This document shows, piece after piece, positions 1-64,000 of a stretch of 64,000 nt of DNA. The DNA is from a virus. The translations under genes were made by a program, and so were the position numbers. The notes beneath the pieces are model-generated. The model searched no databases. It saw only the letters and a program-made list of their open reading frames with translations, and had not been told where the DNA came from. The DNA is taken from positions 46,199 to 110,198 of IMG/VR virus record IMGVR_UViG_3300025437_000010; one strand, written 5' to 3'. The first letter of the stretch is position 1. Every line of letters begins with the position of its first letter.

Positions 1-81
1 CACAAGCAGCGCCTTGAACAAACTAATGAAGAAAATGAAGCACTCAACCATATTCTACAGGTAGTCGGGAAAGCCAACTAA
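1..81 (+). CDS. C-terminal end of an upstream protein (partial)
   Basis: An open frame enters from the left edge and ends at TAA 79-81, giving 26 residues rich in Glu, Gln and Asn, probably helical. It abuts the GTG start of the polymerase gene with no gap, so the two are probably co-translated. Function cannot be judged from the tail. Confidence 0.5.
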   Translation, partial: HKQRLEQTNEENEALNHILQVVGKAN

Positions 82-1773
82 GTGTCATATGTTGATGCCA
101 TCCTTTCAATAAAGGATGATAAAATACATGTGGTAGAGCGAAGCCCTGAAGGCAATCGGATATACAAAGAATATCCAACAAATTATGTTTTTTATTACCC
201 TGACCCAAAGGGAAAGCATCGTTCTATTTTTGGTAATCCACTTAGTAGATTTTCAACTCGCAAGAGAAATGAGTTTGAAAAGGAAAAGCGGATTCATGGT
301 AACAAAAAACTATTTGAAAGTGATGTTAATGCGGTATTTAGATGCTTGGCAGACAACTATCTCAATGTAGAACCTCCCAAGTTACATACTTGCTTTTTTG
401 ATATTGAGACGGACTTTGATCCTGAAAAGGGTTTCAGTCCGACAGACGATCCATTTAATCCAGTCACGGCGATTTCTTTGTATTTGGATTGGAAAGATCA
501 GTTAATCACTCTTGCTATTCCACCAAAACACATGACCGATGAAACGGCGCAAGAGTTAGTGCGTGACTTTCCTAACACGTTTCTGTTTCGTTCTGAAATT
601 GAAATGTTTGAGACATTCTTCCAACTGATTGAAGATGCCGATATTCTCACTGGGTGGAACTCAGAGGGATACGATATTCCTTATTGTGTAAATCGGGTAA
701 CCCGAATTATGTCTAAGGATGATACACGTAAGTTCTGCCTTCTTGGTCAACTTCCGAAGATTCGCACATATGAACGATTTGGTAAAGAAGAAACTACCTA
801 CGATTTAGTCGGGCGAGTTCATATGGACTATTTGCAGTTATATAAAAAGTATAACTACGAATCGCGCCATAGTTATTCTCTTGATGCAATTGGTGAAATG
901 GAAGTAGGTGAACGTAAGACTCAATATGAGGGTTCACTTGACCAGTTATACAATCAAGATTTCAAAACCTTTATTGAATATAACCGACAGGATACTATGC
1001 TTATGGTGAAGATTCATCGTAAGACTAAGTTTCTTGAATTAGCAAACGCACTGGCACATGAAAACACAGTGTTGTTACCAACGGCTATGGGTTCGGTGGC
1101 GATGATCGAAATGGCGGTCATCAATGACGCACATTCTCGTGGATTTGTCGTTCCCGATAAGAATAGGAAAGATGGACCAAGCGATGACCAACAGGCGGCT
1201 GGTGCATATGTTGCCACACCACAGGTTGGAATGCACGAATGGGTGGGAGCAGTGGATATTAACTCACTGTATCCTTCTGACATTCGTGCATTGAACATGT
1301 CACCAGAAACCATCGTTGCTCAGGTTCGTCAGACTCTTACCGAACAGTATATGGCTGACAAAACCAAAAAAATCAAGCAAAGCAAAAAACAGAGCAAAAG
1401 AAAGGATAGCACTACTGACAAAGAAATAACTGCTGCTTTGTTATGGGAAAATCTTTTTGGATCGCTTGAATATACTGCGATCATGAATCAGGAACGTGGC
1501 ACTATATTGATCGTTGACTATGAAGACGGAAGATCAGTAGAAATGTCTGCTGCTGAAATCTGGAAGATGATATTTGACAGCAATAATCCATATATTCTCT
1601 CTGCGAATGGCACGATCTTTACCTATGAAAGGGAAGGAGTCATCCCCGGTTTGCTATCAAGATGGTATTCAGAACGTAAGGCTACACAAAAGCAAGCCAA
1701 GACGGTCAGAACTTTAAACTCTGGTATTGAAATCAATTCAAAATTAGCCGAAAAACTTAAAAAAATACTTTAA
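82..1773 (+). CDS. 43: DNA polymerase B family, N-terminal half (gp43A: exonuclease and motif A)
   Basis: This is the amino-terminal part of a T4 gp43-like replicative DNA polymerase. Visible motifs are Exo I (CFFDIETDFD, about residue 105), Exo II (TGWNSEGYDIPY, about 192), Exo III (YNRQDTMLM, about 299) and polymerase motif A (DINSLYPSD, about 395). The frame ends at residue 563 after the start of the fingers (WYSERKATQKQ), so motifs B and C (KxxxNSxYG and YGDTDS) are absent; they lie in the separate reading frame starting at 2972. The GTG start directly follows the previous stop. This half should have 3'-5' exonuclease but would need the second half to polymerise. Split gene 43 (43A/43B) is known in some Aeromonas T4-like phages. 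The last 25 or so residues are lysine-rich and may have been altered by the neighbouring insertion. Confidence 0.93.
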   Translation: MSYVDAILSIKDDKIHVVERSPEGNRIYKEYPTNYVFYYPDPKGKHRSIFGNPLSRFSTRKRNEFEKEKRIHGNKKLFESDVNAVFRCLADNYLNVEPPKLHTCFFDIETDFDPEKGFSPTDDPFNPVTAISLYLDWKDQLITLAIPPKHMTDETAQELVRDFPNTFLFRSEIEMFETFFQLIEDADILTGWNSEGYDIPYCVNRVTRIMSKDDTRKFCLLGQLPKIRTYERFGKEETTYDLVGRVHMDYLQLYKKYNYESRHSYSLDAIGEMEVGERKTQYEGSLDQLYNQDFKTFIEYNRQDTMLMVKIHRKTKFLELANALAHENTVLLPTAMGSVAMIEMAVINDAHSRGFVVPDKNRKDGPSDDQQAAGAYVATPQVGMHEWVGAVDINSLYPSDIRALNMSPETIVAQVRQTLTEQYMADKTKKIKQSKKQSKRKDSTTDKEITAALLWENLFGSLEYTAIMNQERGTILIVDYEDGRSVEMSAAEIWKMIFDSNNPYILSANGTIFTYEREGVIPGLLSRWYSERKATQKQAKTVRTLNSGIEINSKLAEKLKKIL

Positions 1774-1775
1774 GT

Positions 1776-1783
1776 GATAAATA
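1776..1783 (+). promoter_or_regulatory. T4-type late promoter motif GATAAATA
   Basis: The octamer lies just after the gp43A stop and about 18 nt before the HNH start codon. It matches the T4 late -10 element TATAAATA except at the first base. A ribosome-binding site (GGAGG) follows. Late expression of homing endonucleases is known for T4 I-TevI. Confidence 0.55.
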
Positions 1784-1800
1784 CCCTATACGGAGGTATT

Positions 1801-2979
1801 ATGAACTTAATTGATATAGAAACCATTATGAGAGACATGTGCAGTATAAAACATGAACACTCATTTAAACGATACCTAAAATTGATTGAAATTTACAGAA
1901 AATTAAATTTATCCAAGAAAAGTTTTGGAAAAGGTGAGATTGAAGCGCATCACATTCTTCCAAGTAAAATATGGCAAGAATATAAAAAAGAAAAATGGAA
2001 TATAGTGAACCTACCCGTCCGTGCTCATGTTATCGCGCATTATCTACTTTATAAATTTTTACCAAAATCGGAGTGTGTGTTTGCGTTTAATCAGATGCAC
2101 AGAGTTTCCGTAAAAACAGGAAAGTTAAACGCCAGATTATATGCCAAAGCGAGAATTGAATTGGCGCAGTTGGTAAGCAAAGTCAATTCCGGCAGAAAAT
2201 GGTCAGATGAACAGCACAAATTGCATAGAAAAATTCATTGTGGTAAAAACACATATCGCAATATCACATCTGGAGAGTGTAAAAAGTTTATAGTAGGAGA
2301 TGAACCGGCAGGATGGGAGCCGTTCCAGACTGGTCGGACAAAGAGTATTGCAGCAAAAGAAAAAATGGGAGAGTCAATGTCTGGAAGAATATGGCAATAT
2401 CATTCGGAATCTAAAGAGGTTAAATTTGCAAACTTTTTAATAGATGGGTTTACGAAGGGAATACCGCCATGGTTTGTCTATGATCATGCAGAAATTACGA
2501 AAACCTACAAATGGGCATATAATCCGGATACAAACGAAGTTATTCGGTGCGCAGAAATTGATATTCCCGTTGGGTTTGAATTGGGGCGGGACCCGTCTTA
2601 TGTTAACAAAGGATTTGAAAAAATAAATCAGTCCGGTTTATGTAGGATGCTGGACATTGAAGACAAATGTTATACGCTAGTATCAGAAGATATTTTACCT
2701 AACCCACGATATGTTAAACATGGTGCTTGTGTTGACGATATTTATGTGATATTATACAAAGACAGTATTTATTATTCTTGGGTTGATGTAGAACGAGAAC
2801 ACCCAGAATTGCCGAAAATGAACAAAAAGAGAGATATCTCTCTACTTGACTACGTTGTGCCTAAAAAGCATTTTAACCAAACACCAGATAGGCAACGTTT
2901 TTGTGAAATGCATCATGGTAAAACATTTGGAGAAATTGGAATATCTATGCGAAAACTAAAGGAAAATGACAATGATTGA
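1801..2979 (+). CDS. HNH homing endonuclease, free-standing, splitting gene 43
   Basis: A 392-residue protein with an HNH core near its N-terminus: AHHILPSKIW (about residues 48-57), then NIVNLPVRAHVIAHYLL (about 71-87). This arrangement is typical of phage HNH homing endonucleases. The long C-terminal part contains basic, aromatic-rich repeats compatible with DNA-binding modules. I chose ATG 1801 because CGGAGG lies 8 nt upstream; an in-frame GTG at 1774 lacks a ribosome site. The gene lies exactly between the two halves of gene 43, and its stop overlaps the start of the second half. No group I core is found on either side, so it looks like a free-standing invader rather than an intron ORF. 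Its likely role is to cut endonuclease-free alleles of gene 43. Confidence 0.85.
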   Translation: MNLIDIETIMRDMCSIKHEHSFKRYLKLIEIYRKLNLSKKSFGKGEIEAHHILPSKIWQEYKKEKWNIVNLPVRAHVIAHYLLYKFLPKSECVFAFNQMHRVSVKTGKLNARLYAKARIELAQLVSKVNSGRKWSDEQHKLHRKIHCGKNTYRNITSGECKKFIVGDEPAGWEPFQTGRTKSIAAKEKMGESMSGRIWQYHSESKEVKFANFLIDGFTKGIPPWFVYDHAEITKTYKWAYNPDTNEVIRCAEIDIPVGFELGRDPSYVNKGFEKINQSGLCRMLDIEDKCYTLVSEDILPNPRYVKHGACVDDIYVILYKDSIYYSWVDVEREHPELPKMNKKRDISLLDYVVPKKHFNQTPDRQRFCEMHHGKTFGEIGISMRKLKENDND

Positions 2980-4502
2980 TACAGAATATATCAACACCCT
3001 AATAAAGACAGAAGACGTTGATGGTCTTGCCGCGTATATGAAAAAATATAAATTGCGATTATCCGCAGACAACAAAATTATTGGTGATGCGGATGTTGTT
3101 GCTGAATCTTATGCTTACTGGGATAAAAGACAACTCGTGCGAAAAATTCTCCTAAACTCTGCGTTAATTCCTAGCGCCCTTGTGTAGTGATACACACTGA
3201 ATAACCCGTCTAATTGCTGGAAACTCTCATTGCGTAATGGCAGAGACAATCAGCAGCCAAGTAGAAATAGATTATTTCTAAAGGTTCAACGACTAGCCCA
3301 TAGTGGCGTAAGCAATAAGCCAATGATTGCTGAAACGGCGGGGGTCTATACTTAATAGATCGTGATATAGTCTGTTCTAATATGAAAATATTAGCAGCAT
3401 TTTAAATGCGGATGTGAAATTGCTAATCACATTGAACACTAAAGATGGTGCACTTCTAAACGAACACTGCCGATTCTATGATAAACGAATCGGTCAGTCA
3501 GTAACTCTTTCTGGTCGTCAAATTGTTCGCCACATGATGAGCAAGATCAATGAGATTATTGAAGGGACTTATTCTCACGAAGGAAGTTCAATCGTATATG
3601 GAGATACTGACTCCTGCTATTTCTCTGCATATCCAATTCTTAAGAGTCAAATTGATTCTGGTGAAGTTGAATGGGACAAAGACACCTGCGTTGCATTGTA
3701 TGATAACATAGCAGAACAGACCAATGAAAGTTTTCCTGCATTCATGGAGAAAGCATTTCATTGTCCACGCAAGAATGGTGCAGTCATTAAGGCTGGTCGC
3801 GAATTGATTGGTGATCGTGCTATCTTTATTGCCAAGAAGATTTATGCCATCAATATTTTTGATCTTGAAGGCGATAGACTTGATCTGATTATTGACGAGA
3901 ATGATGCTATCAAAAAAGGCGTAAATATCGGTTACGGTAAGGTAAAGGCTATGGGTGTCGCATTGAAGCGGTCGGATACGCCAAAATACATTCAAGAGTT
4001 TTTAATGGATGTATTGTGTATGGTAATTCAACAAGGCAAACAGCGCGAGGAAGTTATTCAAAAAATAAAAACGTTTAAAACCTATCTTTCTGGTCAAGAT
4101 AGTTGGACCAAAGGTAATCCCAAGTCTGTAAATAAACTAACGTATCATACTGCAAAATTTGAAAAAACTGGACAGTGTGGAGTTGGTCATGCCAAGGCAG
4201 CAATCAATTACAATTATCTGCGTAGAATGCACGGTGATAACTACAGCCAAAAAATTGTTGATGGCATGAAGGTAATTGTATGTTCACTTAAACCCAATCC
4301 TCTCGGATTTACATCTATTGCATACCCAACCGATGAATTAAGATTGCCTCAATGGTTTTTGGATTTGCCATTTGATGACAAGGACATGGAACGCAAATTG
4401 ATAGATGAAAAAATTGAGAACTTGCTCGGCGTCCTAAAATGGGACTTACGAATTGATACTGATACAAACAGCACCTTCGCAGATTTGTTCAATTTTGGTT
4501 AA
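2972..4502 (+). CDS. 43: DNA polymerase B family, C-terminal half (gp43B; two exons 2972-3164 and 3445-4502)
   Basis: This is the polymerase half of gp43. Joining base 3164 to base 3445 restores the motif B sequence KILLNSAYGALLNEH (consensus KxxxNSxYG) in frame; motif C is VYGDTDS (3597-3617). The spliced product has about 416 residues. Unspliced, translation stops at TAG 3185-3187 inside the intron. ATG 2972 is preferred over 2966 because AAAGGA lies at a better distance; both overlap the end of the HNH gene. The first exon (fingers, to DKRQLVRKI) continues what gp43A leaves off, so the two proteins must associate to make an active enzyme. The C-terminus does not show an obvious PIP-like clamp-binding tail, but this cannot be excluded by eye. 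Confidence 0.88.
3165..3444 (+). ncRNA. Group I intron (280 nt, no internal ORF) in gene 43B
   Basis: Conserved group I core elements are visible in order: CAATCAGCAGCCAAG (Q region, 3247-3261), GGTTCAACGACTAG (R region, 3283-3296) and GATATAGTC (S region, 3364-3372). A short hairpin with arms TGTGT and ACACA near 3181-3196 may be P2. The 5' exon ends in U (3164) and the intron ends in G (3444), as group I splicing requires. A P1 can form between exon bases GCGT (3161-3164) and intron GCGC (3174-3177), with a U.G pair at the splice site. The insertion point is inside the invariant polymerase motif B codon for Tyr, a typical conserved target. The intron has no room for a homing endonuclease; the HNH gene 185 bp upstream may serve it. 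Confidence 0.87.
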
Positions 4503-4510
4503 CAGGCTTG

Positions 4511-4539
4511 TTGACTTATATCACAAATTCATGTAATAT
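4511..4539 (+). promoter_or_regulatory. sigma70-type promoter for the clamp gene
   Basis: TTGACT, a 17-bp spacer and TAATAT lie just upstream of the clamp gene, with a leader of about 20 nt containing AAAGGA. This gives gene 45 a host-polymerase promoter separate from gene 43. Confidence 0.65.
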
Positions 4540-4565
4540 AGACATTATATAACAAAGGAAATACA

Positions 4566-5297
4566 ATGAAAGATTATCTTCTTGATATCATTCAACACAC
4601 CCATGGTTTAGGTGGAGTTGATTTAGTTAAGGTTGTCGGAACGGATGCCGATACTCAAGTTACTGCCTCTTCGGAAGACCGAACGGTTATCGTATATGGA
4701 AACTTTAAGGCTCCATTAGCAGATTTCATCGGCACGTTTGGAATGCCAAATTTGTCTAAGTTAAAGACTATCGTAAGTTTTGATGACTACGATGACGATT
4801 CCATTATCAATGTTACCCGAGGAACACACTCTGATGCGACTGCACCATCAGCCATTCACTTTGAAACTAAGTCGGGTGACTTCATCAATGACTATCGTTT
4901 AATGGCTAAGACAATCGTTGAGGATAAAGTTAAGAATGTTACATTCAAAGGAACTACTTGGGATGTGGAATTTGAACCTTCAATGAACAGCATTCAGCGA
5001 TTGAAGAATCAGGCACAGGCCAACAGTGAAGAACTTTATTTCAAGACCAAGACTGACAACGGCGACTTGAAGATTTATTTTGGGGATGCGTCAACGCACT
5101 CCGGTAATTTCGTGTTCCAATCAAATATTACTGGAAACTTAAGCAAGCCGTGGAATTGGCCAGTCAAGGTTTTCCTTGCAATCATGGGGCTTCCGGGCGA
5201 CAAGACAGTCCGCATCGCGGATGCAGGTGTCACTGAAATTACAGTTGACAGTGGTCTTGCCATATGGCGTTATCTACTCCCAGCACAGGCTAAGTAA
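4566..5297 (+). CDS. 45: DNA polymerase sliding clamp (gp45-like)
   Basis: A 243-residue protein that I recognise as a T4 gp45-type clamp. It has the acidic, beta-rich two-domain pattern of the family, phrases such as FGMPNLSKLKTI and the clamp-like ending GLAIWRYLLPAQ. Length is close to T4 gp45 (228). The clamp is a trimeric ring that tethers gp43 and in T4 also activates late transcription by contacting gp33/gp55. That fits the T4-type late motifs elsewhere in the window. AAAGGAAATACA precedes ATG 4566. No clamp-loader genes are in the window. Confidence 0.85.
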   Translation: MKDYLLDIIQHTHGLGGVDLVKVVGTDADTQVTASSEDRTVIVYGNFKAPLADFIGTFGMPNLSKLKTIVSFDDYDDDSIINVTRGTHSDATAPSAIHFETKSGDFINDYRLMAKTIVEDKVKNVTFKGTTWDVEFEPSMNSIQRLKNQAQANSEELYFKTKTDNGDLKIYFGDASTHSGNFVFQSNITGNLSKPWNWPVKVFLAIMGLPGDKTVRIADAGVTEITVDSGLAIWRYLLPAQAK

Positions 5298-5298
5298 T

Positions 5299-5676
5299 AT
5301 GATCAATGGAATTAGTTCAAGCAGTAAACATATAGTGACATATGGCACGACTTCAAACAAGCCATATATAAATTCTTCGTATAACACATTGCTGGGCATT
5401 GGTAATCTTCGCTATAATCCATCTACAGTCATGTTTGAAGTATACGATGGAAATTCATGGCTTCCTTTTCCCGAGTCAATCACCAGTATTGGTATTACTA
5501 CACAGGCGGAATCAGCACTTGATTGGGTAATACAAAAAATGAATGAAGAGAAGCAGATTGAAGAACTCGCAAAAACAAGCCCTGTCATTCAAGATTTGAT
5601 TAATCAAATCAATGAAAAGAAAGAGCAGATCAAGGTAGTTCAAACTCTGCTCAAGGAAGAGTCTAAAATTGCATGA
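5299..5676 (+). CDS. Conserved T4-like phage protein with C-terminal coiled coil
   Basis: A 125-residue product. The N-terminal half is Ser/Asn/Tyr-rich and beta-like (NLRYNPSTVMFEVYDGNSW); the C-terminal third (ALDWVIQKMNEEKQIEELAK onward) is a predicted coiled coil. I recall similar small proteins near structural genes in T4-like cyanophages but cannot assign a function. ATG 5299 follows the clamp stop by one base; longer readings from 5176 would overlap the clamp gene. Confidence 0.7.
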   Translation: MINGISSSSKHIVTYGTTSNKPYINSSYNTLLGIGNLRYNPSTVMFEVYDGNSWLPFPESITSIGITTQAESALDWVIQKMNEEKQIEELAKTSPVIQDLINQINEKKEQIKVVQTLLKEESKIA

Positions 5677-5677
5677 C

Positions 5678-6013
5678 ATGCAGCGGCAGATGATTCTGTC
5701 TGACAATAGAAATATGATTAAAGATAGGGCGGCGCGTATTTTATGGGTTTCTCTATCTTTACCACTCCATAAAATTAATGCTGGCATTCGGGTGCATGGC
5801 AGCGATAATGAATTTAATTTTGAAGAGTTCAAGAGTTTTGTAAAAAACTTTATTAATAGTGAAGCTCTTGAATTTACCCAAAAATCTTGCATTTTGATTA
5901 GTGATGAGGTATATGAGTATATAGCAACTCGCTATCCTAATCGCATGATTGAAATTACCGTTTCAACTAATGACGACAATGACGGTTCAACCATTTACTA
6001 TCACACCCTTTAG
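5678..6013 (+). CDS. Hypothetical protein
   Basis: A 111-residue protein, unrecognised. The middle is helical and aromatic (FEEFKSFVKNFI) and the tail acidic (TNDDNDGS). ATG 5678 lies directly after the previous stop; an in-frame TTG at 5669 is an alternative. Confidence 0.6.
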   Translation: MQRQMILSDNRNMIKDRAARILWVSLSLPLHKINAGIRVHGSDNEFNFEEFKSFVKNFINSEALEFTQKSCILISDEVYEYIATRYPNRMIEITVSTNDDNDGSTIYYHTL

Positions 6014-6029
6014 ACACAAGGAATATAAA

Positions 6030-6266
6030 ATGACTAAGAATATCAAATCCAATCCCAAGGTTCAACAGATTTTTGACGATCTGGAAAAGTATCGTGAATT
6101 TTGCAGTAGCCATGGTTATATTTTTGATGAGGCAGAACTCTACAATAGCAAGAGTTTTTCGTATCGCCAGTTCCAAAGACATGTCACAGGCAAGCCCGCC
6201 AAGGATCAGTGGGAAGCCGACTACATTAGATTCAAAGAACAAGATTCTACAAATCTGTATATGTGA
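6030..6266 (+). CDS. Conserved small phage protein
   Basis: A 78-residue protein with the pattern [20 protein letters not shown], a form I recall from many T4-like phages without known function. ACAAGGAA precedes ATG 6030. Its end overlaps the beginning of the GMP reductase reading frame, suggesting translational coupling. Confidence 0.72.
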
Positions 6267-6271
6267 TAATC

Positions 6272-7294
6272 ATGAGAATTGAAAACGAAATTTTGCTTGA
6301 CTTCAATGACGTATTGATTCGTCCAAAACGGTCTACTCTTAATAGCCGTAAGGATGTCAACTTAGGGCGTTCATACACGTTTAAGCATAGCAAATATATT
6401 TGGTATGGCATTCCGATTATGGCTGCAAATATGGATTTTGTTGGCACTACTGAAATGGCAAAAGTATTGTCAACATTCAGTATGTTCACTTGCTTGACAA
6501 AAGATACTGCTCCACTTGGTATCTCAGATTTGAAGGGTGTCAGTACTAATTCCTACGCCATCAGTGCAGGAACAAGTGATATTGATTTCATGAGAATCAA
6601 AGAAACACTGAATGTTTTTCCAGATATCCAATTTATTTGTATTGATGTTGCTAATGGATATAGTGAGCATTTTGGTAATTTTGTTGCAAAAGTTCGCGAA
6701 CTGTATCCAGATAAAACTATCATTGCCGGAAATGTCGTTACAGCAGATATGACACAGGAGTTAATTTTACGTGGTGCTGATATTATTAAGGTGGGCATTG
6801 GACCTGGGTCTGTTTGTACTACTCGTATACAGACCGGTGTTGGTTATCCTCAACTCTCGGCCATCATTGAATGTGCTGATGCTGCTCATGGGCTGGGTGC
6901 TCATATCATTGCTGACGGTGGTTGCACTTGTCCTGGCGACGTAGCTAAGGCATTTGGTGCAGGTGCTGACTTTGTAATGCTTGGTGGAATGTTTGCTGGA
7001 CATAAAGAAGGTGGCGGAGAAGTTGATGCAATTAACAATACCGTTACTTTTTATGGAATGAGCAGTGACACTGCCATGAAAAAACATCATGGTGGCGTTG
7101 CTGATTATCGGTCAAGTGAGGGGAGGACCGTAGAGATTCCATACAAAGGCAATGTAGCATTTACTATCCAAGACCTCCTTGGCGGGCTGCGTAGCACTTG
7201 CACATATGTTGGTGCCTCTGAATTGAAACATTTGAGCAAATGCACAACATTTGTTCGGGTAAATAACCAATTCAATCGCGTATTCAGTAAGTAA
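6272..7294 (+). CDS. guaC: GMP reductase (GuaC-like, IMPDH/GMPR fold)
   Basis: GMP reductase converts GMP to IMP with NADPH, opening a route from host guanine nucleotides to adenine nucleotides. The 340-residue protein contains the catalytic-loop signature [13 protein letters not shown] with the active-site Cys (about residue 185), then [23 protein letters not shown] and [12 protein letters not shown] phosphate-binding segments. It lacks the CBS insert usual in IMP dehydrogenases, and the sequence after the Cys loop matches GuaC rather than GuaB. The length is normal for GuaC (about 345). ATG 6272 begins with the family-like [12 protein letters not shown]; an in-frame ATG at 6263 would add three residues. 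It could reroute nucleotides for phage DNA synthesis together with the dCMP deaminase at 44.4 kb. Confidence 0.9.
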
Positions 7295-7300
7295 TCAATT

Positions 7301-7654
7301 ATGACTCAGAACGAAAATATTTCCAACACTGATTATGAATTGTATACGCATTTTAATCATGGTGGTAATCAAGAGGGCATCATTCATATGGGTGGCATTG
7401 GTTACCATCATGATTTACAGGAGCGATGGCAAAAGACGATTAACTATAAATTTAATATTTTTCACATAAACGGCCCGACAATTGATTCTGATGGGCACTG
7501 TTTGTATGTGCATACGCCATACAACTATCCAAAAAGTGCCAGAGATTTATATCCTAATGCTGTTAGAATAGAGAGTTATAACGGCAACTCTGGTATTTTA
7601 TATCGCGTGTTTGAATCAGACGAAGATTTGCTTTGGAACATATTAAAAAACTAA
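7301..7654 (+). CDS. Hypothetical protein
   Basis: A 117-residue protein rich in His, Tyr and Asn (HFNHGGNQEGIIHMGGIGYH). No membrane segment and no family that I recognise. It follows guaC by six bases and is probably co-transcribed. Confidence 0.6.
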   Translation: MTQNENISNTDYELYTHFNHGGNQEGIIHMGGIGYHHDLQERWQKTINYKFNIFHINGPTIDSDGHCLYVHTPYNYPKSARDLYPNAVRIESYNGNSGILYRVFESDEDLLWNILKN

Positions 7655-7684
7655 AATGACATGGTTTTTGATGAGGTGGGCATA

Positions 7685-7957
7685 ATGAATATACCCGATT
7701 TTATTAATGGTAGTTTTGAAGCGTTTGGTGCGGTGGCAGCAACTATCAACATATTCACTCTTCGCAATCATAAAACTGTAAGGGGCACTTTCTGGCCCTC
7801 TAGTTTTTTTTGGGCTATTTGGGGATTTTGGAACGTGTATTTCTATTGGCATCTGCATCAATGGTTTTCATTGTTTGCGGGTGCCACTCTTGCTGTGATG
7901 ACAAGCATTTGGTTGGTGATGGCTATCTACTATGTGAGAAAAGACAATGACACTTGA
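7685..7957 (+). CDS. Small membrane protein, two to three helices
   Basis: A 90-residue protein with hydrophobic segments around residues 10-25, 38-58 and 62-82, many Trp residues (FWAIWGFWNVYFYWHLHQW) and a charged tail. GAGGTGG precedes ATG 7685. Its end overlaps the next gene by 11 bases. Function unknown. Confidence 0.7.
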   Translation: MNIPDFINGSFEAFGAVAATINIFTLRNHKTVRGTFWPSSFFWAIWGFWNVYFYWHLHQWFSLFAGATLAVMTSIWLVMAIYYVRKDNDT

Positions 7958-8156
7958 CCTTCATGGCGTAAGGCACCAAGATGTTGATATGTTAGTGGAA
8001 AACTTTGTTTTGATGAACCAGAACAGTTTTCCATTGACAATTGTTTGCGGAAATAGTATAAGAATGATTAATATTGCCGAAAATGTGCTAAAGCGCATCG
8101 GCTGTGAAACTACCTCTTTAAGATATGGGGTATTAACAATAAGAAAGTTTAAATAA
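7947..8156 (+). CDS. Smr-like domain protein
   Basis: A 69-residue protein beginning TLDLHGVRHQDVDMLVENF and ending with a TIVCGNS…LKRIG segment. This matches the start and core of the small MutS-related (Smr) domain (LDLHG motif). Stand-alone Smr proteins are known as nucleases or RNA-binding proteins; activity here is unproven. It overlaps the preceding membrane-protein gene and abuts the next start. Confidence 0.65.
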   Translation: MTLDLHGVRHQDVDMLVENFVLMNQNSFPLTIVCGNSIRMINIAENVLKRIGCETTSLRYGVLTIRKFK

Positions 8157-8603
8157 ATGTTTTATCTCGCATACGGAATGAATTCCAATACCAATCAGAT
8201 GTCTAATCGTTGTCCAAAGGCAATGAGTTTTGGTAGATACGATTTGAAAGATCATCGCATTGTGTTTCGCGGAGTTGCCGATATTGAAGTCAGTGAAGGA
8301 AGTGTCGCACAATGCGTTTTGTGGGATATCACTCCGGAATGCGAGGTAGAACTGGATATTCTTGAGGGATATCCATTCTTTTATGATAAGAAATATATTA
8401 CCGTTTCTGTTAATGGCAGAGAATATGAGGCCATGTTTTACCAGATGACAGAAGGTCATGTAAATTACTATCCTCCAAATACATATTATCAGCAGATGCT
8501 GGAAGAAGGTTATTCCGAACATGGTTTGGAATTGGATCAGATATATACAGCAGAAGGGTTTACTTACGATGACTTGTGGATGGAAGAATATGCGAATGGA
8601 TAA
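8157..8603 (+). CDS. Gamma-glutamylcyclotransferase-like (GGCT/AIG2 fold) protein
   Basis: The N-terminus FYLAYGMNSNTNQM is the YGSN-type substrate-binding loop of the GGCT fold. DILEGYPFFYDKKYITV matches the following conserved region with the catalytic Glu of the family. The length (148) is normal. In cells these enzymes cyclise gamma-glutamyl amines or degrade glutathione; the phage substrate is unknown. Confidence 0.78.
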   Translation: MFYLAYGMNSNTNQMSNRCPKAMSFGRYDLKDHRIVFRGVADIEVSEGSVAQCVLWDITPECEVELDILEGYPFFYDKKYITVSVNGREYEAMFYQMTEGHVNYYPPNTYYQQMLEEGYSEHGLELDQIYTAEGFTYDDLWMEEYANG

Positions 8604-8751
8604 GAAAATCAACAAAAAGGCACTATATCCGATGGTTATTGGCATGAGTATTCTTTTGCCATTAGGTTCACTGATTCCTTTGTCAATAATGGCATGGAAT
8701 TATTATCGGTCAAGAAAAGCCGATGATGTGGATTATTCTTCTGATGTTTGA
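8590..8751 (+). CDS. Single-helix membrane peptide
   Basis: A 53-residue protein with a hydrophobic helix (YPMVIGMSILLPLGSLIPLS) flanked by a lysine-rich N-terminus and a charged C-terminus. It overlaps the GGCT gene's last codons (ATG at 8590 or 8596). Confidence 0.55.
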   Translation: MRMDKKINKKALYPMVIGMSILLPLGSLIPLSIMAWNYYRSRKADDVDYSSDV

Positions 8752-8800
8752 TTTACCAACGCAAGTTGAGCTTAACTTTATTAGGCGCGCGCAAGTCGTT

Positions 8801-8959
8801 ATGTTTTTTTGTTTCTGGCCGCGCCGATCTAGTATCTCAAATAAATGGATATGGTTGACGAGGGGATATCGCGCTAGATCATGGTATAACCATGAGCAGT
8901 GTCCTTGTGATCATTGGTATAGTGAACAGGAATATATTATACTAAAATTAAAAGGATGA
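8801..8959 (+). CDS. Small basic/aromatic protein, paralogue of the 18.8-kb reading frame
   Basis: A 52-residue protein with pattern FWPRRSS…W…GYRA…W…SEQEY. A second copy of the same pattern lies at about 18861-19025, which argues that both are or were coding. The longer frame from 8723 overlaps the previous gene; ATG 8801 is the more sensible start. Function unknown. Confidence 0.5.
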   Translation: MFFCFWPRRSSISNKWIWLTRGYRARSWYNHEQCPCDHWYSEQEYIILKLKG

Positions 8960-8962
8960 ATT

Positions 8963-9498
8963 GTGAATAATCAAGAAATAAAAAATTAAAGGGACGAAAA
9001 TGTCCGAGAACGGCTGAACACCAGACTAAGATTATTGATTCCAAAAGAAAAAACGGAACACTAAATCACACGCAATCCGCTAAAGATAATATCAGAAAAG
9101 GCGTTAACAAAGTTTACCAATCGGACAATCCTCCTTGTACTATTTCATCTGGATCACCTAAGGGATATATTACGGGTAATATTAATGGAATTTTTTATCG
9201 TTCAAGTTACGAATTGAAATTCTTGGAATATTGCCATGCTAATAATATTCCTGTAGAAACAGCAAGTACCAAAGAATTTAGAGTACGTTATATAGCGGAT
9301 GACGGGAAGCAACATTATTATTATCCGGATTTCTATCTACCAGATTATGACTGTATTATTGAAATAAAACCACTTGACAGGATAACTGATTTGGTGCATA
9401 CTAAAAATCACGCAGGCGCAATGGAATATAATTTCTTGTTAGTAACTGAAGAAGAACTAAACAATCTGTCTGAATTTTTCAAATATCTTAAGGAGTAA
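8963..9498 (+). CDS. PD-(D/E)XK homing-endonuclease-like protein, frame interrupted by a -1 shift
   Basis: From 8986 onward the frame encodes a NUMOD3-like basic region (LKGRKCPRTAEHQTKI), then GYITGNINGIFYRSSYELKFL and a nuclease core YYYPDFYLPDYDCIIEIKP with the D…ExK pattern. I recall similar proteins as EDxHD/Vsr-like phage homing endonucleases. That frame has no start codon. GTG 8963, 7 nt after AAAGGA, opens a different frame (VNNQEIKN) that ends at TAA 8987-8989. The switch point is A_AAA_AAT at 8980-8986, a classical -1 slippery heptamer, and a -1 slip there joins the two frames exactly. So this is either programmed frameshifting, polymerase slippage on A6, a recent inactivating deletion or a sequencing error. 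Confidence 0.6.
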
Positions 9499-9501
9499 TC
9501 C

Positions 9502-10107
9502 ATGAATATCTTTGTGATTGAGCAATGTCCCATAATATCAGCAATGGGTCTGGTAGATAAGCATGTAACTAAAATGTGCGTTGAATCGGCACAATTGCTT
9601 TCAACTGCTCATCGCGTTCTTGATGGCGTAGAAGTGACTAACATATCTCCTACTGGACGTAAGAAAAAAGAGTGGAAATTCAATGATGTTCGTGATGAGT
9701 TACTTTACGCTAATACTCACATCAATCATCCTAGTGCTATTTGGGCGCGAGCAACTAGTGAAAACTATTTGTGGTTGTATAATCATTTTGTGGCTCTTGG
9801 TGCAGAGTATACTCATCGCTACGGGAAACAACATCTGTCCTGCATTAAACTTGAATCTATCCTCAAATCACCACCATCTAATATACCCTTTGCACCTATA
9901 ACTTTGATGCCATCTTGCATGGATGATAAGTATAAGGTCGGAGACGATCCGATAGAGAATTATCGCAACTATTACGCTGTAGGCAAGGCAAGTCTGCATC
10001 AGTGGTCTAATCGTCTCCCTCCACTGTGGATGCAGGGTGAAGTCGTTATTGTTCCTCGTGATGACGATACTGAAAGCAGCAGGATAGTGTACACAATTAA
10101 AAGGTAA
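9502..10107 (+). CDS. Conserved phage protein of unknown function
   Basis: A 201-residue protein with strongly patterned segments DKHVTKMCVESAQLLSTAHR, THINHPSAIWARATSENYLW and a terminal DPIENYRNYYAVGKA. I recall this family from many tailed phages, where it lies among DNA-metabolism genes, but know no demonstrated activity. Conserved His, Glu and Tyr suggest an enzyme. It starts three bases after the endonuclease stop. Confidence 0.7.
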   Translation: MNIFVIEQCPIISAMGLVDKHVTKMCVESAQLLSTAHRVLDGVEVTNISPTGRKKKEWKFNDVRDELLYANTHINHPSAIWARATSENYLWLYNHFVALGAEYTHRYGKQHLSCIKLESILKSPPSNIPFAPITLMPSCMDDKYKVGDDPIENYRNYYAVGKASLHQWSNRLPPLWMQGEVVIVPRDDDTESSRIVYTIKR

Positions 10108-10110
10108 AAT

Positions 10111-10563
10111 ATGCTAAAGAAATTTATAAAATGGTTAACGATGGAAGATGTTCTGTCAGGGAAAGTAGTACCTGAAACCCAACTTGAATCCCCAATGCCT
10201 CCGGTAAAGGCTCCACGTAAGCCTAAAGCGGCTCCCCTAGAGTTAACACCCAAGGAGCTTGCAACATCAAAGGGTGAGCCTTATATTGCCATCCTTAGTG
10301 TAGACCTTGATCCTTCCGATATTAATAATGGGTCGTTTGATCTTGATTGGAATGACAAGTTCATAATCAATCTGATCAAACAGGGATACAAATACAGCAA
10401 GAACGATACAGATCAAATGATCGTTGATCGTTGGTTTCAAACCGTATGTCGTAATATCGCTCTTGAAGTATATGAACAAGAAATTGCCGATCCAGACAAG
10501 CGCGATGATGTTCGCATTATTCAGCAGCGTGATTTGGGCGGTGGGTTCACCGAAGTAAGTTAA
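10111..10563 (+). CDS. Conserved T4-like phage protein
   Basis: A 150-residue protein. The first 60 residues are Pro/Lys-rich and probably disordered; the rest (SFDLDWNDKFI…VDRWFQTVCRNIALEVYEQE) matches a small conserved family I recall from T4-like cyanophages without known function. Confidence 0.68.
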   Translation: MLKKFIKWLTMEDVLSGKVVPETQLESPMPPVKAPRKPKAAPLELTPKELATSKGEPYIAILSVDLDPSDINNGSFDLDWNDKFIINLIKQGYKYSKNDTDQMIVDRWFQTVCRNIALEVYEQEIADPDKRDDVRIIQQRDLGGGFTEVS

Positions 10564-10586
10564 ATCAATAAAGGAAAAAATATTTA

Positions 10587-11138
10587 ATGATTAAAAATGC
10601 ACTTTCTCGTCCTGAAGCACAAATGATTTTAAAGAAAGCTACGGTTGATCCATTTAAAGGAACCGTATTAGAAGGCTACAAAGCGATAGGACCAAAACAA
10701 AAGGGCGGATATGGAGAATACGTCATTTCTGATATGCTCAAAACGGATTATGGTTTTACTGTAGAAAAACCACAAAATGCAAGCCATGACCGGATTGTTC
10801 AAGGCCATAAAACTGAAATGAAGTTTTCTGTTGCGCTTACGGACCATGGAACTGGCGGATGTAAGGAAGACAGTTTCATATTTAATCATATTGCTATCTC
10901 TAAGGATTGGGATAGGATTATATTTTGCGGAATCAATTTGGAATTAGACAACTCGCATGTTGTTTGGATGTCCAAAGAAGATTTTATTGGCGCTCGTGAT
11001 TCAGGAGAACTTCAAAAATATTTTACTCCCCAGCAAGGTGGTAAAAATGGCGGAAATGATGATTATATGCTCAATGGAGTTGAAACCTTTAAGCAGTTTT
11101 TAAATTCTGGATTGGCCAGAGATATCTCAACATGGTAA
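10587..11138 (+). CDS. Restriction-endonuclease-like protein (PD-(D/E)XK)
   Basis: A 183-residue protein. GGYGEYVISDML (about residue 34) is a GE-type first motif, and HDRIVQGHKTEMKFS (about 67-81) provides D and ExK of the PD-(D/E)XK core. Its end overlaps the start of a DNA methyltransferase gene by seven bases, the usual arrangement of a type II restriction-modification pair. Alternatives are a phage replication or homing nuclease. AAAGGAAAAA precedes ATG 10587. Confidence 0.62.
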   Translation: MIKNALSRPEAQMILKKATVDPFKGTVLEGYKAIGPKQKGGYGEYVISDMLKTDYGFTVEKPQNASHDRIVQGHKTEMKFSVALTDHGTGGCKEDSFIFNHIAISKDWDRIIFCGINLELDNSHVVWMSKEDFIGARDSGELQKYFTPQQGGKNGGNDDYMLNGVETFKQFLNSGLARDISTW

Positions 11139-11887
11139 ACTTTGATCTAAGACAAGGCGATTGCTTAGATATTCTAAAGACTTTAGACGAAGATTCGGTT
11201 GATTTGCTCCTTGTTGATCTTCCGTATGGAACTACTGCCTGTAAGTGGGATAGCGTATTGCCTCTTGATGAATTGTGGAAAGAATACTACCGAGTCTGTA
11301 AAAAGTCTGCAGCGATGGTATTCACCGCTGCACAGCCATTTACCACTACACTGATAGCTTCCAATCTCAAGCACTTCAAGTATGAGTGGATTTGGGAGAA
11401 GCCGCAGGGAACAAATCCTATGTGTGCTAAGTCTATGCCTCTTAAATCACATGAAAACATTGTTGTGTTTTGTAGGCAGAAAACGATATACAATCCACAA
11501 ATGACACAGGGAACACCATACAAAGGATTTTCCAGCGATAGCTCTAAGATTGGTGAGGTATACGGCAGCGCCAATTCTGTGCATAGAGATAACCCTGATG
11601 GAACACGTTACCCCAAAACGGTCTTGCGTTTTAAACAGGAAAAGGGATTTCATCCCACTCAAAAGCCAGTTGCTCTTATGGAATACCTAATCAACACCTA
11701 CAGCAATCCGAACGATGTTGTTTTGGACAATACTATGGGTTCCGGAACAACCGGAGTTGCTTGTAAAAATCTTGGAAGAAGCTTCATCGGGATAGAGAAG
11801 GAAGAAAAGTATTTTGAGATTGCAAAATCTCGTATTTTTCCGCCGCCCGTCCTCAACTCTGAATTGTTTGATGAAAGTTCAACGTAA
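11132..11887 (+). CDS. Site-specific DNA methyltransferase (beta-class, N4-C or N6-A)
   Basis: A 251-residue SAM-dependent methyltransferase. The catalytic motif IV is DLPYGTT (variant of D/N-PP-Y/W, about residue 28), and the SAM-binding motif I is DNTMGSGTTGVACKNLGR near the C-terminus with IGIEKEEKYFEIA after it. That order (IV before I) is the beta-class arrangement. It could protect phage DNA from host enzymes or from the neighbouring endonuclease-like product. The motif IV residue Leu instead of Pro is seen in some phage enzymes. Confidence 0.88.
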   Translation: MVNFDLRQGDCLDILKTLDEDSVDLLLVDLPYGTTACKWDSVLPLDELWKEYYRVCKKSAAMVFTAAQPFTTTLIASNLKHFKYEWIWEKPQGTNPMCAKSMPLKSHENIVVFCRQKTIYNPQMTQGTPYKGFSSDSSKIGEVYGSANSVHRDNPDGTRYPKTVLRFKQEKGFHPTQKPVALMEYLINTYSNPNDVVLDNTMGSGTTGVACKNLGRSFIGIEKEEKYFEIAKSRIFPPPVLNSELFDESST

Positions 11888-11890
11888 ATC

Positions 11891-11919
11891 TTGACATATA
11901 AGCATATTATGTGTATAAT
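11891..11919 (+). promoter_or_regulatory. Consensus sigma70 promoter for the exonuclease gene
   Basis: TTGACA, exactly 17 bp, TATAAT: a full match to both hexamers. The start codon is at 11945 with GAAGGAA before it. Confidence 0.8.
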
Positions 11920-11944
11920 GTTTGTATATTAATGAAGGAATCAT

Positions 11945-12946
11945 ATGAACTACGCCCTGATCGATACTGCCAATACTTTTTTCCGTGCGCGACATGTCGC
12001 TTCTAAAAGTCATGACACGTGGGAAAAAATTGGCATGGCAATGCACCTTACGTTATCTTCGGTAAATCAGATGGTGCGTAAATTTGGTATTGATCATGTG
12101 ATTTTTTGTCTTGAAGGACGTTCTTGGCGTAAGGAATTCTACAAGCCATATAAGGCTAACCGCTCGGTTGATCCTAAAACGCTGACTCAAGCCCAAATTG
12201 AAGAAGACAAAATGTTCTGGGAAACCTACGAACATTTTGTAACTTTTCTTCGTGAAAAGACTAATGCATCTGTTCTTCGTTGCTCAACCGCCGAAGCAGA
12301 TGATTTGATTGCAAGATTCATTCATTTACATCCTCATGACCAGCATTTTATTATCTCTTCTGACACTGATTTTGTTCAATTGATCAGTGAAAACGTCCAT
12401 CAATATAATGGTGTTGCTGGGCAGTTGATCAAACTTGATGGGTATTACGATGATCGTGATCGTCCGGTAAAGGACAAAAAAACCAAGGAACATAAGTTGC
12501 TTGAGGACCCTGAGTATCTTCTGTTTAAGAAGTGTATCAGGGGAGATGCTACTGACAATGTGTTCAGTGCTTATCCCGGCGTTCGCGAGAAAGGAACTAA
12601 AAATTCTGTTGGTATCAAAGAGGCGTTTGATGATCGGACCAAACAGGGGTTCAACTGGAATAACTTGATGCTGCAAAAGTGGGTAGATCACAATGATGTT
12701 GAACACCGAGTCAAAGATGATTATGAACGCAATCGCACTCTGATTGACCTGACTGCGCAACCACAAGAAATTAAAGATGCAGTTGATGATATCATTCGTT
12801 CAGAAATCAGGACCACAATAACTCCTCAAGTTGGAATTCACTTGATGAAATTTTGTGGAAAGTATGAACTTAATAAAATTTCAGAATCCGCAGACATTTA
12901 TGCAAAATGGCTGAATTCTCCGTATAAGGGGGTGCTTCATGGGTGA
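11945..12946 (+). CDS. rnh: 5'-3' exonuclease, T4 RNase H-like (FEN family)
   Basis: A 333-residue flap-endonuclease-family protein that would remove RNA primers from Okazaki fragments. Acidic metal-binding motifs are visible: YALIDTANTFFR (D7), STAEADDLIARF (E, D, D at about 119-122), SSDTDFVQL (about 139-143) and RGDATDNV (about 201-207). The KPYKANR segment corresponds to the helical arch entry. The size matches T4 Rnh (305). Followed by a four-gene overlapping string. Confidence 0.85.
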   Translation: MNYALIDTANTFFRARHVASKSHDTWEKIGMAMHLTLSSVNQMVRKFGIDHVIFCLEGRSWRKEFYKPYKANRSVDPKTLTQAQIEEDKMFWETYEHFVTFLREKTNASVLRCSTAEADDLIARFIHLHPHDQHFIISSDTDFVQLISENVHQYNGVAGQLIKLDGYYDDRDRPVKDKKTKEHKLLEDPEYLLFKKCIRGDATDNVFSAYPGVREKGTKNSVGIKEAFDDRTKQGFNWNNLMLQKWVDHNDVEHRVKDDYERNRTLIDLTAQPQEIKDAVDDIIRSEIRTTITPQVGIHLMKFCGKYELNKISESADIYAKWLNSPYKGVLHG

Positions 12947-13145
12947 TTATGAACTCAATAAATGTGTTTGCGGTAAAACTCCCATTTTGTGCGAGCCTAA
13001 CTATGCAGATGACAGTGATACTATGGTAGTGTGCGAGTATTGTGACCGGCACACAGATGGTTTCATTTTCGGAGAGTATAGAGAGGGGTCTGAACTGGCA
13101 GTTGAAGCATGGAATCGCGGGGAGATTAATCAATATCATGACTAA
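12939..13145 (+). CDS. Lar-like zinc-ribbon protein
   Basis: A 68-residue protein with CVCGKTPIL near the start, VVCEYCDRH in the middle and AVEAWNRGE at the end. This layout matches small Lar (restriction alleviation) proteins, which relieve type I restriction in Rac prophage. The zinc-ribbon reading is firm; the anti-restriction role is inference. Overlaps the exonuclease gene by eight bases. Confidence 0.6.
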   Translation: MGDYELNKCVCGKTPILCEPNYADDSDTMVVCEYCDRHTDGFIFGEYREGSELAVEAWNRGEINQYHD

Positions 13146-13554
13146 TTGGGTTAAAATGTCTGACTGGTTGAACGATTTCCAAAGTGGAAACAGAGGTTTT
13201 CGTCCGGGAATGGAAGTTAAACTTGTTACTAGTGTCCGACAACAAGGCAAGTCTGTAATTATGGACATACAATCCGACACGTTTACTGATTGGGAGCATG
13301 TTTTACGTCCACATTACGTAGAAATGTATAATGAATCTGATCAACTACAGTGGTACAGATATCCTAAGAAGCCAAATATGAGCGTCATATATGAAGCTAC
13401 CACAGTTGTTCGTCAGAATTCTGATGGCTCATTTGAGTACACCAAGAATCGCGCTGGCACTGGTATAAGAGTCCTTAATGAAGAGGAAGAAAAGGAATTT
13501 CTGTTTATCATTCTGAAAGCAAAACCTATGCATCTTGGGGCAAAATTTACATGA
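13138..13554 (+). CDS. Hypothetical protein
   Basis: A 138-residue protein with no recognised domain; beta-rich with an acidic stretch (NEEEEKEF) near the end. Overlaps both neighbours by a few bases, so it belongs to the translationally coupled string downstream of the exonuclease. Confidence 0.6.
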   Translation: MTNWVKMSDWLNDFQSGNRGFRPGMEVKLVTSVRQQGKSVIMDIQSDTFTDWEHVLRPHYVEMYNESDQLQWYRYPKKPNMSVIYEATTVVRQNSDGSFEYTKNRAGTGIRVLNEEEEKEFLFIILKAKPMHLGAKFT

Positions 13555-14009
13555 CCGGATTAGTAGCAAAACCAATCATCAAGAACCAATTCTGGATTGT
13601 CACGGACGGAGAAAAGAAAGTTGGCAACATTGAAGCCAATAATGCTGGTTACGGTGTACAGCTTAATGGTAACTTCCTTCAGTTTGATAATGCAAACGAA
13701 TTGAAGAAGACGACTCAAATTCGGTTTGAGCCACTTAAGTCAAATAATACCAAAGTGGCAATGCCATATCCACAGTATCCGACGCCACCAAAGATTTATA
13801 ATTCTATCTTTGATGTTCAGCGTGGGCTTCATTTATTTACTACTTCTAAAAAGAGCAAATGTCTGCATGCCGCAGGATGGTTTGCGATAAATCAAAATGA
13901 TGTTAAACAAGTAGTTTTTTGTCCAAAATATATATTCATTCAACGCTATTCTTATGATGGTCCATACAAAACCCAAGAAGAAGCACAGAGCATGATAAAT
14001 ACTCAATGA
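13551..14009 (+). CDS. Hypothetical phage protein
   Basis: A 152-residue protein, beta-rich, with a Pro-rich linker (PYPQYPTPPKIYNS) in the middle separating two parts. The second part (HLFTTSKKSKCLHAAGWF) resembles segments of conserved T4-like phage proteins of unknown function. ATGA overlap with its neighbour. Confidence 0.62.
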   Translation: MTGLVAKPIIKNQFWIVTDGEKKVGNIEANNAGYGVQLNGNFLQFDNANELKKTTQIRFEPLKSNNTKVAMPYPQYPTPPKIYNSIFDVQRGLHLFTTSKKSKCLHAAGWFAINQNDVKQVVFCPKYIFIQRYSYDGPYKTQEEAQSMINTQ

Positions 14010-14221
14010 ACCATATTCACATCAAAAAATTTATAGATAAATTAGCAGTCATGGAGACAAAACAATCACGAGATGTTGTTTTATCTGCTGCTGATGCTCG
14101 TGGATTACGCGATGAGATTTCAAAATTATTGTCAGATTTGTATGAGTTGAGTAATGCAAGGACGAACGAAAAATTAAATGAAGTGATACAGGTAGAAATT
14201 AAAGGCGGTTCGTTTAAATGA
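14006..14221 (+). CDS. Small helical protein
   Basis: A 71-residue protein, largely helical (DARGLRDEISKLLSDLYELS), resembling small conserved phage proteins. Four-base overlaps on both sides. Confidence 0.62.
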   Translation: MNHIHIKKFIDKLAVMETKQSRDVVLSAADARGLRDEISKLLSDLYELSNARTNEKLNEVIQVEIKGGSFK

Positions 14222-14517
14222 GCAGAACACAACCAAAAATTTTATTGGAACATGTAGATAAAAAAACATATAAAAATGATCAGATCGTAGAAGCTGCCGG
14301 AATATGGGCTGTATTTTATGATGATCAGCCCATCAATCTCAAATCGTCACATTATCTTGCAAACGATGCTGCTCCGAAATACAAGAAAACCAGTTTTTCT
14401 AATCCCGGACATGCTCGTAATTTATGTCGCAAATTAAATGCACAGTTTCATACTGATAAGTTTACTGTTGTTTTCCTAAATTCTGGTCGCACCGTATATC
14501 CAGATGACTTATCATAA
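14218..14517 (+). CDS. Hypothetical protein
   Basis: A 99-residue basic protein (many Lys, Asn) with no recognised domain. The segment HARNLCRKLNAQFHTDKFTV recurs in form in other phage small proteins. Overlaps the next frame by 14 bases. Confidence 0.6.
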   Translation: MSRTQPKILLEHVDKKTYKNDQIVEAAGIWAVFYDDQPINLKSSHYLANDAAPKYKKTSFSNPGHARNLCRKLNAQFHTDKFTVVFLNSGRTVYPDDLS

Positions 14518-14905
14518 AACTAAGAAAGAGATAACAGAAAAAATCCTTTCAGAATTTTCTGATGTTGAAGAAAATATCTGGGGTGAGTTACCAATTGATA
14601 AGCTCATATTTCGTTGGTGGACTACGGGTAGAGGTGGAAGTGGTCTCAGGCTGTCAGAAGAAGGTATGAGAGCCTTTGAAATTGCTAAAATAGCCCACTA
14701 TGAATTTCCTTTGGGCGACCTTGATAGAAAAATATGGGATTCTTTTATAAAAGATTTAACAAAAAAGCTTGACTGTCCCTACTATCTTGGTGTATACAGA
14801 GAAGGTGATAGTAAGGGTCCCTATATCAGAATATATGACCATAAGATCGCAATGATGTTGACACTCTACGGAAATCTGAAAGAATATTTAGAATCTCGTA
14901 AGTAA
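14504..14905 (+). CDS. Hypothetical protein
   Basis: A 133-residue protein beginning MTYHKTKKEITEKIL. Mixed alpha/beta composition with RFWWTTGRGGSGLRLS-like loop near residue 42. Not recognised. Confidence 0.58.
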   Translation: MTYHKTKKEITEKILSEFSDVEENIWGELPIDKLIFRWWTTGRGGSGLRLSEEGMRAFEIAKIAHYEFPLGDLDRKIWDSFIKDLTKKLDCPYYLGVYREGDSKGPYIRIYDHKIAMMLTLYGNLKEYLESRK

Positions 14906-14978
14906 CTTGTGTTTTTGTGTAGCATCATAATATAAATATGACCGTGGGTTTTCCACTACAACCAAAAGGGAAAGTAAA

Positions 14979-15104
14979 ATGAGTAATTACTCAAATGCAT
15001 CATATTTGACCAAAACTCCTATGGTAATCAAGGTTTCCAGAGTAGCAGGTCTAATTATTGTAAGTTTGTGCTTGGCAACACTGTACAACGTTTTAGGTCT
15101 ATAA
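14979..15104 (+). CDS. Membrane peptide, 41 residues
   Basis: A small frame with AAAAGGGAAAG before ATG 14979. The C-terminal half (VAGLIIVSLCLATLYNVLGL) is one transmembrane helix. TATAAATA at 14931-14938 could be a late promoter for it. Confidence 0.5.
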   Translation: MSNYSNASYLTKTPMVIKVSRVAGLIIVSLCLATLYNVLGL

Positions 15105-15115
15105 GGAAGTTAGAT

Positions 15116-15178
15116 ATGTTTCCATATACAGAAGAAGAATGGGAATATATTTCTAAAGTCAAAATCATGAGTTTGTAA
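15116..15178 (+). CDS. Possible 20-residue peptide
   Basis: ATG 15116 follows GGAAG by six bases and opens a 20-codon acidic frame (MFPYTEEEWEY…). It lies between the membrane peptide and a terminator. Only the ribosome site supports it. Confidence 0.25.
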   Translation: MFPYTEEEWEYISKVKIMSL

Positions 15179-15220
15179 CAATCTAACTGGGACAAAATTT
15201 TTAATATTCCAGCAACGATT

Positions 15221-15249
15221 GCCCGAAGGAAACTTCGGGCATTTTGTTG
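15221..15249 (+). terminator. Rho-independent terminator
   Basis: Arms GCCCGAAG and CTTCGGGC close a GAAA tetraloop and are followed by ATTTTGTTG. This is a strong, compact terminator ending the transcript that began upstream of the exonuclease gene. Confidence 0.85.
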
Positions 15250-15278
15250 TTGACAGGATATATAAATGTGGGTATAAG
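15250..15278 (+). promoter_or_regulatory. sigma70 promoter with an internal late-type motif
   Basis: TTGACA, 17 bp, TATAAG directly after the terminator. The spacer contains TATAAATG, close to the late element, so the gene at 15303 may be read by both early and late polymerase forms. Confidence 0.6.
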
Positions 15279-15302
15279 TAAAGCATTCAACGGAGAAGTG
15301 TC

Positions 15303-15452
15303 ATGAAGAAGGAAGTAATTCAATTTCAGGCGGGTCGTCCCAAAACTCGTGCACACCATGTGTTGTACGGTGATACTCCGTTTAAGCCTAAAATCGTTGA
15401 AAACAAGACGCGCTACAAGCGTAAGCCTAAACATCCGAAAGGGGATTGGTAA
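15303..15452 (+). CDS. Small basic protein, 49 residues
   Basis: A Lys/Arg-rich peptide (KTRYKRKPKHPKGDW at the C-terminus), likely nucleic-acid-binding. GGAGAAG precedes ATG 15303. It is the first gene after the promoter at 15250. Confidence 0.6.
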   Translation: MKKEVIQFQAGRPKTRAHHVLYGDTPFKPKIVENKTRYKRKPKHPKGDW

Positions 15453-15453
15453 C

Positions 15454-15858
15454 ATGAAAGATAAAATCATCAAATTTAAAATTTTGATCCTCGGGGCAGC
15501 ACTTATTGCCGCAATTATTTCGTGTTACGTTATATACAAATATGTCATATACAAACCGTTGATTAATGATCATATTCCAAAACAAATTGATAAGTGCAGT
15601 GATCAAACAGTAGTTGCCGTGGTTTATTCTCTTCGCACAGACCCGCAATCATGGACATCTGATTCATATAATTTGAGTTATGGAAATGCCGTTAAGATAT
15701 GGGTGGCAAACGAAGATTATGGGCTTAATATCGGTCTTGGCAGTGATATATCCAATGGTGCGAAATATGATATGTCTGATGAATGCCGCGCTTTGTTGTA
15801 TTCTGCAACGCAGGATTGGCGCACAAATTACGTCACCACAAAATTGAAGGAAGAGTAA
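15454..15858 (+). CDS. Membrane-anchored or secreted small protein
   Basis: A 134-residue protein with an N-terminal hydrophobic helix (ILILGAALIAAIISCYVIYK) and a soluble remainder with two Cys (DKCSD, DECRA) that could form a disulfide outside the cytoplasm. Function unknown. Confidence 0.62.
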   Translation: MKDKIIKFKILILGAALIAAIISCYVIYKYVIYKPLINDHIPKQIDKCSDQTVVAVVYSLRTDPQSWTSDSYNLSYGNAVKIWVANEDYGLNIGLGSDISNGAKYDMSDECRALLYSATQDWRTNYVTTKLKEE

Positions 15859-15859
15859 C

Positions 15860-16162
15860 ATGCCCTACGGCATTGAAGACGCTATTCAAGATGAAATTGT
15901 GCTGCTTGATGATCTGATTATATGGGCAACCAAAAATGATAAGATTTTTTTGGAAAAAATTTACACCGTCAAGCGCCAAAGTCTAAATCATATTATTGAA
16001 CGAATGAAAGGATATGATTTTAAGCTGTCTGTTAATAATGACGGAAAGGTGTTTGTTGGAGGATCACAATCTAACCGCAAAACTCTTGAAGAAGAATATC
16101 CTGCTTTGAAAAAAGTAGCAGAAGAATATGATATTATAAAAAATCTCGTAAAAAGCAGTTGA
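15860..16162 (+). CDS. Hypothetical protein
   Basis: A 100-residue, mostly helical charged protein. Not recognised. It ends where the next promoter begins. Confidence 0.58.
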   Translation: MPYGIEDAIQDEIVLLDDLIIWATKNDKIFLEKIYTVKRQSLNHIIERMKGYDFKLSVNNDGKVFVGGSQSNRKTLEEEYPALKKVAEEYDIIKNLVKSS

Positions 16163-16187
16163 CAGCCGGGTCATACAAAGCTATGCA
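16159..16187 (+). promoter_or_regulatory. sigma70 promoter
   Basis: TTGACA, 17 bp, TATGCA ahead of the 16219 gene. Confidence 0.6.
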
Positions 16188-16218
16188 TTGCTCATAGGTT
16201 CTAATAAAGGATTTCAAA

Positions 16219-16884
16219 ATGGGTTCTTATCGCAATAACTATGCTCGCAAGGTCGCTGATACTGCTCGCTTCAACACTCGCGAAGCGTTTGCTGCTGCAT
16301 GTGCTGCTCAGCGCGTTAACGGTGACTATCTCAAGCTTTCCGAAACCGATCATCAAGGTGATCGGGTGCGTATCGCCAATAAGCATCTTACTCGCGATTT
16401 TATTGACAGTAAGTTTGACATTCGCGAAGAAGACCGTGCGCAAGCCGAAAACGTGATTCTCCATTTTCAGGGGCTGACTTTCAAAATTCTTCAAGGCAAG
16501 GTCCTCAGTGATTTTGAGACTAAGGCCATGGAATGCGCAACTTGCGAAGAAGTTGGTGTTTTTGAACTCGCTGTGATTTCTTCACTTCCTTCTTGTTACA
16601 TTCGCGCCAAGGCTCGTCAAGACACTGATTCTCGTCTTCGTGACACTGACGGTTATATCGGTAACGTTGGTGATAAGGTTGATATTTACGATTTTGAAAT
16701 TGTGCGCTGCCGCTATTCTGAAAATTGGAACACCTACTTTGTTACGGGTATCACACCCGATAATAAGGCGGTGTTCTTTTCCTACCGCAACAATATTGAT
16801 GTTGGGGCCATCGTCAACCTGTCTGGTAAGGTCAAGGCACACAAAGAAAATCAGACACAACTTAATTATGTAAAGGGCATTTGA
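16219..16884 (+). CDS. Conserved phage protein with a C-terminal OB-like domain
   Basis: A 221-residue protein. The last 80 residues (GDKVDIYDFEIVRCRYS…YFVTGITPDNKAVFFSYRN…LSGKVKAH) have the strand pattern of an OB-fold found in related phage proteins I recall, suggesting nucleic-acid or protein binding. The N-terminal 130 residues are unassigned. It has its own promoter and AAAGGA, so it is probably abundant early. It is not an obvious gp32 homologue. Confidence 0.65.
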   Translation: MGSYRNNYARKVADTARFNTREAFAAACAAQRVNGDYLKLSETDHQGDRVRIANKHLTRDFIDSKFDIREEDRAQAENVILHFQGLTFKILQGKVLSDFETKAMECATCEEVGVFELAVISSLPSCYIRAKARQDTDSRLRDTDGYIGNVGDKVDIYDFEIVRCRYSENWNTYFVTGITPDNKAVFFSYRNNIDVGAIVNLSGKVKAHKENQTQLNYVKGI

Positions 16885-16885
16885 T

Positions 16886-17134
16886 GTGACCTTCGGAGCA
16901 CGTAATGCCTTCATTAAAGAGATATGCAATGCTGGCATTGGTGACTCCGAGAAGACATATATGAAATGGGAGCCAATAATTGCTTGGCTCCCTATTAAAA
17001 TTAAAAATAGATACGTTTGGCTTAAAAAAATCTACCGTAGAACAATTTATTATAGGTTTAATGAGGAAGGCGTTCTGGAATATGAATATGGTGATTTGTT
17101 TACTATATTAGAGAAGGGAACAGAAAATGAATGA
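16886..17134 (+). CDS. Hypothetical protein
   Basis: An 82-residue basic, aromatic-rich protein with GTG start two bases after the previous stop. Unrecognised. Confidence 0.5.
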   Translation: MTFGARNAFIKEICNAGIGDSEKTYMKWEPIIAWLPIKIKNRYVWLKKIYRRTIYYRFNEEGVLEYEYGDLFTILEKGTENE

Positions 17135-17531
17135 TACACGAAGGGTTTATGCATGGGCAGTTGTAGTCGCGGACGCTATTTTTATGCTTATGTCGGGCGG
17201 CTGTATCGCATATGATTATATTCATTCTGTTCGCTGGGATACTGTGCTACTGAATATCATTATGTTCGGTTTGTGGACATACTGGCTCATTCAAGATACC
17301 AAAAAGCTGCGGCAGAGACACCTTATGTATATGTCAGATCAGGCATTTGACAATCTGAAGGATTGGTTGCTTGATAATAAATGTGATTGGAAGAAAGTTG
17401 GTATCAGTAACACGTATATCAACAACTTCCTCGTGCCTGCTGCCGGTCTGTATCTTGTAGATTGGACAAGTCGTCAGTTTGCAATCGTTGATAAGAAACG
17501 ATATGTAGAATTTTCGTTGAGGTATCTATGA
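17127..17531 (+). CDS. Two-helix membrane protein fused to a repeat-family domain
   Basis: A 134-residue protein. Residues 8-28 and 38-55 are hydrophobic helices; the remaining soluble part ends in FAIVDKKRYVEFSLRYL, the same kind of ending as the small genes that follow. It looks like a membrane-tethered member of the tandem family from 17.5 to 18.8 kb. Confidence 0.6.
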   Translation: MNDTRRVYAWAVVVADAIFMLMSGGCIAYDYIHSVRWDTVLLNIIMFGLWTYWLIQDTKKLRQRHLMYMSDQAFDNLKDWLLDNKCDWKKVGISNTYINNFLVPAAGLYLVDWTSRQFAIVDKKRYVEFSLRYL

Positions 17532-17749
17532 CTTGTGTTTGGACACTGAAAAAACAGGGGGTTCGCTTCACCTACCAACCTTCAGTTAAAACCTTTTTTT
17601 GGGTTGACGAAAAGTTTTACACTGCTAATAAAGAAGAGATTCTTGAATGGGCTGAGCGATATAACTGTGAGGTTCCTTCAAAAACTTATGGTTGGGTAAC
17701 TTGTCCCGATGACGATGTTGCATTGCTTTTTAGGATGATGTGGTCGTGA
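17528..17749 (+). CDS. Tandem small-protein family, member 1
   Basis: A 73-residue protein ending DVALLFRMMWS. It is the first of six overlapping genes of 66-78 codons with a similar C-terminus (hydrophobic-hydrophobic-L-R/K-W/Y). ATGA overlap with the upstream gene. Confidence 0.62.
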   Translation: MTCVWTLKKQGVRFTYQPSVKTFFWVDEKFYTANKEEILEWAERYNCEVPSKTYGWVTCPDDDVALLFRMMWS

Positions 17750-17964
17750 CTGCTGAATATCTCGTTAGATTCAGTGCCAATCGACTTGTGGTGCGGGAAT
17801 GGTGTGTCAAGAATTTTCCAACTGATGGGTTATCTTTTTATAGCGGATGGGATAACGATAGAGGAAGAAAAATGTGGCGATGGAGATTTAATCTACAGGA
17901 CAAGAACGAACTACTCCTGAACAGAGAAGCAGATGCCGCATGGTTTCTGTTGAGGTGGTCATGA
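17746..17964 (+). CDS. Tandem small-protein family, member 2
   Basis: A 72-residue protein ending AAWFLLRWS. GTG 17746 overlaps the previous TGA; an in-frame GTG at 17740 is possible. WRWRFNLQDKNEL precedes the shared ending. Confidence 0.6.
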   Translation: MTAEYLVRFSANRLVVREWCVKNFPTDGLSFYSGWDNDRGRKMWRWRFNLQDKNELLLNREADAAWFLLRWS

Positions 17965-18161
17965 AACTTTATTTTAAAGATACCAATCTATCCTATGGAC
18001 AGATAAGTGATTTAATGAAAACTCATATCGGTCCTTCTGGTCCTGATACGTGGGAAAATGGGACTGAAATAGGATTTGAAACGGGAATGAGTGGTGCTGG
18101 ATATATTGAAATTTATGATGATAATCATCCCCATCTACCGTTTGTGGTCTTGAAATGGTGA
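17961..18161 (+). CDS. Tandem small-protein family, member 3
   Basis: A 66-residue protein closely related to member 6: both share LSYGQIS / MRYGEIS, HIGPSGPDTW / SLGPAGPDTW and the ending FVVLKW / FVVLNWS. ATGA overlap with member 2. Confidence 0.63.
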   Translation: MKLYFKDTNLSYGQISDLMKTHIGPSGPDTWENGTEIGFETGMSGAGYIEIYDDNHPHLPFVVLKW

Positions 18162-18376
18162 ATAACGTGGAAGCAAAAATATATACCATGTCATCAGATT
18201 TGTGGGTTGAGATTGACAAACATTATGACGAAACGGGACTAAAGCCTGTCGAATTCACTGATGAATGTATTTATGCGGATTTCGGTCTTCAGTATACATC
18301 TCACATTACGTTTGCATATAACTACAAAATTACTGACGAAGAAAAATTTACTTTGTTTTTATTGAGGTGGCTATGA
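18155..18376 (+). CDS. Tandem small-protein family, member 4
   Basis: A 73-residue protein ending EEKFTLFLLRWL. Acidic overall. Start ATG 18155 lies seven bases inside member 3; GTG 18158 is an alternative. Confidence 0.6.
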   Translation: MVNNVEAKIYTMSSDLWVEIDKHYDETGLKPVEFTDECIYADFGLQYTSHITFAYNYKITDEEKFTLFLLRWL

Positions 18377-18606
18377 TGGGAAAATATTATATTTCATTAG
18401 AGGACTTTGATGCTCTTGGAGACTGGTTAGACGAAAATAGAAAGAAATCACGATCTTCTTTCTTAGAGTACCAGACAGTCGATAGGTGGTTGCGGATTAA
18501 AGCTGGAATATCGGCATTGTCATCCAATTCAGAAGATGATAAGGGCTATCCTTATGAAATCATTGATGAACATAAATTGACGGTATTTTTGTTGAAATAT
18601 CTATGA
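18373..18606 (+). CDS. Tandem small-protein family, member 5
   Basis: A 77-residue protein ending HKLTVFLLKYL. Its first half (LEDFDALGDWLDENR) recalls the soluble part of the 17127 protein (FDNLKDWLLDNK), linking the two. Confidence 0.62.
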   Translation: MMGKYYISLEDFDALGDWLDENRKKSRSSFLEYQTVDRWLRIKAGISALSSNSEDDKGYPYEIIDEHKLTVFLLKYL

Positions 18607-18803
18607 TTAGGCTGTTCATGAGAGAAACTAAAATGCGTTACGGAGAGATCAGTGGCTTGCTGAATCGTTCGCTTGGCCCTGCTGGTCCTGACACGTGGCA
18701 AATTACTAGCGCATATGTTGAAGATATGGGATTTGCTAGTTTTGTTGAAATTTATGACATTGATAATCCTAATGTTACTTTTGTAGTTTTGAATTGGTCA
18801 TAA
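18603..18803 (+). CDS. Tandem small-protein family, member 6
   Basis: A 66-residue paralogue of member 3 (see there). Followed by tandem stops TAA TAG, after which the same frame stays open to 19023. Confidence 0.63.
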   Translation: MIRLFMRETKMRYGEISGLLNRSLGPAGPDTWQITSAYVEDMGFASFVEIYDIDNPNVTFVVLNWS

Positions 18804-19025
18804 TAGTGTTTTTTTAATTATCACCACGATCATAGTGATTATCACTATAAGACAATTCGTTGGCAACGTAAATTTTCATTTTTCCCGAGAAAATCCTATC
18901 GCAGCAACAACTCTCTATGGTTTAAATGGGGATATAAAGCGATAGATAACTATTCTTATGGGAATTCAAGATCGTTTTGGATTTCCGAACAAGAATATAT
19001 GTGGATGTTACTCAAGCAGGATTGA
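18804..19025 (+). pseudogene. Start-less reading frame, paralogue of the 8801 gene
   Basis: After TAG 18804-18806 the frame of member 6 continues open to TGA 19023-19025. Its last 50 codons read FSFFPRKS…LWFKWGYKA…FWISEQEYMW, matching the pattern of the protein at 8801-8959. I find no ATG, GTG or TTG in this frame. It is either a decayed copy, read by stop-codon readthrough, or started at a rare codon (ATT). Confidence 0.4.
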
Positions 19026-19050
19026 CATTTGTGGCATATTGGTGTAGAGT
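19022..19050 (+). promoter_or_regulatory. sigma70 promoter for DNA ligase
   Basis: TTGACA, 17 bp, TAGAGT, with AAGGAGA before the ligase start at 19074. Confidence 0.65.
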
Positions 19051-19073
19051 CCAATTTACTAAGGAGACATTAC

Positions 19074-20408
19074 ATGAGTGCAAGTTGGATTAAACTACTA
19101 AATCAGTCAGAGTCGCGTCTCCACAAAGAGGATGTTATCAGACAAGCATATGAAGCTGCTATTCTTGGAAATGTAATTTCCGATAGGTTTCTTATTGGTC
19201 TTCGTGTATGTTACAACCCATTTCTGACCTTTGGAATCAAGCAGATTCCAGAGTCGGCGGGCATTGCTAATGCTGAGAATCCTTGGGAAGAACTTTCCAA
19301 TTTGTTTGTCAAACTGACGCAACGCGAATTGACTGGCCATGCCGCACGTGATGCCATTCAGGATATGATGTGGCGGTTTGCCAGCGATGAATGGAATGAC
19401 TTTATCGCCCCTATCCTTCGGCGCGACATGCGTTCTGGAATCAGTGAGAAGACCATCAATAAGATTGTCAAAAATACAAAATATGAAGTTCCAACTTTTG
19501 GTTGCCAACTTGCCACCAACTGCGAAGATCGTCCCGAAATGCGTGGTATTAAGAGACTTGAACCAAAGTTGGATGGCGTTCGTGTGCTGATGATCATTGA
19601 CAACAACGGTGGCATGACTAGCAGTGTGGCTTCGTTTAGTCGCAACGGCAAAATTTTTGAAAATTTTCCACACATAGAACATCAATTACTGAATAAGGTT
19701 GAACATATCCTGAAATATCTTGGGAAAGAATTTTCTTCTGGTATTGTGTTTGATGGTGAAGTGGTGGGAAATTCCTTTCAGGAATTGATGCGTCAGGCTC
19801 GTCGTAAGACTGATGTCCAGAACGACGATAGTGTATTCCATATCTTTGATATTCTTCCTCTTGATGATTTCAAGCGGGGATACTGGAATGCTCAACTCGT
19901 TAAGCGTATTCACTTTCTAAACAAGCTGAGTCCAATTATTGATAATTTGCAAAATGTAGAGCTTCTTCCTCACATTATGGTAGACCTTGATAATTCTACC
20001 GGCGTTGCTGAGTTTAATAAGTATTGCAATGACATGGTTGAGGCAGGCTTCGAAGGCGCAATGATCAAAGAACTTGATGCACCCTACGAATGCAAGCGCA
20101 ATAAGTTCTGGTTAAAGTATAAGCCAACCATCACGGTTGATTTGCAAGTTATTGGTGTTGAAGCTGGCACTGGACGCAACAAAGGGCGTTTGGGTGCACT
20201 TATCTGTAATGGTGTTGATAATGATAAGGAAATTACCGTTAACGTTGGTAGTGGGTTTAGCGATTCGGAGCGTGATAGCCTTTGGGCTGACAGAGAATTG
20301 GTGATTGGTAGCACGGCTGAGATTCTCGCAGATGCTGTAACTCAGAACAAGGATGGGACTTACTCACTGCGGTTTCCACGTTTTGTTCGTTTTAGGGATG
20401 ATAAGTGA
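19074..20408 (+). CDS. 30: ATP-dependent DNA ligase (gp30-like)
   Basis: A 444-residue ligase that seals nicks in replicating DNA. The adenylated lysine lies in KLDGVRV (motif I, about residue 165). Motif III-like FDGEVVG, motif IV-like AGFEGAMIKELD and motif V-like FWLKYKP follow in order, and the C-terminal part is an OB domain. Length is close to T4 ligase (487). ATG 19074 is chosen for its AAGGAGA site over an upstream in-frame TTG/ATG that would lie in the promoter. Confidence 0.9.
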   Translation: MSASWIKLLNQSESRLHKEDVIRQAYEAAILGNVISDRFLIGLRVCYNPFLTFGIKQIPESAGIANAENPWEELSNLFVKLTQRELTGHAARDAIQDMMWRFASDEWNDFIAPILRRDMRSGISEKTINKIVKNTKYEVPTFGCQLATNCEDRPEMRGIKRLEPKLDGVRVLMIIDNNGGMTSSVASFSRNGKIFENFPHIEHQLLNKVEHILKYLGKEFSSGIVFDGEVVGNSFQELMRQARRKTDVQNDDSVFHIFDILPLDDFKRGYWNAQLVKRIHFLNKLSPIIDNLQNVELLPHIMVDLDNSTGVAEFNKYCNDMVEAGFEGAMIKELDAPYECKRNKFWLKYKPTITVDLQVIGVEAGTGRNKGRLGALICNGVDNDKEITVNVGSGFSDSERDSLWADRELVIGSTAEILADAVTQNKDGTYSLRFPRFVRFRDDK

Positions 20409-20644
20409 TGAGCGAAGATACACCCTCCAAAGAAGAACAAATCTTGGAATTATTCAATTGGCTTGAAGAACGTGCAGCAGCACTAGGTGGATGCTCTGAC
20501 GGAAACTGTGTCATTCACAAACCAAAAGGTATGCACACTAACGGTGGATGCAAATGTGCATATGATAGAAACAAAATTAACATATACACTCAATATGTTG
20601 CATATTTTCGCAGCAAAGTTCGTAAAATACGGGATGAAAACTAA
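20408..20644 (+). CDS. Small Cys/His-containing protein
   Basis: A 78-residue protein with GGCSDGNCVIHKPKGMHTNG and CKCAY, a possible zinc-binding cluster between two helices. Overlaps the ligase stop. Confidence 0.58.
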   Translation: MSEDTPSKEEQILELFNWLEERAAALGGCSDGNCVIHKPKGMHTNGGCKCAYDRNKINIYTQYVAYFRSKVRKIRDEN

Positions 20645-20844
20645 TGATAAATGCTATGTTTGGTCGCGTTACTAAGATGAAGACTGAGTTTAGACTTGCA
20701 AGGCGCGGCAGCAATTATTATCTGCAATATCGTCATATTGAACAGAAGTTCAAGAAGAAATGGTTTTGGCAGAAACCCGAGGTTGACGAACTCATCAAAG
20801 GCGATTGGATCACTACAGACACTGCTATATTGGAGAATTTTTAA
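20644..20844 (+). CDS. Hypothetical small protein
   Basis: A 66-residue basic protein with KFKKKWFWQKPEVDELIKGD; starts on the last base of the previous stop. Unrecognised. Confidence 0.55.
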   Translation: MINAMFGRVTKMKTEFRLARRGSNYYLQYRHIEQKFKKKWFWQKPEVDELIKGDWITTDTAILENF

Positions 20845-20846
20845 AC

Positions 20847-21032
20847 ATGAATATATATGATATGAATGAAGAACACGATATCCAGCGGTGCGAACTGTGT
20901 GGTATTATTGAAAGCACTCGTCCCTATGGTCTTAATCATGAGGAAATCTGCCTTGAATGTGCAAAGATGGATGAAGCCGTTACCATAATCCGTATGAAGG
21001 AATGTATTTATATTTCGGACACTGATCAGTAA
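20847..21032 (+). CDS. Small zinc-ribbon protein
   Basis: A 61-residue protein with CELCGII and CLECAKMD, two CxxC knuckles about 20 residues apart. No enzymatic domain. Confidence 0.58.
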   Translation: MNIYDMNEEHDIQRCELCGIIESTRPYGLNHEEICLECAKMDEAVTIIRMKECIYISDTDQ

Positions 21033-21262
21033 TGTATAGCGATGACGATGATGGTCCTAAGATAGCAGACTTCATGTGGATTGTTGGGAAAACTTGCGTT
21101 TTCCCAGATGGTGATAGCATTGAAGTTATCCAAATTAAACGCAGAGAGACTGGACCATGGGTGACTTTCCACATTAAACAAGGGCCGGGTATTCCCCGTA
21201 AGCTTTTGCTCTCACTGGAAGAGTTTAACTCTGCCTATGGACATCTGTTCAAACGTGATTAA
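21032..21262 (+). CDS. Hypothetical protein
   Basis: A 76-residue beta-rich protein, one-base overlap with the upstream stop. Last gene before the late-type motif at 21267. Confidence 0.56.
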   Translation: MYSDDDDGPKIADFMWIVGKTCVFPDGDSIEVIQIKRRETGPWVTFHIKQGPGIPRKLLLSLEEFNSAYGHLFKRD

Positions 21263-21266
21263 TTTG

Positions 21267-21274
21267 GCTAAATA
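21267..21274 (+). promoter_or_regulatory. Late-promoter-like motif placing +1 at the ATG
   Basis: GCTAAATA ends five bases before ATG 21280. By T4 late-promoter geometry (last base at -6) the transcript would begin at or next to the start codon, with no room for a ribosome-binding site. Confidence 0.4.
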
Positions 21275-21279
21275 GATAA

Positions 21280-22770
21280 ATGTTAAATATCAAAAAAATA
21301 TTCAGTTTTGCAACTCTTACTTTATTTGTTGCACTCATTTTAAGTAGTATTTCTGCGTGGTATTCCATTCTAGGACTGACCGCTATTTTTTCTGCTGCGG
21401 TCGTTCCAATTATGATTATGGGCTGCTCACTTGAATTTGCAAAAGTAGTTACTACAGTCTGGCTGCACAAATACTGGAGTCGTGCCGGATGGAAACTTAA
21501 ATTATATCTTGTTCCTGCGGTTATTGCGTTAATGCTAATAACATCAATGGGCACATACGGCTATCTTTCAAAGGCACACAGTGATCAATCTCTTGTTAGC
21601 GGTGATGTTCAAGCAAAGATTGCATTATACGATCAAAAAATTCAGATAGCAAAAGACAGTATTGATGCTGACCGCAAAGCACTTCAGCAGATGGATTCTG
21701 CTGTTGATCAAGTTATGGGACGTTCAAATGATGTCAAGGGTGCTCAACAATCTGTAAATATTCGTAAAGCACAAGCCTCCGAAAGAAATAGACTTAATCA
21801 AGAAATAATGACACGACAGGCTACTATTAGTAAACTTAATGAAGATGCTGCTCCTACCAGAGCGCAAGTTCGCAAGGTTGAGGCAGAAGTTGGTCCTATT
21901 AAATATATTGCTGCATTGATTTACGGTGATAATCCAGATAACAACCTGTTAGAACGTGCTGTTCGTTGGGTAATTATTATTATTGTTCTTGTGTTTGATC
22001 CTCTTGCTCTTATGCTCGTTTTGGCTGCACAAAGTAGTTATAAGTGGCTTGAAGAAGACCTCAAGGAAGAAGAAGAGAAGAAAAAGTCTACTGACAATTC
22101 TTATTGTGCAGAAAAGGGAGACCTGTTTTGTATCCATGACCATCCATGTGCAGTAACAGAAATACTTGACAGTGCTTCCGAAGAAAATGATGTTCCCAAA
22201 GAACAACTTGATGAAAAAATTGACGTTGTAATTGATGATTCGGTTGAACGTCAATTACAAGAATATATACCAGAACAGGCAACATCAAATGTGCGTGAAA
22301 TGGTTGAGGGTGATATCAATTTTGCTCCTGAGCCTCACTCTCCGGAAGAAAAATCACATATTGAAACCGAAGGTGTAACAATTCATGAAATGGAGCATGG
22401 ATATATTGAGCACGAAGGTAAGCAAATCAGCAAAACGGCATTCTTGAGCCAGCATCCTCATGTTTTCGCAGCAACACCAGATAATGAAAAAACTGGTCCA
22501 AATTTTGGCACATCATTTCCTGTATTTGCTGCAAAGGGAGATGTTTTTGTGAGAGTTGATACTCTTCCAAACCGCGTCTACAAGTTTGATGGCAGCAGAT
22601 GGATGGAAATTAATAAGGATATATCTGATTCTTATCTGTATGATGAGGAATATTTAAGACACTTGGTATCCAAACTGGAATCAGGAGAATATGATGTTGA
22701 ACTTTTGTCTGAGAACGAAAGATCGCAAATAGAAGATTATCTTCAAAGTATAAGTAATGTGAGTAACTAA
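21280..22770 (+). CDS. Large membrane and coiled-coil protein
   Basis: A 496-residue protein. Hydrophobic helices lie at about residues 8-28, 31-52 and 69-88; then comes a long coiled coil (about 105-205), another hydrophobic segment (WVIIIIVLVFDPLALMLVLA, about 228-247), and an acidic tail of 240 residues containing CIHDHPC. I recall homologous membrane/coiled-coil proteins in T4-like phages of environmental bacteria; their role is unknown. Placed beside clpX and behind a late-type motif, it may be a late envelope or virion protein. Confidence 0.65.
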   Translation: MLNIKKIFSFATLTLFVALILSSISAWYSILGLTAIFSAAVVPIMIMGCSLEFAKVVTTVWLHKYWSRAGWKLKLYLVPAVIALMLITSMGTYGYLSKAHSDQSLVSGDVQAKIALYDQKIQIAKDSIDADRKALQQMDSAVDQVMGRSNDVKGAQQSVNIRKAQASERNRLNQEIMTRQATISKLNEDAAPTRAQVRKVEAEVGPIKYIAALIYGDNPDNNLLERAVRWVIIIIVLVFDPLALMLVLAAQSSYKWLEEDLKEEEEKKKSTDNSYCAEKGDLFCIHDHPCAVTEILDSASEENDVPKEQLDEKIDVVIDDSVERQLQEYIPEQATSNVREMVEGDINFAPEPHSPEEKSHIETEGVTIHEMEHGYIEHEGKQISKTAFLSQHPHVFAATPDNEKTGPNFGTSFPVFAAKGDVFVRVDTLPNRVYKFDGSRWMEINKDISDSYLYDEEYLRHLVSKLESGEYDVELLSENERSQIEDYLQSISNVSN

Positions 22771-22771
22771 C

Positions 22772-23971
22772 ATGTCCGATAAGAAACTACACACCTGCTC
22801 ATTTTGCGGTAACCACAAGGATCAGGTAACCAAATTAATAGTTGGCGAAGATGTCGCTATTTGTAGCGAATGCGTTGATTTGTGCAATCAACTTATCGTA
22901 AAGGAAAAGATAATAGAACCCGAGGCTAATCAACAGAATCCAAAGTTTGATGCATATGCCATCAAGGAACATTTGGACAAATATGTTATTGGACAGAGTG
23001 CTGCAAAAGAAGTTCTTGCTGTAGCAATTTCTAATCATTACAAAAGAATCAATCATCCACCTAAAAATTTAGAAATTCAAAAAGGGAATGTGTTGCTCGT
23101 TGGACCGACAGGTTCAGGAAAAACTTTGCTTGCAAAATCAGTTGCCAAATACCTTAATGTCCCATTCGTAGTGGCTGATGCAACTAACTTAACCGAAGCA
23201 GGATACGTTGGTGAAGACGTTGAATCCATGATCGGATTGCTTCTTGCAAATGCCGATTATGATGTTAGCCTTGCAGAAAGAGGGATTGTGTTTATTGATG
23301 AAGTAGACAAAATTGCCAGAAAAAGTGAAAGTGCCAGTATTACGCGAGATGTGTCCGGAGAAGGTGTGCAGCAAGCATTGCTTAAGTTAGTAGAAGGCAC
23401 TAAATGTCGCGTGAGTCCAGCGGGCAAGCGTAAGCACCCACAAGGTGAATTTATTGAGGTTGACACAAAAAACATACTGTTCATTGCGGGCGGTGCTTTT
23501 GTTGGATTAGAGGAAATAATTCGCAACAGAACTGGAGTGTCAGCCATTGGATTTGGATCAGTGGTGCGATCCAAAAACGATCCAATTGATTTGAAAAAAA
23601 TAACACCAGAAGATTTGACACGTTTTGGAATGATTCCAGAATTTATCGGGCGTTTTACAACCACAATTGCGCTTGAAGAACTTACCTTGACAGAATTGAT
23701 TAAAATTCTAACCGAAATCAAAAACAGTTTCATTCAGCAGTATCAATATCTTTTTGAAATTGACGAGATAAAACTTACCTTTACTGATGACGCCATTCAT
23801 AAAATTGCTCAAAACTGTATTGATTTAAAGACGGGCGCGCGGGGATTACATACTGAAATTGAACGAGTGCTGATGTGTCATATGTTTCACATTAATCGTT
23901 ACAAAGAAAATGATATAGTGGAACTGATCATTGACGTTGATCAAATTGATAAACCAGAACCTTTAATTTAA
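22772..23971 (+). CDS. clpX: ClpX, AAA+ unfoldase subunit of ClpXP
   Basis: A full-length 399-residue ClpX. The N-terminal zinc-binding domain has CSFC and CSECVDLC. The AAA+ module has Walker A GPTGSGKT, the pore-1 loop GYVGED, Walker B IVFIDEVDK, the RKH loop GKRKHPQG, the IGF loop (AIGFGS) that docks on ClpP, and sensor 2 (TGARGL). All functional elements are present, so the protein should unfold substrates and pair with a ClpP. The phage's own ClpP lies 2.7 kb downstream. Sequence composition matches its neighbours, so it is not a very recent acquisition. Confidence 0.95.
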   Translation: MSDKKLHTCSFCGNHKDQVTKLIVGEDVAICSECVDLCNQLIVKEKIIEPEANQQNPKFDAYAIKEHLDKYVIGQSAAKEVLAVAISNHYKRINHPPKNLEIQKGNVLLVGPTGSGKTLLAKSVAKYLNVPFVVADATNLTEAGYVGEDVESMIGLLLANADYDVSLAERGIVFIDEVDKIARKSESASITRDVSGEGVQQALLKLVEGTKCRVSPAGKRKHPQGEFIEVDTKNILFIAGGAFVGLEEIIRNRTGVSAIGFGSVVRSKNDPIDLKKITPEDLTRFGMIPEFIGRFTTTIALEELTLTELIKILTEIKNSFIQQYQYLFEIDEIKLTFTDDAIHKIAQNCIDLKTGARGLHTEIERVLMCHMFHINRYKENDIVELIIDVDQIDKPEPLI

Positions 23972-23973
23972 GA

Positions 23974-24002
23974 TTGACATTTTCATCACACATCATTATT
24001 CT
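23974..24002 (+). promoter_or_regulatory. sigma70 promoter
   Basis: TTGACA, 17 bp, TATTCT, with AAAGGA before the 24025 start. Confidence 0.6.
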
Positions 24003-24024
24003 AACGTTAGAAAGGATTTTGTAA

Positions 24025-24426
24025 ATGTCTGAACAGCCAATTATGCATGAACGTGCAAATGGTACCAAGTATTGGTATTTAAATGGAAAAATTCATCGCG
24101 AAGATGGACCTGCGGTCGTCATCGCGGCTGGCGACAATTATTGGTATCTGAATGGTAAACTCCATCGCGAAGATGGACCTGCTATTGAACGTGCGGATGG
24201 TTCCAAGTTCTGGTATCTAAATGACAAACGCCATCGCGAAGATGGACCTGCTATTGAATATGCAAATGGCACCAAGCACTGGTTTCTGAATGATCAACGC
24301 CATCGCGAAGATGGACCTGCTATTGAACGTGCAGATGGTACTAAATATTGGTATCTGAATAATATGGAAATAGACCAACTTGTTTTCTGGGTTACCACTA
24401 AAGAACGTCAAAAAGAATGTTTTTGA
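24025..24426 (+). CDS. WYLNGK/HREDGPA repeat protein (four full repeats)
   Basis: A 133-residue protein made of 23-residue tandem repeats of the form YWYLNGKxHREDGPAIExADGTK, closing with QLVFWVTTKER. The repeat is MORN-like in size and Gly/Trp spacing and resembles repeat proteins of large DNA viruses and phages. Two shorter paralogues lie at 29669 and 37389. The 69-bp DNA repeats and a shared upstream segment with the 37389 gene suggest recent copying. Function unknown; a binding scaffold is plausible. Confidence 0.75.
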   Translation: MSEQPIMHERANGTKYWYLNGKIHREDGPAVVIAAGDNYWYLNGKLHREDGPAIERADGSKFWYLNDKRHREDGPAIEYANGTKHWFLNDQRHREDGPAIERADGTKYWYLNNMEIDQLVFWVTTKERQKECF

Positions 24427-24436
24427 CACAAAATAC

Positions 24437-24464
24437 TTGATTTTTTTACGCAATAGTGTATGAT
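24437..24464 (+). promoter_or_regulatory. Promoter of the Hsp20 gene
   Basis: TTGATT, 16 bp, TATGAT; the -10 region overlaps GATAAATA (24462-24469), a late-type motif. Both would start transcription within the left arm of the downstream hairpin. Confidence 0.5.
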
Positions 24465-24467
24465 AAA

Positions 24468-24503
24468 TATTATTGTAGATGCTTATACAGGTCTACAATA
24501 ATA
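24468..24503 (+). promoter_or_regulatory. 5' terminal hairpin in the Hsp20 leader
   Basis: A perfect 12-bp inverted repeat: TATTATTGTAGA (24468-24479) and TCTACAATAATA (24492-24503) around a 12-nt loop. It sits at the very start of the predicted transcript, about 25 nt before the AAGGAG site at 24515. It may protect the 5' end or respond to temperature. Confidence 0.6.
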
Positions 24504-24527
24504 GTCTTGCTATAAAGGAGATAAAAC

Positions 24528-25001
24528 ATGACTAAATTAACTACTAACGGTAACCTAACACTTCGCGCCCTTGACATTCCGTCACTGCATCGTTTCTCGG
24601 TAGGGTTTGATAACGTCTTTGACGAATTAATGCGAGTAAATTCCCAACAAGCATCTGGTCCAAATTATCCACCATACAATATTGTAAAATATGATGATGA
24701 TAATTTTACCATTGAACTTGCGGTTGCAGGTTTCAATGATGGTGATATTAATATCACGCTTGAAAAAAACATTCTTACTATTGCGGGTGAACAAACACAA
24801 ACGCTTGATGAACTTGATAAGGAAGTTGAGTATTTACATCGTGGCATTTCTGCGCGCAGTTTTACTCGCAACTTTACTCTTGCGGATCATGTGGAAGTTG
24901 CCAAGGCATATTCAGAAAATGGCATCCTAAAGATTGAACTCGTTCGGAACGTTCCCGAGGAATCTAAGCCAAAAAAGATTGACATTTCATACAAAAAGTA
25001 A
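24528..25001 (+). CDS. Small heat-shock protein (Hsp20/IbpA family)
   Basis: A 157-residue alpha-crystallin-domain protein that would hold unfolded proteins in soluble complexes. YNIVKYDDDNFTIELAVAGF and GILKIELVRNVPEESKPKKI match the start and end of the IbpA domain; the final I-x-I-like KKIDIS corresponds to the C-terminal tail. Small HSPs occur in cyanophages and other T4-like phages. It lies between the WYLNGK-repeat gene and clpS, downstream of clpX, forming a protein-quality-control block with clpP. Confidence 0.9.
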   Translation: MTKLTTNGNLTLRALDIPSLHRFSVGFDNVFDELMRVNSQQASGPNYPPYNIVKYDDDNFTIELAVAGFNDGDINITLEKNILTIAGEQTQTLDELDKEVEYLHRGISARSFTRNFTLADHVEVAKAYSENGILKIELVRNVPEESKPKKIDISYKK

Positions 25002-25015
25002 TATAGGTAGAACTA

Positions 25016-25045
25016 ATGCTTGCGGGTAATGGTGCCCGCAAGCAT
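25016..25045 (+). repeat. 11-bp perfect hairpin between Hsp20 and ClpS genes
   Basis: ATGCTTGCGGG and CCCGCAAGCAT flank an 8-nt loop. There is no U-tract, so it is more likely a stabiliser or processing element in a shared transcript than a terminator. Confidence 0.6.
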
Positions 25046-25067
25046 CCAAACAAGGATTAATTATATA

Positions 25068-25373
25068 ATGGCAAATGCAGAACCAACCAATAAGATCAAG
25101 CCTAACTTGGCTTTGAAGGAACCCTCAATGTTTCGGGTTATTTACATGAATGATGACTTTACTCCAATGGAGTTTGTGGTTAGTTCGCTGATTGAATACT
25201 TCAATTATAATGACGATACGGCAACCAAGATTACGGTTGACGTTCATGAACAGGGAAGTGCCGTTGTCGCCGTTCTTCCCTACGAGATTGCTGAGCAGCG
25301 TGGGATTGAAGTAACTCTTGATGCACGTGCACGTGGATTTCCGCTTCAGATCAAGGTTGAAGCAGACGATTAA
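25068..25373 (+). CDS. clpS: ClpS, N-degron adaptor
   Basis: A 101-residue ClpS. The signature FRVIYMNDDFTPMEFVV holds the NDD acidic pocket that binds the amino-terminal residue of N-end-rule substrates, and KITVDVHEQGSAVV holds the conserved His. ClpS normally delivers substrates to ClpA; no clpA is in this window. So the phage ClpS either works with host ClpA, redirects it, or serves the phage ClpX. ATG 25068 is chosen; upstream in-frame codons would lie in the hairpin. Confidence 0.88.
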   Translation: MANAEPTNKIKPNLALKEPSMFRVIYMNDDFTPMEFVVSSLIEYFNYNDDTATKITVDVHEQGSAVVAVLPYEIAEQRGIEVTLDARARGFPLQIKVEADD

Positions 25374-25374
25374 T

Positions 25375-26076
25375 TTATACTGATATAGTGATCCTTTTAG
25401 CCCAATATGGCTTTTGGTGTAAATATGGGTTGTTGATATAGTTGATTTCTTCAATACAGGTATCAACCATTTTTTCATAAGTCCCAAATGCCCAGTGCGT
25501 TACTTTATTTTCAGTATCATTTGCTAAAGTAACGCACATTGGGGTCTGATCATCCGAAATGATTGGGCGTTCTCCAAAGTATAGTTCTTCGCGTGGGACT
25601 GCATTTGACATTATAATAACTTTTGTTATATCCATGTGCTTTTGCAGTTTTCCCAATGAATTATACAGATAGTTAAAATCGTCATGTCTGGATGCAGTTT
25701 CAAACAAATTTTCCATGGTAAAGGTATCACCCACCGTGCTCCACCCATTTATTCCTATAACTGCAATGCCATCAATGACTGCCACATTTTGATGAAGGAA
25801 GCATACATTTTTTATATTTTGTAACATTTCAGAAATTTCATCAGTTCTTTCTGTTATTTTATCTGCAGTTTCATATTCTAAATAGCCGGGAACATAAAAC
25901 ACACCTTGGTAAAACCTACTAAGATGTGCCAGTGTTTGAAAAACGGTATTTAGATTAGAACTTATGTTTCCTGCCACAAGGCAATACAAACTTGTTGCTT
26001 TGTTTTCCCAATTGAAGCTTTCATCGGGAGAAAGAAAAAGATCGCTAATTAAATCAAAGCCAATTTCTGTTTTCAT
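25375..26076 (-). CDS. Degenerate metallophosphoesterase (predicted inactive)
   Basis: A 233-residue protein whose order of segments follows the metallophosphoesterase at 42.6 kb, but every metal-ligand motif is changed: SDLF for SDLH, AGNI for GD, PGYLEYE for GNHEFY, SNAVP for GHMAP, and FGTYEK for HGHVHN. The fold seems kept while catalysis is lost, so it may be a binding or inhibitory pseudoenzyme. It sits on the minus strand in a plus-strand region, tail to tail with clpS. Confidence 0.7.
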   Translation of the reverse strand: MKTEIGFDLISDLFLSPDESFNWENKATSLYCLVAGNISSNLNTVFQTLAHLSRFYQGVFYVPGYLEYETADKITERTDEISEMLQNIKNVCFLHQNVAVIDGIAVIGINGWSTVGDTFTMENLFETASRHDDFNYLYNSLGKLQKHMDITKVIIMSNAVPREELYFGERPIISDDQTPMCVTLANDTENKVTHWAFGTYEKMVDTCIEEINYINNPYLHQKPYWAKRITISV

Positions 26077-26081
26077 TTAAA

Positions 26082-26522
26082 TTATTTTGCTACATTTAAC
26101 TTTGGTTTGCGAGGTGCGCGCACTTTTTTAACTTCTTTTTTTACTTCCTCTATTATGGTGTCAGCATCAGCAGTCACTTCTTCTTCAATTTTAACTGCGG
26201 CTTTTTTTGCCTTTGATACGGTAGCCTTTACCACTGGTACAACAGTTTCAATATCAGCGATAGTCTTCTCGGCATCGGTAACAGTCTTCTCTACATTGGC
26301 GATGTCCGCTACAACATTTAATGGTGCTATCTCTGCTTCGGAAACGGTTTTTGTTACATCAGCAATGTTGGTTTCTACATCAGAAACTATTGTGGTGGCT
26401 TCTGGTTCAATCGTGTTTACTTCATTAATTGCAGTATCAATTGTGCTCTTTCCAAGTTTGGTATATACAAGATATACGCCATATAATGCTACTGCGCTCG
26501 TCGCTATAATTAGAAATTCCAT
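26082..26522 (-). CDS. Membrane-anchored alanine/valine/glutamate-rich protein
   Basis: A 146-residue protein with an N-terminal transmembrane helix (IIATSAVALYGVYLVYTKLG), a low-complexity repetitive middle (TVSDAEKTIADIETV-like heptads) and a basic tail (KVRAPRKPK). The composition suggests an extended helical stalk. It precedes the degenerate phosphoesterase by five bases on the same strand. Confidence 0.6.
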   Translation of the reverse strand: MEFLIIATSAVALYGVYLVYTKLGKSTIDTAINEVNTIEPEATTIVSDVETNIADVTKTVSEAEIAPLNVVADIANVEKTVTDAEKTIADIETVVPVVKATVSKAKKAAVKIEEEVTADADTIIEEVKKEVKKVRAPRKPKLNVAK

Positions 26523-26672
26523 ACTTTTCTCCTATGTGTTTGGTTTTTCATTATTATTTATGAGATATTAAACATATACACAATAAACCCATAATTTTGT
26601 TACAAAAACATCTTGCATTTTATATCAATCTGATATAGAGTTAAACTCTCTCTAACAATAAAAGGAAATTTA

Positions 26673-27293
26673 ATGAGTCTCGTTCCTATCGTTCTTGAAC
26701 AAACTTCTCGTGGTGAGAGGTCGTATGATATTTTTTCACGACTCCTACGCGATAGAGTAATTATGCTTGATGGCGAAGTCCATGATCATATGGCAAATAT
26801 CATTGTCGCGCAATTACTCTTTCTTGAGTCTGAAGACCCTAATGCTGACATCTCATTGTATATTAACTCAAATGGTGGATCAGTGACCGCAGGAATGTCC
26901 ATATACAATACCATGTCTTTCATCAAACCTGATGTATCCACTATCGTTACCGGACAGGCTGCATCAATGGGATCGTTCCTTGCTCAGGCAGGTGCTGCCG
27001 GTAAGCGTTATGTTCTTAGTGAAGCACGTACAATGATCCATCGTGTAAGTTCTGGAACTCGTGGAACCAGTGGTTCTGTTCATGTTCAGGAACTTGAGTT
27101 TGAAGATGCTCGTCGCCACTTGGAAGAATCAAAGCGCCTCAATGAACGCCTGACTCAGTTGTATGTACAACATAACACTGCTGGAAAGACTTATGAAGAA
27201 ATGTTTGAGGACATGAAGTTTGATACTTTCCTATCTGCTGAGCAGGCGGTTGAATATGGGCTTGCCGACGAGGTACTCACTAAGCGTCCTTAA
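26673..27293 (+). CDS. clpP: ClpP, proteolytic subunit of ClpXP
   Basis: A 206-residue ClpP with the complete Ser-His-Asp triad: [10 protein letters not shown] (Ser), TMIHRVSSG (His) and [17 protein letters not shown] (Asp). [19 protein letters not shown] matches the oxyanion-hole region. Length is normal for the mature enzyme. AAAGGAAA precedes ATG 26673; weak -35/-10 elements (TTGCAT, TATAGA) lie about 40-60 bp upstream. Together with the phage ClpX this gives a potentially host-independent ClpXP protease. Confidence 0.95.
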
Positions 27294-27299
27294 TATATG

Positions 27300-27328
27300 T
27301 TGACGTGCTTTCATCACTGTAGTATGTA
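27300..27328 (+). promoter_or_regulatory. sigma70 promoter with +1 at a start codon
   Basis: TTGACG, 17 bp, TATGTA. The expected +1, seven bases after the -10 hexamer, is A of ATG 27335. No ribosome site lies between promoter and gene. Confidence 0.55.
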
Positions 27329-27334
27329 ATGGGC

Positions 27335-27853
27335 ATGGAAACCGTATTTGAACATCTCAAAGGTCGTCACCTAAACGTTGATCTTCATCGTCCCATGATT
27401 GATGAAGTTGGGCGGGTGGCGACCTTTTATCTGTATGACCTTACTGGCCGTGCAGTCGGCTATCATCAATATCGTCCGGAAGGCGAGAAGAAACTACCCA
27501 ACGATTTCAAGAGTGGTAAATATTTCACTTGGCGTAAGGGTTACGCTCCATGGGGTGTAGAAAGCCTTTCGCTGACCCCGCATGTGGTTTTTCTTACCGA
27601 AGGTATCTTTGACGCGGCCCGTCTGACAGAGCACGGGTATAGCGCACTTGCAACACTTTCTAACGATCCACAGCCAGACTTCAAAAACTGGTTGCATTTT
27701 CTTGGTCGTCGTGTTATAGCAGTGTGTGATAATGATAATGCAGGTCGTCGCCTTGCTAAGTTTGGTGATGTTGCCGTGGTCACCAAAGACAAAGACTTAG
27801 GTGATGCAGATGATTCTTATGTTGATTGGTTGTTGAAAGAGTATGGTCAGTGA
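27335..27853 (+). CDS. Toprim-domain protein (primase-like fragment)
   Basis: A 172-residue protein with the Toprim motifs VFLTEGIFDAARL (catalytic Glu) and VIAVCDNDNAGRR (DxD-like) followed by KDLGDADDSYVDWLL. It resembles the Toprim part of DnaG/gp61-type primases without zinc finger or helicase. It could be a partial primase or a stand-alone Toprim nuclease-like protein. ATG 27329 in the -10 region is an alternative start. Confidence 0.78.
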   Translation: METVFEHLKGRHLNVDLHRPMIDEVGRVATFYLYDLTGRAVGYHQYRPEGEKKLPNDFKSGKYFTWRKGYAPWGVESLSLTPHVVFLTEGIFDAARLTEHGYSALATLSNDPQPDFKNWLHFLGRRVIAVCDNDNAGRRLAKFGDVAVVTKDKDLGDADDSYVDWLLKEYGQ

Positions 27854-28050
27854 AAACCCTATCCGAACTTGAGCTTATTGCGGGTAATTATAGCATCGTA
27901 AAGGATGATGATGGTACTTATGCTATTCACCGTGATGGCGTATCAATTCATGGCGTATGCGATGGAGATGCTGTAATTGCTTGGATGGCTAATTGTTTGT
28001 TTAATTATGACTGTCTACTAAGGAAAGTACAAAATGAAACTATGGGATAA
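27850..28050 (+). CDS. Hypothetical small protein
   Basis: A 66-residue protein with GTG 27850 overlapping the Toprim stop. SIVKDDDGTYAIHRDGVSIHG looks like a short beta module. Unrecognised. Confidence 0.55.
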   Translation: MKTLSELELIAGNYSIVKDDDGTYAIHRDGVSIHGVCDGDAVIAWMANCLFNYDCLLRKVQNETMG

Positions 28051-28264
28051 TGAATCTAATCTTTGGTTGCTGACTCCCGAGGAATTTACCGAAGTTCCTG
28101 ATGGAATAGTATTGCTTGGTATTAACGATAATACTAAGGTGAAGGGTAAAGACTACATTGACGATCATACCCGAGGAGGATGTCTTGCTTACGGTCTTAC
28201 GCCAGTCATGGCAGAGTCGCAGGGCTTGATGCCGCAGTTTATTATTTGGAAGCTGAGAAGCTGA
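28034..28264 (+). CDS. Hypothetical protein
   Basis: A 76-residue protein with EEFTEVPDGIVLLGINDN and a conserved-looking DHTRGGCLAYG loop. AAGGAAAG precedes ATG 28034. Unrecognised. Confidence 0.6.
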   Translation: MKLWDNESNLWLLTPEEFTEVPDGIVLLGINDNTKVKGKDYIDDHTRGGCLAYGLTPVMAESQGLMPQFIIWKLRS

Positions 28265-28479
28265 TGGCTAAAACCATTAACTTTGGAAGGGTGCCCGGAG
28301 AAAAAGACCTTGAATGGTTTGCGAAGAACATTGGGCCTCGTACTCATTATACAAAATACAACATCGGTGGCGAGGGGTGGCGCTTTACCCTTTTGTCAGA
28401 TAACCCATGGTCCAAAAAAGATTGGGTGCTGACAGTTGAAGACGATCAAATGATGACATATTATTTGCTGACTCATTGA
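28264..28479 (+). CDS. Hypothetical protein, tandem-family-like ending
   Basis: A 71-residue protein ending DDQMMTYYLLTH, loosely like the family at 17.5-18.8 kb. Starts on the last base of the upstream stop codon. Confidence 0.55.
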   Translation: MAKTINFGRVPGEKDLEWFAKNIGPRTHYTKYNIGGEGWRFTLLSDNPWSKKDWVLTVEDDQMMTYYLLTH

Positions 28480-28488
28480 TTTTTTATG

Positions 28489-28517
28489 TTGACAGCACAT
28501 TTTGATACGCCTAAGAC
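28489..28517 (+). promoter_or_regulatory. sigma70 promoter
   Basis: TTGACA, 17 bp, TAAGAC; GGAGATTTCAA precedes the 28553 start. Confidence 0.5.
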
Positions 28518-28552
28518 AAGTCATCGCAACCGATTAGTCACGGAGATTTCAA

Positions 28553-29278
28553 ATGAACATCGACCTTACGAAGATCAAAGCACGTATCCTTGCTCTCTCA
28601 GCAAAGACCATTCAAAATGGGTGCACCGAAGAAGAAGCCATGGCTGCTATCACGATGGTTGGCAAGTTGTTGCAACAGTATAACTTGTCCATGGATGAAG
28701 TTGAGCTTCGTGCTGAAAAATGTGCTACTCTCAAGATCGATAGTGGAAGCAAGATGCGTGGAGGTGTTTACTTTGCTGCTTCGGCTATCGGGGCCTTTAC
28801 TGGCTGCAAAGTTTGGGTTAGTCGTGCCGGAAATCTGACGTATTGCTTCTTTGGTCAAGAAAGTGATCTTTTGATGGCAAAGTATCTTTATGATGTCATC
28901 ACCTGCGCGATTGATACCGAAACCTCAAAATTCAAAAAGACGCCTGAATATCAAATGTCCCTTTCTAAAAAGGGTGCGACGAGTTCTTTTACCATTGGCA
29001 TGGGGTCGCGTATCTCTGTTCGTCTCATGCAGATGAAAAAGGAAAATGATGGTGAAGTTGCTGCTGCTCGCGGTGGGAGTAATGCGCTGGTGGTATTGAA
29101 GAACCAGATTGTTGCAAATGCCTACGGTGAACTTGCACTCCGCTTGAAGAAAAACTACAATAAGACCTCTATTACCGATGGCACCGCATATCGCAATGGA
29201 CAGTCTGCTGGTGATCGCGTTAATCTCTCGCGCCCTGTTAATGGGACTGTGGGTAAAGTTTTGCAAATTACTGCTTAA
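28553..29278 (+). CDS. DUF2786-domain protein
   Basis: A 241-residue protein. Residues 1-45 (IKARILALSAKT…NGCTEEEAMAAITMVGKLL) match the DUF2786 helical domain; the rest corresponds to its usual partner region, with a basic C-terminus. Such proteins occur in phages and plasmids with unknown role. It has its own promoter. Confidence 0.75.
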   Translation: MNIDLTKIKARILALSAKTIQNGCTEEEAMAAITMVGKLLQQYNLSMDEVELRAEKCATLKIDSGSKMRGGVYFAASAIGAFTGCKVWVSRAGNLTYCFFGQESDLLMAKYLYDVITCAIDTETSKFKKTPEYQMSLSKKGATSSFTIGMGSRISVRLMQMKKENDGEVAAARGGSNALVVLKNQIVANAYGELALRLKKNYNKTSITDGTAYRNGQSAGDRVNLSRPVNGTVGKVLQITA

Positions 29279-29304
29279 TTTTTATAATATGAAGGGAAAT
29301 TAAA

Positions 29305-29412
29305 ATGCGTACTTTGATTCTTTCTATCGGCTGTCTTCCTGTTTTGATCTATCTCAGATTTTGGATTGGAGTTGCCTACATTGCGCTACATTTCCTCAGT
29401 AAATTCTGGTAA
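29305..29412 (+). CDS. Membrane peptide, 35 residues
   Basis: ATG 29305 follows GAAGGGAAA. The product is almost wholly hydrophobic (TLILSIGCLPVLIYLRFWIG…), one or two helices. Too short for most gene callers. Confidence 0.5.
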   Translation: MRTLILSIGCLPVLIYLRFWIGVAYIALHFLSKFW

Positions 29413-29430
29413 AAATTTATAAATTGCCCG

Positions 29431-29458
29431 TTGACATCAATTCAGAAATTGATATAGT
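29431..29458 (+). promoter_or_regulatory. sigma70 promoter
   Basis: TTGACA, 16 bp, TATAGT; the next gene has TAAGGAGA. Confidence 0.65.
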
Positions 29459-29481
29459 GATTGCATAGTCACTAAGGAGAT

Positions 29482-29676
29482 ATGAAAATGCTTCCCAATA
29501 TCTATCAAGTTGTTCTCGTCAATGTTGCGGGTATGACCATTTATAGTGGTTTTATGGAGGATATTGCATTTGGCATTGCTGAGAACTCTGGCTTTGAATG
29601 TAACATTTTGCTTGACGGTAAGTTGATCGCATCATATTCTCCGATTTCTGGTTTTAAAGAATTTACAAATGACTAA
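29482..29676 (+). CDS. Hypothetical small protein
   Basis: A 64-residue beta-rich protein, first gene after the promoter at 29431. Overlaps the next gene by eight bases. Unrecognised. Confidence 0.6.
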   Translation: MKMLPNIYQVVLVNVAGMTIYSGFMEDIAFGIAENSGFECNILLDGKLIASYSPISGFKEFTND

Positions 29677-29869
29677 AACCTCAACTATGCATATTAGGTC
29701 GAACGGAGCCAAGGAATGGTATCTGAATGACAAACGCCATCGCGAAGATGGACCTGCTATTGAATATGCAAATGGTACTAAGAAATGGTATCTGAATGGC
29801 AAGGAAGTAGATCAACTGGTTTTCTGGGTTACTACCAAGGAACGAATGAAGGAATATCATAATGTCTAA
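29669..29869 (+). CDS. WYLNGK/HREDGPA repeat protein (short)
   Basis: A 66-residue paralogue of the 24025 protein with one complete and one partial repeat and the same ending QLVFWVTTKER. Repeat number is the main difference between family members. Confidence 0.72.
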   Translation: MTKTSTMHIRSNGAKEWYLNDKRHREDGPAIEYANGTKKWYLNGKEVDQLVFWVTTKERMKEYHNV

Positions 29870-30074
29870 TTATGACACGCGACATGGCGGTCCATGGGAT
29901 CGAGGCTCCGCAGATAGTTATTATCGCCGGGGATTTACTCCCCACTATTATACTGGTGCCACTGGGTTTGGTAAGAAGATTGAACGGGAAGACATGACTC
30001 CCGAGGAAATCGCAGCCTATACTGCTGGTTATGACGATAACAATGATGATGGCGATTTCAAGGACTGGGGATAA
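29862..30074 (+). CDS. Conserved small phage protein (YDTRHGGPWDRGSAD type)
   Basis: A 70-residue protein beginning NYDTRHGGPWDRGSADSYY and including MTPEEIAAYTAGYDD. I recall this highly conserved small protein from many phages; its role is unknown. Confidence 0.72.
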   Translation: MSNYDTRHGGPWDRGSADSYYRRGFTPHYYTGATGFGKKIEREDMTPEEIAAYTAGYDDNNDDGDFKDWG

Positions 30075-30075
30075 T

Positions 30076-30147
30076 ATGAGCAACTGGCTTTATCTTGCAG
30101 GGAGTGCCTGCTTCGCACTCGGCACTATTCTCAACATGTTGAAGTGA
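30076..30147 (+). CDS. Membrane micropeptide, 23 residues (copy A)
   Basis: ATG 30076 opens MSNWLYLAGSACFALGTI…, a single hydrophobic helix. A near-identical peptide is encoded at 30983-31057 with several silent changes between the two, which supports both being translated. Confidence 0.6.
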   Translation: MSNWLYLAGSACFALGTILNMLK

Positions 30148-30148
30148 T

Positions 30149-30316
30149 ATGCATTACCTTCATCTATTTTTTGCCATTTCCTGTAGCTCGCTTTGCGTGG
30201 CGAATATTGTAGCTATCGTATATTACTTTCGCAAGTTTCCGCTCATACTCATTACCAGTGGGTTTGCTGCTGTACTTACTGCGATTGCCACATTAATTAA
30301 CTGCGTACAACTTTAA
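30149..30316 (+). CDS. Two-helix membrane peptide, 55 residues
   Basis: Hydrophobic segments at residues 4-25 and 31-52, separated by YYFRKFP. It begins one base after the stop of micropeptide A and is likely coupled to it. Confidence 0.55.
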   Translation: MHYLHLFFAISCSSLCVANIVAIVYYFRKFPLILITSGFAAVLTAIATLINCVQL

Positions 30317-30327
30317 AGGAAAGTAAT

Positions 30328-30546
30328 ATGGAACTTCTTAATGTATTCGTGTCTAGCAAACGTGCAGTATTCGTCAATGGCACCCGAATCACTAGTCGTG
30401 GAACAAAGTGGGGGAATCATTGGCATCTTGACGAATTTACATGCACTGCTGATCAGGTTCGTCAACGCCTTCGTGAACGAGGTCCGGCAAATGGTTATGC
30501 TGGTATAGAAATTGATGACGAGTATGCCGCTGAATTTGGAATTTAA
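30328..30546 (+). CDS. Hypothetical protein
   Basis: A 72-residue protein; VFVSSKRAVFVNGTRITSRG suggests a beta hairpin followed by a helix (TADQVRQRLRERG). AAAGGAAAG precedes the ATG. Confidence 0.6.
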   Translation: MELLNVFVSSKRAVFVNGTRITSRGTKWGNHWHLDEFTCTADQVRQRLRERGPANGYAGIEIDDEYAAEFGI

Positions 30547-30560
30547 CAAGGAAGATTGTT

Positions 30561-30728
30561 GTGATTAAGAACTGTAAAACTATGGAGCAAGCCAAGGCAG
30601 AGGCGCGACGTCTTTCCAGCGAAACTGGTGACATTTATTGTTCCATGAAGTGGAAGGGTGAATGGATCATTTATGCACTGGGTTTCAGTCCTATTAAAAA
30701 TGAAGAAGAGGAAAACGAAAATGCCTAA
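30561..30728 (+). CDS. Hypothetical small protein, 55 residues
   Basis: GTG 30561 after AAGGAAG. The acidic tail (KNEEEENENA) overlaps the next ATG by eight bases. Confidence 0.5.
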   Translation: MIKNCKTMEQAKAEARRLSSETGDIYCSMKWKGEWIIYALGFSPIKNEEEENENA

Positions 30729-30990
30729 GTATTTGGTGGAAACTGTTTCTATTTTTCGCATTCGGTATCTCATTGATACTGAGAACCCAGAGTTTGCTCA
30801 AGACACCGTGGTAATGAACGAGGCCGAAGAATTCGGTCAGAAGCACATTGATGAAAACATCATCGGGTGTCGTGAAGTTACTGACGATGAGATTCCGAAG
30901 TTGTTTTTTGAAGACCACCCATACTTGGAAAATTGGGGTCCTGAAAAGGCATTTGAATATGTTCATAAGGTTGTGACACCAAATGAGTAA
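30721..30990 (+). CDS. Hypothetical acidic protein
   Basis: An 89-residue protein beginning PKYLVETVSIFRIRYLID; many small phages carry similar proteins with this alternating strand pattern. Starts inside the previous gene's last codons; its end overlaps micropeptide B. Confidence 0.6.
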   Translation: MPKYLVETVSIFRIRYLIDTENPEFAQDTVVMNEAEEFGQKHIDENIIGCREVTDDEIPKLFFEDHPYLENWGPEKAFEYVHKVVTPNE

Positions 30991-31057
30991 CTGGCTATAT
31001 CTTGCCGGGAGTGCATGTTTTGCTCTCGGAACTATCATTAACATGTTTAACAAATAA
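30983..31057 (+). CDS. Membrane micropeptide, 24 residues (copy B)
   Basis: Paralogue of the 30076 peptide (MSNWLYLAGSACFALGTI shared, then INMFNK). Overlaps the upstream gene's stop. Confidence 0.6.
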   Translation: MSNWLYLAGSACFALGTIINMFNK

Positions 31058-31068
31058 GGAAATTTAAA

Positions 31069-31446
31069 ATGGGATATTACACGAACTATTCTTTGGATAT
31101 TGACAAGTCTGCCACTGAATTTACTCCCGTGACTGGAGTAGATGAAAATGGAAATCCAGCCACGGTGTATGTCAAGCGTACAATTGATCTGGATCAAATG
31201 CAGCGGGAATTGGCAAATGATTGTGGCTATGAACGTGGCACTCTGTTTGGCGATGGTGTCAAATGGTATGAACATGAAAAAGATATGCGGGAGTTTTCCA
31301 AGAAGTATCCTGATGTCTTGTTTATTCTTTCTGGAGAGGGAGAAGATAATGAGGATATCTGGCGCGCATATTTCAAGAATGGAAAGATGCAGAAATGCAA
31401 GGCAATCGTTTCCTTTGATCCATTTGATGAAGAAAAACTTATTTAA
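31069..31446 (+). CDS. Conserved hypothetical protein
   Basis: A 125-residue protein beginning GYYTNYSLDI. Similar openings occur in bacterial and phage proteins of unknown function. AAGGAAA precedes ATG 31069. Confidence 0.65.
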   Translation: MGYYTNYSLDIDKSATEFTPVTGVDENGNPATVYVKRTIDLDQMQRELANDCGYERGTLFGDGVKWYEHEKDMREFSKKYPDVLFILSGEGEDNEDIWRAYFKNGKMQKCKAIVSFDPFDEEKLI

Positions 31447-31457
31447 AGGAATTTAGC

Positions 31458-31907
31458 ATGGGACTCGACATGCAGCTTTATGCTGAACGTTATTTCTGGA
31501 ATTTTGGCGAAGAGGCCGACAAAGCACTGGCTATTGACATTGCTCAGTTGATTGGTGTTAATAATACTGCAATGCCAATTAAGACCATTCGTCTTGAAGC
31601 TGGTCGCTGGAGAAAGGCAAACCACATTCATAAATGGTTTGTTGACAACGTTCAGAATGGAAAGGATGAGTGCCAAGAATGTCCTGTAGCGCGCGGTAAC
31701 TTGGTCGATCTGCGCGAGGCGTGTCGGGAAGTGCTGTCCGACAATACGAAAGCACCACTCCTGCTTCCTACCACTGATGGGTTTTTCTTTGGCGGAAAAG
31801 ATTATAATCAATGGTACTTTGCTGATCTTGATGATACCATCAAAATTATTGACAATGCACTTTCTCTTCCCGGTAGCTGGGATTTTACTTACCGATCTTC
31901 TTGGTAA
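31458..31907 (+). CDS. Conserved hypothetical protein (MGLDMxLYAERY type)
   Basis: A 149-residue protein that begins MGLDMQLYAERYFWNF, a start I recall from a small bacterial/phage family of unknown function. CQECPVARG in the middle and a conserved WYFADLDDTIKIIDNAL near the end. AAAGGAA precedes the ATG. Confidence 0.68.
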   Translation: MGLDMQLYAERYFWNFGEEADKALAIDIAQLIGVNNTAMPIKTIRLEAGRWRKANHIHKWFVDNVQNGKDECQECPVARGNLVDLREACREVLSDNTKAPLLLPTTDGFFFGGKDYNQWYFADLDDTIKIIDNALSLPGSWDFTYRSSW

Positions 31908-31934
31908 TTTTTTTTGATGAAGGTGTTTTTCTTG

Positions 31935-31963
31935 TTGACAGTATCTTTATGCCTCGGTATAAG
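31935..31963 (+). promoter_or_regulatory. sigma70 promoter
   Basis: TTGACA, 17 bp, TATAAG. Confidence 0.68.
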
Positions 31964-31992
31964 AGGACACCAAGACGAACAGGAGACTTCAA

Positions 31993-32253
31993 ATGGCTTA
32001 CATCGTTTACAACATCGCAACGACTCGTATTGAAGAAACTTATGAAAATGAAACCGCTGCAAAGCGGACTCGCACTCGCCTGAACAACAAGGCTGGCGAA
32101 GTTAAGTTTGCAATTGCCCCGAGTGATGTCTATTACGCTGGAATTGAGCAGATGGTTGAACGCACGAACCTCATGACTGGCAAGACCTTTATGGAGAGCG
32201 TGAACACCCCCTACTACTGCTCGCCCTCGAGTGAGTCTTATTGGAGCGCGTAA
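31993..32253 (+). CDS. Hypothetical protein
   Basis: An 86-residue protein (MAYIVYNIATTRIEETYENE…) with a basic middle (AAKRTRTRL). First gene behind the 31935 promoter. Unrecognised. Confidence 0.62.
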   Translation: MAYIVYNIATTRIEETYENETAAKRTRTRLNNKAGEVKFAIAPSDVYYAGIEQMVERTNLMTGKTFMESVNTPYYCSPSSESYWSA

Positions 32254-32302
32254 ACGGCTGGCATTCTTTTTGAAACTATACGCAGATAGATTGGAAATTA
32301 AC

Positions 32303-32572
32303 ATGTCGGAAGAACTTGAATTGAAGTGGGGAACGATTAAGGGATGGAATCTCAATGAGGGTGGTCCCGTGCATGTTCTTATGGAACAGTATCTCAATGA
32401 AGGGTCCTCAATGTCGGCAATGTTTCAACGCGATACTGAAAACCAAAAGCGTCTGATTCTTAAAATCATTGATGCCGTTGATACTGATCAAATCTATCTT
32501 GACTGGGATGGAAAGTATGTCAGCAAGGACGAGGCCAAAGAATACGTCTTGAACTACGATAAGGACCGTTAA
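32303..32572 (+). CDS. Hypothetical protein
   Basis: An 89-residue acidic protein, helix-rich. I chose ATG 32303; the longer frame from 32231 overlaps the previous gene. Unrecognised. Confidence 0.58.
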   Translation: MSEELELKWGTIKGWNLNEGGPVHVLMEQYLNEGSSMSAMFQRDTENQKRLILKIIDAVDTDQIYLDWDGKYVSKDEAKEYVLNYDKDR

Positions 32573-32573
32573 A

Positions 32574-32696
32574 ATGCATAGCGACGACCAGTTTCCTCCT
32601 ATTGAAGGTAACACAAATAACTATGGTATCACTCCTGTCTTTCTTATTTGTTTGACAGCGATTGTATTTGGTGTTACTATTGTTCATTGCATTTGA
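32574..32696 (+). CDS. Single-helix membrane peptide, 40 residues
   Basis: A polar start (HSDDQFPPIEGN) followed by one transmembrane helix (VFLICLTAIVFGVTIVHCI). One base after the previous stop. Confidence 0.5.
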   Translation: MHSDDQFPPIEGNTNNYGITPVFLICLTAIVFGVTIVHCI

Positions 32697-32711
32697 ATAA
32701 GGATATAAGTT

Positions 32712-32888
32712 ATGGACCTTGACCGCGCAACTCGCATCGTCAATAAGATGGTAAGGGAACGGTTTTCTACCGTTGACAAGGTTCTTGCTGAATTTAACAA
32801 GTATCAGGTTGGCGGTGAATGCTCGCATTTCTGGCCAGATGAAAATACTGCATGTAAGATGTTGATTGATAATCTTGAAGGGAACTGA
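32712..32888 (+). CDS. Hypothetical small protein, 58 residues
   Basis: A helical, charged protein (DRATRIVNKMVRERFSTVD…). AAGGATATAAG precedes ATG 32712. Confidence 0.52.
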   Translation: MDLDRATRIVNKMVRERFSTVDKVLAEFNKYQVGGECSHFWPDENTACKMLIDNLEGN

Positions 32889-32890
32889 TC

Positions 32891-33148
32891 ATGGGTTATT
32901 ATGTACAAGACGGAATCCGTAACTTCAAACCCGACAACACGGAAAGCGTGTTCTATTTTCCTGCATATGGAGAATACACCTTTACCGAACTCGTTGATGC
33001 TGCTAATGAGCATTTTGGTTTGGAACTGACAATTGACGATTATCGTGTTGGTATTGAGTATATCCATACTGAGGCTGTTGGTTATGATCGCTATGACTCG
33101 TCTGATTACACCAACTATTTTGTAATCACTCGACGTATTATTAAGTAA
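32891..33148 (+). CDS. Hypothetical protein
   Basis: An 85-residue Tyr-rich acidic protein (MGYYVQDGIRNFKPD…). Unrecognised. GAAGGGAAC lies upstream. Confidence 0.6.
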   Translation: MGYYVQDGIRNFKPDNTESVFYFPAYGEYTFTELVDAANEHFGLELTIDDYRVGIEYIHTEAVGYDRYDSSDYTNYFVITRRIIK

Positions 33149-33162
33149 AATGGAGATCGATA

Positions 33163-33318
33163 ATGAGCAAACGTAACACATTTCTGTTCGGAGTGGCTGT
33201 GGGCGCCTGGCTGAATATTTGGCCAGCCCCTATCCTCCACTATCCGTTTGCAGCGTTTATCTTTGCCTACATCCTGGTATTCTATGCACTGTTCAGTATG
33301 ACCATGGAGAAACGATGA
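33163..33318 (+). CDS. Two-helix membrane peptide, 51 residues
   Basis: Hydrophobic segments (LFGVAVGAWLNIW and FAAFIFAYILVFYALFSM). TGGAG precedes ATG 33163; its stop overlaps the next start. Confidence 0.55.
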   Translation: MSKRNTFLFGVAVGAWLNIWPAPILHYPFAAFIFAYILVFYALFSMTMEKR

Positions 33319-33722
33319 TGACCGATATTGCTCGGCAGGCTCTGGCGGACATTCTTGATGAAATCAAAGACAAGACTGTTAATCATAATCTCATCATGTC
33401 AATCTCAAAGGTAAGGCGGATTGCCCATGATGCCCTTGAACATCCCGCATACAAGAGCACGGGGATGAACACCATTGAATACTGGGAAGTCAACGAGTCC
33501 TATGACCGGGACATGACTGCTATCGCCAACTTCACCAATGAGGAGGAGGCCAAGAAACTGGCAGGCGGGAGCATGTATCGAGGTGTGTGGAAGAAATCCA
33601 CCACCATCTTTGACACCGTGGAAGACTATGAGAACAACACTCGGGAAAAACTTCGCGAACGGGCATTGAATAAACTCACTTCCGAAGAAAAAATTGCATT
33701 GGGACTTGACCATATCAAATGA
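33315..33722 (+). CDS. Hypothetical protein
   Basis: A 135-residue helical protein ending TSEEKIALGLDHIK. The longer reading from 33219 lies over the membrane peptide; ATG 33315 is preferred for its overlap with that gene's stop and GGAGAAACG before it. Confidence 0.62.
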   Translation: MMTDIARQALADILDEIKDKTVNHNLIMSISKVRRIAHDALEHPAYKSTGMNTIEYWEVNESYDRDMTAIANFTNEEEAKKLAGGSMYRGVWKKSTTIFDTVEDYENNTREKLRERALNKLTSEEKIALGLDHIK

Positions 33723-33846
33723 TGCTGCTATAAGCGGCTATCATCAGCAAGGTGCAGAGACGTATTTGGCATGGGCAAAAGAACATACCTCTGGAATGGA
33801 AAATGATTCTTGGTAGGATGGTGATTTGGAAGAGGATTGGTTGCAT
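33723..33846 (+). other. Gap with a start-less coding-like stretch
   Basis: One frame reads ISGYHQQGAETYLAWAKEHT and stops at TAG 33814-33816, with no start codon and in a different frame from the gene before it. The stretch looks coding by composition. It may be the frame-shifted tail of the previous gene or a decayed gene. Confidence 0.3.
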
Positions 33847-33996
33847 ATGCACGATAGACCAAGAGATTTTTACGGACCAGAAGATTGGGACGGACACACG
33901 GACCCGCAAGAGCAAGAAGATGATGTGAAGAAGCGTCAAGCAGCGTGGGATGCCCAACGCGCCATGCTTCCTTGGTGGCGCAAGCTATTCAAATGA
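33847..33996 (+). CDS. Small charged protein, 49 residues
   Basis: MHDRPRDFYGPEDWDGH start, helical middle and WWRKLFK end. No clear ribosome site at ATG 33847; TTG 33826 is in frame. Modest support. Confidence 0.4.
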   Translation: MHDRPRDFYGPEDWDGHTDPQEQEDDVKKRQAAWDAQRAMLPWWRKLFK

Positions 33997-34015
33997 ACAT
34001 AGAAGGAGTTTAATA

Positions 34016-34249
34016 ATGTCTGATTTTGAAGTTCATCCTATTGGAACCGCCAGCCGCATTAAGAGAATGGAAGACGGGTTACGTTTTCTTGATGAGGTGA
34101 TTGATAACAATATTATTCACACCGAGAATCCCATTAATCGGGTTCATTGGAAGGGTGAATGGCTTGAAGGCGCGGCAGCAGACTGCCTAATTCATCACCT
34201 TCGCCTAATTCAGAAAGTAGTCAAATTTGCTTTGGAGGAAAATCGGTGA
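34016..34249 (+). CDS. Hypothetical protein
   Basis: A 77-residue helical protein. AGAAGGAG precedes ATG 34016. ATGA-type overlap with the next gene. Confidence 0.6.
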   Translation: MSDFEVHPIGTASRIKRMEDGLRFLDEVIDNNIIHTENPINRVHWKGEWLEGAAADCLIHHLRLIQKVVKFALEENR

Positions 34250-34476
34250 CTCTTCTTTCTGGATGGACACTTGATTACACAGAAGAAAAGACCCATGAAG
34301 ATGGTCCCTATACTTCTTCGGTCTACAAAAACGATCAAAATGATATTCTTGGCGTCACGGTTGATCCAGACGATCCGGACTGGGTTCATTGGTATTTCAT
34401 TCCATCAGGTGAGGTTTACCCTACCATGAGTGGGAATGATTTAATTGAAACTTTTATGGAAGAATTTGAAGTATAG
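34246..34476 (+). CDS. Hypothetical protein
   Basis: A 76-residue acidic protein with GTG start overlapping the previous stop. GGAGG lies 8 nt before it. Unrecognised. Confidence 0.58.
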   Translation: MTLLSGWTLDYTEEKTHEDGPYTSSVYKNDQNDILGVTVDPDDPDWVHWYFIPSGEVYPTMSGNDLIETFMEEFEV

Positions 34477-34523
34477 TGAATTATATAATTCCCGACAACC
34501 CATCTAATCAAAAGGATAATCAA

Positions 34524-34745
34524 ATGGATAAAATTGTTAATGTTTTTAGTGAGATTGTGGTCGGCATTTTTGTCATTACTCTTGCCGGTCTAATGTTCGC
34601 ATTGCCTGTATATTTTCTGTGGAATAGTTGTCTTGTGGATGCTGTATCTGGCCTTCATCAGATTGGATTGTTTCAGGCATGGGGTTTGAACATTCTGTTT
34701 GGTGTTCTTTTCAATAAGAGCATTTCGCAAAAGACAGAGGCGTAA
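34524..34745 (+). CDS. Two-helix membrane protein
   Basis: A 73-residue protein with helices IVVGIFVITLAGLMFALPVY and LFQAWGLNILFGVLF. ATG 34524 has AAAGGATAATC before it, better than the in-frame GTG 34476. Confidence 0.6.
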   Translation: MDKIVNVFSEIVVGIFVITLAGLMFALPVYFLWNSCLVDAVSGLHQIGLFQAWGLNILFGVLFNKSISQKTEA

Positions 34746-34786
34746 AGTTTATTTTCTCTCACTTTTTGGCGAATAAGTATGCATAA

Positions 34787-34808
34787 GGGATGTGATTAAT
34801 CACATCCC
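34787..34808. repeat. 22-bp perfect palindrome
   Basis: GGGATGTGATT directly abuts AATCACATCCC with no loop. It lies between the membrane-protein gene and the glycosyltransferase. It lacks a T-tract, so an operator-like site or a weak terminator are both possible. Confidence 0.6.
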
Positions 34809-34832
34809 TATTGCTATTTAATGAGGAATGTT

Positions 34833-35627
34833 ATGAAATTTAGCGTACTATTACCGACGCGTGGTAGAAAAGAATTACTATTAAAATCCATTCAAAGTCT
34901 ACTTGAACAAGCAGATACCCCTGACCAAATTGAAGTTCTTTTGGGAATGGACAATGATGATACAGATTCAGTAGAGTATGTCAAGTCAGTAATTCTTCCG
35001 AGATATTCTAATATTAAGTTATATATGTTTCCATCATATGGTTATGGAAAACTGAATATATATGCCAATTCACTTGCTGCGCTTAGTGTCGGAAACTGGA
35101 TTATGCTGTGGAATGATGATGCCTTCATTCGGACTCCACATTGGGATACTGTCATTGATAAGTATGATAATCATCCTATGCCACTCTTACGTATGCAGGT
35201 AGAAAAAATGAGCCATCCATTTGCATTGTTTCCAATTGTGAAGCGTAAGTGGTTTGAAACTGTTGGAACTCTTAGTTCATATTCACATATTGATCGCTTT
35301 ATTTACAATGTAAACAGCAATATAGATTGGCAAAATAAGCATCTGTGGGTAGTTGATGTCCCTGTCAATGTATTACATGATCGCTATGACATTACTGGAA
35401 ACAACAATGACGAGACCTTTCAAAGAGCAATAACAAGCTATAACGAAGGTCAACCCGATAATCCATGTTCAGATGATTACCAGCCATCATTTACTGCAGT
35501 GTTAACATCAACGAATAAACTCATTCATTATATCAATACTGAGTTGGGCGGAAACATGCGTTATTTGCCTATTGATACGCTTAAGGAAGTTCAGAAAGTT
35601 TCTACACAAAGTCATGGTGCTCATTAA
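34833..35627 (+). CDS. Glycosyltransferase (GT-A fold, family 2-like)
   Basis: A 264-residue protein. The start KFSVLLPTRGRKELLLKSIQ and IEVLLGMDNDDTDS form the nucleotide-sugar binding half; LWNDDAFI carries a DxD-like metal site (about residue 93). RYDITGNNNDETFQ near residue 190 may hold the catalytic base. It could modify phage DNA or virion or host surface glycans. ATG 34833 has GAGGAATGTT before it. Confidence 0.75.
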   Translation: MKFSVLLPTRGRKELLLKSIQSLLEQADTPDQIEVLLGMDNDDTDSVEYVKSVILPRYSNIKLYMFPSYGYGKLNIYANSLAALSVGNWIMLWNDDAFIRTPHWDTVIDKYDNHPMPLLRMQVEKMSHPFALFPIVKRKWFETVGTLSSYSHIDRFIYNVNSNIDWQNKHLWVVDVPVNVLHDRYDITGNNNDETFQRAITSYNEGQPDNPCSDDYQPSFTAVLTSTNKLIHYINTELGGNMRYLPIDTLKEVQKVSTQSHGAH

Positions 35628-35797
35628 TGAGATATGAACTGAGACGGTGGACTGATGAAGCTAAAACAGAATTTGTGGTCAGACAGTGCTCTGATGATTT
35701 TAATTCAATTAACGCACAATATGATAGAGCATTATCTGCCACCACAGCGCCACATCTTATTCACATCGTAGATACCGACTCCGAAAAAAAGAGTTGA
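35627..35797 (+). CDS. Hypothetical small protein, 56 residues
   Basis: TAATG overlap with the glycosyltransferase. Charged, no membrane helix (MRYELRRWTDEAKTEF…). Unrecognised. Confidence 0.5.
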   Translation: MRYELRRWTDEAKTEFVVRQCSDDFNSINAQYDRALSATTAPHLIHIVDTDSEKKS

Positions 35798-35855
35798 CTT
35801 TTCATTCAATATCAAGCATTGTGAATCATCGGAAATTTCCAAAAGGAGTAATAAG

Positions 35856-36167
35856 ATGGATCGCGTTGTTGAAAATGGAAAAGTTGCAGTTCTGATTTCC
35901 ACGGAATTCGGGACTGGTTGGTTTTCTTGGCACGGAATTGATGACCTTATTTTTGATCCTGTGCTTGTTGAGATGGTTCGCAATGATCGTCGCGATGAAA
36001 TCAAGTCGTATGTGTCTCGTGCATATCCGGGCGCTGATATTTCTGAATGTGGCATTTCTGATCTGCAAGTAGAAATGGTTCCGGAAGGATCGGTGTTTCG
36101 TATTAATGAATGCGGTGGTGCAGAAACTATCGTGTTTTCCGAAGATGATTATTGGATTGAGGTGTAA
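35856..36167 (+). CDS. Conserved hypothetical phage protein
   Basis: A 103-residue acidic protein with EFGTGWFSWHGIDDLIFDP and ECGGAETIVF. I recall this combination in phage proteins of unknown function. AAAAGGAG precedes ATG 35856; a TTGACT (35794) could be its -35. Confidence 0.65.
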   Translation: MDRVVENGKVAVLISTEFGTGWFSWHGIDDLIFDPVLVEMVRNDRRDEIKSYVSRAYPGADISECGISDLQVEMVPEGSVFRINECGGAETIVFSEDDYWIEV

Positions 36168-36168
36168 C

Positions 36169-36501
36169 ATGCAAATTGCAATCGCAACGCCAGATGGAAA
36201 GGTTAGCCTTTGGTGTGACGTTACTGGTATCAACGAAGATGGTTCAATTGACTTCTATGTTTTCAACGGTGCTTGGAGAGGTAGATACAATAACGGTGAA
36301 ATCTACGTAGAATATACCAAGGCTACTTATCCTGGTATGCTTGTGTGGGTTGGCAATGCTCCCAGTAACTACAATCATGCTATACCTTGGATTCAGGAAC
36401 AAATTGACGATCCCGAATATGTAATGATGCGGCCTGATCAGTATGTTGCCCCCGTATTGGAAAAAAATGATGATGAAGAATCGGATGATATTCCGTTTTG
36501 A
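36169..36501 (+). CDS. Hypothetical protein
   Basis: A 110-residue beta-rich protein with an acidic tail (NDDEESDDIPF), the kind of tail used by OB-fold binding proteins, though no OB-fold is evident. Starts two bases after the previous stop. Confidence 0.6.
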   Translation: MQIAIATPDGKVSLWCDVTGINEDGSIDFYVFNGAWRGRYNNGEIYVEYTKATYPGMLVWVGNAPSNYNHAIPWIQEQIDDPEYVMMRPDQYVAPVLEKNDDEESDDIPF

Positions 36502-36516
36502 TTGAGGAGTTTTATT

Positions 36517-36684
36517 ATGCTTATTTTTTTTAATCTGTTTCTCGCAGCAATTAATACCATTTGTTTTGTATTTTTCACCCTGCCACAGACTCCGACACGG
36601 GGTGGAAAAATTGCGGGATTTATTAATGGTTTGGCCGCTGGTTTTTGTTTGTCTACCGCATTCTCTGCTCTGTTACTGCATTAA
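36517..36684 (+). CDS. Two-helix membrane peptide, 55 residues
   Basis: Helices LIFFNLFLAAINTICFVFF and FINGLAAGFCLSTAFSALLL. GAGGAG precedes ATG 36517. Confidence 0.56.
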   Translation: MLIFFNLFLAAINTICFVFFTLPQTPTRGGKIAGFINGLAAGFCLSTAFSALLLH

Positions 36685-36689
36685 GCAAA

Positions 36690-36941
36690 ATGAAAATTAT
36701 TCATGTTAATAGGCAACATGTTGCCATGAATGCCAAAGATGGTGGGAATCGTCCTGTCTATACCATTAAGGATAGCGGCAAAACCCGTTATGCCCTAGAA
36801 GTTGTAATTGACGGACCTTCTCGTTTAGTGTATAATAGCACTCATTTGAGTTGTGGTGCTCGTGCTTGGCTTGAAACTGATGCAGAACTTCAACTTATTG
36901 ATGAAATGACTTTTAAGGAAGCAAGAGAATATGAAAATTGA
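36690..36941 (+). CDS. Hypothetical protein
   Basis: An 83-residue protein, mixed strand/helix. Overlaps the next frame by 11 bases. Unrecognised. Confidence 0.56.
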   Translation: MKIIHVNRQHVAMNAKDGGNRPVYTIKDSGKTRYALEVVIDGPSRLVYNSTHLSCGARAWLETDAELQLIDEMTFKEAREYEN

Positions 36942-37188
36942 GTATCATTTACTTCGTAAGGCGTTGCTGCAGGCAATCTTAATAGTAGGTTCTATTTTTT
37001 TGGCGATTGCCGCTATTGTCGGTATTATTTTTGCAATCATTTGGTCAGCATTTAATATTGGACCATTGATGATTCCAGTATGGGCTTTTGTCTGTTTTGT
37101 TATAGTACTGACTAGTCAGTTTTATTCTGATTACCATAAAGAATTCATGGAGGAACGAAAGAAGATTGTTGATACGTTGCGGCGATAA
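36931..37188 (+). CDS. Two-helix membrane protein
   Basis: An 85-residue protein with helices ILIVGSIFLAIAAIVGIIFA and PLMIPVWAFVCFVIVLT and a charged C-terminal helix. AAGGAAGC lies before ATG 36931. Confidence 0.62.
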   Translation: MKIEYHLLRKALLQAILIVGSIFLAIAAIVGIIFAIIWSAFNIGPLMIPVWAFVCFVIVLTSQFYSDYHKEFMEERKKIVDTLRR

Positions 37189-37191
37189 ATC

Positions 37192-37377
37192 ATGACCGAA
37201 GATGAAGCACGAAAAAAATGGTGCCCACAGATTCCAAACCGTGAAGCAAGGTGTATTGGCTCAGATTGTGCTGCGTATAGATTCGTTCATGATGAGTTGA
37301 CAAGTTTCATCGCCAATGGTAAGACAGTAGTAACACCAAGTGAACATGGTTACTGCGGTCTCGCTGGAAAACTTTGA
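37192..37377 (+). CDS. Conserved small Cys-containing protein
   Basis: A 61-residue protein: TEDEARKKWCPQ…, CIGSDCAAYRF, GYCGLAGK. This four-Cys pattern recurs in small phage proteins I recall and may bind zinc. Confidence 0.65.
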   Translation: MTEDEARKKWCPQIPNREARCIGSDCAAYRFVHDELTSFIANGKTVVTPSEHGYCGLAGKL

Positions 37378-37388
37378 GGATTTTGTAA

Positions 37389-37652
37389 ATGTCTGAACAG
37401 CCAATTATGCATGAACGCGACGATGGCAACAAGCGTTGGTATTTAAATGGAAAAATTCATCGCGAAGATGGGCCTGCTATTGAATATGCAAATGGCACCA
37501 AGGAATGGTACCTAAATGACAAACGCCATCGCGAAGATGGTCCTGCTGTTGAACGTGCAGATGGTTCCAAGTTCTGGTATCTAAATGGCAAAGAAATAGA
37601 TCAATTGGTTTTCTGGGTTACTACTAAAGAGCGAATGGAGGAAGTGTCATGA
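37389..37652 (+). CDS. WYLNGK/HREDGPA repeat protein (medium)
   Basis: An 87-residue paralogue of the 24025 protein with two full repeats plus the shared ending. Its leader and first codons (GGATTTTGTAAATGTCTGAA and beyond) are identical to those of the 24025 gene, an intragenomic duplication of about 40 bp outside the repeats. Confidence 0.74.
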   Translation: MSEQPIMHERDDGNKRWYLNGKIHREDGPAIEYANGTKEWYLNDKRHREDGPAVERADGSKFWYLNGKEIDQLVFWVTTKERMEEVS

Positions 37653-38062
37653 CTATGCATCTTCTTGGCCCCGCTTTCTCTACAATTTCCAACAAGAAAC
37701 AAAAGAAAAAAAACATAAACGTCAATGCTAAGTTTACACAAGAGTTCAATGCTTACAATAAGCAAATGAAACGTCTTGGGCTTAAGACAAAAACTATTGC
37801 TGAATATGTTTCGTATCGTCAAGGAAAATCTAAAACCGAACCCAAGATGATCAAAGAACCAATGAAAGCGGCTACATATATTCGTCCGAGTCCAGTTGTC
37901 CCATCATCTGGTGATCAAGTAGGACATATTCCTGCTAAACCCGCAATGTCGTATTCCGGTGAACGAAAGCTGATTGGTATTGGGACGATGCACAAGTCCA
38001 ATTCGATCCCTATTTTTGAACAAAGTGATGCTGAAGATATCGCTAAGATGAGGAGAAATTAA
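37649..38062 (+). CDS. Conserved basic phage protein
   Basis: A 137-residue protein with MHLLGPAFSTISNKKQKKKN at the start and a Pro/Ser-rich second half. I recall proteins with this start in other T4-like phages; role unknown. Confidence 0.62.
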   Translation: MTMHLLGPAFSTISNKKQKKKNINVNAKFTQEFNAYNKQMKRLGLKTKTIAEYVSYRQGKSKTEPKMIKEPMKAATYIRPSPVVPSSGDQVGHIPAKPAMSYSGERKLIGIGTMHKSNSIPIFEQSDAEDIAKMRRN

Positions 38063-38063
38063 T

Positions 38064-38255
38064 ATGAATGCTTTGATTGGTGCAGTAACAGGAAGTATTT
38101 TGTTTCTCGTTTTCACGGTTGTTGCCCAGCCCGGAAAATGGATGTTTGTAAATTATTCGGAAGGAACCGCAATTTTCCTTTATTTTGGTGTCGCATTGTT
38201 ATTTGTGGCAGCAGGAGTAATAGGCGGATTGTTGATTGACCATTCCAATACATGA
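38064..38255 (+). CDS. Two-helix membrane protein
   Basis: A 63-residue protein with helices LIGAVTGSILFLVFTVVA and AIFLYFGVALLFVAAGVIGG. GAGGAG precedes the ATG; ATGA overlap with the next gene. Confidence 0.6.
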   Translation: MNALIGAVTGSILFLVFTVVAQPGKWMFVNYSEGTAIFLYFGVALLFVAAGVIGGLLIDHSNT

Positions 38256-38539
38256 AACTTCCAGTTAACTACAATAACCTAACTCCTCAGCAACGAAAGG
38301 CAGTTAGAGAACAGTATTGCCAACTACAAGACTGGAAGTGCAGTCATTGTAACAATAATTTGATGGAAGATGCAGCCGATTTCATTCAAAAAATGAAAAT
38401 TAATTTCAGCCTATTTCCGGGTGGAATCGGTTTTCTAAAATTCCCCATTCATTTACATCATGATCACAAAACAGGCTTGACAATAGGTGCTGTTCATAGT
38501 AGATGTAATGCTGTGCTTTGGCAATATCATGGAGAGTAA
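38252..38539 (+). CDS. Endonuclease VII-like HNH protein
   Basis: A 95-residue protein with a CSHCNNNL zinc knuckle and LHHDHKTGLTIGAVHSRCNA, the treble-clef HNH layout of phage endonuclease VII family proteins (second Cys pair only partly kept). It ends VLWQYHGE as the family often does. Could resolve or nick branched DNA; it is smaller than T4 gp49. Confidence 0.75.
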   Translation: MKLPVNYNNLTPQQRKAVREQYCQLQDWKCSHCNNNLMEDAADFIQKMKINFSLFPGGIGFLKFPIHLHHDHKTGLTIGAVHSRCNAVLWQYHGE

Positions 38540-38542
38540 TTT

Positions 38543-38755
38543 GTGGCTAACGCGGCGGAAAAAGAAAATACATTCAGAGCATTAAAGGATGAGCCTATGC
38601 TGGCTACACGTTTCTTATGTAGGGTCAATTGGCATCGGTGGACCAAGTATAGTGAACTTCGCAGAGAGCGAAGAACTCCATACGACTATCTTGTTCAATA
38701 TCGCAACTGTGATTGTTGCGGAATAATTGCACAAAACATCATACATAAGAATTGA
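38543..38755 (+). CDS. Hypothetical protein with CxxC
   Basis: A 70-residue basic protein ending YRNCDCCGIIAQN. GTG start four bases after the endonuclease-like gene. The two Cys pairs are too close for a full zinc ribbon. Confidence 0.52.
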   Translation: MANAAEKENTFRALKDEPMLATRFLCRVNWHRWTKYSELRRERRTPYDYLVQYRNCDCCGIIAQNIIHKN

Positions 38756-38780
38756 CATTCACTCAAACCATCCCCATAGT
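38752..38780 (+). promoter_or_regulatory. sigma70 promoter
   Basis: TTGACA, 17 bp, CATAGT, just after the preceding stop codon. Confidence 0.55.
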
Positions 38781-38810
38781 CTCTTTATTGATTTTTAATA
38801 TAGGTGAAAT

Positions 38811-39194
38811 ATGATTCCTGAAGAGCATAAAGCAGCTATCATTACAAGTGGCATTTCTTTCATGCGTTCTATTACGGAATGTTATGGCAGTGAAGATGGT
38901 ATGAAACTGTGGGATGCTATTATCGATACCATTGATCCTTCGGTAAAGGGCGAAATCTTTTTCGCAATGCTGCGAGGTGATTATCAAAATAGTATCGTTC
39001 TCAAAGGCGTCGGACTTAATACTCAAAAAATTCCCGCCATCAAAGAGATTCGTGCCATTTCCGGTCTTGGTCTTCATGAAGCAAAAACTGCCTATGAAGA
39101 TGCTGAGCGCGGGTATGGTGTTACTATCTCGTGTGACCCTAAGAAAGTTCATGACGCCATTTTTCATCTTCGCGCTGTCGGAATGATTGTATGA
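38811..39194 (+). CDS. Protein with ribosomal L7/L12-like C-terminal domain
   Basis: A 127-residue protein. The last 65 residues (IVLKGVG…KIPAIKEIRAISGLGLHEAK…DPKKVHDAIFHLRAVGMIV) match the L7/L12 C-terminal domain, including IKEIRxxxGLGLxEAK, the surface that contacts translation GTPases in ribosomes. The N-terminal 60 residues are unlike the L12 dimerisation domain (EEHKAAIITSGISFMRSI). It is therefore not a ribosomal protein copy but a phage protein that borrowed the factor-binding domain. Confidence 0.75.
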   Translation: MIPEEHKAAIITSGISFMRSITECYGSEDGMKLWDAIIDTIDPSVKGEIFFAMLRGDYQNSIVLKGVGLNTQKIPAIKEIRAISGLGLHEAKTAYEDAERGYGVTISCDPKKVHDAIFHLRAVGMIV

Positions 39195-39397
39195 TGAAAT
39201 ATCACGTTCGCCTTACTTCTGAACAGTGGCATGAAATGTATTATCGTATTCCAGAACACAATCAACATACTGGATTTGATAAGTATTATAACTGTGAGAC
39301 TGATGAAATCAAATGTTTGAACACTGACGGAACCGATCACTATCTTGTGTTTGAAACTGAAAAAGATGCAATCATGTGGGTTTTGAAGTATCTATGA
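39191..39397 (+). CDS. Tandem small-protein family, second locus, member a
   Basis: A 68-residue protein ending FETEKDAIMWVLKYL, the same ending as the 17.5-18.8 kb family. ATGA overlap upstream. Confidence 0.62.
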   Translation: MMKYHVRLTSEQWHEMYYRIPEHNQHTGFDKYYNCETDEIKCLNTDGTDHYLVFETEKDAIMWVLKYL

Positions 39398-39573
39398 TAG
39401 AGGTTCATATTTCTCTGGCAAAATATTTTAGTCTTGCCGATGCAAGCCTTGACACAGATGAATTTGAAAAAAAGTTTAATGCATACCCAAAATTATCACC
39501 CAATATTGCCGTAATTATATTGGTGTTTAAAAATGAACAAGATGCAATTTGGTTCCAATTGAGGTATTTATGA
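39394..39573 (+). CDS. Tandem small-protein family, second locus, member b
   Basis: A 59-residue protein ending FKNEQDAIWFQLRYL. Overlaps both neighbours by four bases, reproducing the tandem architecture of the first locus. Confidence 0.62.
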   Translation: MIEVHISLAKYFSLADASLDTDEFEKKFNAYPKLSPNIAVIILVFKNEQDAIWFQLRYL

Positions 39574-39803
39574 CAAAACAAATCATACTAAAATACAAAC
39601 TTGTTCGCCGTGGTGAAAAGTGGTGTGTTCGCGTCAAGGGATTGGTGAATACCACCGATTCATTCGGTTTCTGTCATGAGCGTAATATGAGCTATCACAT
39701 TAAACAGCACTGGTCTGGTCGGTCCGTTTATGAATGGGATTACGATTTTATCTTTGACAAGGGCTATGAAGCCACTACATTTATTATGGGATATTTGGTA
39801 TGA
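39570..39803 (+). CDS. Small protein, possible divergent family member
   Basis: A 77-residue protein ending ATTFIMGYLV. GAGGTATTT precedes ATG 39570. Confidence 0.56.
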   Translation: MTKQIILKYKLVRRGEKWCVRVKGLVNTTDSFGFCHERNMSYHIKQHWSGRSVYEWDYDFIFDKGYEATTFIMGYLV

Positions 39804-40063
39804 TTATCTATAAAATTCGCCACAAAGAAACTGGAAAGTTTTTGAAGGGGACTCCTACATATCACAGCTATGATAAGGACGGTCGTATTTTTCCGACTAT
39901 TGGCAATCTTCGTACCTTTTTAGCCAACATACTAAGATATGATCATACCCGTGGTCATGTTGCGCTTTGGGACATTATTGAGTATGAAATCACTGAAAAT
40001 AGTGTCAAGGGTGTTCATGAAGTTATCAAGCCCGAGCAACTTATCAACATGTTGAAGAAATAA
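39800..40063 (+). CDS. Hypothetical protein
   Basis: An 87-residue protein beginning IIYKIRHKETGKFLKG, a pattern I recall in small phage proteins; function unknown. Confidence 0.6.
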   Translation: MIIYKIRHKETGKFLKGTPTYHSYDKDGRIFPTIGNLRTFLANILRYDHTRGHVALWDIIEYEITENSVKGVHEVIKPEQLINMLKK

Positions 40064-40065
40064 TT

Positions 40066-40290
40066 ATGTCTGAGTGGCAACTTATTGATACTGCACCAAA
40101 AGATGGGACAGAAATAATCTGCTGGCCCGGTTTAAGAAAAAACAATTCTTCCGTAATGGGCGCATGGTTGAATACGAGGGGTGGACCATGTTGGTATGAT
40201 CTTGCGGTAGGACATCACAATGGATATTGGAAACCCACACATTGGATGCCGATGCCCGAGCCTCCCTCTTTGGAAAATAATCATGAATAA
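40066..40290 (+). CDS. DUF551-like protein
   Basis: A 74-residue protein with the DUF551 hallmarks WQLIDTAPKDGTEIICW and WKPTHWMPMPEPP. Common in phages, role unknown. Confidence 0.72.
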   Translation: MSEWQLIDTAPKDGTEIICWPGLRKNNSSVMGAWLNTRGGPCWYDLAVGHHNGYWKPTHWMPMPEPPSLENNHE

Positions 40291-40477
40291 ACCATATGAT
40301 TTAAATGGAAGTGCATATAAAGACCTTCCTAACCGTCTTGAAAAACAGGCTCAAAATGTTGAAAAAGACGGGTGGCTTAATGCTGCCCGTCTTATGCGTA
40401 ATGCTGCCGATGTCCTGCGTGAACTTCACGAGAATAATATTATTAAACTTGACTTGGATGGAGATGATGATGTATAA
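40283..40477 (+). CDS. Hypothetical small helical protein
   Basis: A 64-residue protein with a long helix (NRLEKQAQNVEKDGWLNAAR) and an acidic tail. Overlaps DUF551 by eight bases. Confidence 0.58.
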   Translation: MNKPYDLNGSAYKDLPNRLEKQAQNVEKDGWLNAARLMRNAADVLRELHENNIIKLDLDGDDDV

Positions 40478-40580
40478 TATACTTTGCCGTATTGGATTTC
40501 ATAGTTGGGTGATACTTGATAGTGTTGGCATGACCAATCCCTACCGATGCAAAAACTGCGGAAAGAGCACGATGAAATGA
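40470..40580 (+). CDS. Small zinc-binding peptide, 36 residues
   Basis: MYNILCRIGFHSW… with RCKNCGKSTMK at the end. The arrangement Cx5H…CxxC could bind one zinc ion. GGATGGAG precedes ATG 40470. Confidence 0.48.
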   Translation: MYNILCRIGFHSWVILDSVGMTNPYRCKNCGKSTMK

Positions 40581-40771
40581 ACGAAGACAAATACAAAGTT
40601 GCACTGGAAAAACTGATTTCAGTTCTTGACCGTTGCCCTCAATTTGAATCTGGGGCAGGTGGAATGTCCATTGAAGCACAGATGCGTAGAACCTTTATCA
40701 ATCGTGTTCCTGCTATGGCAGTAGAAGATGCACGTAATGTTTTGTTAGGTATTGATGATTATGAGTCCTGA
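40577..40771 (+). CDS. Hypothetical small protein
   Basis: A 64-residue helical protein, ATGA overlap with the zinc peptide. Unrecognised. Confidence 0.55.
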   Translation: MNEDKYKVALEKLISVLDRCPQFESGAGGMSIEAQMRRTFINRVPAMAVEDARNVLLGIDDYES

Positions 40772-41261
40772 ACTTGATCAACATATTAGAGAGAAGTATC
40801 CACTTATCTTTCAGAACTCATGTGAAATGAGCATCGGTGATGGCTGGTTTGACATTGTAGACAATGCATGTGGTGGCATTCAAACTCATATTGATTATAC
40901 TGAACAACTGATTGTAATGGCTATTCATTGGAATAATCAAGTGAACGATCCTGATTTTGATTGGGATGCACACAAAGGCTCTTTTACCAAGAGAGAAGAA
41001 CGAAAAGTTCCAGAGCCGGTTGAACAAGTTGTTGCCACACAGATCAAAGAAAAATTTGGCAATTTTCGTTTCTATTATCAGGGTGGCGACGATTATATTC
41101 GCGGGATCGTCAGTATGGCAGAAGCAATGAGTGCCTTAACATGTGAAGAATGTGGACATCCCGGTAAAAAACGAAATAGAAAACATTGGTTTTTGACACT
41201 TTGTGACAAACATGCAGAAGAACAAGGATTTATTCAAGATGAATTTACGAGTACTACTTAA
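40761..41261 (+). CDS. Conserved phage protein with zinc knuckle
   Basis: A 166-residue protein. QIKEKFGNFRFYYQGGDDYI and LTCEECGHPGKKRNR…TLCDKH are characteristic of a phage family I recall but cannot name; the Cys residues probably bind zinc. Confidence 0.68.
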   Translation: MSPELDQHIREKYPLIFQNSCEMSIGDGWFDIVDNACGGIQTHIDYTEQLIVMAIHWNNQVNDPDFDWDAHKGSFTKREERKVPEPVEQVVATQIKEKFGNFRFYYQGGDDYIRGIVSMAEAMSALTCEECGHPGKKRNRKHWFLTLCDKHAEEQGFIQDEFTSTT

Positions 41262-41529
41262 AGCATTAATCCCATCAAAACGAGATATTAAGTTTGCTGG
41301 ACAAGTTTCACTTTTATGCATAGCCATGATGGTGATCGCACTCCCGGTTATACTTGCTGTAGGGACCGCCTTCCTTGGTATTTGTTACCTTATTACTTTC
41401 TTTTTGGGTAGTTATGTCACAAATGTATTCGTATACGTTTTGGGCATATCGTGGTTTTTGTGGATTATGTTCGGTGATACAGTAATGAACAGATACCAAA
41501 ATAATCTCCAAAAAATTAAGGACAAGTAA
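41239..41529 (+). CDS. Two- to three-helix membrane protein
   Basis: A 96-residue protein with hydrophobic helices around residues 22-48, 52-70 and 72-82 and a basic C-terminus. Overlaps the previous gene by 23 bases. Confidence 0.6.
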   Translation: MNLRVLLKALIPSKRDIKFAGQVSLLCIAMMVIALPVILAVGTAFLGICYLITFFLGSYVTNVFVYVLGISWFLWIMFGDTVMNRYQNNLQKIKDK

Positions 41530-41721
41530 ATGGCAGAAGATCAAAAATTTATCATGGTTGTGATTAGTGTTGTAGTCTATTTATTCATAGCATTTTCTAC
41601 AACACTGACAAATGCCGGTGAGGACATTCATCCTCTTATGGGTGTCTGGTGGCCAATTCTTCTTGTTAGAGAATTATGGAAGTCATTTTATAAGCATGTC
41701 ATCTGTGAAAAGTGGTATTGA
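41530..41721 (+). CDS. Membrane protein
   Basis: A 63-residue protein with one strong helix (FIMVVISVVVYLFIAFSTT) and a second Trp-rich hydrophobic part. Starts directly after the previous stop. Confidence 0.58.
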   Translation: MAEDQKFIMVVISVVVYLFIAFSTTLTNAGEDIHPLMGVWWPILLVRELWKSFYKHVICEKWY

Positions 41722-41727
41722 ATCTGC

Positions 41728-41756
41728 TTGACAATAGATCGGTTATTTGTTATATT
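41728..41756 (+). promoter_or_regulatory. sigma70 promoter, apparently the original metallophosphoesterase promoter
   Basis: TTGACA, 17 bp, TATATT, followed by AGAAAGGAT and an ATG at 41779 that begins the remnant described next. Confidence 0.65.
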
Positions 41757-41778
41757 TGTTCTTTAGAAAGGATATAAC

Positions 41779-41823
41779 ATGACCCGTATCGCTATCCGAC
41801 ATATGTCGCAGAATATCCTTTGA
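41779..41823 (+). pseudogene. 5' remnant of the metallophosphoesterase gene
   Basis: ATG ACC CGT ATC GCT ATC (MTRIAI) has a promoter and ribosome site but runs after six codons into the 3' end of the inverted GIY-YIG gene and stops. The rest of the expected N-terminus (IASDL) reappears at 42616-42633. It looks like the left end of a gene interrupted by the endonuclease insertion. Confidence 0.6.
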
Positions 41824-42439
41824 TTTTAGGATGCTTGGATGTTGTTCCATCACGCAACACACCATATATTAGATGAAATGGTAATCCCAATTCTTTACAA
41901 GTATGTCTAAGATTCCCAAAACATTCTATTTTTTTGCCTAAAGGATCAACAATAAGTATCCGTCTTGCTCTGGGATTATTTTTTCCAGAGTTATCTTTAC
42001 CTTTAAAGTTTGCAGATCGTTTCTTCTTAAGTTCATCGGCTTTTTCTTTACCATATAGTTCTTCGTATGATTTACCTTTAAACCTATCTGTAGCAACTTT
42101 TCCTTGTGCCGCTTTCACCTCATCTGTGTGAGTTTTTCCGTACATACCGTTGCCCTCCCCTCGCGCGCCACCACCGTCGCCGTATTCTTCTTTAAGATTA
42201 GCCCACTCTTTACTTTCTACTACATTCCACAAAGCACTGTAATATAGCCCCCATTCCCTAACTTCTTCGTTAGTTTGACATTCTCGCAGGATTTCCGTAG
42301 TGACATCATATCCATGTTTTTTTATATGGTTTTGCCATCTTTTGCCGGAACCTTTATATTTATGTGGGTCTTGTGTAGTTTTTCCGAGGTAATTGAGACC
42401 GGTTTTGTTATGGGTCTTCTTGTACAAATAAATAGTCAT
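41792..42439 (-). CDS. GIY-YIG homing endonuclease
   Basis: A 215-residue protein. The GIY-YIG domain occupies the N-terminus in a divergent form (IYLYKKTHNKTGLNYLGKT, GSGKRWQNHIKKHG). NUMOD3-like DNA-binding motifs (NGMYGKTHTDEVK, NFKGKDNSGKNNPRA) and a final intron-encoded-nuclease-repeat-like segment (CFGNLRHTCKELGLPFHLIY) follow, as in phage Seg-type enzymes. It is inserted in reverse orientation at the start of the metallophosphoesterase gene; its last codons overlap that gene's remnant. Confidence 0.87.
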   Translation of the reverse strand: MTIYLYKKTHNKTGLNYLGKTTQDPHKYKGSGKRWQNHIKKHGYDVTTEILRECQTNEEVREWGLYYSALWNVVESKEWANLKEEYGDGGGARGEGNGMYGKTHTDEVKAAQGKVATDRFKGKSYEELYGKEKADELKKKRSANFKGKDNSGKNNPRARRILIVDPLGKKIECFGNLRHTCKELGLPFHLIYGVLRDGTTSKHPKIKGYSATYVG

Positions 42440-42516
42440 TGCTGATACTCCTTAACAGTATTAGAGGGGATGGGCATTGCGAGTGCCGCGATCCTCACTT
42501 TTATTTATCTTTTTCG

Positions 42517-42545
42517 TTGACATCAATTAATTTTGATGTTATAAT
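42517..42545 (+). promoter_or_regulatory. Consensus sigma70 promoter for the metallophosphoesterase reading frame
   Basis: TTGACA, 17 bp, TATAAT, a perfect match, followed by CAAAGGAATC and ATG 42577. It lies between the endonuclease and the phosphoesterase, possibly brought in by the insertion. Confidence 0.78.
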
Positions 42546-42576
42546 CAATCTATCATTTAACAAAGGAATCATAATT

Positions 42577-43458
42577 ATGAATCAGAAAGGAAAAGGTGTC
42601 GGAAGTTTGCGTGTTGCAATTGCTTCCGACCTTTAGCTCCACTTGGAATTTGAAACCATTACTCTTCCAAACACAGAAGGAGCAAAGGTTCTTATCCTTG
42701 CAGGTGATATCGTGACTGCATATGCACTTCATGAGAACCCACACCCTATCATTCCTCCAGCAGAACATGTCATCTGGAAGCCAAGTAAAGGCCAACAATT
42801 GGCTATGCGTTTTCGTGAATTCTTTAACCATGTAAGTGCTGAATATGAACATGTAGTTTACGTTGCTGGAAATCATGAGTTTTATCATGGTAAATATCCC
42901 GATGCATATGACTGGCTTCGTGAAGAAATGAAAAACTATCCAAACATTCATTTTCTTGATCACGATAAAGTTGAAATTGATGGTATCACTTTCCTTGGCG
43001 GCACACTTTGGACCGACATGAACAAGCGCGATCCATCTACGCTGCAGTTGATTGAAGGCATGATGAATGACTTTCACATTATTCGTAATAGTCAGCAGAA
43101 CTACCGAAAGTTTCTTCCTGTGGACGCGGTAGCACATCATGCGTCTACTTTGGGATATATCAGACAGACGGTTGATGCTGATCCGAGCAAGCAATATGTC
43201 GTAATAGGACATATGGCTCCTACTCCCTTGAGCATTCATGCAAACTACAAAAACGATTACTATATGAATGGTGGATATCATAGTGATCTGTCTGAATTTA
43301 TTCTTGATCGTCCTCAGATTACTCATTGGTTCCATGGACATGTTCATAACCCATTTGATTATATGATGGGTGATACTCGTGTTGTGTGTAATCCGCGTGG
43401 GTATAAAGGGCACGATCCCAATGCTGATCTGTTTCAATTGAAGTTTTTGGATATTTGA
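42577..43458 (+). CDS. Metallophosphoesterase with an in-frame amber codon near its start
   Basis: The main body (from 42643) is a calcineurin-like phosphoesterase: LILAGDI, YVAGNHEFYHGK, VVIGHMAPT and HWFHGHVHN are metal-ligand motifs II-V. Motif I should be SDLHLE. From ATG 42577 the frame reads RVAIASDL, then TAG (42634-42636) and CTC, then HLEFE. So a six-base block containing an amber codon separates the Asp from the His of motif I. Translation starting after the TAG (TTG 42643) would lack both ligands. Either the enzyme is inactivated, TAG is read through (giving two extra residues inside motif I), or the amber is an assembly error. Confidence 0.7.
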
Positions 43459-43482
43459 TAATTAATATAAAAGGATTTAATT

Positions 43483-43845
43483 ATGCACCAACTCACAGTG
43501 TTAATCACTAATCTGTTAAGTTTTGGTTTGGGCTTTATGATCGCTTCCCGTTTCCTTTATGGGAACGCGGTCAAGCAGGTCAGTAAAGATAAGCAGAGAC
43601 AAATGTTTCCTGTATGTATTGCAGAATATATGGAGGGCAACTATTATCTCTACACAGAAAAGCCTCAAACTTTTTTGTGCCAAGCTCCCACCATTGAAGA
43701 GTTGGCCAAGACCCTGAAGAATAACAAGCACATTTCATTGGCTTTTGTCGTATCCAAAGACGTTAAAACTGAAATGTTCTGGTTTGCTGATGGAGAGGCA
43801 ACTCCTACCTCACCTAACTCCATGTTGCCAAAAATTAATAATTAA
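43483..43845 (+). CDS. Membrane-anchored conserved phage protein
   Basis: A 120-residue protein with an N-terminal helix (LTVLITNLLSFGLGFMIAS) and a soluble domain (VCIAEYMEGNYYLYTEKPQT, FLCQAPTIEELAKTL), a pairing I recall in T4-like phages. AAAGGA precedes ATG 43483. Confidence 0.65.
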   Translation: MHQLTVLITNLLSFGLGFMIASRFLYGNAVKQVSKDKQRQMFPVCIAEYMEGNYYLYTEKPQTFLCQAPTIEELAKTLKNNKHISLAFVVSKDVKTEMFWFADGEATPTSPNSMLPKINN

Positions 43846-43853
43846 GGAAAAAG

Positions 43854-44393
43854 ATGAAGATTAATTTAGGACGATATCCCAGTGGATTCGGTATCCAACG
43901 TAAGATAGACATTAATATTGAGAAGTTTGATACATGGAGCTTGGACAACACGCTTGCGCTGATCATTCTCCCTGCACTCATTCAACTTAAGCAATCTAAA
44001 CATGGTGTTCCAAGCGAATTTGTATCTGCAATTGGCGGAGACATGGATAGAAATTATGTTTTTGATTTCATACACGAGGATGAGCGCGCAGTATTTGATA
44101 AAAACTGTGAAAAATGGGAAGAAACGTTTGACAAGATGATTTGGTCATTTCAGCAAATTGTTGATGGTGATTATGATAGTCGTTATCACCATGGTGAATT
44201 TGTTCTTCATTGGAAAAAATCTGAGATAGTATATCCTAATCCTATTACAGGAAAGGATGAAGAGACTTATGAAATGGTGGATGAAAATCCAAACGGTCAC
44301 TGGTATGATTATGTGGGACATAGATTACATGAAGAACGTATCCAAGAAGGGCTTGAATTGTTTGGTCGTTATTTCCGAAGTTTATGGGATTAA
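43854..44393 (+). CDS. Conserved T4-like phage protein
   Basis: A 179-residue protein with DTWSLDNTLALIILPALIQL and an aromatic, acidic second half ending EGLELFGRYFRSLW. I recall this family in many T4-like phages without a known function. It lies just ahead of the dCMP deaminase. Confidence 0.68.
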   Translation: MKINLGRYPSGFGIQRKIDINIEKFDTWSLDNTLALIILPALIQLKQSKHGVPSEFVSAIGGDMDRNYVFDFIHEDERAVFDKNCEKWEETFDKMIWSFQQIVDGDYDSRYHHGEFVLHWKKSEIVYPNPITGKDEETYEMVDENPNGHWYDYVGHRLHEERIQEGLELFGRYFRSLWD

Positions 44394-44396
44394 TTA

Positions 44397-44918
44397 ATGA
44401 AGCCTAAATTTATTGATTACTTTATGAAATTTGCTGCACTTACTAGCACACTTAGTTATGCAAAACGATTGAAAGTTGGAGCAGTTATTGTAAAAAATGA
44501 TACTCAGATTATCGCCACTGGCTATAATGGAATGCCGAGTGGATGGGATAATGACTGTGAGTTTAAAGTTTGGGACAATGGGGCAGGAGGATGGCTTTCT
44601 GTTGAAGAGTTTGAATCCCAATATCCATATGAAATGTGGAATGAGCAATCCAGATGTAATGTTAGATATGGATTAAAGACTCGCCCCGAGGTGCTACATG
44701 CAGAAAGTAACGCACTTATGAAGGTGGCAAAAAGCACGGAGTCATCCGAAGGTGCTACTTTGTTTTGCACTCATGCACCATGCATTGACTGTGCCAAACT
44801 TATCTATCAAGCAGGAATCTCAACAGTATATTACCAAGAACAGTATCGCGACGATGCTGGATTGCGATTTTTGACACAAGGGGGGATTAATGTCCATAAG
44901 TATACCGACTGCCCATAG
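44397..44918 (+). CDS. dCMP deaminase
   Basis: A 173-residue zinc deaminase that converts dCMP to dUMP for thymidylate synthesis. LHAESNALMK supplies His and catalytic Glu, CTHAPCIDCAKLIYQAGI supplies the PCxxC Cys pair, and a further zinc site may use the N-terminal region (KRLKVGAVIVKNDTQIIATG). The long insert between is typical of phage dCMP deaminases. It pairs functionally with the nucleotidase at 45393 and GMP reductase at 6.3 kb. Confidence 0.9.
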   Translation: MKPKFIDYFMKFAALTSTLSYAKRLKVGAVIVKNDTQIIATGYNGMPSGWDNDCEFKVWDNGAGGWLSVEEFESQYPYEMWNEQSRCNVRYGLKTRPEVLHAESNALMKVAKSTESSEGATLFCTHAPCIDCAKLIYQAGISTVYYQEQYRDDAGLRFLTQGGINVHKYTDCP

Positions 44919-45090
44919 AGCCAACATTACTCTCCCTTACGGACAATTACAGCCCATTGTAGAATGGTGTGAACGTAATTGCACTGGAGACTGGCGGTTT
45001 ATGGAAAACGTTGAAGATCAATTTAACGGTTTTGATTTTCTATTTGAATCCGAACGTGACTACGTAGCATTTTTAATCTGGAACAAATGA
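44890..45090 (+). CDS. Small protein with the tandem-family ending
   Basis: A 66-residue protein ending FESERDYVAFLIWNK. It overlaps the deaminase gene by 29 bases. An isolated relative of the families at 17.5 and 39.2 kb. Confidence 0.56.
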   Translation: MSISIPTAHRANITLPYGQLQPIVEWCERNCTGDWRFMENVEDQFNGFDFLFESERDYVAFLIWNK

Positions 45091-45091
45091 T

Positions 45092-45361
45092 ATGAAGTTT
45101 TTAATTTTTAATCGTGAATCAAACAACTTTGATGACATCCTACAGGACATCAAGACCAATAAAATTGGTTATAAAATACGGTTTCATAACCATTTGATTG
45201 TCGGTTTTGAGAACAACAAAGATGATATGCAGTCACTATTCACACTGAAATATGGCGATGATATGATTAATTTTAGTCATATCATTCCTGATCGCAGTCC
45301 CGTTATGAACAAAGATTATATTCCTGTCAAAAAAATGACTAACCGTCGCCGCAAATCTTGA
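45092..45361 (+). CDS. Hypothetical protein
   Basis: An 89-residue protein with a basic C-terminus (KKMTNRRRKS). Its end overlaps the next promoter. Unrecognised. Confidence 0.55.
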   Translation: MKFLIFNRESNNFDDILQDIKTNKIGYKIRFHNHLIVGFENNKDDMQSLFTLKYGDDMINFSHIIPDRSPVMNKDYIPVKKMTNRRRKS

Positions 45362-45386
45362 CAATAGCGACGTTTTTTGATATAAT
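45358..45386 (+). promoter_or_regulatory. Consensus sigma70 promoter with +1 at the ATG
   Basis: TTGACA, 17 bp, TATAAT, followed by only six bases (AATCTT) before ATG 45393. Standard spacing puts +1 on the A of ATG, so the mRNA should be leaderless. Confidence 0.75.
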
Positions 45387-45392
45387 AATCTT

Positions 45393-45935
45393 ATGAAAAT
45401 AAACGATTTAATAGAATCCGAACAAATAGGCAAGCCTATTTGCTATGTTGATATGGATGGCGTTCTTGCAGATTTGTATTCTGATGCCGCAGAATTTAGT
45501 GATGTGGAACACTATAATGATATGACTAATGATCAATGGGAACGCTTCTTTAAGGATTCAGATGCGTATCATTTGTTTCGCGATGTAAAGCCCTTTTCCA
45601 CAGCGAACGCACTTATCCAACTCGTGAAGAAATATGCTGGTGGATATACCATTTTAAGCAGCCCTCTAAGATTTGATGAAGGCGGAAGCATCAAAGGTAA
45701 GCGTGAATGGCTACAAAAACATGTGATCATCAAGCCTGATAATGTTATTTTTGAGCGCGAAAAATACAAATACGCAGTTCAGCCTGACGGAACACCAAAT
45801 GTCTTAATTGATGATTGGAAGGGAAATACTATTCCTTGGAGCAATCACGGTGGTGTTGCTATCAAATATCAAGCGGATGAGGATTCTCTGGATAAAGTAA
45901 CGAATGTGTTACAAAATGTTTTCTGTGATAAATAA
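45393..45935 (+). CDS. 5'(3')-deoxyribonucleotidase-like HAD phosphatase with CTS-like leader
   Basis: A 180-residue HAD-family protein. CYVDMDGVLADLYSD is motif I (DxDGVLAD), GYTILSSPLR gives the motif II Ser, KREWLQKHV the lysine region, and VLIDDWKGNT the acidic motif IV. It would dephosphorylate deoxynucleotides. The first eight residues, MKINDLIE, precede the domain and resemble a T4 capsid-targeting sequence with a possible cut after LIE. The transcript appears leaderless. Confidence 0.82.
   Translation: MKINDLIESEQIGKPICYVDMDGVLADLYSDAAEFSDVEHYNDMTNDQWERFFKDSDAYHLFRDVKPFSTANALIQLVKKYAGGYTILSSPLRFDEGGSIKGKREWLQKHVIIKPDNVIFEREKYKYAVQPDGTPNVLIDDWKGNTIPWSNHGGVAIKYQADEDSLDKVTNVLQNVFCDK
45927..45934 (+). 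promoter_or_regulatory. T4-type late promoter motif GATAAATA
   Basis: It overlaps the nucleotidase stop codon and lies 23 bases before ATG 45958, leaving a leader with CGGAG. Confidence 0.55.
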
Positions 45936-45957
45936 TAGATATATTTCGGAGATTACA

Positions 45958-47043
45958 ATGACTGATACCAGAGACCTATACAGACTTATCCGCAGCATGG
46001 AAGAAAACCATGAGAGTGATACTATTCAGCTTCATGACCGTGTTGATATTGAACTCAATGAAAATTTTGTCATTGAAACGGGAGTAGTGGGCTTTACAGA
46101 AGATGGAATCATTCTTCATCTAGATGAAGACGCTGCTGAGTTTCTTGGTTTCCATGGTATTTTGAATGAATCAGAAAATGTTGATGAATACATGAAAATG
46201 GGTGCAGACTCCGATGCATCATCTGCCGGTTCATACATGATGGGTGAAGACAGTAATGACAGTCATCCTGCAGAAGGCGCTATTCGTTGGAGAATTCTTC
46301 GTCAGCACCCAGAATTAGTTGGTAAGTATGGTCCGGTAAGAATTATGGCAGCAATTGAAGACGTAGCACATGAGGTGGGTGACGTTGAAGAAATTGGAAG
46401 TTCAGATGTTAGTGGTTGGGTGAAAGAAGTTGTTCATGCCCTTGAATCTGGTAACTATGATCATTTAGACTCCGATGCTGATAACGATGAACTTAATGAA
46501 ATTAAAAAACTTGCTCATGGAAAAAATGAAGAAGAGTTGGAAGAAGGCTGGAAGACTTGGGCACTCGGTGGTGCTGCAGCAATTGCAGCAATGCTTGGCA
46601 TTAGTCACATGGAATATGAAAATGCTATTAAATCTGATCCGCAGTTAGCTAAACTCAATTCGTATTTGGAACGTGCAATTAAAAGCGGCGACGAATATAA
46701 AATCAAAGAACTAAAAGATCGTCTACAAAAAACATATGATCATTATTCAACCACTGGCGATGAAATTCGTGACGAAACCGGAAAACCTGTTGATCCCATG
46801 TATGAAGCAGAGTATCAAGGACGTAAAGTTACGCTTAATAAGCCAATGGCAGGTGATGTCGCCAAAAGTAAAGTCTATGTTAAAAAGCCAAACGGTAAAG
46901 TAGTAAAGGTCAATTTTGGCGATCCAAATATGCGTATAAAGAAAAATAGCCCAGGTCATCGTAAATCATTCAGAGCAAGACATCACTGTGAAAATCCTGG
47001 ACCTAAATGGAAAGCGCGCTATTGGTCATGCCGTGCTTGGTAA
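45958..47043 (+). CDS. Probable virion/head protein with basic Cys-containing tail
   Basis: A 361-residue protein. The first 250 residues are strongly acidic and helical (LDEDAAEFLGFHG, HESDTIQLHD) and include WKTWALGGAAAIAAMLGISH, a short hydrophobic helix. The C-terminal 80 residues are basic and end FGDPNMRIKKNSPGHRKSFR…HCENPGPKWKARYWSCRAW. I recall similar tails in structural or internal proteins of T4-like cyanophages. Behind a late motif, it is likely a head component. Confidence 0.62.
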   Translation: MTDTRDLYRLIRSMEENHESDTIQLHDRVDIELNENFVIETGVVGFTEDGIILHLDEDAAEFLGFHGILNESENVDEYMKMGADSDASSAGSYMMGEDSNDSHPAEGAIRWRILRQHPELVGKYGPVRIMAAIEDVAHEVGDVEEIGSSDVSGWVKEVVHALESGNYDHLDSDADNDELNEIKKLAHGKNEEELEEGWKTWALGGAAAIAAMLGISHMEYENAIKSDPQLAKLNSYLERAIKSGDEYKIKELKDRLQKTYDHYSTTGDEIRDETGKPVDPMYEAEYQGRKVTLNKPMAGDVAKSKVYVKKPNGKVVKVNFGDPNMRIKKNSPGHRKSFRARHHCENPGPKWKARYWSCRAW

Positions 47044-47067
47044 AACAAATCGGTGATTAGTATTCTA

Positions 47068-47075
47068 ACTAAATA
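47068..47075 (+). promoter_or_regulatory. Late-promoter-like motif placing +1 at the ATG
   Basis: ACTAAATA ends five bases before ATG 47081. A T4-type start at +1 would coincide with the start codon. No ribosome-binding site is visible. Confidence 0.4.
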
Positions 47076-47080
47076 TTAAT

Positions 47081-47263
47081 ATGTCATCCAAATCCAAAAG
47101 AAGCAAAACGAGATATGAGGTCATCACTCAGGAAGATTCCAATGGTGACATGATCATACCTGTGCCCATTCCACTTCTAAAATATTTAGGCTGGAAAGAG
47201 GGTGATGCCGTTGAAATAGGCATTGATGAGCATGGTGAATTATTTTTAAAAAAGGCAAATTAA
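47081..47263 (+). CDS. AbrB/SpoVT-like small DNA-binding protein
   Basis: A 60-residue protein. DMIIPVPIPLLKYLGWKEGDAVEIGIDEHGELFLK follows the swapped-hairpin AbrB pattern (I-P-…-L-L-…-G-W-x-x-G-D-x-V). The N-terminus is basic. Such proteins are transcription factors or antitoxins; no toxin partner is adjacent. Confidence 0.68.
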   Translation: MSSKSKRSKTRYEVITQEDSNGDMIIPVPIPLLKYLGWKEGDAVEIGIDEHGELFLKKAN

Positions 47264-47835
47264 TGATTGATTCTATTATTATTGATGACGAAGAAATTTA
47301 TATGACAAATGATGATGGTGATATTAAAGAAGAAGACAAAACAGAACAGAATTCTATTGACTGGAATGTCATTAGCGGTTTGGCAAATAGCATGAGCATT
47401 TCAAACAGCATATATAATCACCAGACATCTTATGGTATAAGCAATGGAATTCTTTCTGGAGGTGGGGGCACTGTTTATACTGTTGGAAGTGGCGGTGGAT
47501 ATAGCGGTGGCGTTGGCAGTTCCGCAACATGGGCAAATCATGCAATAACTGCAGCTTCTCCTTATAACAGTCCAATTTGGTCCACACCATCTATTGCGCA
47601 AATCGGTTCATCATTAAATGTGTCTGGTGATACAACAATTAATGGAGAACTTACCGTCAAGGGCGTTAAACTATCTGATAGGTTGGACAAAATTGAAGAA
47701 CGTCTTGGTATTCTGAGACCAAACACTAAGTTAGAAGAACGCTGGGATGAATTAAAAGAACTTGGTGATAGATATCGCGAACTTGAAAAAGAAATTAAAG
47801 AAAAAGAAGAAATATGGGATTTGCTAAAAAAGTGA
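47263..47835 (+). CDS. Structural protein with glycine-rich middle and coiled-coil end
   Basis: A 190-residue protein. An acidic start, a Gly/Ser-rich middle (GGGGTVYTVGSGGGYSGG), a short beta repeat (NVSGDTTINGELTVKG) and a terminal helix (RLDKIEERLGILRPN…KELGDRYRELEKEIKEKEE). I recall this C-terminus from T4-like structural proteins. The beta repeat resembles motifs in the tail-fibre genes at 52-59 kb. Confidence 0.62.
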   Translation: MIDSIIIDDEEIYMTNDDGDIKEEDKTEQNSIDWNVISGLANSMSISNSIYNHQTSYGISNGILSGGGGTVYTVGSGGGYSGGVGSSATWANHAITAASPYNSPIWSTPSIAQIGSSLNVSGDTTINGELTVKGVKLSDRLDKIEERLGILRPNTKLEERWDELKELGDRYRELEKEIKEKEEIWDLLKK

Positions 47836-47847
47836 TTAAGAATTAAT

Positions 47848-48063
47848 ATGTCTAAAGAAGACACAATTAAAGTAGAGGGCGAAATCATTGATGTTTTGCC
47901 AAATACTACCTTCAAAGTTAAACTCGAAAATGATATGACTATTTTAGCATATCTTGCCGGTAAGATGCGTCAACATGAGATTCGTATTCTTATGGGTGAT
48001 AAGGTATCAATTGAAATCAGCGCCTATGATGTTTCAAAAGGACGAATAGTCAGAAGACTGTAA
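47848..48063 (+). CDS. infA: Translation initiation factor IF-1
   Basis: A 71-residue protein that aligns throughout with bacterial IF-1: [65 protein letters not shown]. The OB-fold signature GKMR…IRIL.GD.V..E...YD.SKGRI is intact. IF-1 binds the A site of the 30S subunit and helps select the initiator tRNA. I see no clear ribosome-binding site before ATG 47848. The gene lies between structural-type genes and superoxide dismutase, so it may be expressed late or packaged. Confidence 0.9.
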
Positions 48064-48096
48064 AGATATATTTCAAAACACATTTGTGCATGCTTG

Positions 48097-48104
48097 AATA
48101 AATA
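48097..48104 (+). promoter_or_regulatory. Late promoter motif (AATAAATA) next to the SOD start
   Basis: The motif ends four bases before ATG 48109. The predicted +1 lies at or within a base of the start codon, again suggesting a leaderless late mRNA. The longer frame beginning at TTG 48094 would start inside the promoter and is unlikely. Confidence 0.5.
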
Positions 48105-48108
48105 CAGT

Positions 48109-48669
48109 ATGCGCGAAATAATAAACCTTTTGGAGGCAAAATCAAAGCCTCAAGACATTGAAATCATCCCACTTAACTTCACTGAACGTGAAGTTAATCC
48201 TGTTATGGGTAAAGATACGCTTGATCTTCACTATAATAAGTTAGCAAAAGGATATGCACAACGCTACAATGATGGTGAAGGTGATCCTGACTTTAACTAT
48301 GCTGGTGCATTCCTGCATAATATGTGGTTTCCACAATTTAGAGAAGTCAGAGAAAACAACAAACCAAATGGACCAATGTATACCTTTATAAATAAGCACT
48401 TTGGTAATTTTGATAAATTCAAAAATGATTTTCTTGAAGAAGCAATGAAGGTTCAGGGGTCAGGCTGGGTATATCTTGCCTATGACGGCAAAATTAAAAC
48501 AATCAAAAACCATGAAGTCCGAGACGATATACTGCTTCTTGTTGACTGGTGGGAACACGCATTTTTATTAGATTATGGGTCAGATAAGAAGAAATATCTC
48601 AAAGAACTTTGGAAGATTATCAACTGGAATGTGATGTCAACAAGGCTTGGAAAGTCTTGGAGTTCATAA
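48109..48669 (+). CDS. Fe/Mn superoxide dismutase with CTS-like leader
   Basis: A 186-residue SOD. All four metal ligands can be placed: His in LDLHYNKLAKGY, His in GAFLHNMWF, and Asp and His in LVDWWEHAFLLDY; GYAQRY keeps the active-site Tyr. QGSGWVYLAYDGK matches the GSGW segment of the family. The usual HH pair of the first helix is replaced by LA. The first ten residues, MREIINLLEA, precede the normal SOD start and resemble a capsid-targeting peptide with a cut after LLE. A packaged SOD could blunt an oxidative burst at infection. Confidence 0.85.
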   Translation: MREIINLLEAKSKPQDIEIIPLNFTEREVNPVMGKDTLDLHYNKLAKGYAQRYNDGEGDPDFNYAGAFLHNMWFPQFREVRENNKPNGPMYTFINKHFGNFDKFKNDFLEEAMKVQGSGWVYLAYDGKIKTIKNHEVRDDILLLVDWWEHAFLLDYGSDKKKYLKELWKIINWNVMSTRLGKSWSS

Positions 48670-48672
48670 ACA

Positions 48673-50010
48673 ATGAGAGCATCCGACTTTGAAATCCACA
48701 ACTACAAAAAGCTGGACAAAATCCTTCTCAAATTGTGTGAGATGGTCATAGAGGAACACCATGATAATCCCGAGATGGATGGTCTTGTTGGTGCAGCCGT
48801 CCTTGATCCAAAAAACAACATCGTCACTGGCATAAGCACTAAATCAGATGACAAGTGGATTCATGCTGAACGTGAAGCCTTAAATAAATATGAAGCCAAA
48901 TATGGCAAAGTTCCAGAAGGTAGCATTATTGTTACCACATTAAGCCCATGCAATGATACTATGCATGATAGATATAGTGAAAGTTGCACTGATCTAATTA
49001 ATGCGAGTCCTGTTAAAAAAGTATACTGTGGATACACTGATCCAACACAAACTAAAAATCAACGTAAATTTACACAGTTAGAAACTGGAAACAGAAAAAT
49101 CAGGGAAATTTGTATGAGGATTTCAGAAATATTTTTGAAAAACAAAAATGACTTTATTAAAGAATCGCCAGAGCTTGATGAAATGGCGTTACAGCAGTTT
49201 ACTCCGTTAGGTGACTTTGAAAAGCCGGGACCATTCAGAGGCGTTGATAAGCGTTTAGTTCCTCATCCAAAAAATCAATTGAAAGCTGTTAAGTTTTTTG
49301 AGAAAACTCCTTATGATTTCAGACTATTCTTTAGTAATATTCCCGGAACTGGTAAATATGCTGAAATTGGCTCAGTAAGCCCCGAACAGCTAAAGAAAAT
49401 GTTTGGCGACCAAGCGCAACCAATCTTAGATGGGAGTGTTGATGCTATCACTGTGGTGTTTGTAGGTAACAGTGGTGATGCGAAAGTAATGATGACACCA
49501 TGGATTATGGCACATAGATTCGGGCATGCTGTTCAGGCAGGAAGCAGAAATAATAGAAACTGGAACGTTTGGACTGAAGCGGAAAAGCACTTCTTTAGTT
49601 CCGTTAATAACATGCTTGAACAATATTATGGAAAACTTCGTAACAAAAATCTTGATTTTGCAAACCGCTCAGCAGTTAAGTGGGACATGACACCAGAATA
49701 TAATGCCTTGTTTAACGCAATTGGCACTCAACGTAGCAGTCGGACTGGCCAAATTCGTCGTCCATATGAATTCCTGTATGAATTGTTTGCTCAGTATTTA
49801 GGGACCGGACAAGTAACACTTAATCCACTACCAACTAATTTGGGATACGGTCGCCAAAATTGGGGGAATCCAAGCAAATATCTAAATCTTAAGCCAGAAT
49901 ATCGTGACGATAGCGATAGGACAGAGGCTACTTCAGTATTGGCGAGGGATATGGAATATATGTTTGATGATGTCTTGTCAAATTCTGTTGGCAAAATTTT
50001 TGTGATGTGA
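48673..50010 (+). CDS. Fusion of a cytidine-deaminase-like and a zincin-like domain
   Basis: A 445-residue protein starting MRASDFEI, similar to the leaders nearby. Residues 10-160 are deaminase-like: KWIHAEREALNK gives HAE, TTLSPCNDTMHDRYSESC gives the Cys pair. A linker (KESPELDE, about 171-178) ends in an LxE site, and the rest includes WIMAHRFGHAVQ (HxxxH-type zincin-like) and YEFLYELFAQYLG. The two halves may be separated by the prohead protease. Function is unknown; deaminase plus putative protease suggests an effector. Confidence 0.65.
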   Translation: MRASDFEIHNYKKLDKILLKLCEMVIEEHHDNPEMDGLVGAAVLDPKNNIVTGISTKSDDKWIHAEREALNKYEAKYGKVPEGSIIVTTLSPCNDTMHDRYSESCTDLINASPVKKVYCGYTDPTQTKNQRKFTQLETGNRKIREICMRISEIFLKNKNDFIKESPELDEMALQQFTPLGDFEKPGPFRGVDKRLVPHPKNQLKAVKFFEKTPYDFRLFFSNIPGTGKYAEIGSVSPEQLKKMFGDQAQPILDGSVDAITVVFVGNSGDAKVMMTPWIMAHRFGHAVQAGSRNNRNWNVWTEAEKHFFSSVNNMLEQYYGKLRNKNLDFANRSAVKWDMTPEYNALFNAIGTQRSSRTGQIRRPYEFLYELFAQYLGTGQVTLNPLPTNLGYGRQNWGNPSKYLNLKPEYRDDSDRTEATSVLARDMEYMFDDVLSNSVGKIFVM

Positions 50011-50015
50011 TGTGG

Positions 50016-50023
50016 AATAAATA
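50016..50023 (+). promoter_or_regulatory. Late promoter motif (AATAAATA)
   Basis: Followed by ACAACAGATAAAGGAA, a leader with a good ribosome-binding site, and GTG 50044. Confidence 0.55.
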
Positions 50024-50043
50024 CAACAGATAAAGGAAAAATA

Positions 50044-50454
50044 GTGAGAGCACACGAATTCATAACTGAATCATTTGATCCAGATGATAGAGAAAATGGT
50101 TTACAGTTGGCAAGGCGTCCACTTCCGCATACTTATATTATCCCCGAGTTAACTAACCAAGATTTCTATAAAATTTATAGATTTGGTTTAAGTATTGCTG
50201 CTGTCAGAGGAGATGGTGGCAGAGAAGATGGGGTTCAAAATCTCAAATATCAAGAACCATTTGAAGCAGAAAGTGAATGGGGCGAACATGAAGTAGTATC
50301 CTCTTTTGATCCCGATATTGGTGCAGTAATAGACAAAGCACTAAAGTTAGTTCACTTAAAAGGTAAGAAATCAGTAAGCACTCCGGTCAGTCAAGAAGAA
50401 TCGGATGTTGAATATGTCTCTCCCATCAGACCGTTCAAGGGATACAAACGTTGA
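50044..50454 (+). CDS. Putative internal head protein with CTS-like leader MRAHEFITE
   Basis: A 136-residue protein. The leader MRAHEFITE closely resembles T4 MKTYQEFIAE; the expected cut is after ITE. The body (LPHTYIIPELTNQDFYKIYRFGLSIAAVRG) matches a phage family I recall of unknown function. GTG start. Confidence 0.65.
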   Translation: MRAHEFITESFDPDDRENGLQLARRPLPHTYIIPELTNQDFYKIYRFGLSIAAVRGDGGREDGVQNLKYQEPFEAESEWGEHEVVSSFDPDIGAVIDKALKLVHLKGKKSVSTPVSQEESDVEYVSPIRPFKGYKR

Positions 50455-52175
50455 GGGCAGCAGAATTCATAACCGAAGAGTCAATCAAACTCAGTGGCTT
50501 TGGGCCTTCAGAGAAGACTAAAGAATGGGTTGTTAAGGTCTATGAAAAGTTTCCTGAAAGTCCCCTCAGTCGTAGTAATCGTCTGATGACTTTTGGTAAG
50601 GGCGATGACATGCAGATTGTGCAGTTTGAACTTACCCCTAAACAGGGAAACAAAGTAGAACTAAAATGGATTCAGGCAACTCCGCTGCGTTCTGGCGCGG
50701 GCTCAAAGGCGATGAAGATATTGCAGAATTTAGCACAACAAGATGATATTACACTTACGCTGTTCCCTTGGGATAAAGGTGCAGTATCACAAGCCAAGCT
50801 GATCAAGTTTTACAAAAAACACGGATTCCATCACATCGGTAAATCCAAAAATATGCACTGGGAACCCGTTAATGAAGTGCAGACAATTTCCCACAGTAAA
50901 GATGATGACAAGTTTTGGCAAGAACAAATGCAAAATAAATTCAAGTCGCTCAGTGATGCTGGAAAACTTAGTGAAGCGGGATCGTTGGGAAATTTAAATC
51001 TTTTGGTTGGTCCATTTGGGTATAGTGATGCATATTTCTTTATGGATGGTGATAAGCCAGTTGGGTTGGTAATGGTATCCAAAAAACATGCCCCAGAATA
51101 TAGAACCGTTACTATGTTTTATTTAAATTCTGAATATAGAAGACAGGGGCTTGCTATGGCATTTTATAAGATGCTATTAAGTCAATATAATCTCATGTCA
51201 GATAAAATACAATCTGAGGCGATGCAGGAGGTATGGAAAAAACTCGCGGCGATACCCGGCTATAGCATGAAGGAAGTCGGTGAACGATATCTCATCACTA
51301 AGGATACTGAAAATACACAGCAACTTGATGAGAGTCTAAGCAGAATCGTATATCACTATACCAACATATATGCTGCTTCAAATATTCTTGCAACTGGAAA
51401 CTTTGAACTGAGCAGTGCATTGGGCAGCATTGAACAACAATATATGCCAAAAGGATATCACTACTTTTTAAGCACTACCCGAACTTCAAAAGGTGGATAT
51501 CATGATTACGTTGGTTCATCTGCTGTTATGTTTGTGTTAGATGGTAATTATTATAACAGCAAATATCCATCAAAGCCAGTAGACTATTGGCAAAACCGCG
51601 ATCCAGCAAAATCTCATCATAGAAGACATGAGGCAGAAGATAGGTTGTTTAGCAAAGAACCATCTATTCCTATTAATGGCGTTACTGCTATTCATGTGTT
51701 TATCAATGATGATGCAGAACCAAATACTAAGGCACATGCAAGAAAAACTCTATTAGAAGCAAAAAAGCGTAATATTCCCGCTTACTATTATAATGATCTA
51801 TCTGCTTGGAGAAATCTTGATACATCCAAAACATCTCAAGTTAACGCACTTACTGGACAACAATCGTTTAGTAGATCATTCAGTAGACACCGTGGTTGGC
51901 TTATTCCTTGGCTTGAAGTAATGCAGGTTACAGATCGGTCTCAGCTAAGTTCAAAAGCCAAAGATATTATTCGTAATCTTGATAGCAATTACTACCAAAA
52001 AGAAACGACGCAAGGATTGGCAAATGATTTATCCAACGCCAGAAAACCAAGTTCCGGACCTGACAGAAAAAATGCAATCAAGATAATCAATTATATGAAG
52101 CAACACAAATTGTCTAATATCGCAGAGTTTGTTAATGCCATGGCTGAAAAATGGAATGCGATCAATAAATCCTAA
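50451..52175 (+). CDS. GNAT-GNAT-ART-like fusion with CTS-like leader MRAAEFITE
   Basis: A 574-residue protein. After the leader, residues 25-140 form a GNAT-like unit (ATPLRSGAGSKAMKILQNLA, LIKFYKKHGFHHIG). Residues 150-280 form a second one (GLVMVSKKHAPEYRTVTMFY, EYRRQGLAMAFYKMLLS with the acetyl-CoA loop). QQLDE (about residue 297-301) separates them from a C-terminal domain starting IVYHYTNIYAASNILATG, which resembles HYT-type ADP-ribosyltransferases. T4 Alt is a packaged ADP-ribosyltransferase with a CTS, so this may be its functional counterpart. TTG 50451 overlaps the previous stop. Confidence 0.66.
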   Translation: MRAAEFITEESIKLSGFGPSEKTKEWVVKVYEKFPESPLSRSNRLMTFGKGDDMQIVQFELTPKQGNKVELKWIQATPLRSGAGSKAMKILQNLAQQDDITLTLFPWDKGAVSQAKLIKFYKKHGFHHIGKSKNMHWEPVNEVQTISHSKDDDKFWQEQMQNKFKSLSDAGKLSEAGSLGNLNLLVGPFGYSDAYFFMDGDKPVGLVMVSKKHAPEYRTVTMFYLNSEYRRQGLAMAFYKMLLSQYNLMSDKIQSEAMQEVWKKLAAIPGYSMKEVGERYLITKDTENTQQLDESLSRIVYHYTNIYAASNILATGNFELSSALGSIEQQYMPKGYHYFLSTTRTSKGGYHDYVGSSAVMFVLDGNYYNSKYPSKPVDYWQNRDPAKSHHRRHEAEDRLFSKEPSIPINGVTAIHVFINDDAEPNTKAHARKTLLEAKKRNIPAYYYNDLSAWRNLDTSKTSQVNALTGQQSFSRSFSRHRGWLIPWLEVMQVTDRSQLSSKAKDIIRNLDSNYYQKETTQGLANDLSNARKPSSGPDRKNAIKIINYMKQHKLSNIAEFVNAMAEKWNAINKS

Positions 52176-52183
52176 TTCTTATT

Positions 52184-52191
52184 GATAAATA
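52184..52191 (+). promoter_or_regulatory. T4-type late promoter motif GATAAATA
   Basis: About 17 bases before ATG 52209, with AAGGACTAAAG as leader. It probably drives the fibre operon. Confidence 0.6.
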
Positions 52192-52208
52192 CATCATAAG
52201 GACTAAAG

Positions 52209-52988
52209 ATGAGTATATCCGGACAACAAAACATCAACATTGGCTTGCCAAATGAGTCTGCTGGAAGCGACTCATTATACACTGCATTTACAAAAACGCA
52301 GCAAAATTTTAACACTCTGTTTGCATGTTCGTTCTCTTCTACTGGATTTGTTTCTGGTAACGGCATTAACGTTACCTCCAATACAACCACTGGAATTGCA
52401 ACAATAACGAATACGGGTGTCACAAATATTATTGCTGGAACCAATATTACCATTGACCAATCAAACGGAAATGTTACTATTTCCTCAACTGGGGGTGGTA
52501 GTGGCAACGGTATACCCGGTGGTTCCAATGCACAGGTTCAATTTAATAATGCTGGATTATTTGGAGGGTCTCCAAATTTTACGTTTAACCAATCAACCGG
52601 AAATCTTACAATAACTGGAAATGTTTTAGCGACTAACCTAATCGGAAACGGTTATAATATTAGTTCAATTAATGCAAGTAATGTCACTTCCGGATCATTA
52701 CCAAGAGCACAGGCTCCATCACTTGCTGTTAGAACTATTATTGGCAATACTACTGTCACTCCTACTGATAATTTAATAATGGTAAATAGCACATCAACTA
52801 TTTTTCTACCATCAGCAAGCACTATGGTAGGTGTGCCCATTCAAATACAAAATAATGGAACTGGTGTTACGGTAACTGTATTACCATCCGGAACAGACTT
52901 AATAAATGGATATGCTAATGTTATTTTTACTAACAAAAATAGTTTGTTTGGATTTTTGTCCACTGGCACATCATGGGTTATTTTTTAA
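52209..52988 (+). CDS. Tail-fibre-type structural protein
   Basis: A 259-residue Thr/Asn/Ser-rich protein of short beta repeats: GIPGGSNAQVQFNNAGLFGG and TGNLTITGNVLATNLIGNG. The N-terminal 40 residues (INIGLPNESAGSDSLYTAF) look like an attachment module. The GGSNxQVQFNNxG motif is widespread in T4-like fibre and neck proteins I recall. Confidence 0.68.
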   Translation: MSISGQQNINIGLPNESAGSDSLYTAFTKTQQNFNTLFACSFSSTGFVSGNGINVTSNTTTGIATITNTGVTNIIAGTNITIDQSNGNVTISSTGGGSGNGIPGGSNAQVQFNNAGLFGGSPNFTFNQSTGNLTITGNVLATNLIGNGYNISSINASNVTSGSLPRAQAPSLAVRTIIGNTTVTPTDNLIMVNSTSTIFLPSASTMVGVPIQIQNNGTGVTVTVLPSGTDLINGYANVIFTNKNSLFGFLSTGTSWVIF

Positions 52989-53002
52989 TAGGAACTAATT
53001 AA

Positions 53003-53557
53003 ATGGCATATATTGAAACACCTAATCTTCCAACAAATGCTGCACAGGAAAGTGGCGGAAATCTTGCTGCGATTGCTTCAGGACTCGGAACGGGCGGAAC
53101 CGGAATTTCACCTCCTTCTGGTGGTTCTGGAATTTTAGGATTCCTTTCTGGAATCTATTCCAGACTCGCATCAACTTTAAGTGTAACTATAACAGGAACA
53201 CCAAATGTTTCTGTAACAAACAATCCAGTATTAGGCGCTGGAACAAACAATATTGGAATAGTTACTCCGTATTACTTAGCGCCTTTATCGTGGAATGGGA
53301 TCACCGCATATGACATGCGAAAATATTCAACTGTAATTATTACTTGCACCGTTGCTCCTGCTACTCCATATCAGATTACTGTAAGCCCAGACAATAATTC
53401 AGACTTTATTCCACAAACTGTAGTGGTTAACAATTCATCAGGAATCACTACTACGAATACAATCAGCACTACTGGCACGTTTTCTCTTTCTGGTCGTCAA
53501 TTTGTTCAATTGACCGGTGGTTCAACTGGAACATTTTTCATTGCTGGAGGTCAATAA
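53003..53557 (+). CDS. Structural protein, probably fibre-associated
   Basis: A 184-residue protein, Gly-rich at the start (GLGTGGTGISPPSGGSG) then beta-rich. The C-terminal 100 residues look like a beta-sandwich. Overlaps the next start by one base. Confidence 0.6.
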   Translation: MAYIETPNLPTNAAQESGGNLAAIASGLGTGGTGISPPSGGSGILGFLSGIYSRLASTLSVTITGTPNVSVTNNPVLGAGTNNIGIVTPYYLAPLSWNGITAYDMRKYSTVIITCTVAPATPYQITVSPDNNSDFIPQTVVVNNSSGITTTNTISTTGTFSLSGRQFVQLTGGSTGTFFIAGGQ

Positions 53558-55653
53558 TGTCAGATATTATTGCCCAATCACTGGCAGTTGCGGCAGAACA
53601 ACTGGCAATTTCTGCAAACACGAGTGCTAATACTTCTGCCACTATCGCACAAAACGCTCTCGGAACTATAACTCCGATTAATCTTGGCACAGTTAGTGGT
53701 CTATTGAGTGCAATTTCATTCACTACTAATGGAAGATATGAACTTACTACAAGTGGTAATATTACCCTTCCAAATTGGGGTTCATCTTTTACACCGGGCG
53801 TGCAAATTGACTTATTCATAACTCAAGGCGGCGGGTATAATCTCGTGTTTGATACCTATTATACGGTTCCACCCGGCTCTTCTTTAAGTTCAATAACTGG
53901 AGCAGTGGACATTGTTTCAATTGCGGTATTAAGTAATACTCTTGCTGTAGTTCGCGTCAGTAATGGGGTGAATTTATCTCCACCCGGCGCTACAACATTG
54001 ACATCATCATTTACCGTTCCAGTATTGAATAATACCGCAAATGTGGTTGTTGCAAATGGCAGTCAGTATACAAATGGAACATGTGTGTTATTAAATAGTT
54101 CCCCACCAATGTATGGATTAATTACTGCTGGTGGTGGAACCAATACCTTAACCCTCCAAAATTTATATTCTAATAATACATATGGACAAATAGCGGCAGT
54201 AAATTCATCAATTATAGTTGCTGGTGTTCCGGGAATTAATGCATATACTACATTGACTTCCACGTGGTCTTCTGGCTACTTTTATAACATATCAACAATG
54301 AATGTTGCCAATTCTAGTCAGTTTCCTGCTGGAAGTTATGGTATTGTTGTTGATGGTGGTTTAAATCTCTTGGTAAAAATTCTTAGTAACCCATCTTCCG
54401 GCGTACTTGAAGTAATTAATTTATCGCCATATGCCGTAACGGCTTTTAGTGGAACGTATTTAATTCCAACAGGAACACCCGGCACCATATGGACAACTGG
54501 CAGTTCCAATCCTACCACACCATATTATGGAAATTATGGGGACTTGTATCTTAATACCACAACCTCAAATGTGTTTCAGTGGACACAGAACAGTGATAAT
54601 GATTATTGGAACCAGATTGCAAACATAAAAGGTGGAGCAGGTCCTATAGGGCCAGGTGCCACTACCACCACAGCTAATGCTACCATTGCCAGCACAACTG
54701 TATTGCCAGTATCTAACGGAACCGCATTTCCAAACGGTTCATATGTATTTGCAACTGATAGTGGAAATTCAATTCAGGGAAGAATTACTTCTGGTGGGGG
54801 AACAACCTCATTATCCGTAAACGTTGCAACTGCAACCGGGACTCAGTTGAATTCTGGTGCTAATGTTACATTTTCTGGTGTTACGGGTGCAACTGGGTCA
54901 AGAGGACCTGCAGGTGGGGCAAGTGCTCCGAGACCGGGAACAATTAGTAATTATGCGACATCTTCACCAGCACTTAGTTTTACTGCATATACCATGCCAG
55001 ATAGCACAGGATCATTTACAATTGTAGCGGGTGCTATAACCAATAAATCAATCGCATCAAGTTGGACAGCAGGTTCTAATGGTGGGCTATTGGATACCGG
55101 AACAGTTGGTTCTTCCAGAACCTATCACATTTATGCTATCTGTAAGAGTGATGGAACTGGAGGCGATTATATTGGGTCTATATCGGCGTCTTCCCCAACT
55201 CTACCAAGTAGTTATATTGGTGGATATTATATAAGAATTGCATCAATTCCAGTAAATGCCAGCACACAATTTGTTAATTTTACTCACCGTGTCGGAAATA
55301 TATTTTATTTAACTAACGCAGCACATGATGCAAACCAAGTAATTACATCAACTGTTCCGCAACTACTAACATTAAGTGTTCCTACCGGTATCAGAGTTAA
55401 GCCTATAAGCAGATTCAATGGATCGGCATATTATACAACCGTGGCATCAACAGATGAAACTTGTGCTCCTGCGGGATCGTTTAATGTTACTGGAACTGCT
55501 GGATTTGATATAGCAACTTCTGCAACCTCATTATCAAGATATTTACTTACCAACACAAGCGGACAAATTCAGTTTGTTTCCGGAATTGGTGGTGGAACAC
55601 TGTCATGTTGGACAATGGGATGGGAAGATTCAGGATTATATTGGGGATATTAA
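53557..55653 (+). CDS. Tail fibre protein with collagen-like segment
   Basis: A 698-residue protein. The N-terminal half has repeated approximately 90-residue units around VVVANGSQYTNGTC, MNVANSSQFPAGSYG and TVLPVSNGTAFPNGSYV, which look like one module in at least three copies. A short collagen-like stretch (GATGSRGPAGG) follows at about residue 445, and the rest is a beta-rich tip. A likely adhesin or long tail fibre part. Confidence 0.7.
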   Translation: MSDIIAQSLAVAAEQLAISANTSANTSATIAQNALGTITPINLGTVSGLLSAISFTTNGRYELTTSGNITLPNWGSSFTPGVQIDLFITQGGGYNLVFDTYYTVPPGSSLSSITGAVDIVSIAVLSNTLAVVRVSNGVNLSPPGATTLTSSFTVPVLNNTANVVVANGSQYTNGTCVLLNSSPPMYGLITAGGGTNTLTLQNLYSNNTYGQIAAVNSSIIVAGVPGINAYTTLTSTWSSGYFYNISTMNVANSSQFPAGSYGIVVDGGLNLLVKILSNPSSGVLEVINLSPYAVTAFSGTYLIPTGTPGTIWTTGSSNPTTPYYGNYGDLYLNTTTSNVFQWTQNSDNDYWNQIANIKGGAGPIGPGATTTTANATIASTTVLPVSNGTAFPNGSYVFATDSGNSIQGRITSGGGTTSLSVNVATATGTQLNSGANVTFSGVTGATGSRGPAGGASAPRPGTISNYATSSPALSFTAYTMPDSTGSFTIVAGAITNKSIASSWTAGSNGGLLDTGTVGSSRTYHIYAICKSDGTGGDYIGSISASSPTLPSSYIGGYYIRIASIPVNASTQFVNFTHRVGNIFYLTNAAHDANQVITSTVPQLLTLSVPTGIRVKPISRFNGSAYYTTVASTDETCAPAGSFNVTGTAGFDIATSATSLSRYLLTNTSGQIQFVSGIGGGTLSCWTMGWEDSGLYWGY

Positions 55654-55654
55654 G

Positions 55655-57742
55655 ATGGGTTTATACACAGGAACATCTTTACAGCAGGGGTTACCTCAAG
55701 GCATATTACAACCAGAAACAGTAACTTGGTATTCCCGATGTGCAGTTAAACCACCATATAATTATGTAACATATACTGATAATTTAATTTCTGAATTAAA
55801 ATCATCTGGTGTATGGCAGCAGCTAGAGGCATTATATCTATTAAACCAAAATGATTATGGAACAACGCCTTATAATTTAATACAGCCACAATTTGATTTA
55901 TATATACCATACGGCGTTTCCGGATTTCTTCCTAATGTGGGATTTCAGGGAAATGGCACAAATGTGAAATTGAATACTAACTGTAATTTATTTACGGATA
56001 CTACTAAATATACTCTTTCCAGTGCATCTATGTTTATGTGGTCATTGTCACAAAATTACTCCAGCACCACTTATGACATGGGATGTCAGAGCAATAATCC
56101 TTTGACTAGAGCGGCAATCTGTTGCCACAATAAAAACACATTTTCGTTCTATGCAAATAGTACTTATGCTGTCAATATGACTGTTGGTGCAGCCTCCCAA
56201 GGTGGGTTTTTTGCTTGGAGCCGAAATAATGATTTTAACAATGTTATTGGATATAACTCTGGCGGTGCAGTAAGTTTTCCTAGCACTGCGGTAGGTGTAC
56301 CTTACGTAAATCAGTTAACAATGTTTAATTTAAACGTAAATCAACCATATGTACAGGAAGGGTTTTCTAGCATTCAATGTCCATTATTTGGGTTCGGTGG
56401 CGGATTAACGCAAGCACAACTGGATTCATTGTATGGGGCATGCTTGGCTTATTTGAGCGCATGTGGGACTATTAATAATGATTATCCTATTGATGCTCCC
56501 ACATTTCCTGCTTATTTTTCTCCAAATAGCATAACACAAGTACGCACAATTAACGGCCCTGATTTTCGTGTATATCAGAATATTCCACCCCCGGTTGTTG
56601 ACAACCAAACTAATCAGATCAACAACCCACCAACCAATCCGGGATATGCATATTATCCGGAATCAGATTCTGGAACACAGGTAGTGGCAAGTTTACAGCC
56701 TTCTGTAACTTCAGAAACTACAATAGGCGGTCATCATTGGATTTGGCAGATGAGAGCATTGGCATCAGCACCCTATAATACTCGTCCTAACAATTTGGCA
56801 CCTGACTATCTCGCAGGAACAACAACATCGTATACTCTCGTGCGCAATGATCCAACTGTATCTGGAAGCCCTATGCTACAATGTAGAATGCAGTATAGCA
56901 GTTTAGAAACTGCCAATGCGGCAACTGAGACGTTACTGAGATATACTTTAGGATTTCCAGCACATAGTGATAGCACAGACCCAATGCAGTATGGATATTT
57001 AGATGTTGCCAATAATGCTGGAATACCTGATAGTTCTGTTATGTTTTTTCAGGATGCATATGATAATATAAACACAGTATTTCCTACCTACTTGACTGGG
57101 GTATTGGGTGGGCCATATTATGTTGGCATTGATCAGATTATACTTTCTTCTGCACGATTAATTGACTCTAATGTGGCAACCGGAGTTATATTAGATTCTG
57201 AGGCACAGGATGGAAGAAGTTCCAGTGATTTGTTACAACAACTTCAATTATATGCGGCACTTTGTGCTAGTGTCGGTTTAGAGTTTGTTGCGTACCCAAA
57301 TGCATGGAATGGCAGTGGTGCACAAAATACAGGATACTCATATGGAACAGTCAGTGACATTTTATTGGAACTGAACAATACTCCGAATTTAAAGTTATGC
57401 CTTGTTGCATGGAAAGGTAATGCTGAACAGAATATAACTCAGTCCTTAGATAACCAATTGGCATTAATAACAAAAGGACCATCCGGTACCGAAAATAATC
57501 CAATAAATTATGCAAATATTCTGATGACCGTGGGAATTGGATTTCCAACTTATGAACATAAAAATATAACTTTCAAAAATCCGGGACAATTCACCCCATC
57601 AGAATGTGCGATCATCAACAATTACATGCAAAGAGGAATGGCCGGAATGGTAGTTTGGAGAGATTATGGATCAGCAGGTGGACCATTAACCAGTTCGTAC
57701 AATCAAGTTCTTGCAGCCGTTTTAGGACTACCAACATCATAA
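55655..57742 (+). CDS. Large fibre/adhesin with lectin-like and glycosidase-like parts
   Basis: A 695-residue protein. The first 300 residues recall concanavalin-like domains of phage adhesins (MFMWSLSQNYSSTTYDMG, NVIGYNSGGAV). The last 300 residues contain GVILDSEAQDGRSSSDLLQQ, VAYPNAWNGSG, LKLCLVAWKGN and GMAGMVVWRDYGS, spaced like beta/alpha-barrel strands. A receptor-binding or glycan-degrading enzyme is possible, though no catalytic pair is proven. Confidence 0.6.
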   Translation: MGLYTGTSLQQGLPQGILQPETVTWYSRCAVKPPYNYVTYTDNLISELKSSGVWQQLEALYLLNQNDYGTTPYNLIQPQFDLYIPYGVSGFLPNVGFQGNGTNVKLNTNCNLFTDTTKYTLSSASMFMWSLSQNYSSTTYDMGCQSNNPLTRAAICCHNKNTFSFYANSTYAVNMTVGAASQGGFFAWSRNNDFNNVIGYNSGGAVSFPSTAVGVPYVNQLTMFNLNVNQPYVQEGFSSIQCPLFGFGGGLTQAQLDSLYGACLAYLSACGTINNDYPIDAPTFPAYFSPNSITQVRTINGPDFRVYQNIPPPVVDNQTNQINNPPTNPGYAYYPESDSGTQVVASLQPSVTSETTIGGHHWIWQMRALASAPYNTRPNNLAPDYLAGTTTSYTLVRNDPTVSGSPMLQCRMQYSSLETANAATETLLRYTLGFPAHSDSTDPMQYGYLDVANNAGIPDSSVMFFQDAYDNINTVFPTYLTGVLGGPYYVGIDQIILSSARLIDSNVATGVILDSEAQDGRSSSDLLQQLQLYAALCASVGLEFVAYPNAWNGSGAQNTGYSYGTVSDILLELNNTPNLKLCLVAWKGNAEQNITQSLDNQLALITKGPSGTENNPINYANILMTVGIGFPTYEHKNITFKNPGQFTPSECAIINNYMQRGMAGMVVWRDYGSAGGPLTSSYNQVLAAVLGLPTS

Positions 57743-57763
57743 ATAACATCACGGGAAAAACAA

Positions 57764-59086
57764 ATGAGTGGAAATTTAACAGCAATTAAGATTACGCAAC
57801 TTAGCGATATAGGAGCAAATATTTCTGCTACATCGTTGATTCCTATTGTTGATACGAGCAACCTTAGCAATCCAATTACCGACAAGGCCAATTTACAAAT
57901 TGTGGGTAATTTAATTCTTAATGGTGCTGGCGGCACATATTTCCCGCCTGTTGCTCAAGCCTTTCTTGCCCAGACAGTAACCAATGCTGCACAACCGAAC
58001 ATTACAAGTGTCGGAGTTTTAAACAACCTTAGTGTCACCGATGTAAGTGTTTTGAATATTCCCGGTGGAAGCAATGGGTATTATTTACGTACCAACGGTA
58101 ATGGGAATGTTTCGTGGGCTGCTGCGGGAAGCGGCGGTAACACTTCTCCGGGAGGCTTAAATACACAAATTCAATATAATAATGCAGGGACTTTTGCGGG
58201 GTCGGCTGGACTCACATTTAATTCTACATCAAATACTCTTACTACCAGTAATATTTTTGCAAGTAACATTAGTGCCACAATATTAAGTGGAAACTTAACA
58301 TCAAATGCCCAACCAAACATCACTTCTCTTGGCACATTGACTTCTCTATCAGTAACGGGTAATATTCGCGGCGGAAATCTTATCGCATCTGGATCAGTAG
58401 TTTCCAACATAGTTACTGGAAACTATTTATATGGAGATGGTAGTAACATTTCAAATGTTAATAGCCATCTTACGGTAGCAGATTCTACTAATACTTATAC
58501 TAATATTAATTCTATTAAATTCAATGGTGCAACCGTTAACGTTACTGGCACGGGGAATGTTACAGTTACTATTACTAGTGATCGCGTTTTACTTCAAGAT
58601 GTAACTGTTTCATCGACGCAATCAGCCGTTCCGCTAACTGCATTTAATAACTCAATCTATCTAAATTACATTATTGTTATTACTGGTGGACTTTCCGATG
58701 CAGAATTTCAAATTCAAATGTCAACCAATGGTGGTGCTACATATGATACTGGTGGAAATTATGATTGGTCTGAAACCGTATTTGGTTCAGGTGGGTATAA
58801 TAATACCGTCCACGGCAATAACGCCGTATCTATTCAACTTCCAGCAGGTGGTTCCACATCACCAAGTGCATTTGGGGCTACAATTAATTTATATGATCCA
58901 AACAGTTCCATAAATTATAAACAAGTAGACTACACAGGATCATGTTCATCGGTAGATGGAAATAATTATGCTCAAGTGGGAGCAGGTCGCTATAGAAGCA
59001 CTACCCCATATAATGCCGTTCGTTTATTATCACGAACTGGAAACATCAATGGTGGAAGATTCCGATTATATGGAATTCCCATTTAA
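57764..59086 (+). CDS. Tail-fibre-type structural protein
   Basis: A 440-residue protein. GGLNTQIQYNNAGTFAGSAG echoes the 52209 protein, NAQPNITSLGTLTSLSVTGN is the familiar fibre repeat unit, and the C-terminal 170 residues (NTYTNINSIKFNGATVNVTG onward) form a compact domain with VQLPAGG-like loops. Probably a distal fibre subunit. Confidence 0.68.
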   Translation: MSGNLTAIKITQLSDIGANISATSLIPIVDTSNLSNPITDKANLQIVGNLILNGAGGTYFPPVAQAFLAQTVTNAAQPNITSVGVLNNLSVTDVSVLNIPGGSNGYYLRTNGNGNVSWAAAGSGGNTSPGGLNTQIQYNNAGTFAGSAGLTFNSTSNTLTTSNIFASNISATILSGNLTSNAQPNITSLGTLTSLSVTGNIRGGNLIASGSVVSNIVTGNYLYGDGSNISNVNSHLTVADSTNTYTNINSIKFNGATVNVTGTGNVTVTITSDRVLLQDVTVSSTQSAVPLTAFNNSIYLNYIIVITGGLSDAEFQIQMSTNGGATYDTGGNYDWSETVFGSGGYNNTVHGNNAVSIQLPAGGSTSPSAFGATINLYDPNSSINYKQVDYTGSCSSVDGNNYAQVGAGRYRSTTPYNAVRLLSRTGNINGGRFRLYGIPI

Positions 59087-59112
59087 AATTTGAATGAAAG
59101 AAAGATTAAGAT

Positions 59113-59949
59113 ATGATGAAACAACCAATAGTTGACACCAGTCAAGACCCTGCATTCAATCCACCAAAAAGCATTACGAAAACAAACCTACCAAAGCCTC
59201 TACCGCGCTATCATTGGGTAGCAGACCCGTTTGATAATCGCGATTTCGTATATCAATTATCAAGCATTCCCAGTATGCCATCTAAAGTTGATTTGCGACC
59301 ATATGCAAGTCCTATTGATGATCAGGGTAACCTTGGGTCCTGTACAGGAAATGCCATTGCGGGAGCGATTGACTTAATAGACAAAAAGAACCAAAACAGA
59401 TCGTTGCGCGTAAGCCGTTTGTTTATCTATTATCAAGAACGGCTTCTTGAAGGGACTATATCACAAGACAGAGGTGCTTATATTCGAGATGGCATCAAAG
59501 CATGTTATACTGTTGGTGCGCCACTAGAAAGCACTTGGCCATATGACATAACTAAGTTCTCACGAACTCCAAGTTCAGTGGCGTATGCAGATGCTGCCAA
59601 ACGCAAAGTGGTAAGTTATGCAAAATGTGAAGACTTTAATGCTGTAAAGAATGCATTGGCGGCTGGAACACCAGTTGTAGTAGGATTCCAAGTTTACTCT
59701 AGTTTTGAGTCTGTAGCAGTAGCAAGAACTGGAATTATGCCATATCCAAATGTTGCTAAAGAACAGTTACTAGGTGGTCATGCTGTCTGTTTGGTTGGCT
59801 ATGATGACGCACACAACTGGTTTATCGCCAGAAATAGTTGGGGACCAAATTGGGGTGATCATGGATATTTTTATATGCCATATCAAGTAATTCGGGATAC
59901 TAACATGAGTAGTGATTTTTGGACTATCAACTTAGTTAGTAATCCTTAA
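59113..59949 (+). CDS. Papain-like cysteine peptidase (C1A family)
   Basis: A 278-residue protease with the catalytic Gln/Cys region DDQGNLGSCTGNAIAGAI, catalytic His in LLGGHAVCLVGYDD and Asn in ARNSWGPNWGDHGYFYMPY. The N-terminal 60 residues look like a short pro-region (PRYHWVADPFDNRDFVY). No signal peptide. It lies at the end of the fibre operon, so it may be virion-associated and act on host surface proteins, or mature fibres. Confidence 0.88.
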   Translation: MMKQPIVDTSQDPAFNPPKSITKTNLPKPLPRYHWVADPFDNRDFVYQLSSIPSMPSKVDLRPYASPIDDQGNLGSCTGNAIAGAIDLIDKKNQNRSLRVSRLFIYYQERLLEGTISQDRGAYIRDGIKACYTVGAPLESTWPYDITKFSRTPSSVAYADAAKRKVVSYAKCEDFNAVKNALAAGTPVVVGFQVYSSFESVAVARTGIMPYPNVAKEQLLGGHAVCLVGYDDAHNWFIARNSWGPNWGDHGYFYMPYQVIRDTNMSSDFWTINLVSNP

Positions 59950-59955
59950 CCCAAT

Positions 59956-60162
59956 TTAATTGTCTCGTGGAAGTCCATCAATTTCATTAAGGACCGTGTA
60001 AACTTCGTCAAGTGATTTACACATCAACTTTACCGTCGCCCAATCATCATCGTGATTGCGTCCACCGATTTCAACCATGTATCCGTTGTCATAAAAGTAT
60101 ACTGATGCGTTTTCGCTTACTTTTTTGAGTTTATCAGAAATTTTTAAAATTTGCTTAGTCAT
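59956..60162 (-). CDS. Hypothetical small protein
   Basis: A 68-residue beta-rich protein (KVSENASVYFYDNGYMVEIG). Overlaps the upstream gene on the minus strand by eight bases. Confidence 0.6.
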   Translation of the reverse strand: MTKQILKISDKLKKVSENASVYFYDNGYMVEIGGRNHDDDWATVKLMCKSLDEVYTVLNEIDGLPRDN

Positions 60163-60490
60163 TAATAGCCTCCAAAATATCTTTGATTGTTGTAATGGGA
60201 CGAGGTTTTCGTCCCGGTCGTTTCCTTACTTTAATTTCATCATTTCGTGTTTCTCTACTCGCTAGTGCATCTTCAATGATTGCATGATCACTTTTAAATA
60301 GAGGGTGTGCAAGCATATATTTGAGCGCATCAACCTTTGTCATTGGTTGAGGAAGATCAATAAAGTCTAAACGGGTAGCACCATCTTTTGCATATCGCTT
60401 TAATCGTCTGCACATATTATTGGTGAATCTAACTTTATATCCATTTTTATAGTCAGTGATACCGATCACACTAAATGTTTGTGAAGTCAT
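60155..60490 (-). CDS. Conserved hypothetical protein
   Basis: A 111-residue protein. RLDFIDLPQPMTKVDALKYM is a pattern I recall in T4-like phage proteins; KVRKRPGRKPRP is a basic AT-hook-like stretch. A late motif lies ahead of it. Confidence 0.66.
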   Translation of the reverse strand: MTSQTFSVIGITDYKNGYKVRFTNNMCRRLKRYAKDGATRLDFIDLPQPMTKVDALKYMLAHPLFKSDHAIIEDALASRETRNDEIKVRKRPGRKPRPITTIKDILEAIND

Positions 60491-60500
60491 TAATTATCCA

Positions 60501-60509
60501 TATTTATAA
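60501..60509 (-). promoter_or_regulatory. T4-type late promoter TTATAAATA
   Basis: On the minus strand, ten bases from the motif to ATG 60490; the leader would be only about five nucleotides. The core octamer is a full match to T4 TATAAATA. Confidence 0.65.
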
Positions 60510-60543
60510 GTTGAAACTTGTGTAACACAACACCACTATAGCA

Positions 60544-60571
60544 AAAAAGGGCCTGAAGTCAAGCCCTTTTT
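60544..60571 (-). terminator. Rho-independent terminator, symmetrical
   Basis: Arms AAAAAGGGC and GCCCTTTTT around a 10-nt loop. The A- and T-tracts allow termination in both directions; here it ends the minus-strand genes at 61.3-60.6 kb. Confidence 0.85.
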
Positions 60572-60593
60572 CACCAATATCAGTTAAACATGT

Positions 60594-60740
60594 TTAACAA
60601 AGATTTGCGCTCTCAGAGAAGAGTGCAGGACCATACAAACGTTTAGCAATCTGATGGGCAGAATGCCCGTCATTTGCCTGCACCGTAACGCGAATCATTG
60701 CACCACCATCGTTACGAACCAAAAGCCACCAAGTACGCAT
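60594..60740 (-). CDS. Small protein, 48 residues (pair member 1)
   Basis: MRTWWLLVRNDGGAMIRVTV… It shares the layout W-x-x-V-R-(N/D)-x-x-G-x-M-I-(R/K)-(V/I)-x-V with the next gene, so both are likely real. Confidence 0.55.
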   Translation of the reverse strand: MRTWWLLVRNDGGAMIRVTVQANDGHSAHQIAKRLYGPALFSESANLC

Positions 60741-60779
60741 ATTATTTCTCATCAATTTTGAGGATAATTTCTCTTGGTA

Positions 60780-60932
60780 TTATGGCACTAATGCTCCGTA
60801 TTCTGAAATCATATTTTGGCTACCCCACATTGCACGAACCTGTTCAGTTGCGATGTACGGTGTTGGTGCCTCAACCACGATTTTAATCATGTATCCACGA
60901 GAATCACGAACGTGAAACCAATATTTATTCAT
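60780..60932 (-). CDS. Small protein, 50 residues (pair member 2)
   Basis: MNKYWFHVRDSRGYMIKIVV… paralogue of the preceding entry. Its position between two minus-strand genes fits one operon. Confidence 0.55.
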   Translation of the reverse strand: MNKYWFHVRDSRGYMIKIVVEAPTPYIATEQVRAMWGSQNMISEYGALVP

Positions 60933-60955
60933 TGCATTTTTCTTTCCAGTTAAAG

Positions 60956-61342
60956 TTACACGCCAAATACATACGGCTTATTCCACTTGCCGATGTTCAC
61001 ATCAATGTAATGTGAACAGTGAAAATAATCCGATTGAGCGTCCGAATGATCAAAATATTTCGGACCCTTCATTGCAGCGATAATTTCGGTCAGAAACGAC
61101 TTTGCTTTACCGCTGAAATGTTCATGAAACCAGTAAGGGTTCACATCAATGCTATCCTTAGCAACATGAGTGCCCTGTGTTTCGTTATAGTTCTTGATGA
61201 AGTTAATCTGGCCCGACTTAATATTGAGAACCAGAGTGGAATGATTTTGAACTGCCAGCGATCCCTTAATGCCATACTTCTTCAGAATAGCCTTAATGTT
61301 GGGAGCGAGTTCTGCTTTCATAGTCTGCGATACGTAAGCCAT
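60956..61342 (-). CDS. Conserved hypothetical phage protein
   Basis: A 128-residue protein with APNIKAILKKYGIKGSLAVQ and HSTLVLNIKSG, a family I recall in T4-like phages without function. First gene behind the operator-flanked promoter at 61378-61406. Confidence 0.68.
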   Translation of the reverse strand: MAYVSQTMKAELAPNIKAILKKYGIKGSLAVQNHSTLVLNIKSGQINFIKNYNETQGTHVAKDSIDVNPYWFHEHFSGKAKSFLTEIIAAMKGPKYFDHSDAQSDYFHCSHYIDVNIGKWNKPYVFGV

Positions 61343-61350
61343 GATATAAA

Positions 61351-61400
61351 TCCCTTCGTTTCCGTCTTGATGAACCTTATATAAGTCAGAAACGAAGGGA
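61351..61400. repeat. 12-bp inverted repeat flanking a minus-strand -10 box
   Basis: TCCCTTCGTTTC (61351-61362) and GAAACGAAGGGA (61389-61400) are perfectly complementary with 26 bp between. The right arm occupies the promoter spacer, the left arm lies downstream of the predicted +1, so it cannot be a transcript hairpin and looks like a DNA operator. Confidence 0.68.
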
Positions 61401-61406
61401 TGTCAA
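61378..61406 (-). promoter_or_regulatory. sigma70 promoter, minus strand
   Basis: TTGACA, 17 bp, TATATA read on the minus strand. Confidence 0.65.
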
Positions 61407-61422
61407 CACTTAAATTTAAAAA

Positions 61423-62046
61423 TTATACATTTCTAACATAAAAAATATGCGCGCCTATTTGAGCAAGGCGGTGAACATTGTGCCAATGAGGATTCACATA
61501 ATTTGCATGATAATACAAGACATGCTCCATGCCTTTGATACGTGTGCCCCTTTCAAGAGTTGCTTGTGCGATTCTCACACATTCTTCCCATTGTTCTCCA
61601 GATGGACGTTTCCATCTTATATGGTGATTATTTGCCCATGAAAATTGTTTGTTTGCAAAAACAACATCGCATACGTGACCAGCAAATTTGGGGTCTTTGG
61701 TGCGATTAATGGTTACCTGTGCCACAGCAAGTTTACCTACAGCAGGTTGATTACCCGCTTCATGATATATATTTTTTGCAAGACAAAATAGGTCCATCTT
61801 ATCATGTGGGATTTTTTCATTAGTATTCACCACCGCCAAGAACTTTGCCTGCTGATATTCAGTATAAGTTTTTTGTTCTTTTGTTATAATCGGTTTAACC
61901 GTGGGTGGAGTTCCTGCTACCGACTGTGCCTTGACAGTCCCAATGAATGGTTGCAGGGATAGCGATTGCCAAATAAATATCATGGAAAATATGGCAACAA
62001 TTAATTTCCAATTTTTGTTCATCATTTTTGATGGTGAACTATACAT
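61423..62046 (-). CDS. Cell-wall hydrolase, SleB family (endolysin)
   Basis: A 207-residue protein with an N-terminal hydrophobic segment (LIVAIFSMIFIWQSLSLQPF), possibly a signal-anchor or cleaved signal, then the Hydrolase_2 domain: LAKNIYHEAGNQPAVGKLAV holds the catalytic Glu, and VINRT/VTINRTKDPKF, FSW and EHVLYYHANYVNP-type segments follow. It would cut peptidoglycan for host lysis. AAGGAAATACG precedes ATG 62046. No holin is recognised beside it. Confidence 0.88.
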   Translation of the reverse strand: MYSSPSKMMNKNWKLIVAIFSMIFIWQSLSLQPFIGTVKAQSVAGTPPTVKPIITKEQKTYTEYQQAKFLAVVNTNEKIPHDKMDLFCLAKNIYHEAGNQPAVGKLAVAQVTINRTKDPKFAGHVCDVVFANKQFSWANNHHIRWKRPSGEQWEECVRIAQATLERGTRIKGMEHVLYYHANYVNPHWHNVHRLAQIGAHIFYVRNV

Positions 62047-62150
62047 CGTATTTCCTTATTAGGGCCGCTTTACGATTCTCCAAGAACACTCGGTCTTACT
62101 AAGTAAAACGCTTGGTAATCTGCCAAAAGTAGCACTTCCGCCGATAATCA

Positions 62151-62184
62151 GAAAAGAAAAGTTGTATATATTGCTATATACAAC
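62151..62184 (-). terminator. Rho-independent terminator, minus strand
   Basis: On the minus strand GTTGTATATA and TATATACAAC form a 10-bp stem with a 4-nt loop followed by TTTTCTTTTC. It ends the minus-strand genes from 64 to 62.3 kb. Confidence 0.8.
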
Positions 62185-62219
62185 CCATAATATCAATTCT
62201 ATGCTATCGCTCAGCATTT

Positions 62220-62267
62220 ATGAAAGCATATTATACTTTCATTATAGTCAGTCATGAAACTGACTAT
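62220..62267. repeat. Two adjacent hairpins upstream of the terminator
   Basis: ATGAAAG/CTTTCAT (62220-62241) and TATAGTCAGT/ACTGACTATA (62242-62267) abut each other. With the terminator they make three consecutive stem-loops in about 110 nt with no gene. They may be a structured 3' end or a small RNA. Confidence 0.55.
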
Positions 62268-62320
62268 ACTATTTAAAGCACATAATTCAGATTAAACTGC
62301 TTCTATATGAGTATTTCAAC

Positions 62321-62782
62321 TCAGTCTAACGTAAATGATACACTCTTCACCGAACTTACCGTAAAACTACGCCAGTCATGTGCTTCTAGATCATATACAG
62401 AAAGAATATTATCAGATTGTTTGCGCACTACTTTTGCTTCCTTTACTTCTTTTTTAGGAAGAAGACTTGACTTGAGGGTGCATTTCATTACGCGCTCTGT
62501 TCCATCTTTTTTGGTAAAGATAACAGTGATCACATTATTAATAAGAACATTATTTAACCAGTTCTTAAAACATTCGCGTTGAATATCCGACCAATCTTCT
62601 GATGGCATAGTAATATCCGTAGACGCCTTAGAAATATTGAATGACCCGTCCCCATTGTCAACGATGTTTACCGTATCATTTTCTTTGCAGTTCAGAACAG
62701 AAAGCATATCATTGGTCAATGGTAGAAAAATTTCACCACTGGCTGGGTCTTCCTCTAATACTACAGTATTCATAATATTCAT
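62321..62782 (-). CDS. AbrB-like N-terminus joined to a conserved phage SH3-like domain
   Basis: A 153-residue protein. Residues 1-55 (GEIFLPLTNDMLSVLNCKEN, DTVNIVDNGDGSFNI) fit an AbrB hairpin. The rest (VITVIFTKKDGTERVMKCTL, ILSVYDLEAHDWRSFTVSSV) resembles the DUF2693-type phage domain I recall, often a stand-alone protein. The fusion suggests a DNA-binding regulator. Confidence 0.66.
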   Translation of the reverse strand: MNIMNTVVLEEDPASGEIFLPLTNDMLSVLNCKENDTVNIVDNGDGSFNISKASTDITMPSEDWSDIQRECFKNWLNNVLINNVITVIFTKKDGTERVMKCTLKSSLLPKKEVKEAKVVRKQSDNILSVYDLEAHDWRSFTVSSVKSVSFTLD

Positions 62783-62791
62783 ATTAATTCC

Positions 62792-63028
62792 TTATCTTTT
62801 TAGTAAGTAAGCGGTTAACATAGGACCATCCAGTTTTACAACGTCATCTGGATATTTTTGTAAAACGTACTTTCCCTTGATCCGAATCATCTTAGGGTTG
62901 AGTTTTTCAATTACTCCAATCCTAAGATGATTCGCATCTGGATAGGCCACATAATCACCCACTGAAAGCAGGTCTCCGAGTATGTCACGGTGTTCCGGAA
63001 TCGCGTGTTCCTTCTTCACATTACTCAT
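62792..63028 (-). CDS. Small KOW/SH3-like protein
   Basis: A 78-residue protein with LLSVGDYVAYPDANHLRIGVIEKL, resembling a KOW-type beta-barrel (a G-D-x-V loop). Overlaps the upstream gene by four bases. Confidence 0.6.
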   Translation of the reverse strand: MSNVKKEHAIPEHRDILGDLLSVGDYVAYPDANHLRIGVIEKLNPKMIRIKGKYVLQKYPDDVVKLDGPMLTAYLLKR

Positions 63029-63363
63029 GGCTTTGGTTTTGCCGGTTTACGAATACCAAGAGTTTTGCGTTCATCAATAGACAATCTATTCCAAACACGC
63101 ATTTTGATTTCATATTCTGCTATTTTCTGCTTGCGTTCTTCAACCTTGGTAGTGGCATCCTTTACCAATTTACTCCACCAGTCACGTGCTTCCTCGTCGC
63201 GGAGGAAGAAAAAGGATGCATAGCCAGATTTGACAAGTTCAACCATAGCCTTTTTGGCCATGTGTTCACTCTTGACATAATATGTTGCTTTTCTATCGGT
63301 GCCCTTCAGGATTTCATCATATACATCCTGTGAAATGAGGGTTTCGCCTTCTTCGTCACGCAT
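63025..63363 (-). CDS. Hypothetical helical protein
   Basis: A 112-residue charged helical protein ending NRLSIDERKTLGIRKPAKPK. Its ending resembles that of the next gene (MSRLTPEELEAFGLNKPTRK), suggesting the two are related. Confidence 0.6.
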   Translation of the reverse strand: MRDEEGETLISQDVYDEILKGTDRKATYYVKSEHMAKKAMVELVKSGYASFFFLRDEEARDWWSKLVKDATTKVEERKQKIAEYEIKMRVWNRLSIDERKTLGIRKPAKPKP

Positions 63364-63365
63364 TA

Positions 63366-63791
63366 TTATTTTCTTTTCCGAGTTGGTTTATTGAGTCCAA
63401 ATGCTTCCAATTCTTCCGGAGTCAGTCTGGACATGATTTCAGCCTTTGCTGCTTCTTTAGCAGCCTTCTGTTCCAGTGCTTTCTGTTTGCGTTCAGCCTC
63501 GCGCAGTGCTTCCTTTGCCGCATTTTCTCTGCGAACCTTCATATCGGCGTAGAATGCGCGAACCGCTGGGTTTCGCTTGAGAAGCTGCTCAGCAGTAATT
63601 CCTTTTTCGAGGGCATCCAAAGCTATTTCAGCAACTTTGTTTGCTCTGTCAAGTTCTTCTGGATTATGCCACCCATATGTCATCTTCTTGTCCTTCGCTT
63701 TTGTAATTTTAACTGCGTTTTTGATGTCTTTAAGAAAATCATTTTCCCAAATGAAGGAATCAATGCTTAACCAATCAATATCATCGTACAT
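63366..63791 (-). CDS. Hypothetical helical protein with Ala/Glu/Lys-rich coil
   Basis: A 141-residue protein; residues 85-125 form an Ala/Glu/Lys-rich helix. The C-terminal motif LTPEELEAFGL recurs in the neighbour at 63025 and, in form (TSEEKIALGLD), in the 33315 protein. Function unknown. Confidence 0.62.
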   Translation of the reverse strand: MYDDIDWLSIDSFIWENDFLKDIKNAVKITKAKDKKMTYGWHNPEELDRANKVAEIALDALEKGITAEQLLKRNPAVRAFYADMKVRRENAAKEALREAERKQKALEQKAAKEAAKAEIMSRLTPEELEAFGLNKPTRKRK

Positions 63792-64000
63792 TCATGCCTC
63801 CAACCGTTCTTTCAATTCAAGGTAAAACATCTGATACTTTGCCATACGAGTAAGGTCCTTTTCAGTGACTCCCTTAAGGCGGCGAATATCAGTATTGTGA
63901 CGAAGATCAGCCATCTTAACGATCATCGCATCGCGATTAGCGAACACCACCTGCTTGTATTCATCGTAGGTCTGACCCGGCATCTTAGTAAGCGCCCGGA
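63792..64000 (-). CDS. HD-domain hydrolase, C-terminal part (partial)
   Basis: The frame runs open through the right edge, so the gene begins outside. VFANRDAMIVKMADLRHNTD, then GVTEKDLTRMAKYQMFYLEL match the end of HD domains in bacterial (p)ppGpp hydrolase-like and related phosphohydrolases (K-x-A-D-L-x-H-N). The metal-binding HD itself is outside the window. Substrate unknown. Confidence 0.66.
   Translation of the reverse strand, partial: RALTKMPGQTYDEYKQVVFANRDAMIVKMADLRHNTDIRRLKGVTEKDLTRMAKYQMFYLELKERLEA

What the first reader, a model, noticed from the sequence alone, without database searches (positions are those of the whole stretch)
50451..52175. GNAT-GNAT-ART-like three-domain fusion
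Two acetyltransferase-like domains and a HYT-type domain in one protein with a capsid-targeting-like leader. This would be a multi-activity analogue of T4 Alt.
Basis: partly seen in the sequence, partly recalled or inferred. Interest (0 to 1): 0.68.

Follow-up and report, generated by a model that had tools for sequence, protein, structure and literature searches.

The report
Phage effector polyprotein with protease-site junctions
A giant T4-like phage encodes a precursor in which two acetyltransferases and a DarT-fold ADP-ribosyltransferase sit behind a head-packaging leader, and sites for the phage's own maturation protease recur at module borders across its relatives, so the enzymes are probably loaded into the virus head as one chain, cut apart there and injected into the bacterium.

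Summary
The 574-aa ORF at 50451-52175 is real (TTG start; three further IMG/VR contigs encode the identical protein). It holds a T4-type leader (MRAAEFITE|), GNAT-A (model and profile closest to the anti-CRISPR acetyltransferase AcrVA5), GNAT-B (Pfam GNAT, poorly modelled), and an ART-fold unit with a helical tail. The ART fold is DarT-like, not T4 Alt-like: the top seven PDB fold matches are all DarT, and invariant H-x-T, R and E-x-E agree with its NAD site. The larger finding is the architecture. In relatives, modules are gained, lost and swapped at or near [LIV]-x-E tripeptides, close to the cleavage consensus (L/I-x-E) of the T4 prohead protease gp21: 36 of 37 distinct junctions after GNAT-A (3.9 expected; 0 of 12 solo GNAT-A), 13 of 13 fused ARTs, and all four [LIV]xE of the 482-aa leader-bearing protein. 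The sister phage encodes gp21, gp23 and gp20. Best reading: a capsid-targeted effector polyprotein, matured in the prohead and injected. Packaging, cleavage, injection and targets are inferred. It is a new variant of known kinds (T4 internal proteins, polyvalent proteins). The literature I could search does not describe gp21-type sites between injected effector modules.

The parts
50451..52175 (+). 574-aa precursor: leader - GNAT-A - GNAT-B - DarT-fold ART - helical tail
   Evidence: orthologues
50451..50477 (+). Capsid-targeting-like leader MRAAEFITE, predicted gp21 cut after E9
   Evidence: matches L/I-X-E consensus (PMC9026906); leader pattern enriched at gene starts
50484..50861 (+). GNAT-A module, AcrVA5-like (aa 12-137); motif RSGAGS
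   Evidence: occurs solo in L008 and L051
50868..50876 (+). Junction GNAT-A/GNAT-B, site VNE|V (aa 140-142), at the edge of a low-confidence linker (142-157)
   Evidence: GNAT-A homology with L008 ends at aa 141
50901..51305 (+). GNAT-B module (about aa 151-285), motif RRQGLA; low model confidence; absent from relatives L006 and L007
   Evidence: Pfam PF13673 1.4e-6 at aa 195-249; only identical copies elsewhere in IMG/VR; none in phage records
51324..51332 (+). Junction GNAT-B/ART, site QLDE|S (LDE = aa 292-294); homologous to the leader end of solo ARTs (e.g. MRINEILTE|SLSR)
51339..51830 (+). ART core (aa 297-460); invariant H302, R344, E394-x-E396-x-R398
51903..52172 (+). Conserved C-terminal helical domain of the ART unit (aa 485-574), high model confidence
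50044..50454 (+). Upstream gene with leader VRAHEFITE|S, 136 aa, function unknown
48673..50010 (+). Neighbouring two-module gene: cytidine-deaminase-like domain plus a C-terminal module that is replaced or displaced in L006 and L007; junction FIKE|SPELDE|M (sites at 49156-49164 and 49174-49182)
48094..48669 (+). Neighbouring Fe/Mn superoxide dismutase with a possible leader (MNKYSMREIINLLE|A)
   Evidence: Pfam Sod_Fe_C 5.6e-25; leader by sequence only

Best explanation
The gene encodes a capsid-targeted precursor polyprotein. The N-terminal leader brings the chain into the prohead core. The gp21-type prohead protease then removes the leader after FITE and cuts the linkers at [LIV]-x-E (VNE142, LDE294), releasing an AcrVA5-like acetyltransferase, a second GNAT and a DarT-fold ADP-ribosyltransferase with its helical tail. 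These stay in the head with the DNA and enter the host at infection, where they modify host factors before phage transcription starts: acetylation of a host or defence protein, and NAD+-dependent ADP-ribosylation of a nucleic acid or protein. Shown by computation: the modules, the folds of GNAT-A and ART, the leader, the junction sites and their association with fusion, and the protease gene in relatives. Inferred: packaging, cleavage, injection, activity and targets.
For: Leader pattern enriched at gene starts (10/1272 against 1/4470, p 2e-6; the one internal hit is a module junction). Sister phage G001 encodes S77 protease gp21, gp23 and gp20. S77 is found in 7 of 8 ART-bearing contigs over 190 kb; the exception, Dickeya JA11, has ARTs without leader. 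Capsid-protein propeptides of these phages hold L/I-x-E sites. 36 of 37 distinct junctions after GNAT-A carry [LIV]xE within 12 aa (3.9 expected from the rest of the same modules; composition-shuffled mean 13.3, max 23), leading into 22 module clusters; 0 of 12 solo GNAT-A have it. 13 of 13 fused ARTs keep [LI]xE where solo ARTs have their leader end. 8 of 10 homology break points lie within 3 aa of an [LIV]xE, all ten within 8. A 482-aa leader-bearing protein of G001: its only four [LIV]xE are at the leader and module borders, and the 733-aa version inserts extra modules between such sites. Low-confidence segments at 1-15, 142-157, 277-291. Folds: AcrVA5, DarT.
Against: No virion proteomics. 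The window's own contig (110 kb) is a fragment without gp21. V at P3 (15 of 36 sites after GNAT-A, including VNE142 here) is outside the strict T4 L/I consensus. Some [LI]xE (175, 436, 559) lie inside modules. Junction counts treat related sequences as independent. The deaminase neighbour starts MRASDFEIHN, with no [LI]xE. GNAT-B has no diverse relatives and a poor model. Foldseek E-values for DarT are modest (5.5e-4 to 1.2e-2), with target-normalised TM-scores of 0.38-0.48.
Confidence: 0.66

Rival explanations
1. The leader is removed and the protein is packaged, but the three domains stay joined and act as one injected multidomain (polyvalent) protein. Junction LxE motifs are relics of fusing leader-bearing genes.
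For: Polyvalent proteins described so far are treated largely as multidomain chains (PMC5512222). The ART junction site is homologous to the leader end of solo ARTs.
Against: P3 and P1 are kept while P4, P2 and P1' vary. Sites follow GNAT-A before 22 different module clusters, at varying distance, which a relic of one fusion does not explain. In T4 such sites in prohead core proteins are cut (PMC9026906).
Confidence: 0.2
2. On the target: the ART modifies nucleic acid, as DarT does, so this is a phage-injected DarT-type enzyme that attacks host DNA or RNA at entry. (This can hold together with the best explanation.)
For: The seven best PDB fold matches are all DarT, then a gap to E 0.58. Invariant HxT, R and E match the DarT residues H13/T15, R51 and E160 in order (PMC9967889).
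Against: No sequence-level match to DarT (PF14487). An added helical domain could bind a protein. NADAR is absent in 33 of 33 related contigs and a macrodomain is found in only 2, so self-protection by reversal is not evident.
Confidence: 0.35
3. On the target: a functional analogue of T4 Alt, in which the injected ART modifies host RNA polymerase or other proteins.
For: Same delivery route is likely; ARTs in virion proteins are thought to modify host proteins (PMC5512222).
Against: Active-site pattern and fold neighbours differ from R-S-E Alt; no Alt-type structure is among the credible matches.
Confidence: 0.25
4. Not a virion protein: an intracellular multidomain enzyme whose N-terminus only resembles a leader.
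For: No direct proof of packaging; the genes just downstream are long repetitive ORFs without Pfam match rather than recognisable head genes.
Against: Leader enrichment, the same leader on unrelated cargo, S77 co-occurrence and the leaderless Dickeya ARTs.
Confidence: 0.08

Closest known systems
T4 internal proteins and their capsid-targeting sequence (IPI, IPII, IPIII)
   Same: Short N-terminal leader ending in L/I-x-E, the consensus of prohead protease gp21, in a phage clade with gp20, gp21 and gp23
   Different: Cargo is several enzyme modules in one chain, with further [LIV]xE sites between modules; T4 internal proteins are single cargo units
Polyvalent proteins (Iyer et al. 2017, PMC5512222)
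   Same: Several conflict-type domains (GNAT, ART, kinase-like, NTase) in one phage protein thought to be injected; GNAT next to ART is already described there
   Different: Those ARTs are of the H-Y-D clade; processing there is ascribed to built-in metallopeptidases or assemblin-like domains, not to gp21-type sites at the junctions
DarT (DarTG toxin), PDB 7OMW and others
   Same: Only credible solved fold match of the ART unit; HxT, R and E in matching order
   Different: No Pfam-level similarity, extra C-terminal helical domain, no evident DarG or NADAR partner, phage-borne and leader-bearing
AcrVA5 anti-CRISPR acetyltransferase (PDB 6IUF)
   Same: Best match of GNAT-A by sequence profile (E 1.7e-7; next 0.035) and by fold
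   Different: AcrVA5 is a shorter solo protein (96 aa in the PDB entry); a Cas12a target is not shown here
T4 Alt
   Same: ART in a T4-like phage, likely delivered from the head
   Different: Alt is an R-S-E ART; this one has H at strand 1 and a DarT-like fold, and is joined to GNAT modules

Membership tests
T4-type capsid-targeted internal proteins | N-terminal leader of about 10 residues ending in L/I-x-E | tested here: met
   MRAAEFITE; enrichment at gene starts; consensus from PMC9026906
T4-type capsid-targeted internal proteins | Phage encodes gp21-type S77 prohead protease and gp23 capsid | tested here: met
   in sister phage G001 and other ART contigs; the window's own 110-kb contig is a fragment without it
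T4-type capsid-targeted internal proteins | Protein found in the virion, leader cut off | not testable with these tools
   needs virion mass spectrometry
Polyvalent proteins | Two or more conflict-type domains in one protein of a phage or conjugative element | tested here: met
Polyvalent proteins | ART of the Tox-ART-HYD2 clade (H-Y-D) | tested here: not met
   conserved H, S-T-x-R, E-x-E; no ART-PolyVal match in any of 33 members
Polyvalent proteins | Injected with the genome | not testable with these tools
   inferred only
DarT | DarT-type ART fold | tested here: met
   top seven PDB matches, prob 0.99-1.00; TM-scores modest
DarT | HxT, R51- and E160-type residues | tested here: inconclusive
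   H302, T304, R344, E394 and E396 conserved in matching order; no residue-level superposition available
DarT | Match to Pfam PF14487 | tested here: not met
   no match in 33 members at E<=1 or in G001
DarT | Partner DarG macrodomain or NADAR | tested here: not met
   macrodomain in 2/33 and NADAR in 0/33 contigs
DarT | ADP-ribosylates DNA | not testable with these tools
   needs an assay
AcrVA5-like GNAT | Specific similarity to AcrVA5 above other GNATs | tested here: met
   E 1.7e-7 against 0.035 for the next chain; fold rank 1
AcrVA5-like GNAT | Acetylates Cas12a | not testable with these tools
   no assay
T4 Alt | R-S-E active site, Alt/VIP2 clade | tested here: not met
   invariant H at the strand-1 position; fold matches DarT only

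The most novel reading that the evidence does not exclude
Giant T4-like phages use a general 'virion-matured effector polyprotein' system: one leader loads long chains (up to about 1,000 aa) of enzyme modules (GNATs, DarT-fold ART, kinase-like, deaminase, NMNAT-like, superoxide dismutase, cell-wall hydrolase), the head protease cuts them apart at [LIV]xE, and modules recombine between phages at those same sites. Among the cargo is a DarT-type enzyme, the fold of a bacterial anti-phage toxin turned into an injected phage effector.
Probability: 0.5. Interest if true: 0.87.

Novelty: new variant of a known kind. Interest (0 to 1): 0.72.

Why it matters
It would explain how large T4-like phages load many different enzymes into one head with a single targeting signal, and would give a readable rule ([LIV]xE at module borders) for predicting injected effectors and their mature ends in unannotated phage genomes. 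It also offers phage-borne, probably injected relatives of DarT and AcrVA5 as direct tests of early host and defence take-over.

Tried and rejected
A T4 Alt-type ART was considered and rejected on fold and active-site pattern. Pfam, PHROGs, NCBIfam and PADLOC give no named family for the ART unit; DUF5768 matches 6 of 33 members weakly. No ART relative was confirmed in bacterial genome contigs (one peptide pattern only). GNAT-B has no diverse relatives in IMG/VR or phage records, so its model stays poor. Macrodomain and NADAR partners were sought as self-protection and are mostly absent. DarT sequences for a profile-profile comparison could not be obtained. Literature searches gave no description of prohead-protease sites between injected effector modules, in open-access papers only.

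Full report
OBSERVATION. The ORF window:50451-52175(+) is 574 aa with a TTG start. Orthologues begin at the same residue with ATG (L006, L008) or GTG (L007), and three further IMG/VR contigs encode the identical protein. The window is part of a 110-kb virus record, G000. A 360-kb relative, G001, carries the same gene neighbourhood, with this gene at 79-92% protein identity, and encodes T4-type portal (PF07230 1.8e-101), prohead protease (PF03420 8e-28), a gp22-like scaffold by position, and capsid protein (PF07068 1e-97).

DOMAINS. Pfam finds GNAT-B at aa 195-249 (1.4e-6). GNAT-A is weak as a single sequence, but a 31-member profile matches AcrVA5 at E 1.7e-7, with the next PDB chain at 0.035; earlier steps gave 0.0043 and 1.4e-5. 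AlphaFold2 gives GNAT-A (about 20-137) and the ART unit (about 295-574) high confidence, GNAT-B low confidence, and very low confidence at 1-15, 142-157 and 277-291, that is the leader and both linkers. Foldseek of the full model ranks AcrVA5 first (TM-score 0.73 on the target) and DarT third. The ART unit alone (pLDDT 88.7, pTM 0.84) matches seven DarT chains first (E 5.5e-4 to 1.2e-2, prob 0.99-1.00), then nothing credible (E 0.58, prob 0.04). In 33 relatives the invariant residues include H302, T304, S341, R344, E394, E396, R398 and N529. Published DarT2 NAD-site residues are H13, T15, R51 and E160 (PMC9967889); the order matches, but a residue-level superposition could not be run.

LEADER. 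MRAAEFITE resembles the T4 capsid-targeting sequence; gp21 cuts after L/I-X-E and the first ten residues of IPIII suffice for packaging (PMC9026906). The pattern occurs at 10 of 1272 start positions and 1 of 4470 internal positions in G000 plus G001 (p 2e-6); the single internal hit is the module junction of the neighbouring deaminase gene. Other cargo with such leaders includes a GNAT, a kinase-like protein (weak PF18762 hit) and a cell-wall hydrolase fusion. Solo ARTs in IMG/VR nearly all start with such a leader, for example MRINEILTE|SLSR and MRATEFLIE|RATD. Dickeya phage ARTs have none, and no S77 protease was found in that genome, whereas the other seven ART contigs over 190 kb have one. 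Capsid-protein propeptides in these phages contain L/I-x-E sites.

JUNCTIONS. (1) All 13 ARTs fused behind another module have [LI]xE directly before the ART, at the place of the solo leader end. (2) GNAT-A occurs solo or before 22 clusters of downstream modules; 36 of 37 distinct junctions have [LIV]xE within 12 residues, against 3.9 expected from the rest of the same modules and 13.3 (maximum 23) after shuffling the junctions themselves; solo GNAT-A have none (0 of 12). The flanking consensus is [LIV]-[DN]-E|[ASG]. (3) Break points between homologous chains: 8 of 10 lie within 3 residues of such a site and all ten within 8. (4) The leader-bearing 482-aa protein of G001 has just four [LIV]xE, one at the leader and three at module borders; its 733-aa counterpart in G000 gains a GNAT and a further segment exactly between such sites. 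(5) A kinase-like module is solo with its own leader in L051 and fused behind the deaminase in L006. The binomial p-value of (2), 1e-34, ignores relatedness and should not be taken literally; the contrast between fused and solo forms is the stronger argument.

MECHANISM. The best reading is a precursor that enters the prohead by its leader, is cut by the gp21-type protease at the leader and between modules, and delivers separate enzymes with the genome. Steps shown: domains, folds, leader, sites, protease gene in relatives. Steps inferred: packaging, cutting, injection, enzyme activity, targets. The DarT-like fold makes a nucleic acid substrate plausible, but an added helical domain and the lack of reversal enzymes leave protein substrates open.

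KNOWN OR NEW. Injected multidomain phage proteins with ARTs and GNATs are known as polyvalent proteins, and GNAT next to ART is described there; processing is ascribed to their own metallopeptidases or assemblin-like domains, and their ARTs are of an H-Y-D clade (PMC5512222). T4 internal proteins are known single-cargo proteins. Head-protease sites at module borders of injected effector chains were not found in the papers searched. I therefore file this as a new variant of a known kind.

Noticed in passing
window 48094-48669; L097:266-3685: Superoxide dismutases among apparent virion cargo: an Fe/Mn type with a possible leader in the window (PF02777 5.6e-25), and a complete Cu/Zn SOD domain (PF00080 2.3e-45) inside a 1140-aa chain with NMNAT-like and ART modules.
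   Followed up: partly
L094, L097, L120: NMNAT-like or cytidylyltransferase-like modules sit at the front of ART-containing chains (L120 by sequence motif only), so NAD synthesis and NAD use may be delivered together.
   Followed up: partly
L111, first ORF (open 5' end): Upstream ORF with short modules separated by a repeated GV[NESA]EG motif, which looks like another polyprotein with a V-x-E|G junction.
   Followed up: no
G000:C1:35718-37919 (L013:15718-17916) and G001:C1:328817-330265: Leader-bearing cell-wall hydrolase protein; the G000 version gained a GNAT and a further segment between LxE sites.
   Followed up: yes
L051:2276-3001: Leader-bearing kinase-like protein with weak similarity to the BREX kinase PglW (E 3e-4).
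   Followed up: no
L035:2971-4811; L036:3004-4766; L039:2998-4683: Tandem ART gene pairs in Alishewanella, Dickeya and Salmonella phages.
   Followed up: partly
window 48673-50010: Deaminase-fusion gene starts MRASDFEIHN: leader-like but without an LxE cut site, while its internal junction FIKE|SPELDE|M has two.
   Followed up: no
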